This document shows, piece after piece, positions 1-64,000 of a DNA stretch of 64,000 nt. The stretch lies in assembly GCF_036370855.1 (NCBI RefSeq), contig NC_088100.1:34360563-34424562 (forward strand). The letters run 5' to 3'. The DNA is from Dromaius novaehollandiae. Lineage: Eukaryota; Chordata; Aves; Casuariiformes; Dromaiidae. The position numbers and the translations under genes were made by a program. The stretch's first letter is position 1. Each line of letters starts with the position of its first letter. The notes under the pieces are model-generated. The model had not been told where the DNA came from. It searched no databases and worked only from the letters and a program-made list of their open reading frames with translations.

Positions 1-152
1 ACAACAGCCCAAGCTCTCCCGCGCCTGGGCGGCCTTGACAAGGCAGCCAATTGCTGCCTAGTGAGTGATCACGCTGGCCAATCAGCGCGCCCTCTAGCCT
101 AAAGCACGTCAAGGCCCGCCATGTGGGTGTGGAGCTGGGAGGGGGAGCCGCC
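1..152 (+). promoter_or_regulatory. DDX43: DDX43 promoter and 5' UTR
   Basis: GC-rich sequence directly upstream of the DDX43 start codon. A CCAAT box in the context GGCCAATCAG lies at about 76-85 and a second CCAAT lies near 47. No TATA box is evident. An upstream ATG at 121 opens a different frame with no helicase similarity; the ATG at 153 has a good Kozak context (GCCGCCATG) and was taken as the start. The transcription start cannot be placed from sequence alone. Confidence 0.6.
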
Positions 153-19731
<19,579 letters not shown>

Positions 19732-20280
19732 TCACCTTGAAGTTACTGAAACAAAGTAAGTGATTATAGGTAGTGTTAGCACCTATGGACTTGAATATAG
19801 AAGTGAATTTTCTTAATTCATTGTATTTTGTACCTGTCACATTTAAATAATACATGCATGTACACTAGTCTAAAAAAAAAAATCTGGATTAATTTTATGT
19901 AGAAAATCTCTTTGTGTTCAGGCATTATTTTGAGTTTAACTTCAGAAAAGTTAATTTCAGTACTATTTCCTTAATGCATTATGTACTGGTTAAAAAGCCA
20001 TTATGTACTGGTTAAAAGCAAATACTTTTTAAAATTAATTGCTCTATTAACATATGAGAATGTAAAAGATAATTTTTCCTTTTTTTCAGAGAATTGGAAT
20101 AGTGAATGTAGGTGATACTTGTTGGTGTGGTTTCAAAATACTGTACTTTGATATGCCATGTCGGTAGCATGCAGGAGTATTTCTGATGTTAGCTTACAGT
20201 TATTTGAAAACTGCTTTGTTTGCAGTAACTGATGTTTGCTGAAGCAAGTATTTCATATTTTAAAAATAAAACTTGGCAAG
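19732..20280 (+). other. DDX43: DDX43 3' UTR with a probable intron and poly(A) signal
   Basis: After the stop at 19729-19731 there is a strong donor (AAA|GTAAGT, GT at 19756) and a strong acceptor (a T-rich run then CAG ending at 20089), giving a likely 334-bp 3' UTR intron. The stop lies only 24 nt before this junction, under the usual ~50-nt threshold for nonsense-mediated decay. A canonical AATAAA at 20265-20270 predicts cleavage near 20280-20290, which is inside the first copy of the 90-bp repeat that starts at 20275. Confidence 0.65.
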
Positions 20281-20364
20281 AGTGGTTCAAGTGCCTCAGC
20301 TTTGGAGGCCAGGAGGGCTGGGCTGGAGGCGGGATTGTGGATGGGTGCTGTGGTAGCTTGGTAA
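20275..20364 (+). repeat. 90-bp direct repeat, left copy
   Basis: About 94-95% identical, without gaps, to 30224-30313 (by eye about five differences, all transitions, three of them at CpG positions). Both copies share GTGGTTCAAGTGCCTCAG and GGGATTGTGGATGGGTGCTG. The offset between copies is 9,949 bp. The left copy begins 5 bp after the DDX43 AATAAA signal. Flanking sequences outside the copies do not match. Confidence 0.9.
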
Positions 20365-21480
20365 AGCAGTTTCCCGAGCTGCAGGCAGAACATGGAGCGC
20401 TAAAGCAAAGGCCTCTGCTTGCTGCATCCTTGTGCTCTTTGGAGGCCTTGTGTGTATGTGTGGAAGAGAAGTCAGCGGGCTGAAGGGAGCTGCCATGCAA
20501 AGAGACTGCGGACTGACAGGGCAAGTCTTCAGGGAAAGAGCTGGGGGGAGACAAGCGCTCTCTGTAGAGACTATGTCTTGTGGGGTCTGTGTGCATTTGG
20601 GGCGTGGTTAATTGTTGGGTGCTTGGTGGACTTTTTTGAAGCAGGGCACGAGCAAGCTCAGCGGGGCTGGGCCACGCTTTTAGGCAACGCCTTCACCCTC
20701 CGCCTTGTTCCTCACCAATGTGTAGAGCTCCTCTGTGTTCTGTCCACCTGCCTTACTTTCCTTTTGTGTGTTGTAAGTGCCTTCAAAGGGGCTCCCAAAG
20801 GACAAAGAACAGTGTCCTTGTGCAGAGGCTGGAAGCTCTGGGCCCATGTGTCCCCAGTATTTGGAGGCCAGCTAAGGTGGCTGAGCATGCCTGCCCTAGG
20901 ACAGAGCCCTGCTTGGGCCGAAGAGACATCCCTTGGCGCTCTCGTGAAGTCTCTGGGCTCGTTCTGCCTGGCTTTTGCGGTGTGCTTGCAGGCCAGGAAG
21001 CAGGCAGCTCCTCTTCCTGGGATGCCTCGTCTTGTCCCAGCCATCGACCGCGCGTCAGCCACCAAAGGACTCCGTGGGGTTTTGCTTCAAGACAGTGTGA
21101 AGCCCTTGTGATAGGTTCTGTGGCCCCCGAGTCTGTGCACTGAGCCAGCTGCGTGCCTGGGGGCTCCTTTTCCTGTAAGCTGCTTCTGCTGCTGCAGCAG
21201 CAGCAGCACTTCTTGGCAGCTCCTCTCCCACCTGACTGCTACCTGCCGCTGTCTGGGGGCGGCCCCGCATTCCCCAACACAGAGGCATTTCTGCCCCAAA
21301 TCTCGCTTGTCCTTTCTGGCAGCAGCAAGAGCAGCGATGCTGCTGCCCAGTGCCTTCCCTTCCGGCTCCGTAGCTCTGCCAGGGCGTTCAGGCAGAGCCG
21401 CCGTCCCTGCCCAAGGGTAGAGAAGGAGCTGTGAGACGTGCAGTGCCGGCGGCTTGGAAAGGGAGACAAGGAGCCGTCAA
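20365..21480. other. Downstream flank of the ARHGAP20-like gene inside the 10-kb block
   Basis: GC-rich sequence between the left 90-bp repeat and the poly(A) signal of the minus-strand gene. It contains a short CAG/CTG stretch at about 21187-21210. Several open frames exist on both strands (for example 20419-21111 plus) but none shows a recognisable domain or exon-like boundaries. I see no gene here. Confidence 0.5.
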
Positions 21481-21500
21481 ATAGGGCTGCAGAAAAGTGC

Positions 21501-21506
21501 TTTATT
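21501..21506 (-). terminator. Poly(A) signal for the ARHGAP20-like transcript
   Basis: AATAAA on the minus strand in the context GACAATAAAGCAC. It is the first canonical signal I noticed downstream of the predicted stop at 24055 that is not inside the pyrimidine array. If used, the 3' UTR is about 2.5 kb and includes the polypurine array unless the array is spliced out. The assignment is an inference from position and orientation. Confidence 0.5.
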
Positions 21507-21644
21507 GTCATCAAGTTACAGGGCAGCCCAGGCCAAGTGCCCCTGCTCCTGCTCCAAGGCTCCCCCGAGCCCCAAGTGGGGAGCTGGGCGCTGACCAAAG
21601 ACAGCTGCCGGCGGGTCAAAACACACTGCCCGTCCCGTCCCGTC

Positions 21645-23880
21645 CCGGCAGGGTCCCCGCTGTGACAAGGTGAGGAGGCTGCTGCCAAGGCTGTTTGCTT
21701 CCTTGCCTTGTTGTCTCTGTGTCCTTGCTTTCTCTCCCCTTGCTTTTCTTCCCTTGGTAGTCTTTGTGCCGTTCCTATTGCCCTTTCCCCTTCTTCTGGC
21801 CTTTTTCCTTCCATTTTTGTCCTTCCCCTGTTTGCGTTTGTCCTTTTTTCTTTCTTCTGCTTCTTCCTTGCTCTCCTGCTGTTCTCTTGGCTTGCTTTGC
21901 TTTCCTGATTTTTTTCTTTTTCCTTTCCTTTTTTCTTCCCTTTCCTTCCTCTTTCTTCCCTTTCTTTCTGGTTTTCCTTTTCTTTCCTTGCTCTCTCTTT
22001 CTTCCCTTCCTTTTTCTTTCCCTCTTCCCTTTTACCTGGCCTTTCTTTCTCTCTTCTTTTGCTTTCTGGGTTTCCTTTCACTTTCTTTCCTTTTAGCTTC
22101 CCCTGCTTTTCTTTCCTTTTCACTTTCCCTTAGTCTTGCCTTCTTCCTTGTCCTGTTTTTCTCTCCCTCACCTTCTGGCTCTTTTCTTTCCTTACTTGTC
22201 TTTCCTCTTTCTTTCTATTTTTCTCTCCTTTCTCCTTTCCTTCTTTTGTCTCCGTTTCTTTCCTTTTTGCTTTGCTTGTTTTCATTTCTTTGCTTGCTTG
22301 CTTTCCCCTTTTTCTCCCTCATCTTTCTTTCCTGGTGTCTGTCTTTCTTTCCTGGTGTCTGTCTTAACCCAGGAGCAGCAGCTGTAGCTCTTTCAAACGG
22401 GACTCCACAGTGTTCCCTTGCAGGTTTTGCCATTGTGACAAGGTGATAAGGATGCTGCCACAGGCTTTTTCTCTCCTTCCTTGTTTTTTCTCCTTGTTTT
22501 TCTTACTTCTTTTCCTTCCTTTTTTGCCCTTCCTCCCTTTTCCATTTTGCTCTCCTTCTTTCTTGTCTTTTCTTTCCTTTTTTCTTTCCTTTCCTCTTCC
22601 CTTTCTTCATCCTTTTCCCTTCCCTTTTCTTTCCTTTTTTTCGGTCTTCGTTCATCTTTTTCCGTTCACCAAGTTTCTTCTTTTTCTTTCTTCTTTTTTG
22701 TTTCTTTTTCCTTTCTCTTTTTCTTCTTTTTTCTTTTTCCTTTTCTTTCCTTTCTTCTTTGCTTCTTTCTTCCCTTTTTTCTCTCCTGATGTCTTTCCTC
22801 TTTTCTACCTTGCTCTCTTTTGTTCCTTTCTTTCTCCTTGTTTTCCTTCCCTTCTTTTTCTTTCCCTTCTTGCTCTCCTCTTTTGCTTTCCCTTTTTTGC
22901 TTTCCCCTTTGGCTTTCCTTTCTTCTCTTCCCTTTTTTCTCTTGCCCTTTTTCATTCATTTGCTTCCTTTCTTTCACTTCCTTCCTTTTCATTTCTCTGG
23001 CTCTTTGTCCTTTTTCTCCCTGGTCTTGCTTGACTTCTGCTTTCCTTTCCTTTTCTTTGTCTTACTCTGTTTTCTCTCCCTCCTTTCCTTTCCTTTTGCC
23101 TTTCCTTTTCTTTCCCCTCTGTTCCCTCCTTTTTTCTTTGTTTCCTCTCTTCTTCCACGCCTTTCTCTTCTTTGGCCTTCTGTCCCAAAGGAGTGGCAGG
23201 TGTAGCTCTTTCAGACAGGGACCCACCAGGGTTCCTTGCAGCTTTGCCCACTGTGACAAGGTGATCAGGATGCTGCCAAGGGGTTTTTCTTTCCTTCCTG
23301 CTTTTTCTTGCCTCTTTTGGTTTTCCTTCTTCCTGTCACCTTTTTGGGTCTTCCTTCTTTGTCTCTCCTTCTTTCCTTTTTTCTTTCATTTGTCATTCTC
23401 CTTTATGCTGTACAAAATTTTCTTTACTGTTTCCTTTTCCTTTAATTTTTTTCTCCTTACCCTTTTTTCCCACCTTTCTTCCCTTTTTTCATTGCTTCTT
23501 GCTCCCCCCCCCTTTTTTTATTTGCTTTCTTGTTTCTTTCTTGTTTTTCTGGTTTTCTTTACATTTCCTTCCCTTCATTTTCTTGCCTAGCTGCTTCTTG
23601 ATTCTCCTTCTTCCTCCTTTTCTCTCCTTTCTTTCTCTCTTGCTGGGCTTGTCTCTCTTTTTTTACTCTCCTGGTTGATTTCCCTTCCTCCTTTCCTTCT
23701 TCTTCTCTCCTTCTTCTTCACATTTCCCTCTGCTTTGTTTCTTTGCTCTCCTCTTTCCTGTCCTCTTTCCTCTCCTTTTTGCTTCATTCCTGCTTCTTTC
23801 TGGTGTGGCCCAAAGGAGGCCCACACTGAGCTCTTTCCAACAGCAAGCCACAAGCTTGCCCGTGTGGTGTTGTCTTGGCT
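21645..23880. repeat. Higher-order tandem array: about 800-bp units of core plus polypyrimidine tract
   Basis: On the plus strand, long CCTTT/CTTTC-type tracts (about 21693-22360, 22462-23175, 23280-23800) are separated by a conserved non-pyrimidine core. The core contains TGTGACAAGGTGA, beginning at 21661, 22433 and 23252 (spacing 772 and 819 bp), followed by GGATGCTGCCA-like sequence. The upstream half of the core (GTAGCTCTTTC with CCCAAAGGAG or similar) recurs near 22367 and 23184 and, altered, near 23808. This makes three units plus a partial one. On the minus strand the tracts are polypurine and read as Lys/Arg/Glu-rich frames, which I do not regard as proteins. Confidence 0.85.
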
Positions 23881-24054
23881 CCTGCAGGAGCATGCCTGAA
23901 GCTGCTCCTCCTTTCACCTCCGCCTGCCCAGCTGTGCAGACTAAAAGCACCTCCCAACAGCCACAGCTTGCTGCATCCATGCCCACGGCGCCCTTGGCGG
24001 GCTCTGGTGGCTCCCAAGCCGGGGCCGGCACGCAAGAGAAGTGCTGGTGACTGC

Positions 24055-27000
24055 TCAGATGGTTCTCGTGGCCCACCAGCAGCGAGAGGCAATGGCAGCA
24101 GGTGCCAGGCGCGTGCTGGAGGGGCCATGGGAAGCAGGCAAGGCGCTGTCCAGGGAGGGCCTGGAGGACGTTTGGGCTGGAGCACCCCGGGAGAATTGGG
24201 CAGGCAACACGGCAGGCTGCTTCTGCAGGGCCTCGTGCTCCAAGCGCAGCTCTTGCTGCCCAACAGCAACATTGTCCATGCTTCTGCTCTGCTTCTGGCG
24301 CCTTCTGCTGCCTTCCGAGCAGTCCTGCAAGGACAGGGCTGGCTCTGAGCAGCTCCTGTCCATTGTGCTGTGATTGTTTCTCCCAGGAGGCAGCAGCGGA
24401 GGGGCAGAGGCGCATGTTGCATATGCCCTGCTGCCGCTGGGGCTTCTGCCGCTGGACGGCTGCTGCGTCTGAGAGGTTGGGGGGTGGCCTGCAGCTTCAG
24501 GCTGTGGGCTGCGGTGCTCAGCAGCATCTTCCAGTGCAGCAGCTGGGTGTCCTGTGGGCGGAAAGAGCCTGTTAGCACCTTCTGAGTGGCCCTTTGCAGG
24601 GAAAAGGGGCTTTCCCCGCAGGACCACGCAGCCCTGGCAGACGGCAAGCTGCAAGCCTCGCCCCTCTGGAGGTGAGGAGCAGTTCAGGAGACACAAGGAC
24701 CCCCGGGGGCAATATCCTGCACAGGGAGAGTGCAGCTGTAGTCCATAGTGAGCAATGCTGTGAAGAGAGCTCAACAGAGGTTTAACCCCTGGGCCGCCTT
24801 GTGTGCAGGGAGCATTGTCATTTGCAACTTGTGGCAAGTGCTGCAGCACAAAGGCACCCCCATGAGCTATGGACCCCTCTGCACCTCTCTGCATGTGGGA
24901 AGACACCTGCCCATAGCCGGCTCCAGACCTGGAAGCAGCAGCCCTGGGCAGTGCCAAGCCTCCGGGCAGCCTCCTACCTGCTGGTGTGCTCGGAGGAGTC
25001 CTGGGCAGAGGAGCTGCCAGTAAAGGCCATGTCCTCTCCAAATATTGCTGTGCAGTTGTCGGTAAGGAGTTCCACCAGCACCGTCACCTGCACACACAAA
25101 GCCCCTTGCCCTGATGCCCATGGTTGAAAATGGGATCAACGGTCTTTGCTGCTCCCGACTGCCGTTTCTGCCCCAAAAGCTGTAGCTCTGGGGCTGCAGC
25201 TGCAGGAAGAGATTTGCCTGTCAGGTTGCAGAGAGCCCAGCTGAGGGGCACCCCCCATGCTCCCAGTTGCTGCTGCTGCTGCAGTTAGCTTTTGCATTGG
25301 CCATGGGATGTGTGGGCATGGCTCGGCTGTGCCCTGAGCAGGCAGCTAGCTGGCGAGTTCAGCAAACTGTGTTGTTCACCTCCTTCAGCACTTGCAGCAG
25401 CAGCGTGCTGACGTTGCCTGGGCTCAGCATGTTGGGCCCAACGCAGATGGCCAGGTTGCGGAAGCCCATCCTGCTGGTCTCCGCGTTCTGGCTGATGCGG
25501 TGGAGCACAGCAAGGACGGCCTGGAGCAAGAGGCGATTTGCCCGCGGCAGCTGGTCGGCCACCCTAGGGGAACACAAACAGAACGCGCCATGACTTCAGG
25601 CGGCAGCGGCCGCTGCTTCTTGCTGCAGGCAAGTCTCCAGTAAACTCCCACCAGTGGTGCCTCCTCCACAGAGAGCAAGGCCCCTGCTTTCTGTCCCTGC
25701 TTTACACAAGTCCTCCCCAGAAACCCCCAACAGCAGCTGAGCAGCTGCTTAAGCACTAGGAAGCTGACAGAAAGCACAGGTCTTTGCAGGCGCCTCCCCA
25801 CTGCCAGAGGAGGCCCCGGCCTCTCCCAGACACTCCAGCACGCTGGCACTGCCTACAACACTCTTTCTGTTCTTCAGTCTGTTGCTCCTTGCTTGGCTTC
25901 TCCAGAGCCAGCATCCACTTCTCATACAGGGCTGACGACAGGAGCGTGGAGGGGATGTTGCGCAGGAAGTCCTGCAAGGCCAGCACATGGACCTGAGGCT
26001 TTGCACATCAGCCCTGAGCCCAGAGCGAACATCTGCGGCACTTGGGCTCCCCAGGAGGCAGCTTGCTTTGAGCTACCTGCTTTCCAAGGTGCTCATGGCC
26101 ACTGGCCGAGCAGTGGGCTGCGCAACTCCCTGCCGTGCTGGCACACGCTTGGCCCTAGTGCCTGTCAGCCTAGAGTCCACCCCAAAATCTCAGCCTTCCT
26201 TCTTGAGGAGGTTGCTGAGGACAAGGAGGAGGAGGAGGTGGAGCAGAAAGAAGTGAGTTTCCCATGGGCAGGCAGGAAATTGGTGGCACAACAAGGGGAA
26301 CTGACAAGCAGATGGAAAAGACAGGTGCCCAGCTTTCCCCAGCCTGAAAACACGTCTGCTTTCCCAAGGCTTTCAGCTCTGCGTGCCCCTGGGCTCAGCT
26401 AGGCACTCGAGTGGGCCCCTGCAGGACCGCAATGTCCTCTCACAGCTGCAAGGCAGAAGACTTCACCTTCAGGATGACAGCCAAGAGGTGCACTGGCTGG
26501 CTTTCCAGCTCCACGGTGCCTCCTGTGTTGAGGGCCTCCTTCAGCTCCCTGCGAGCTTTCTCGCTGGCAGCTTTGCGGAAGATGCCCTCGGTGGCAGGTC
26601 CTTCCCTGTACAATATGGCCAGGAGATCCTGCAGGGAAAAGCAAAGAGAAGAGTTGTTCGGGTGCAGAAAGGCCTGTTGGTGGTGGGACCCGGCCTTCCG
26701 GCCTTGCCAGGGAGCAGTGCGTGTGGAGGCCAAGCCGCCAGGGGCCTGTCTCCTGAGAGCCACAGCCCAAGCGCTGGGCATGGCTGCCTGGCGCGAGAAG
26801 CTGGGTATGCGCATGGCCAGACTGGCTGACCTGGACTGGCTGGAGCAGGCTCTCGTCTTTGCCGCAAAGCCTTGCCAGAGGCTGCCCAAAGAGAGGGCTC
26901 TTGAGGACAGGCTCCGGCTGCCCTGGGCGGTCCCCGTTGACCGAGGTGCGCCTGCGAGCAAACGGCCACGGGATCAAGCGCTTCCTTTTCGTAGGCCCGT

Positions 27001-28269
27001 GAGCTGCAAGCAAGAGGAAAGCAAAAGTCAGCTTCCAAGAGCAGGAGGTGAGCTGGCTGCAAAACGGCCGAGTTGGCTTTTGGCATGGCCAAGGTGCTGC
27101 CCGGGGAGGCAGCAGGGGCTGCTGCTTTTGAGCGGCTCTCGAGCGCTGGGTGAGAAGGCGGCTGCTCAGCTGCTCTTTGCAGCTCACCAGGCGAGTGGCA
27201 AAGTCCCTCCTCAGGAGCTGAGGGCACCAAGCCAGGGCCTTGTGTGGTGCCAGCCTGCAAGAAACGGGTTCAGGTTGCAGAGGCGCCCCGCAGCAGCAAG
27301 GGCTGCCAGTGAGTGGCTGCAGCCGGCCACGCCGACCCGGCACTGCAGGCCACAGCCCCCTGGCAGTTTTGGGGGGCTGGTGGAAGCCAAGCAGGTTGGG
27401 CAGCCCCGCACAGGGCGCCCAAATGTGGCCCCAGGGCACAGGCTGCCCTCCCGCGCTGCCCCCGGCTCCGGGCAGCTCCTCCCAGAGCGCCACGGCGGGC
27501 AGCGGCCGATGTCTCGAGGCCGTCGGCCCCGGCCACCCGCCCTCCTGAACCTCAGGTACCTGCCACCAGCACCCGGCAAGGGCCGGGGCAGCAGGAGCCC
27601 CCGCTCACCTCTGCCGAAATCAACGCCTCCACCATCTGGGCACTCGGCGACGCCGACTAGGCAAGAGAGCAAAGAGCCACCATGAGCGGCCGGTCGCAGG
27701 GGCTCTTCCCCAAAGCCCCCGGCGCTGGGGGCGGTGCGGCAAGCCCAGGGACACTTACGGGGCCGGAGAAGCCAACGGCCTTCACCAGGAGCCGGAGGGA
27801 GCCAGGCGGGTGACGCGGGTCTCCAGGCTCCTGGGCTCTGCCTGGGCACGGGGCAGGCACAAAGGCAGAGCTGGGTCACAGCCAGCCCTCGCTGCTCGCT
27901 CCCCTGCCCCAGCCCGCGCCCCCACGCCACCCTGGCACAGCAGACCTTCCCGCCGCGCGCGTGCGCTCATGGGCAGCACCGCTCAGCAGCGCCCCTGGGG
28001 CGATTTGCCCGCGGCAGCTGGTCGGGAGTGGGAGGAGACAGCTCTGCCCGGAGCTGCCCTGCGCAGGGGGTGTCCTGCTCCCCCCCCTCCACTGCTGCAC
28101 TGCTGGCGGCAGCTGCCCTGGCAGCGCTCCACCCCCTGCAGCCTGGACGCCCACCGCCGGCGGCCTGAGTTGCGCGGCAGGGCTCACCTGAGCATGGCGC
28201 TGAGCCACAGCTCCTTCACCTCCTGCGACCTGCAGCCAAGAGGAGCAACAAGCCTCCGAGCCCACTCCT

Positions 28270-28308
<39 letters not shown>

Positions 28309-29056
28309 GTGCAGAGGCGCAGGCCCCCAGGCCCCCGGACTCACCGGAAAGTGACCACGCAGAGGTCGCTGGGCCACACGAGGATGAGGCTGTTGGCGCA
28401 TTTCAGGCCAAAAACCTCCTCCTCCTCCTGGTCTTCCCGCCCGCGCGCTGCCTCATCCTTGCTGCACAGCACCCACAGCTCGCTGAGAGGCACCCGGTGC
28501 TTCAGCAGGAAGGTGGAGCCGCACCTGCCGGGAGGAAGAGCAGGGAGCGCCTTGGAGGCTGTGCGGTGGGGGCAGCCCCAGCAGTGCTGCAGGGCAGAGC
28601 CATTGCCCAGGGGCAGAGCCCTGGGGCAGCCAGCCTGAGCCTCGGGCAGCAGAAGTGTGCTCAGGGGCTGTGGATGAGGACGGCAAGAGCAGGAGGCGGC
28701 CCCTTTCCTCTTAGAGCGCCCTGCATTCAAGGGCAAGCGTGTCCCTCCTCGCAGCCGGATGGCTGCGGTGGTTCTGCTCACTTGAAGCTGGCGATAGCGA
28801 CGGCGTTGGGAAAAAGCAGGAGGTGCCTGTCCCGCGTGCGCTGGTGCCGCGTCACCTGTGCACGGTCACTGAGCAGGAGCCGGGGGCTCCTGCGCGACAC
28901 GGAGGCGCCGAGGGGTGCTGGGCGCCGGGAGGCTCCCCTGGCCACGAGCCCGAGGCCGGCGCCAGGAGCCACGCGGCCGGGGGCCCCGGGCCGTGCCTGT
29001 GAGCCATCAGCGGGGCTGACGGCGCCCCGGGCACCGCAGCAGTTGGCCTGTCCCAT
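24055..29056 (-). CDS. ARHGAP20-like Rho GTPase-activating protein (PH, RA-like, RhoGAP); exon map incomplete
   Basis: Predicted to stimulate GTP hydrolysis by a Rho-family GTPase at membranes. Exons I can place: 28782-29056, 28345-28524, 28188-28229 (PH: RHLLLFPN, HRVPLSELWVL, SQEVKELWLSAML); 27759-27837, 27609-27656 and one starting at 27544 (RA-like: SLRLLVKAV, SAQMVEALI); 27188-27254 (tentative); 26831-27003 (linker: GPTKRKRLIP, SPLFGQPLARLC); RhoGAP 26467-26628, 25862-25971, 25368-25563, 24978-25087; last exon about 24055-24551 (MDRSCSEPAL, KQSRSMDNVAV). Phases agree wherever both sides are placed. GAP residues are present: arginine finger in GIFRKA, Lys in ILKDFLRNIP, Asn in NLAICVGPNML. 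The start MGQANCC fits an acylated N-terminus. The end of the exon at 27544 and one exon between 24978 and 24551 are not placed, and two donors (after 25862 and 25368) are weak. ARHGAP20 similarity is clear; whether this copy is functional is not. Confidence 0.8.
25532..25558 (-). repeat. 27-bp perfect repeat, copy in RhoGAP exon
   Basis: The sequence covering DQLPRANR at the start of the RhoGAP exon 25368-25563 recurs without mismatch at 27999-28025, in the same orientation, 2,467 bp away. The bases immediately outside differ at both ends. Confidence 0.9.
27999..28025 (-). repeat. 27-bp perfect repeat, intronic copy of a RhoGAP exon fragment
   Basis: Identical to 25532-25558 but located in the intron between the third PH exon (28188-28229) and the first RA-like exon (27759-27837). 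It has no splice sites of its own in the matching position, so it looks like a copied exon fragment and not an alternative exon. Confidence 0.9.
28271..28306. repeat. (CTCCTG)6 hexanucleotide repeat
   Basis: Six tandem CTCCTG units in the short intron between the second and third PH exons of the ARHGAP20-like gene (GGAG-rich on the transcribed sense). Read directly from the sequence. Confidence 0.9.
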
Positions 29057-30223
29057 GGCGCTGCGGCCGGGCAGGCGGCTGCGGTGTGGCCGTGCCCCAG
29101 GCCGAGCAGCGCCGGGCGCCGGCCGGGCCCGAGCGAGGCTGGGAGCGGTGTCCCTGTGCTGGCAGTGCTGCTGGGCTGGGAGCCTGCGTCTCCCCGCTGC
29201 CCCGCGCTGGCACAGCGCCGCACTGGGGCACGGGCGGGCGTTGGTGGCCGTGGCCACCCGGCTGCCACCGCCGCACACTGTGATGCGCTGTCTGGGCCGC
29301 AGCGCAGCGCTGCTCCAGGGGTGGGGGCCGGGGGCTGCGGGCGCGCGGGGCAGCCTTCCTGCCACGGCTGCAACGTGCCCTGCGGTTGCTGGGACAGCAG
29401 CACTGCAGCTTTGGAGGCGGCCTGTGCCCACTGGAGAACCAGGGTCCCGATGGTGCCCCAGATGCCCAACTTTCATGCTTCCTCTGCACTCGCCCAAGGT
29501 GCCAGGGCTTCTGAATCAGACCCTGGAGTGTAAAGCAAGCAAGCTGCCCTGATTCCCATGGACCAAAGCCATGGTAGCCCACCTGAGCGTCTGGCCTTGC
29601 AGCTCCAACACAGCTGCCCTGCCAAATCACTCTTGGGATGCCGGCGGGGATCTGCAGGTGTGCAAAGGTCCTTTGTGTCCCCAGGGGTGCTCCGAACTGC
29701 ATCAGGTCTGCTGCGTCCCTCCGCTCCAGGGTGGTTCGCTAGATTCGGAGGCTTTCAGAAATCTGGCTATGAAACCCCTTCATCTTTTTCCATTCAGTAT
29801 TTTGAAAAGGGCTGCTGTATGCATCTGGAAGCAACAGCGGGGCACAGCATCATAGCCCAGCTGAGCTTTGGTGTGATCTAAAAGCCCAGGAGCACACAGA
29901 CACAAGGAGCTTCCTTCAGGCTGTGACAAGAGCCTGAATTCCAGCACTGTCTGTCACAACAGGGCCTGTATCTTCTTGCAGCCCTCCTCATGCTGGTGTG
30001 TTTAGAGCATCTCCTAGAACTTAATTAGCAAGAGGGATGTCTGAAGCATGTGCTGCCATCCTGCTGCTGGAGCAAGCCAAGGAGCAGAGGGGCCTTGCCG
30101 ACATGGCTTGGCTCTTGTGCCAAAAGCCAGCTGCTGGTGACACCACTGTAGATGGGCATTTGGTCTTTCTGGCTGGCCAGCCCAAGGCAGCTTTGAGCAA
30201 GGCCCTCCAAGAGTTGCCTTGCT
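29057..30223 (-). promoter_or_regulatory. 5' flank and probable promoter region of the ARHGAP20-like gene
   Basis: The first 500 bp upstream of the predicted start (29057-29550) are very GC- and CpG-rich with no TATA box, compatible with a CpG-island promoter carried inside the block. From about 29550 to the right 90-bp repeat the sequence is of mixed composition and shows nothing recognisable. Open frames on both strands here lack domains. Confidence 0.4.
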
Positions 30224-30313
30224 GGCGAGAGTGGTTCAAGTGCCTCAGCCTTGGAGGCCGGGAGGGCTGGGCCGGAGGTGGGATTGTGGATGGGTGCTGT
30301 GGTAGCTTGGTAA
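30224..30313 (+). repeat. 90-bp direct repeat, right copy
   Basis: Partner of the copy at 20275-20364. It retains CpG where the left copy has CA or TG at the differing positions (for example GGCCGGGAGG against GGCCAGGAGG), so it may be nearer the source sequence there. Beyond 30313 the sequence becomes AT-rich and resembles ordinary intergenic DNA of the window. Confidence 0.9.
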
Positions 30314-31645
30314 GCCATTTTTGTTAACACTTGTGTCAAACTTTTTTGAGAGAAGTCTGCATTTCCTCTCAATGGAGAGGAGCACATAACAAGAGGTCTG
30401 TGTTCATGGCTAACTGAAAAAAAAAAAGGAACTACTACTTTTGTGCTCAGGGATGTAATGTTTTAGCTTAAGGGGGGAAAAAAGTAGTTTACCAGAGTGA
30501 TACTAACAAAGTCGTGAAGAGCAGCTTGGAAAAATACATTTGAAGGTCAGCTTTATTTCTTTCAGATAAAGTTGATTCAAATCTTCCACTTCAATGTCAG
30601 GTTCTTTCATGTAGACTGCTAATGGTGATGGAGTATCCTTTCACTCTTCAGAAGTTAAAGGGAAGGGGCTGTTTCTATATAAATGACATCATTGGTCTGA
30701 ACTAGTGTTTACTTGCATGTGTCATATGAGCAATTTTAGTAAGATAATTCTCTGAAGTTTCTTGGGTTTTTTTTTAATAATTGAGGTGAAATGTGGTCAT
30801 TATTTAAGTTGATAGGTATTTTGCCTTCAAAAAGTAGGCTAAAAATATGGACTTCCTGTGTCTTCCTCCTTAAGAAAAGCAAAAGATGTAGTTTTGTACA
30901 GCACAGCAATTCTCAAATGCTGTATATTTATCAACTGCAAAATTTTAAAAGTAGGGAATGCCATAATTCTTTTTTTTTCTTAATGCTCCTCAATGTAAGA
31001 AAAGTTGAGTTGAATTCTATCTGGGCAGATTAATGAAGAGTTGTCTAAACTATAGCCATCAACGCTATTCAGACAAAGCAGGATGAACTAAAGTGTAATT
31101 GTGCCCAAGTTGCTCTCTTGCAATATAGCAGAATTTTGAGTTTCGCAAATGAAGGTGAACAAAAATCTTCGAGAGAATTTCCGTGTTGTTCTGCATTTTG
31201 ATTTTGATAAGCTCTTAAATGGAAACTCTTTGATACGGGTGGAAATGATGTGTATTTTTCTACAGGGATCTCCACACAAATGCTGACTGCTACAATAACT
31301 GGCATTACTGGATTTCCAATGCAAAAACATGGCTAATACTAATGATGCACTAGCATCATAACTAGCAGGCCTTCATAATGTTTTTGTATCAAATTACTTG
31401 ATATTTGTGGCACTAATGTTGATCTGTGCTATCTTCCCCCTGCATTTTTTTCATATCCTAACCTCAGGTGTAGCACACTGGATAATGATTGCTTCCTTTG
31501 CAAAGTCTAGTGAAAAGACTAATTTCCAATGCAATTCTGAAGACTCAGAAAAGAAAATAAGCTACTTGAGGAACATAGCAATATTTTGTTATCATATTCT
31601 GTCCGTGCTCGGTGGTGCTGGCGACTATCCTCTGTGAAGGTTTCT
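30314..31645. other. Intergenic, no gene seen
   Basis: AT-rich sequence right of the 10-kb block. It has no splice-bounded open frames, no recognised repeats and no RNA gene. Short open frames such as 30791-31033 show no family similarity. Confidence 0.6.
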
Positions 31646-32860
31646 GTTAAGGGATGTTAAAAGGGCTGCTGCCTCTGGTGGCTCCAAGACCTGGGGATTC
31701 CTCTGGGGAGCCCAGCCCAGTGTATGTGGGGACCTCGCCGTCTCTCTGTATCAGGCTGATGGATGCAGAAGCTGCTCTTCCACGTGCATGTTCACCCAGT
31801 AATGAGGCTGAGTGTGTATCGCAGAGACACACACACACACACACAGACAGAATGCTAATGTGGCTGGTGGTGCAGACTGTCATGGACAAGGCACTGCCTT
31901 TGACAGGACCCACGTGTAACCCTAACTCACATAAACAGAATGCCCCCTTGCCCATTATGTAGGCCTCTGGCCTGCCAGCTACTCCAGCGTGATGCTTGCT
32001 AGCAAATAGATGTACGTGTTCTTCTCACAAGCACCCCCACACTTGCAGAACTCTCAAATATCAGCATGGGCTCTCTGTCAACATCTCTGCCCAGACTCTG
32101 GGCCTCCTGCTTGACACACACATGGTTAAGGGAAAGCACACAGCCATGCATGCAAGCACATGTGCACAGACACAATCAAGAGGAAAATACAAAGACACAA
32201 GTGCTGTGACCTGTGGTCCTGCTCCAGTGACTGATGCTAGGACCCTCTCTTGCTCCAGTTGCTGGCCCCAGATGTGGCGGCCTTTATCACCTGAGATCTG
32301 ATGCCAGTTGCTGGCCCCAATTTCCCTCTTGTGTTTCCAGTTGCTGTCACCTAAACTTTACAGCACTTGCACAAGATAGAGTGTTAGATTACACAGAAAG
32401 ATGGTTAAGGAGGGGTTTAATAAGAAGATAGGACGGACTGCAATGGTCAAGCAAGGGTACTGAGTGGCAAGTGCTTACACATAACCAGACCTTTATATAT
32501 CCCCTCTTCTCTATTGCCCACTTTGTTCTGCAACAATCCCCTTCTTCCAAACACTTAATAAATTTTGCATAGCACCACAAGCCCCCTCCTTATGTTTGTC
32601 TTGTTTTCCCCTCATCAGTTAAAAAAAAATCCAGGTTTGTCCTCTCCAAACTATGCCTGTAGTCTTCTAACGGCCCATCAATTAGCGACTGGAGGCTTTA
32701 GGTCTTGGTCATTGTCCCAGTTATCCGCTGCCTCTGGGGTTTGTGCTTGTGTGTGTTTTGTTTATTGCTTTCCCTGATGCTCATGACTCCCCTTAAACTG
32801 AAAAAGTCCTTGATCTGATACCTTTAATGAAGCAGATGCTCTCACATTCCACATCCTTAC
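31646..32860. other. Unclassified repeat-like intergenic segment
   Basis: Composition and word use differ from both sides. An AC dinucleotide repeat lies at about 31826-31846. The phrase CCAGTTGCTG recurs around 32256-32345. A TATA-like TTTATATATCCCC lies near 32490 and AATAAA near 32558. These are the kinds of signals found in degraded LTRs, but I recognise no family and cannot define ends. A minus-strand AATAAA at 32761-32766 could serve CGAS. Confidence 0.3.
32761..32766 (-). terminator. CGAS: Candidate poly(A) signal for CGAS
   Basis: TTTATT on the plus strand (AATAAA in the CGAS sense), 572 nt beyond the CGAS stop codon. I noticed no canonical signal nearer the stop. A 3' UTR of about 0.6 kb is an inference. 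Confidence 0.35.
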
Positions 32861-33337
32861 AGCTTCCCTCTACCCACCTGATGTTGAAGTTCTGTTTCAT
32901 GTCGAAGTAATTATAATGACTTTTACAATCCAGCTTTTTTTTTTTTAAGTAAAAGTATTTTGAATATTCTGCAGTGAATTTTCATTTTAAATAAAACTTG
33001 TTTTTCACTTTAAGGCACCGGTGACATGGTAGTCAATATTTGGAATTGCAGAAATTGCACCTAGCAAAGTGATTCTTGCAAGTTCTACACATCTTAGTGT
33101 ACCCTGAAGACATTTTGCAGGTGACATCTTCATTTGCACAGGGAAAGATAGAGTATTACTTAAAACATTGTATTTCTTCTAAGGGTTATGGCCAAGTAAC
33201 GTGATTGAAATATGCAACTGACTGTTCTTCATTGTTACTGTTTTCCATAGTACCAGACTACTAAGAAATAACTTACACTGTTAGTCTTCAAGTATGCAAA
33301 TTTTTGCGTTTTCATGCAGATATTGTAAATAATGTTT

Positions 33338-36300
33338 TTAATTGTCCTGTTGAAATATTGGGAATCTGTTGTTAATCTGATAGTTTATTTCCCTTGAAAG
33401 GAAGTTGTTGCTTGCTTTACCATTCAGGCTGAGTAAGTTGTACTGGGGAATAAAAAAGTGTGGAAGTTGACAATTTTGCAGGCAATCCAGAAAATATCCC
33501 AGATATTGATGAAAGCAGCGCTCTAGGTCTGCCCACTGCCAGTCTTCGTCATGTGGCCAAATGACACATGAGTGGAAAAACGCAGTTTTGATGTGATATG
33601 AACAGAATTTTTCCAACTCTTTTTTATATTTTGTTTTAAGTTGCTCTAGCAGATACTTCAGAAGTTTAAGACAATCTTTCCTGTTAAATAAAAAAGAATT
33701 GATTAGGTATTTCCTACATAATTCCAAATATCTAAGATGCACCTTATTCATGAAGGCAAAAAAAATGTTCTTACTGTGATGGAATAGTATCTTCAATAAT
33801 GTTTTGTATAAAATCTGAAAATAAAAGTGCAGTAGTAGGCTAGATAGTCCTAGAAGTACTGCATATGAATTTATTTAATCCTAACAATGAAGGATTTCTA
33901 CTTTAAAAAGTAGTTTTTGTGCATGAACTTAATTTTCTCTGGCAGCCACAGCAACACAGGAGTAGAAAGCGCTGGTCAGCAGTGTGCTCAGCAGTATAGT
34001 CTCCCTACTGCAGATGCCACTAGATGTGATGTGAACTTGGAGGACTGCTGAGGATTAAAGCTGCCCTTTTGGCTTTACGGTGAAGGGAATATGGCCACAT
34101 TCCTGTGGCGTGAATCAGTCAAGATGGAGAGGTGTAGTTCATTACATTGCTAAGCAGGGGCACAGTGTGTCTGATAATATTCCAAAAGTAAACATAAAGA
34201 ATTATGTATCAGTTGTGACTCTTCTGACTTTCTTGATTCAATACCACATACAATTAAACTAACTAAACAATGGAGAAGTTGTTTTACCTTTAAGTGTATT
34301 CTGTACATTATGTGGTTTTGTTCTTTCTGTGGAACCCAGTTTTTATTAGTGAAAAATAACATTTATTGATCCTGATCCCATTCAGCCAGTCTTCTCTTGC
34401 CATCATTTAAGAAATTGCCTTGGTAGGAAATGTAATTTGCTCTCAAAGTGCAGAAAGCAGAGTCAGCCGTTTGAGCTAATTTTTCTAAATAGGACTGGGT
34501 TTGGGAAAGAGTACTTGACAAATCACATCAGTGGACTCTGTAAACCAAATTTGGAGCCTAAACCTGCAACGTAATTTGCTTCCATCTGTCATTGACTGAA
34601 TGGAAGTCAGACATGTTCAGTGAGGCATGAAAGTTTGTACTACTGTCTACTGTAGAATAATGGTGTAAGAATTAGTGCTTAAAAGCCTCATTCTCACTCC
34701 TTTTTATGAGTTATTACTCTTAAACAAATTCTTCTTAATTTAAATGTAAAACGGAAACAGTGCTAGATAGTAATATGGCTCAAACAAGCTTAAAGTAAAA
34801 TATTCATACAAAATACCAACCTGCAACATTTTTCTCCATCAGATTCACAACATGTCTTTGCGCTGCCATGGTTTTGCATAATTTCCTTTTCAATATGTGA
34901 AAAAGACAGTCGCCAAGTGTTTCCTAAAGTGTTGAGTAGAAGGTCATTAAATTGGTACACAGCAGTAGTATCAGTGTCTATAACTAACAAAAAAGACATT
35001 TTTAATTTGACTTAATTAGAATATCAGCAATTTCCTTGCACTTTAAAAAAATGATTAATTCAGCAATTACTGTAATTAATTAGTTCCTCCTTAATTCCCC
35101 TGCCACTCCACAGAATCACAATTGGACTGCTATTAACATGGGGCAGAGTTAATCATCTGAATGCTCTAACGATTTTCCCTCTTATAAGGATGTTTGGGTT
35201 CACTTTGAAATTAAGCTTAATTCTGAACTTCCCTGCATTTGCTGAACGTGATTAAGGGAATAATTACACTATCCACAGAAATTACTACTTCTAAATCTGT
35301 TCTGTATTATCAGCCTTACCATTTAACCATTTTGTTTTTGAATAAACAAATCTTGATGATTGGTATAAATTTCTGTATTACTCTGCAATTAATATGCTCG
35401 TAAGCTTGTCTTAGGTAACTTTTAAAGCATTTCTTTTGTTCTTCTGTTCATGTTTCTGAAAGAAAAAATTCACATAGCTCAGCTCACTTTTTTACAGCAC
35501 CAACAATCATGTTTGTCTTTCTCACATAAGTTAGACTGTTTCTCTGCTCCATTTTGTTTAGTTACTATTTACATTTAATTTTCACTGGAAGAGATAGCCC
35601 AACAGAGTAGTAATGACTTTTATTTGGCATTGTAGGAAATGCCTATGCTAATTAAAAAATACCAGGCTGCCTCAACTCTTTTTGCTAAAATAGACTGTTC
35701 TCATAATCCAACGATTAGTTGCGGTGGTTCCTACAAACTAATATAGGCATGGGTTGATAGTCATCTGAGAAAAAGTTATATAGCAGTCATACCAATTGGA
35801 GTTTAATGCGAAATACTGTATCTTGCCAGAAAAGTATAAAATTTACTGTGTAGAAGTACATAATTTAGGACTGCGTGTACAGTCCCATTTAGAGCGATAT
35901 TCGGCTTTTTAGAAATCTTAAATTCTTTCAAAGCAGAGGAGTGGATATTGCTGTTAAGTATGTTACTATCGTAGGGAAGATCCATATTCATGTGTCAGTC
36001 AATCTGGTATAATGCTGTTAGGAATGGATAGTATATACACTCTGGCACAGCAGTTTTGTTTTCAGATTTCGGTACAGATTGAGCAGTGTCACAAATCTGA
36101 TGTTTTACAGAGGGTTTTCAGTTGTTTTTCATCTGGAAGTATCCAGTATAAAAATAAAGATCGGTACCTTGAAGATACAATAATGAACAGAATTTGGATA
36201 CCCATTTTATGGCACTTGTAAGAGATCAAGTTGAAGAAAAGGTATGTCACAACATAGGCTTATTGTCTGTATTTGAGATACCTCTTAGCACCTTTTCTTC

Positions 36301-39078
36301 TTTGTTTTGTTTGGCTACTAAATAAAATTTTTCATTTCTGAAGTTTCTCCTGACTTTTCTTCCTAGCCATTGTTCAATATGAAGGCCATTCTTTGTGCTG
36401 GGAGGCCAGCTCTGCTGAACTTCCAAAGCCAAGATGATGTCCACCGCGATTTCTGCTGGAGGCTTTTTGATCTGAAGTGTTATTGCAGGGCTTCCAGCCT
36501 TCTTCCTTCTCACAGTTACTTCCACATCTGGTAACAAAAAAAGAAACTGATCTTTTTGCATATTGGAGGAAATATTTTTTGAAGAATGTTAAGGTTTTTA
36601 CTTAACAAGGATTTGTATCAGTCAAAAGAAATACCTGGGTGCAATCACTGACTCTTTATCCTATAGGATTAGGGAAATGAATACTTTTATGTTAATGTTT
36701 TATTAAAATACATGATTTTAAATAAAATATTAAGGATTATTGAGGAGTTCTACTATGAAATAAGACTTCTTGAGCTGATGCTTTTGCTTGATTGCCTGTA
36801 TTTTTGATTCCAACTGAGACGCTGTCTGTAGACATAGTAATGTTTTCTAATGAACCGCTTTACTGTGGAAAACATGAGGGATGAAGCGACTCAGTCACAA
36901 AGTTTCTGAAGGCTTCCCAGAAAAAGAGCAACATAGTGAAAGTGGATGAATGTAGGTAATTCATAATAGAATGCTCTTTTTGCTACCAGTTCAGCAAACA
37001 GCTCTCTGCATAAGGCGGATGAGTTCAGGCCATTGAGAAAGTACCAAACATGGGACTGTTATCCCATGCTAACCCTGAATATTCTTTGTTTTCACATAGA
37101 AAGAGGATTGCATAATGGACCTATGTATATTAAGTGCATAACATAATTACCTCTGGTATGTTTGTGATGATTCTTAGAACAAGAGCAAACATGAGGTAAG
37201 GAAGATGGGGGTTCCTTGCCTTTTTAAGTACGTTGGCGTGAAGAGACAGTTGATTGGGGGAAAAATACCTTTCATCAACAAAAAAGCAATGGACATATGC
37301 AATTTAATTGGATTTTTAGCATTCCTAGGTGAAATGTGTTCACTCAGTACTTACTTTTTATGGTTTTTACTTCTTCTTTAATAATTTTTCTTAGTGCCTC
37401 AAGCATTTTTAAGGCCGATAGTTTTCCATCTTCATCTAAAAACTTCTTCAAGTACTTTTCTTTTGGATTTCTTTTGAATGTTAGATAATAAAAGGCTCCA
37501 GTGCCATCACACTCATCAAGCTGAAGTCGTGTAACAGGCATTGTAAGCATGATGTCAAACTCATTTGGTTCAGATATCTGCAAAGTACGAGAATACCGTA
37601 TTGAATGTGCAGTTTAGATTTTATCTTTGCAGTTCAGGTTTTAGCCCTTTTAGGTTTTCATTGCTGTTTAGGTTTTATCTACAAATGCCTTGGTGTATTT
37701 CCCATATCTGGTGTGGAATATGAGTTTATTTCTGCAGATTTCTATTAAAACGGACTGGTGTGCATTTAGGTGGAGAAGAGCAATCTACTGATAGCAGTTC
37801 CTCTCTCAACTTTTCAACGTCTTAATTTTTAAGAGTTGTAAGATTCTTACTGTTCTGTGTAACGGATAAATTCTGATCTCTGCCAGTCTTCCTTTTGCAC
37901 ATAGGAATCAGCTGTGAGGAAAAAAATGCACTGCTGTGCCTGAAACTGGTAAAAGATGCCCCAGATGTTTCGTCTTTCTGGACTGAGCTGGAACCAGGAA
38001 GAGAGTATTGCTATTGCTAGTGCTGCTGCCTTTCAGACAAAGGTGGCAAAGTTGAACTCTCAGTCCTCAAAACAGCTGTGACCTACATGGGCACATAGTG
38101 CCCTCGATGCGGTGCTACGCTGGGAAAGAGCAGAGGACCGAGGCGGCAGTTGACGCTGCTCAGCGGAGAAGCTGATGGCCTTACCAGTGCGCTGTGCAAA
38201 GCCAGGGGCTTGCTGCGATTTTTAAGCGAGTGACTTCAGATAGTGTTGTTTACTAAATACATAAAGATGAACCTTTTAGTACGTCAACTACTTCCATGTA
38301 ACCGATTTTAACGTGCTAACTATTAAAACCATTTCTCGTCGGAAAAGGCCAGCCTCTTCGCACGTAACCTGTAGTTAGTTATGCCTAAGGGAGGAGCACG
38401 AAGCCGCCTTGTGCAAACCACTCGCCTCTCCCGTCGGCAGCTGCCTGCCGCGCTCCCGGTCCCACCCGTCACAGCGCCGCTTTCCGCCCCGTTTTGTGGC
38501 GGCAGGAGCCGGCCCCGCCGCGGGCCGCCCTCACCCACCTTGACGCGCTCGTAGTAGCTGCCGGCGCTGAACCTCTCGAGGGCGCCGAAGCTGCCCTCCC
38601 GGCTGCGGATGCCCTGCAGCAGCTGGGTCACGACCTGGTTCACCAGCGCCGCCGCCTCCGACACGTCCTGGCGGCCCAGGCTGAGCTGCGAGAGCACCTC
38701 CCGCAGCCGCACGGCGCCCCCCGCCGCCGCCGCCGCCACCGCCGGGGGCCTCCGGGGGCCAGCGCCCGCCGCGGGGCGGGCGGCCCCGGCAGCGGCGCCC
38801 CCGCCGTCGGGCTCCGCCGCCCTCCGCCGGGCCGCCGCGGGCTGAGGAGCGGGCGGCTCCGCTCCCTCGGTGGCCGCCGCCTTGCCCGCGGCGCGGGCTC
38901 CGCCGCTGCGGACGGAGCCCCTCTTCGTGGCGGCGACTCTCCCCGCGGGGGAGCCGTCTGCGCGGGGCGACGCGGCGCCCCCGCCGTCACCGCCGGGGCC
39001 GCCCGCAGTCGCAGCGCCTCTGCCCCGGCCTCTCCCGGCCCGCTCGCCTCTTCCCCCTCGGCCGCCCGCGCTCTGCAT
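33338..39078 (-). CDS. CGAS: CGAS, cyclic GMP-AMP synthase (five exons)
   Basis: Cytosolic double-stranded DNA sensor that makes 2'3'-cGAMP from ATP and GTP to activate STING. Exons: 38539-39078, 37355-37577, 36282-36527, 34821-34923, 33338-33680; 1455 nt, 484 aa plus stop, all GT-AG. Residues 1 to about 120 are a disordered Gly/Ala/Arg-rich tail, in the place of the basic DNA-binding N-terminus in mammals. The nucleotidyltransferase core has G173-S174 (AGSYYE), metal-binding E186 and D188 (NEFDIM) and D284 (VDIILAL). The zinc finger pattern H-x5-CC-x6-C is complete (H355, C361, C362, C369, in NHGSAKTCC). The C-terminal Mab21 lobe ends FPIFQQDN. Length is close to the human protein (522 aa) minus part of the tail. 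The start is the only in-frame ATG giving this tail and lies in the CpG island. Its placement beside MTO1 and DDX43 confirms orthology. I see no damage. Confidence 0.95.
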
Positions 39079-39547
39079 GGCCGCAGCGCGGCTCTCCCGC
39101 TCGCTCTCCCCGCCGCCCCGGCACCGCCGCGCTGCGCGGATGGCGCTTCCCGCCGCGCCGCTGCCCCTCCTCTTCCAGGCAGCGCTCGCCGCCAGGGAAA
39201 CGAAACCGCCTCGAGGGCGGCGCGGCCGCCCCGCCCCGCCCCGCGCCGCGCCCTCCTCCCGCCCGGCGCCGGTGAGCAGGAGCCCGCAGCGCGCTCGCCG
39301 CGGCAGCGTGCGGAAGCGGCTACACCGCCGGCTCGGCTCGGCTCGGCTCGGCTCGGCCCGGCCCGGCCCGGGCGGCCCCGCCCTGCGGCCGCCGCCAGCC
39401 GCCCCGCCCCCTCGCCCCGCCCCGCGAACTCCTGCCGGCGGGCGCCGAGCAGACGAGACGCGGGAACTCGCGCGCCCGCCGTTTCCGGTTCCGCCCGCGG
39501 GGTCTGTCCGCACGGCGGCGCGGGGACAGGCCGGAGGCGGCGGGTCG
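39079..39547. promoter_or_regulatory. Bidirectional CpG-island promoter between CGAS and MTO1
   Basis: Only 469 bp separate the CGAS (-) and MTO1 (+) start codons. The stretch is very GC- and CpG-rich, has no TATA box, and contains an ETS-type site (ACCGGAAAC on the minus strand, 39481-39489). Both genes must start transcription in or very near this interval. Sharing of elements between the two is inferred from the geometry. Confidence 0.75.
39331..39370. repeat. Pentanucleotide array in the CGAS/MTO1 promoter
   Basis: Five tandem GCTCG units followed by three GCCCG units, in the middle of the shared promoter region. The two runs differ by a single C/T change per unit, consistent with one ancestral array. 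Confidence 0.9.
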
Positions 39548-46581
<7,034 letters not shown>

Positions 46582-47165
46582 AAAAGCGTATCCATCCTCC
46601 CACAATATGTGACGAGATCACCTTTGCTCATAAATCTGTTCCCAGATAAAAAGGATGTTGGCTGGAGCAAAAGCAGTTCTAAGTGTGTCCTGTGGCAGTG
46701 TCATTGAGTAGAATGAAGATGATGAATGTGTCAACCTTCTGTAAATGCTCAGGAATCTAAATACAGCCCATGATATCGCCAATTCAAGTAAAGAGAGACA
46801 GAAGTTGCTTTTAAAATTCCACTTACTTGAAAGATGTCAGATGATCAAGATCTGTTGAAAAGCTTCTTGAAAGGAGTCTTGTTTTTTCAGTGTGATGACA
46901 TTTCATATCCATTCAGAACCCACAGCTGCACAAGATGATTTGAGCTGGAAAGCATGCTCCATTGACTCCAGTGCTCATTTATAGCTGTGCTGTGACTATA
47001 ATATCTAATGTTTGTGTGATGTTAGCCAGTAGGAAAAACTTGGCTATGAGAGTATGTGTGCCACATGAATATTAAAGTTTATATAGCAGACTGATTGAAT
47101 GTAAACACTGTAACACTTTTTTTTCCTTATTCTCCATTAAAATAAATACAACATCTTCAAATTGC
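46582..47165 (+). other. MTO1: MTO1 3' UTR with poly(A) signal
   Basis: About 580 nt from the stop to a canonical AATAAA at 47141-47146, overlapped by ATTAAA at 47136. Cleavage is expected near 47160. Another ATTAAA near 47071 could give a shorter form. Confidence 0.75.
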
Positions 47166-50100
47166 CTGCAGAGCTTGGTTGTCTCTATTAGAAAAAAGTT
47201 GTCACAGTTTTATTTTGCTGCATAAGGGGAAAACTGTAAAAATGTGAGCCTTAGAACCTATGCAATAATCAGAAGAATTACTGGCATGTTCTAAAACTTC
47301 ATACTTCCTCCAAAAGTGATCTTTTTTAACCTTAGCTACTAAAGCAAAAGCAGTGGGTATTACATTGAAGTGTACTTTATACATAGGTGAGAAGCTGTAG
47401 AAGCTGCCAAGAAAGTATTCACTGGTGAGGAAGGCAGATGGGTCACTTGAAAGGGTGAGTTACAGCAGGACAGAGTTAACTTGGGAAATTAGCTTTCAAA
47501 CGAGCACAGCTTGTGCAAGCAGTCCTATTTAGGAAGGTGAAAGTCGAGATATACTTTCCAGAAGAGCCCTGGCACATCATCTGGTCGTAATTCACATACA
47601 CAACTAATGAACAGAGGTAGTGCAAGACTTGTGACAGAACTGGCAAAGGCAGCTAGGGGGAGACTTTAGGCCTAGGCAGGGTGCTGAGCTGCAGGGTATG
47701 CAGGCACAAGCCTGCTGTGGGAGCGCCAGCCTCAGGCAGCACCATCAGGAGCAGAAGGCCAAGGGTAGCGAGTGGTTTGGCAGCCAGGGCAGTGGCTGAC
47801 AAGACAGTGGGGCCAGCGGTGTCTCTTCAGCACTTGCCCGGCTAGGCTGCCTGGGCTGCATCAGGTGCAACTACAGTAACAGAATCTGCATCTGAATGTG
47901 ATATGCTTTGGGCAGTTGCATCTTCATGTGCCATCGAGAAAGACTAAATTCAAGCTGTTGCGCAGATACTGGATCCTTGCCTGATTTAAGGAGTAGTCTG
48001 TCTCCGATGATAGTCATCTTCGTTAAAGTAATCTAATGGTGTACTGCTATTCAAACATACCTAATTTCTCTTTAAACATCCTTTGAATTGACTGGGCAAA
48101 ACAGGCTTGGGAACAAGTTTTGCTGGAAATAAATTTATCTACTGTTTTGAAATTATGTTCCTGAACTGTTTGGTGTGTATTTGGTGTGTATTTGTTCTGT
48201 ATAAGTGGTTCCTTCCCTGGCCAGAGAAAGGAGAGCGATCCTCTGTTGACAGAGGCCCTGCCATGCAGCAAGAGGATGGGCAGAGCTTACAGATTTGCTT
48301 GGGGAATCATCTGCCTTCCTGAAAGCCTCTCCCTATAACTAACTACTGGTTTGTACGAAACAGTGCTTTAGATGAACAAGCTCTAGATCTGCCTTCATGT
48401 TACAGTGGTTTGGAAAAGCTCACGTGTGTCTGCCCCTTTGCGTCTGTGACCTATGTTTCTTTCAGCTTGCTAGCTCAAGGATTTGTTTCAACCTTGTGAG
48501 TCTTGAGTTTTGTGGAAAGAAGGCAGCTACGCTTTCTGTAGTACAACTTAGGCACCAAAACTGGTGTTCTAGAAATACCAGCTGTGTGAATCCAAAGAAG
48601 TCCTGCTGCCTATGCCTATAGGCCTCCTGACTCCTCCTTGCCTGTTCAAACCAGCTGAGCTTCTGATAGAGAAGTTTCATGCTTGTATCTTTCTTCCTTG
48701 CATTATCATGCATTAACTTTTTGCATTCTGATCATTTTTAATGTACCTGATCCTATACAAATCTTGGCTGGGAAGGAAGTGTCATTGAATTCTTTATCCT
48801 CTCACTTTTAAACAGATTGTGCAATCTTGAAATTGCTTCTCCTAGTTCTCTTTCTTGTCAGCAGCCATTTGACAGGAAAATCCTGTTTCCCATAATATAT
48901 GTCTTTAAAGGCAAAGCCCTTCACACCCTGCTATAAAGGTAAGCAATTGTTCCTCTATCTGTAGTGCTAAATGCATTCCTTTCTGTGCTACAAAGGCCTT
49001 GATTCTGGTCTTACACACACCCGTGTAAATCAAAGGGATCACTCCACTCAGCTGAGATGCACTCCTCTAAAAGGAAGAGCAAATGGAGGCTTTTGACTTT
49101 CTTCAGTGGTTTAATACTGCACGGCTGTGGTTTGAGAGCTAGGAAGGGGGGAGGAAGTTAACTCTGGGGTAAAATTGAAGATGGAGGCATGTGGATGTAG
49201 TGCTTTTTGGAAGATCTTTCCTTAACAACTGCTGCTGTCTTTATTTTTCAGTATGAAGTTGCTCTTGAGCTGCTGGTAAGTGCTCTTGTTAAGACTGGGT
49301 GTTCTCTGTTCATGTGTGTGGGTTAATGATCTGTTTGCTGAAATATAAAACCTGGCATGTGCACAAGTTTAAAGAGTAGTTGTTTCTTAGATATTAGCTG
49401 TTTTACATATGTAGGGTTTGTCATAACATTTTGTTTGTTGAACTCTTCCTGTTTGAGAACACTTTGAACTTTAAATTAAATCATAGGTAGAAATAAGTAG
49501 TTGCTATGTTTATTTTCTTAAGAGAGCTAAGCACAGAAATGCTAAATAATTTGTTGTAAATAGCATGGGCAGAGAAGGATGTTATGCTGTCTGTTTTCCA
49601 CCGCTCACTGCTGGAGACTTGTTATAATGCACAAGATTTGGTTTTTAAGTGAAGGCAAAGTGCACTTTAGATCTCGGGGTCTCGCTTGGGCAGGCAGGCT
49701 GCAAAGGGCAGAAGGAGGAGCTCTTCTTTAACGTCAGCATTGCTTTTCCTTGGCTGTGCTGTTATGAATTGCACTTTATCCTCCTGTAATCCTCACTGCG
49801 TCCAGGGAAGCAGGGAGCACAAGATGTATGGTGAGGTTGGCCTAGCTCAGTGCGCATATTCTTGGTGTCTTAATGATCCCTGTTTTGGTACCTTTCTCTC
49901 CCCTCGCCCCTGCAGAGCACGGGCCTAGCGGCCGTGATTTTTTCCTAAGCCAAACTTCCTCAGATCTGTACCTTTCTACCCTGTACTGTATTTTCAAGAC
50001 ACCTGTTGTCTTCCTTTCCTAATGTAGTTTCTCATTCTTACAGTATTTGAACATCTTCTGTCTGGTTTCCTCATAGGCTTTTTTTATTTTTTTCCTGCCA

Positions 50101-53100
50101 GGAAGGTGAGAGCAAGAGAAGAATAAGAGGACCTTTACCCTAGAAAGCGCAAAACACTGTTGCCAACTAATCTCTGATGGTCAGACAGCTCCTGGAATGA
50201 TTGCAACGGTGGCTTTGCTGAATGGCTGTCCTTAGTGCCCCGCTTTGCTGCCCCTTCTGGGGTACGTGTGTCCTCTAGCTGAGAGTTCTCCTTGCGCTTT
50301 GGCCAGTCATGACCCTCAATTCCATTCATTTGAATTGGTTGGGAGTTTATCAGCTTTGACACCTACTTCCAGTGTTGTAATCTGCGGTTCCCCCAGGAGC
50401 TGCTGTTTCTGTTGGTAAGGCACTGTCCGTGCTTCTCGCTCACCCACGGTCTGATCCTTCTGTGCCGGTCAGAGTCCTTCCAGGTGTTTGTTAACATCCC
50501 TTTGCATAGCTCCAAAGGTCTATTGAGAAGAAAATGTAGCATTCCTCTCTTATGCTAACAGTTACTTGGCGGCCAGGACATTCATCTGGAAGGTGGGAGA
50601 CTTGCATGGCAATTCCTGTTGTGAAACAGGCAGAGAAGATGGGATTGATTTGAGATCTCTTGCTCTAACCACTGGGATGCTTAAGGAAAAAAGTGATGGG
50701 TTTGTCTCTGTTCTCTTTTTAAACTACTGAGCAGGCTTGTGTGCATAACCCTGAGGAAGGAGATGGGGTAGATTCAGCTCGGAGGACTTCTGACTCCACA
50801 GGGACCCTACGTGACTCCATGTAGTCCCACACATGGAGCCTGAGGCTTGGCCTCTGTGCAAAGAAGTCTAGTAGTGGCAAATCTTCTAGCTTAAAAGCTA
50901 GAGGCTGCAACCCCTTCATCCTCTTTGTCCTGGCTGCACCCCTTCATCCCTTATCTAGACTTACGTCTACATACTTCGATGGCCTGTGACGTCTCCTTGG
51001 GGTGCTTAGCTGTGCACCACAGGCTTGAATGTGCCCTGGTCATCTGCTTCCCCATCCATGTCTTTAATTAGAGTTGTTTCCTCCCCTCTGCAGGAGGGGG
51101 TCTGCAGAGCTGAAAAGTGGCAAGAGGCTGGCTGCAAACTGCCTCCAGGAGCAAACCGCCCCAGCGGAGCTCAGCGAAAGCCACAGCCAAGACTGGAGGT
51201 GGAAGAAGTGAAAGGTGAACGCTCTAGTTTGCAGCATCCGTCACAGGTCCCAGCACAAGCCCCAGGAGATATGTTTCCTGGCACCGCAGGGGATAGAAAA
51301 GCACACACTGCTCTCCTTTGAAGAGAGTTAGAGCTTGCTTCGGCTGACCAGAGAGCGGGCGTGCAGCCAGCTGGGAAGGGAGCTCGCTTTGGGACTGGGA
51401 GCAACAATGGGAAAGGGGAGCCAGGCTGTGGGCTCTGGACAATAGGCTCCTCAGCTGCAGTTTCACATGGCTCCACTTGACAATAGTCATGAATTACCAG
51501 GTGGTGACCTGTGTCACAAGCAGACTGGGTTTACTGTTGTGGCTGCTACCACTGAGCTGGCTGCAGCGGTTTGGTCCCTCTTCCGTGGCCTCCAGCCGGA
51601 CGGTGGTGGAGCAGCGGCTGGCCACATTGGTGCTGCTGCCTAGAGCCCACGCCAGCTGCCGTGGTTCGGGCATGCGGCAGGAGCTGGAAGTGGCCGTTCC
51701 AGATATGGAGCTGTCACTTGGTGCACCATGGTCTCAATTTCCCTTGCTGTGCAATTAATGTGGAAATTCCTGGGATCTTTGCCCAGAAGTGATTTGTAGG
51801 AATTACAATGGCAAGGGAGTGCTAGCAAAAGCAGGGTGGAAAAGCTCTACTTTCATTTGGGGTTGTTATCCCTGTTCCCTGTAGTCCCTGCCAACATACA
51901 TACCCCCCTCCCTTCTTCAAAGAATTAAAATATTGCTGTCAATAAATAAAAGCACCTTAGCAACAGACTACATAATGCTAGTTATTATTACTAGAAATAA
52001 AAGTCAAACAGCAGTAGGGCTGTAATTACACTTAAATTCATCTATTCTTTCTTTCCCTGGGAAAGGTCATTTAAGTGCCTGTTTGTTTTACACAGAGGCA
52101 GCCGTAAAGCCAAACAAGCCTACACTTCTTTCTCCAAAATACCAATGTGCTATTAGCAGAGCCACAGTCCAGCTTATAAAACTAAATACTTAAGTCATTT
52201 GAATTTTGTTTTTCCTATTTACTAAGGAACTAGCTTAGGCTACAGTTTCAAAATAGTAACTGCAGATTTTTAATGTCCTGAATGACACGGCTTCAATTGC
52301 TAATAATTGCAAACAAGAGAAAGTAGGCACCTTGTTAATTTTTATATATATATGTGTATATATATATTAAAAAAAAATATGAAAAAATGAGAATGTTCCT
52401 TAAGATGGGCCTAGGTGGCTGCAGATGAGCAGAGCCTGAAACTTTCCTTTAAATAGCACCTAGTTTTTAGCAAGCATCTCATCCCTGCCCTCTCTTGCTT
52501 ACTTTCCTTCACGCCTGAAGTACCATTTTGTTTTGGTGTTCATGCGCGTGGTGACAGTTGTGCAGTTTTCCACCACCCGTGCAGCAGACCTCTTCTGGAG
52601 GGGATCAGGCGTGCTGTGTTGGGTTCCCTGGCGGCGCGGGGTTGAAATCAGCGCTTAGCTGATGGCTCTGAGCGCTGCCTGGCAGGGACGTGGCATGGTA
52701 AAATGGGCTCAGTTGAGGCCGTTCCACTTTGTGCTGAATAATTCAGATTTCACTAGGCTGAAAGGGAGAAGGTAAATGTGACCGCTGCCTGCCAGGCAGA
52801 TAGGACCCTGAGCTAGGGGTGAGCTGGCTTCGGTTATATCCAGTGACTGCATCACAGGAAAACAGCATACTAAACCACCAACTTGTGCCTGTGCAGGGCC
52901 AGATCGAGGTGCTCTTGCAGAAAGACTAGCAGTTTACCAGACTGCTTGGCTCAGAAGAGCTAGGCAAAATCCCTGGTTAGGTATGTCAGCATGCTGGGGA
53001 CTAATGCATTTCTACAGCATGCTTGAAAGCATGAGTTTTGGGCACAAAGGGCTTAGAGGCCTTTGAGTTTAGAAAAAAAAAGGGGGGGGGAAGGAGGGAA

Positions 53101-55600
53101 GAAGAAAAAAGTTGCACAAATTTAGAACTGCTAAACTTGGGAATGGCTTGCTGAGGACTGGGCTGGGGTTTAAATGGTATTTATGGGAGGTTGGGGGTCC
53201 AACCCATAGCACAGATCCACACACCCATCTGCGCTTCCAAGAGGTCTCAGTTTCACTGGGGGCCACCTTCCCCACAGCCTGGCGGCTGTAGCCGGAGCCC
53301 CTGTCGCCGGCGATGCTCAGGGCGGCACGGCTGAGGGGATCCTGCCCGTGCCACGGTGCCTGTCGGATCGGCCCGTTGCTGCCTGGCAGCGGCAGAAGGA
53401 CTTCCCAGGTGTCTCTGAAAATGTGCGGCCTGTGTTTGGATTAGTTCTTATGTGGGACTTGATCTGCAGTTTTTGTTTAGAGTAATATTGCTCCTCGTGG
53501 TTTCACTTGGCGACTTTCAAAGAAAATACATGTTTAACTGTCATCCAACCAGGGTATAGAAGCTGGCAAAATTGAATTATGTTGTGTAAATATTTAAAGC
53601 ATAAAGGGTTAAAGAACTGTGGCTATGCAGCCAGGGAAAGTAACCCTGTTAAAAGAAAAAAGGGGGGGGGGGGAAGAGATGGGACACTGATGTAATTAAT
53701 TTTTAATATAGGAATAACCTGAGGGGAATAAACAGAATTCACAAAAGGCTGAAAACAGTGTCTTTTGGAAACCGATGCAGTTTTTCTACCTACCAGGCTC
53801 TCCTTTGGCTCTTTTATACCTGGAAGCTCTCTTCTTCCTCCTGAAGTGAAGCTATTTCAGCCCTCCCTGGGCAGGTAGTGAGAGCATTACAGGAGAAATG
53901 CTAATCCAGCCCAATGTTATTCTCTGTGGTCACAGTTAATGCTGTGTATTCTTCTGTTTAGCTTATAATTATTTATTGTTTAAGGGTTGCAATTTCTGAA
54001 GGCCAAATTCCTGAACAGAAAGACGTCTTTGGTGTGGTCAAACAACTTGAAAAATTTGAGGACTTGAAAATGCAGAAGATCTGAAATCTCTTAAACTCAG
54101 AGGTGGTAATACTATTAGGAATTTGCATTGAAAATAGGGAGTGAAAATTCTTGTAAAAAAGGGCTTTGGATTTATTAGGACAACAGCTACCTTGAGAAGG
54201 ACAGGGGAGAGGGAGAGAGAGATGCTAGCCTTAAAGGGGCTACGGTAAAAGAACTGACCGATTAACAAAGCAAGCTGCATTTTAAATCAAGAAGCAGAAA
54301 GGTAAAACAAGCCTTGTGAGATGCCAAGCTGAGCTGGACCTTGCAGAGGATGTTAAAATAACTAGTAAGTTACGTGGGCACCTGCACAAATGCAAAGGGA
54401 TGGTGGTGTGCTGGAGCCTGCAGGTAGCTCAGAGTAAAGCCACCTTGGGTTGCCCCGAACGCTACTGAGTTGTAGTTAAGGATGGTCGTGTTGAACAGTG
54501 ACAATCAAAGGCTGATGATAGGACTAGTATGTGGAAATGACCACAGCTGTGGTAGCAGCAAAAAGACTCCGAGAGCTTAATGTGCTCAAAAGCCTTGGCT
54601 TAGGCTCAGACCCAAATTCTTGAGCAGTTTGCAACTGGAAGGTCTACATTAAGTCTGGGTTGGTGCTGTCTCCTGGAAGAAGCTGGCACGTGGCCATCAG
54701 CGTGCCTGCGGCGCTGAGACCGGCTGTGGGCGCAGCGCTCGCAGGAGCAGTGGCATGCCTGTTCCTGCGTGTGACCAGCTCCCACACGCAAGGTGGGGTG
54801 ATAGGGAGCTGTGCTGAACAGAGGCCTTGGGGTTTTTTGCCTGGGGTGTTAGCAAGTTCGGCTTGTTTAACACATAGTGCATGAGCAGGCTCTGAGTCCG
54901 TTATGGGTGGTAATTACCTGCTTTGGTGTCAGACCACTATCATTGACTTAGTGTGGCGTGAACTAGCCTATATACCTTCAGGTCAAGCATTTAAAGGAGG
55001 TGGTATGGCCACAGGGACTCCTGTTTGTGAGTCCCTCTCTCTCTGAGCAAAACCGAATCAGCATAGACAAAGCACGGGCAAAGATACTTACCTCAACCTA
55101 TGTGCCCCACCACCAGCAGGCCCTGAACGCGTGACCTCCTGAACACCCCCCGGCTGCTGTATATCACTCTTATTTTGTAGGACCTTGGTGAAGGCTCAGG
55201 CTCCTGGGACCAGCCACGGGGTGGCTCACTGTGGTGGGGCAGGCACAGAACCGTATGCCAGCACGGCTAGCAATGAAAACCTCCTTTGTTTTTTTTTTTT
55301 TTTTTTTAAGTTATACTTGTTATCCTATAAAGCAAGAAAAGCATCATTCAGTCCTAGGCACTCCCGCTCTTGGGAGCAGGAAGGGGATGTTGCCGCGGGA
55401 TCTGCAGAAATGGCTTTGGAGCTGCTGGAGTTGCATGTTGCAGCCGCCAGCAGCAGCACCCCGGGCGCAGGGAGCGTCGGTGCCCCACCAGCACCGCGTT
55501 GCACTCAGGGGTTGCTGGCTGGATGCATATTGCTTTTGTGGCATTCCAGATGTTTCTTTATTTCTGTCTTTTTAAGTGGCGTTGACGTAAATGTGCTTTT
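47166..55600. other. Intergenic MTO1-EEF1A1, first part; no gene identified
   Basis: Mixed-composition DNA with no domain-bearing open frame. A TA-rich microsatellite lies at about 52344-52369, with G- or A-rich runs near 53080 and 53660 and a T-run near 55290. A tiny candidate exon with strong splice signals (TTTTTCAG|…|GTAAGT, about 49252-49276) might belong to a non-coding transcript; nothing supports a protein. Confidence 0.5.
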
Positions 55601-58600
55601 TCTTTTTTCTTCCTTCCCTTAAGTAAAAAGCAGGCAGCTAGTATCTTATCTTGCTAAGAACTTTTACCCTTTCACCTCAGCTGATACTGCAAAAACTGAG
55701 CTGTGGAAATTAAAATGAGGCAAGGCAATAACTATATGCATTTTCTCTTTGGCCAGTCAGGGAAAGAGCTTGATTTTCAATTGTGAGAAAACCAGACATC
55801 TCGGTTATTAAACTCTCTGGAGACTGTGGAAGGAAAAGGTTAAAAGTGGCACTGACTACTTTGACATACAGTGAATACAGGAAAAAAGACTGCTCTGGTG
55901 CTAAGGCTCAGGTAAAATGCTTTAGCATATAGCTTTTTATAGTAACTGTATTTAAAAAAAAAAAAAAAAAGGAAATTTCAGCACTAATTCTGAGTTCCCA
56001 AACACCAAGTAACTTTGATTTTTCACTGTAAACTTGCCAATGAGAAACTCTTCTTAACCACATTCATCCCCAGTTAATACTGTAATTGCTATTCCTCACT
56101 ATTAAAACATACCAGATCAGGAATTTAAGCAAAACCCTGCTAAGTCATATTTCTGCCCAGCACTGTGCAGTAAGCCCTCCCCCCAAACCTCCTCTAGGCA
56201 TTGCATAAATATTTAAGTAGGGAATGAAAACTGATGAGTTATGTTTTTGATCCAGACCAAATTAATGCTGTTCTTAAACAGATATTGAATTATTTAGCAG
56301 TAAGGAGGAAAAGGTACATTGCTCTACAGTACAAAGTTGCTATGTTGTTCCTACAGGCACTTTTATCTTGATCAAATCTAAAATTAAATATTAGAGAAAT
56401 TATTAGAAATAATAATTCAATGCATACAAAGCTACTTTATCAATATCTTTTAACATATATTTAGCCCAGTATAATCAGAATGAGTGAATTAATTTTTTGT
56501 CCGCAAATTCTGTAAAATTAAAATATTCCAGAATGAATAGCCTTAGCATGAGCTGGTTTGATGGAATTAAACTATCTTAGGGTAGGAGCCTGTTTCATTC
56601 CAGCCTAAAATGTTCACACAGGGAAACACTCCTGAACAAGAAATTACTTGGCTATGGTTGTTGTTGATTGTGTGGCTCCATTTTCCTAAGCAGACAAAGC
56701 TTTGTAGCGTGAAAGTATCCCGGTCTCCAGGTACCCAGTGACGTCCTTTGTGGATATTTGTGTGTACTAAAAGCCCTCCAGAATCCTAAAGCATGCATTA
56801 ATGAAGAAATTATTCCAACTATTTCAGCTCCCCACTGCCACTGTCAACAATGAAATTTAGAAAGGACTAAATGAGGTAAATATTCTAGCCAGTTTCTAGA
56901 AAATTTTAACATTTAGCTACCTTACCATTTCCATATGTTTCCACAGTTGGGTATAAACATCACTAGCATTATAGGACAGGATTAAGAGTTCAGGACAATT
57001 GTGAAAGTCACTTAAAGAAATGATCAGCCAGAAGTCAGATACAGTTCTGAACTATTAAAATTTATTAGAAGTTTAACCAAAGTAGTTTTAATCCCCAAGT
57101 TTTGTTTACAAAAGTCTAACAGTTCCCCCCTGTAATCAAAGATTAATAAAAGAACTGAGATGGCATTGCATTAGTGCATAGAAAGTAAAACTATTCTACA
57201 ATAGTCAAAAAATAGCAGAATTGGTATAAAACTGAGGTTTTAAATAATTGAAAGCAATTGTTAGCATTACAGGCAGAGACTTCTCAAGTGTTAAGGTTGT
57301 TAGCTGGTTTACTGCCTCTTGCTCTAGCTTGAAATTTTCTCCTTTCCCCTAGGAAAGGCAGAAACACCTCCCATTCCTTTTAGTTTTTGACCTTTTTGTC
57401 CAATTTTTATTCTTCAGCAGCTAGGCAATTTTATTTAGGAAATATCCACCTAGCAGCTCGTGGCTTCCACATTCTGCAGTTTTTCTGATTTACAGCTGAT
57501 CAGAAAGTGGTCTCTTCATGTAACTGTGTACTTGCCTTTGTCTTCCCTCCTTCCTTCACCTTCTGCTGCTTATGCTCAGATATCATATATACAGATGCTC
57601 AAGTATCTAATTCATATTCAAACTTTATTTTGCCTTCAGGTTGCAATTTGAATCAGTTTCTTAATACAAGCTAGTTTCCAAAGTGTAACAGAACAAGTAC
57701 TCCTTGCTAAAGACAACACTATCCAAAGAAAATAAAGCAACTGCAGCAGAATAGTAACTAGATACTGCATTTTTATGCCATGGCTATCACACCTAGTATC
57801 TTACTGTCCCTTAAAGACTTAAATTTGACTTTAACAGGAGTTTCTACAAGACTTTAAACAGATACATAGCTACATTGAAGATGCAGCTGTGCCAAAGCCA
57901 TTTTTTCTTCCATCCCAAATGCAATTTTTGCCTTTGCTGAACCCATTTAATTGGGGCAGGGAGAGGAGTCTCTTGGCAAAGTCAGTAGTTTAACTGAAAA
58001 AGCATGCAGAAGTTTGGCAAAAGATACACCCTTGACTGTTATGGCAAAGATATTTGTCTAAGATTTTAAATTATAATCTTCCTGTTGTCTTGGGGATACT
58101 TAGTCTTCAGAACAAATTAAGTATTATCAAGCTGAGATTTATTAGATTTGATCACCTTCCATACAGGTTCAAGCACTCTAGCCCTTATTTCTATCATATC
58201 TATACTTTTCAAACACATGTAGGTGTATAATGCTTAAAAATTTTACAGTAGTAAGACATGGAGGTTGAGCAGAGAAGGGGGAAAAAAACAACCAAACCAA
58301 ACAAGCACAAAAGAAATAGCAGTTTTAAGATCATCCCAACAGTATAGAAATGGTGTGAGTTCCTATAATGAGGCAGACTGCTGAAGGAGAAAGGAAGAAA
58401 AAGATGCGAGAGCAGTATAGCTGTTCTGAGGGCTGGGTTTCTGAGGTGCATTACAGGTAATTAACACACTGGTGTCATGGAACAGTAATCCTTCAAAAAT
58501 ACTTAGTTCTTTTGGTACTGATGTGGGGAGGCTGTGGGGAAACCATGTTCAAGTATTAGTGAAACTGTATTGTTTAAGCAGGATCTGCCAGTTACCCATT

Positions 58601-59635
58601 AACTGCTTATCTACTTTTATCAATTCAGTCTTCAATTGTATCCCCAAATCCTATTATACCTAGCATTCCTTACACCAAAATGTTTTACTTGCAGTGGATT
58701 ATTCATCTAGGAATTAGTAATGTTCTGTTGACTTTTTCCAGTTACCCAATTCAACTTCAACTGATACTTGCCTGATCGAAGGTTTTAGCCGCATTGTTAA
58801 AAAAACAAAATACACTATCCTGCCACATCACTTCAAGATGACAGGCCAGTATGAATTTATCGCAACCCTCTGGGAAATGTACCAATATGTACTTCAGTCA
58901 ACAACCTAGAAACATCCTTTTCCCAAAGGTAGGTTCAAAAATTCAAAATCGAACAGGACAGGTATAAACAGCAGCATGCTGCTGGAAGGCAATGAAGTAA
59001 CTACTGATTTCTCTTTGTTCTCAAAATAAAAACACAGCAAGATGCTATAACGGCAGGTCAGAGATTGCCTGACAAGCACCAGAGTACATATATATGTATA
59101 TATATATATAAACTCTTGAAATTAGGCTATTAAACGTCTTACTACAGTTTAAATGCTTTATCTAAATTTTTTTAATCTTTAAAAATCTACAAGCCAGTTT
59201 ACCAGTTTCCCAGAAAAAAAATCCAACAATTAGATAAATGTAGATATAAGAGTAATGTGAAATCTAAAACTTGAATATGCTTTTTCAAGATTAAATGTGT
59301 TTCTGTCCATACTATTTCCTCTTCACGATATGAAATTTTCTTGGTTTACTCAATGTATCACAGAATACTGCAGTAGTTACTTGGTATTTATACTATCCAA
59401 TTTAGCAATCATCTTTAAAGAACAAAGCACCACACAAGTGAAATTACTTAAGGCTTAGATACACTTAGAAATCAATCTGCAGCTAAATTTCACCCTACTC
59501 TTCGGGAACAACTAATCTGCACGTTTGTTTCACCACTTCTGAACACACTTTAAGTAACAGTCATCCTTTTGTCTCCCACAATGACTGTTCATAGATTTTT
59601 CTATGAAGTTAACATTAATCCAAAGAACACACAGA
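55601..59635. other. Intergenic MTO1-EEF1A1, AT-rich part; no gene identified
   Basis: Uniformly AT-rich, with few CpG, no open frame of interest and few obvious repeats (A-run near 55955, TA microsatellite at 59087-59111). It lies directly downstream of EEF1A1. It may hold conserved non-coding sequence but this cannot be shown from one genome. Confidence 0.4.
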
Positions 59636-59922
59636 TGTAGCATTGAACTTTGTTTTAATGGTCTCAAATTCTGTGACAGATTTTTGGTCAAGTTTCCATT
59701 TTAAAAAATTTATCGATTTTTTTTTTCCAAAGACTAATAACTTAAACTGCCACGAAACAAATGGTCCACAAACACTCCTTTCCTTCTGAAGCTTTTACGA
59801 TGCATTGTAATCATTAACCAGTCTTTTACTATTAAACTTAAATGGCCAATTGAGACAAACAGTTCTGAGACCGTTCTTCCACCACTGATTGAGACTGAGG
59901 TGGTAGCTGATGTACAGAATTT
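59636..59922 (-). other. EEF1A1: EEF1A1 3' UTR with ATTAAA poly(A) signal
   Basis: In the gene's sense the UTR ends with GGAAACTTGACCAAAAAT, then GTCACAGAATTTGAGACC and ATTAAA (59654-59659). This closely follows the terminal part of the mammalian EEF1A1 3' UTR as I remember it. Cleavage is expected about 15-20 nt further on. Confidence 0.8.
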
Positions 59923-63242
<3,320 letters not shown>

Positions 63243-63280
63243 TTAGTTAAGGTCTTTCTTTCGGCAAAAGAGAATTGACA

Positions 63281-63716
63281 CCTGGAAACCAAAAATAAAG
63301 TGGGAAGAAGAAAAAAAGTTAAGACCGCAAGCTCCCCAACTGCAGCCCCGCTCGCCGACAGCCCCGCGGAGCGGGCGGAAGGGGGCACTAGACCGCGATG
63401 GCGGCCCCGCGTGCGCAGCGGCCTCGCGGCCCGGCGGGGACGAGCCGGGCTCGCAGCCCCGGCTCCGCCCCGCCGGGGGGGAGGGGCCGACGGGAGCAGG
63501 CCGGGGGCCCTGCGGAGGAGCCCGGCGCGTCGCCCCCTCCCTCCCTCCCGGCGCCGGGGCTCGAGTTACCCGCCGTCGGCCGCGGAGCAGGGCGGCGGCG
63601 CGGGCGGCTGGCGGGCAGCGGCGGAGGGCGGGGCCGCCCCGCTCCTTTGTGTGTGACTCACCCCGCCCGGGCCGCCGCGTCCTCCATTTTGTGAAGTTCG
63701 CAACAGGCAGGAAAAG
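63281..63716 (-). promoter_or_regulatory. EEF1A1: EEF1A1 non-coding exon 1, 5' TOP start and intron 1
   Basis: On the minus strand a pyrimidine start CTTTTCCTGCCTG at 63716 has the 5' terminal oligopyrimidine form expected for EEF1A1, whose translation is controlled by mTOR and LARP1. Exon 1 would be about 63662-63716, ending at GGCGGG|GTGAGT. Intron 1 runs to the acceptor TTGGTTTCCAG, with exon 2 starting at 63281, 48 nt upstream of the start codon. The human gene has the same layout with a longer first intron. Confidence 0.75.
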
Positions 63717-64000
63717 CGAGCGGCCATTTTTTTTTCACGCACCCCATCCTCTCCCTCCCCCACGGCGGCGGCCGCCGCAACCCCGGGGACCGCCCGCCGG
63801 CCAGCGCCGCCGGCTCGGCTCCCCCGCACCGCCTCCCCCGCCCGCGGCCCACCACACGGCCCGGCCCGGGCGGCGGCTGCGACGGCAGCGGTTGGTGCCT
63901 CGCGCCTCGAGCGCGCGCCGCCACGCCGCTACCCAGGCCCAGCGGAGCCGCCGCAACGCCGCCGCCCTAGCGCCCCGCGGGGCGGCCCGTGAGCCCCACT
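63717..64000 (-). promoter_or_regulatory. EEF1A1: EEF1A1 upstream promoter region (partial)
   Basis: Very GC-rich and CpG-rich sequence upstream of the TOP start. A YY1-like AAAATGGCCGC lies immediately upstream of the start (about 63720-63730). The promoter continues beyond the window. Open frames here are composition artefacts. Confidence 0.6.

Follow-up and report, generated by a model that had tools for sequence, protein, structure and literature searches.

The window, by which we mean the whole stretch of 64,000 nucleotides analysed here, contains a GC-rich block lying between two neighbouring genes. The left neighbour has exons encoding DEAD and Helicase_C domains, and its AATAAA signal at 20265-20270 lies four bases ahead of the block; on the right there are exons of cGAS on the minus strand, the last of them at 33341-33874. 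We take the left gene to be DDX43 from its domains and its position; a PDB search at an E-value of 1e-60 returned chains of DBP2, DDX17 and DDX46, with no DDX43 among the matches listed. The placement between DDX43 and CGAS given in a preliminary description of this DNA was confirmed in this sense. The main features of the block are as follows (A17 is a related locus described below):

20274..30313, strand not applicable: inserted block, corresponding to one unit plus 91 bp, with its parts in circularly permuted order relative to A17
20274..20364, plus strand: R1, the terminal direct repeat R at the left end, starting 4 bases past the AATAAA assigned to DDX43
21501..21506, minus strand: AATAAA read directly from the sequence, a candidate for the poly(A) signal of the ARHGAP20-like gene
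21661..23801, strand not applicable: pyrimidine-rich tract of diverged tandem units of ~800 bp, separating the last coding exon from the poly(A) signal
24055..24552, minus strand: candidate C-terminal coding exon
25031..27001, minus strand: RhoGAP exons 25031-25087, 25377-25562, 25861-25971, 26467-26628 and 26831-27001
28188..29056, minus strand: ATG at 29056 and PH-domain exons 28782-29056, 28345-28524 and 28188-28229, with GT/AG splice sites
30223..30313, plus strand: R2, right copy of R, differing from R1 at 5 of 91 sites

The gene predicted within the block is oriented on the minus strand and scored 81.6 bits for the RHG20_PH domain and 132 bits for RhoGAP, the best solved chain for the latter being 3msx, Rho GTPase-activating protein 20. 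Both the PH type and the closest solved RhoGAP chain fit a member of the ARHGAP20 family, to which we assign the predicted gene. GT/AG splice sites were present at the inspected exon edges with one exception, a weak donor near 25861, and the EGIFRK motif was intact in the RhoGAP exons. ARHGAP20 carries a Ras-association domain between the PH and RhoGAP domains; none was recognised in the reading frames of the block by by-eye inspection. The exons and a candidate poly(A) signal of the ARHGAP20-like gene described previously were located.

The repeat R was first detected as a 99-bp direct repeat (20274-20372 and 30223-30321, 92% identity, spacing 9,949 bp), and its true limits, TGGC...GGTAA, were set at 91 bp by comparison with its relatives. 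With the pyrimidine tract inside the block set aside, no self-match in the window is stronger than this repeat (BLAST E 2e-34). The earlier statements that the same sequence occurs at both block ends, that its copies differ mostly at CpG and that the block is GC-rich all held: the copies lie 9,949 bp apart, four of their five differences fall in CpG columns, and the GC content is ~50-70% outside the tract compared to ~33-45% in the flanks, the step coinciding with the outer edge of R on the left as well as on the right. Only one unit is present in the window, with no second neighbouring unit as a tandem array at the site would have. No target-site duplication was seen at the ends of the insert, the longest word common to both flanks being 6 bp and not located at both ends. 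Viral contigs contained no match to a 34-base core of R.

Searching R against its own genome yielded six matches, all on one contig (C3). At all four loci outside the window, R is internal, with the end of the block, R and the start of the block following one another contiguously. A transposon with terminal repeats was rejected on this basis and from the missing target-site duplication. The idea that R originated as host DNA and was doubled as a long target-site duplication at a staggered break is hardly credible: direct repeats border some human duplications, and a possible origin in overhanging breaks has been discussed (PMC9132208), but R belongs to the unit and is continuous with it on both sides at the four other loci, and the GC content changes at the outer, not the inner, edges of R. 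A segmental duplication with target-site duplication was rejected for the same internal position of R.

One of these loci, A17 (C3:17.4348-17.4494 Mb, ~14.6 kb), is a single-gene ARHGAP20-like locus and the nearest complete relative but one. It lies 17 Mb from the block in a non-tandem position, and the introns are kept in the block. The identity is 85-93% in most stretches outside the tract and 77% with gaps at 28754-29491; most stretches differ by 7-10% substitutions, which agrees with the earlier view that the event was not very recent. Pieces kept in A17 but absent from the window recur in part at 67.5, 70.4 and 87.5 Mb, indicating that A17 represents the older form. At the five sites where R1 and R2 differ, compared by hand, A17 equals R2 at three and R1 at two, which fits both copies changing after one insertion. 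A comparison of the window with A17 revealed the following features near the right end of the block:

29492..29494: scar, with A17 bases 32678 to 34232 (1.55 kb) missing; E35, a further relative, has the same scar
29495..29639, plus strand: fragment similar (72%) to the AT-rich flank on the right of A17, found elsewhere in the genome only in E35 (first 88 bp)
29640..29645: fusion point, six bases between the right-edge and left-edge sequences of A17 (tail-to-head joint)
29646..29870, plus strand: fragment similar to the left edge of A17 (87% over 29676-29870), with no other genome match
29869..29870: scar with a 2-bp overlap, with A17 bases 20030 to 21488 (1.46 kb) missing

Two edge sequences lying ~14.5 kb apart in A17 are placed tail to head in the window, 6 bp apart and in direct orientation, an exchange of order that a circular intermediate would be expected to produce. 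A genome search with window 29480-29880 gave four matches, namely itself, E35 (29480-29582) and the two edges of A17; conversely, the left edge of A17 (700 bp) and its right flank (C3:17449099-17449599, 501 bp, in a search skipping very common words) each had one other match, the window block. The latter result led us to reject the right flank as an interspersed repeat. The right-edge match is 72% over 145 bp, and 25 of its 40 differences are A/T in A17 and G/C in the window. An order flip from A-B/C-D to B-A/D-C is described for human segmental duplications with circular intermediates in part of the report by Chicote et al. 2020 (PMC7450558). Permuted order, donor ends fused at one point (the right edge at 72%), a non-tandem site and retained introns were all observed here, as was microhomology or a short indel at the joints, the window showing 6 inserted bases and an overlap of 2 bp, and E35 a common CCCA.

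The relative E35 (C3:35.93 Mb) carries the window scar (29491|29495) and apparently represents a younger copy of the window lineage. It has a tail-to-head (backward) joint of its own, leading from ~23.5 kb to 20843 with the common CCCA. Its end pieces derive from a second unit that is 2.5-5.3% different, which points to the past existence of several window-type units, at least two; an origin of E35 from a circle that contained nothing but its own unit was rejected because the end pieces are unlike the interior. Query 20365-21480 gave 73 matches (40 scored of 91 candidates), with E35 at 99%, A17 at 88% and the rest at 70-81% besides the window, and the donor unit of the end pieces was not found among those 40 scored.

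From these sequence comparisons, we consider it probable that the block is an intron-containing, DNA-level copy of A17, or of a lost sister, made via a circle that opened inside R. The part order is circularly permuted between A17 and the window, the A17 edges are joined with 6 extra bases, and R stands at both ends. The donor segment would have closed into a circle, or a polymerase would have jumped from the donor end back to its start, and two pieces of ~1.5 kb would have been lost beside the joint. The circle may then have opened inside R, leaving 91 bp at both ends either by filling in of overlapping ends or by copying that ran slightly beyond one full turn, and the opened unit would have been inserted next to the poly(A) site of DDX43 with no visible target-site duplication; the window lineage may later have yielded E35 by another tail-to-head event. 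The previous suggestion that the repeat-body-repeat structure reflects one period inserted in circular or array form is supported by the internal position of R at four of four loci and by the fused A17 edges. Counting against a circle from A17 are the low right-edge match (72% over 145 bp), the second window-type unit implied by the E35 end pieces, and the single non-CpG difference between R1 and R2 in 83 sites, compared to ~6% expected if both date from the A17 split (P 0.037). A more tentative extension, for which we see a limited chance, is that serial circles carried the ARHGAP20-like gene from 17.4 to 34.4 to 35.9 Mb with a new opening point each time, the second unit of E35 lying in unassembled DNA, for example in an unassembled or germline-restricted array; the generations would then be readable from the order of parts.

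An unlikely alternative is that the block is a linear piece of a tandem array, either of just over one unit or shrunk from a longer array by unequal recombination, with R1 and R2 stemming from neighbouring units. The family does form arrays: an old one at C3:87.5 Mb has neighbours ~9-11 kb apart that are 72-78% alike, and relatives ~80% alike form large arrays with a period of ~12.6 kb on many contigs. The many copies with a ~10-kb period anticipated earlier were not found for the present unit. The second unit behind the E35 end pieces would suit an array, and the 5.5% between R1 and R2 is compatible with that degree of divergence (P 0.20 at 3.4%). However, no array with 29495-29870 appeared in the searches, where the only occurrences of this stretch beyond the window and E35 were the left and right outer edges of A17, a single-copy locus with one of these edges in AT-rich flank, and a random cut would seldom leave just 91 bp beyond one period (~1%, our own estimate). 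Replicative template switching (FoSTeS/MMBIR), in which a polymerase jumped backward at A17 and no free circle formed, seems improbable. Three scars inside 380 bp, together with the 2-bp overlap and 6-bp insertion, would suit it, and NHEJ or MMBIR is considered for such joints in the part of Chicote et al. used here (PMC7450558), but the polymerase must return and pass its own start by 91 bp, and a circle needs fewer steps. An assembly artefact with one false copy or junction is very unlikely; nothing was found in its favour, R1 and R2 differ at five sites and each lies in a different flank, and E35 independently has most of the block interior.

Gene movement via a DNA circle is known, but rarely documented for whole genes. 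For colour-sidedness in cattle, Durkin et al. reportedly described in 2012 a serial translocation of KIT by circular intermediates, with segments of up to 480 kb on chromosomes 6 and 29; the emu case shares the serial steps, but both occurred on one contig rather than between two chromosomes. We know of no earlier bird case of circle-mediated gene copying. Among the matches listed in the literature searched, nothing was found on an ARHGAP20-like expansion in birds and nothing on point for circular intermediates in birds; the nearest items were pigeon eccDNA (PMC6993614) and, in the part of a chicken paper concerned, one citation (PMC8980806). The Nile tilapia vasa gene (Fujimura et al. 2011, PMC3245284) is similar in that, according to part of that report, a whole intron-containing gene with its upstream region reached a distant site via a circle, but it involves a ~28-kb circle from a gene that normally has a single copy, whereas ~10-14.6 kb and an array-forming family are involved here. 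The human circular-intermediate duplications resemble the emu block in three respects: the parts change order from donor to copy, the joints carry microhomology or short indels, and the sites are not in tandem; they differ in that the portion of the source drawn upon (PMC7450558) mentions no over-length terminal repeat, while the emu block has 91 bp at both ends, and in that a second-generation copy is present in emu. The duplicated lcr16a gene on human chromosome 18 is likewise bounded by direct repeats, but as far as this part of the account goes (PMC9132208), its flanking repeat consists of kilobases of host sequence, whereas here the repeat belongs to the inserted unit.

The circle mechanism is already known from cattle KIT, tilapia vasa and human duplications, and the emu block appears to be a further case, in a bird. 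The earlier proposal that ARHGAP20-like genes spread through bird genomes as self-contained units is supported as far as the emu genome is concerned, with A17, the window block and E35 all on C3. One assembly contains the probable donor together with a first copy and what seems to be a later copy in the same lineage, and the fusion point and the opening points are readable nearly to the base, so that the way in which intact genes jump far becomes testable. The locus also gives a place to ask why ARHGAP20-like genes are so numerous in the emu genome.

The window is placed at C3:34360563-34424562 of the 1.47-Gb assembly, C3 being the contig that carries it. The direct repeat reported at the ends of the ARHGAP20-like block in the preliminary description was borne out (20274-20372 and 30223-30321, 92% over 99 bp, spacing 9,949), and comparison with the relatives sets the extent by descent of this repeat, termed R, at 91 bp from TGGC to GGTAA. 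Past these 91 bp, the left copy (R1) runs on as family unit and the right copy (R2) as different DNA. The GC step coincides with R at both block ends, and no target-site duplication was visible at the block. The block and its neighbours contain the following features:

20265-20270: AATAAA at the left neighbour, a DEAD/Helicase_C gene taken as DDX43
20274-20364: R1
21661-23801: pyrimidine-rich tract of diverged tandem units, roughly 800 bp each
25532-25558 and 27999-28025: a 27-bp RhoGAP-exon piece repeated exactly, 2.5 kb apart, the second copy lying between this gene's PH exons and its RhoGAP exons
29056, minus strand: ATG of the ARHGAP20-like gene
30223-30313: R2
right of the block, minus strand: cGAS

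A genome-wide search with R scored 6 candidates and yielded 6 matches, none outside C3; besides the two window copies, R occurs once each at 17.44, 67.55, 70.37 and 87.48 Mb. The order block end, R, block start was found at all four loci outside the window. The 17.44-Mb locus (A17) is a single gene unit within the 40 kb inspected, the 67.55-Mb locus holds more than one gene fragment, the 70.37-Mb locus has an intergenic piece alone within the 30 kb inspected, and the 87.48-Mb locus is a tandem array whose neighbours lie about 9 to 11 kb apart and are 72-78% alike. After E35, a younger copy at 35.93 Mb, A17 is the nearest relative of the window block among the best 40 of 120 candidates scored in a RhoGAP query and the best 40 of 91 in a query with 20365-21480.

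In window coordinates, A17 runs 29646-29870, 29869-30222, R, 20365 to 29491 and 29495-29639, and the window runs from R to 29639, through 6 bases, and from 29646 to R. Because of this order of parts, the joint in the window corresponds to the right edge of A17 linked to its left edge. As the key test, a genome search with window 29480-29880 gave four matches, namely itself, E35 (29480-29582) and the two edges of A17. The right flank of A17, which is AT-rich and lies about 330 bp past the end of the GC-rich unit, and its left edge each had the window block as their single other match, and neither was found to be a common repeat in this genome-wide search, which skips very frequent words. Window and A17 are circularly permuted relative to each other, whichever is the donor. 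Two pieces kept by A17, one of 1.46 kb and one of 1.55 kb, are missing from the window; because parts of these are also present at 67.5, 70.4 and 87.5 Mb, the form of A17 is the older one. The match at the right edge extends over 145 bp at 72% identity. Among its 40 differences, 25 are A/T in A17 and G/C in the window, and 3 run in the opposite direction, a bias not as strong in the other stretches tested. Elsewhere, A17 and window are 85-93% identical in most stretches, about 75% in the tract and 77% at 28754-29491, which lies next to the right-edge match and is likewise rather diverged. The right-edge divergence would be accounted for by GC-biased conversion acting on AT-rich sequence placed in GC-rich surroundings, or by descent from a lost sister of A17; a chance match is unlikely, since the match is unique, has an E-value of about 1e-11 and agrees in where it lies and how it is oriented.

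E35 spans C3:35.925-35.935 Mb. In window coordinates it begins with tract sequence (from 23353 to about 23.5 kb), continues with 20843-29582 and a further piece of tract (22140-22637), and then passes into AT-rich DNA. Because its interior is nearly identical to the window (35 of 8,722 aligned sites different, 83 gap columns) and both have the scar 29491|29495, where A17 sequence is missing, E35 is a member of the window lineage. Here too the joint is tail to head: sequence ending at about 23.5 kb is linked back to 20843, and the two sides share CCCA. The end pieces are 2.5-5.3% divergent from the window (16/466 sites, three segments), compared to about 0.6% for the corresponding interior of E35, and thus derive from a second unit. 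This unit was not found among the best 40 of 91 candidates scored in the genome search with 20365-21480.

Ages are given in relative terms, without dates. Window and A17 differ in 5-8% of non-CpG columns and 31-43% of CpG columns in the two stretches adjoining R; for window and E35 the values are 0.29% and 1.8%, respectively. R1 and R2 differ at 5 of 91 sites (1/83 non-CpG, 4/8 CpG columns); their CpG divergence is in line with the A17 split and the non-CpG divergence is somewhat low (P 0.037). Assuming that the insertion started out with identical R1 and R2, it predates the separation of window and E35 (P 4e-5 at 0.4%).

In the block the order of parts is permuted, the A17 edges are fused and R stands at either end, and its lineage includes a further copy, E35. 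It carries those sequence hallmarks of circular-intermediate duplications that the assembly could test. The donor unit would have closed into a circle, or undergone a backward template switch; the circle would have opened within R, and the opened unit would have been joined next to the poly(A) site of DDX43. The main rival is a linear fragment of an array, or an array that stood at the window site and later contracted; it is retained because the end pieces of E35 are the strongest indication that there used to be more than one window-type unit.

Beyond these loci, searching for further family members with 401 bp of RhoGAP sequence found at least 76 matches (best 40 of 120 candidates scored), and a 46-base word of the array-type unit gave 92 matches on 25 contigs, every one exact in a search allowing up to 3 mismatches. 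Four runs were measured, and most array-type steps in them are about 12.57-12.61 or 12.71-12.73 kb. Because array-type matches are 76-80% alike in the RhoGAP query, these 12.6-kb arrays are not the direct source of the block. A large layout of minus-strand ARHGAP20-like units, a gap and plus-strand units recurs on contigs C16, C21 (twice), C22, C25 (twice), C79, C93, C142, C190, C207, C237 and C253. The gap is 89,845-89,901 bp in 8 of these 13 pairs, which were chosen by eye, and 89.5 to 99.5 kb in the other 5; a core of ~90 kb with inverted array arms seems itself to have been multiply copied. Two array-type units on C3, at 22169241 (L039) and 22555270 (L038), lie 386 kb apart and are 99.7% identical over 3.2 kb. 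No neighbour unit of either was among the matches listed for the 401-bp query or the 46-base word, and they are possibly further single-unit insertions.

From its ATG on, the block's gene has three exons that encode a complete ARHGAP20-type PH domain (RHG20_PH, 81.6 bits), and after these the RhoGAP exons (132 bits); the best solved relative of the RhoGAP domain is ARHGAP20 (3msx). The gene structure covers the PH and RhoGAP exons; they contain no stops and have GT/AG at the edges inspected, except for one weak donor near 25861. The tract is situated after the last coding exon and ahead of the poly(A) signal, so a gene end at 21501 would make it a purine-rich 3' UTR or an intron. Over 144 codons, dN/dS was 0.49 in the comparison with A17 and 0.20-0.26 in those with three older relatives, which shows past constraint on the family; expression of the window copy does not follow from these values. 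The arginine-bearing EGIFRK was found in the window, E35, A17, L034 (C3:71.9 Mb) and units of the 67.5- and 87.5-Mb loci. Eight of 16 array-type loci (L035-L050) were translated, one of which (L037) has a stop in one exon. All eight (L035, L037-L040, L044, L047 and L048) have EGIFCK or EGIFHK; the RhoGAP arginine-finger position is C or H there and R in those dispersed C3 copies that were examined, and the amplified array-type units may encode GAP-dead proteins.
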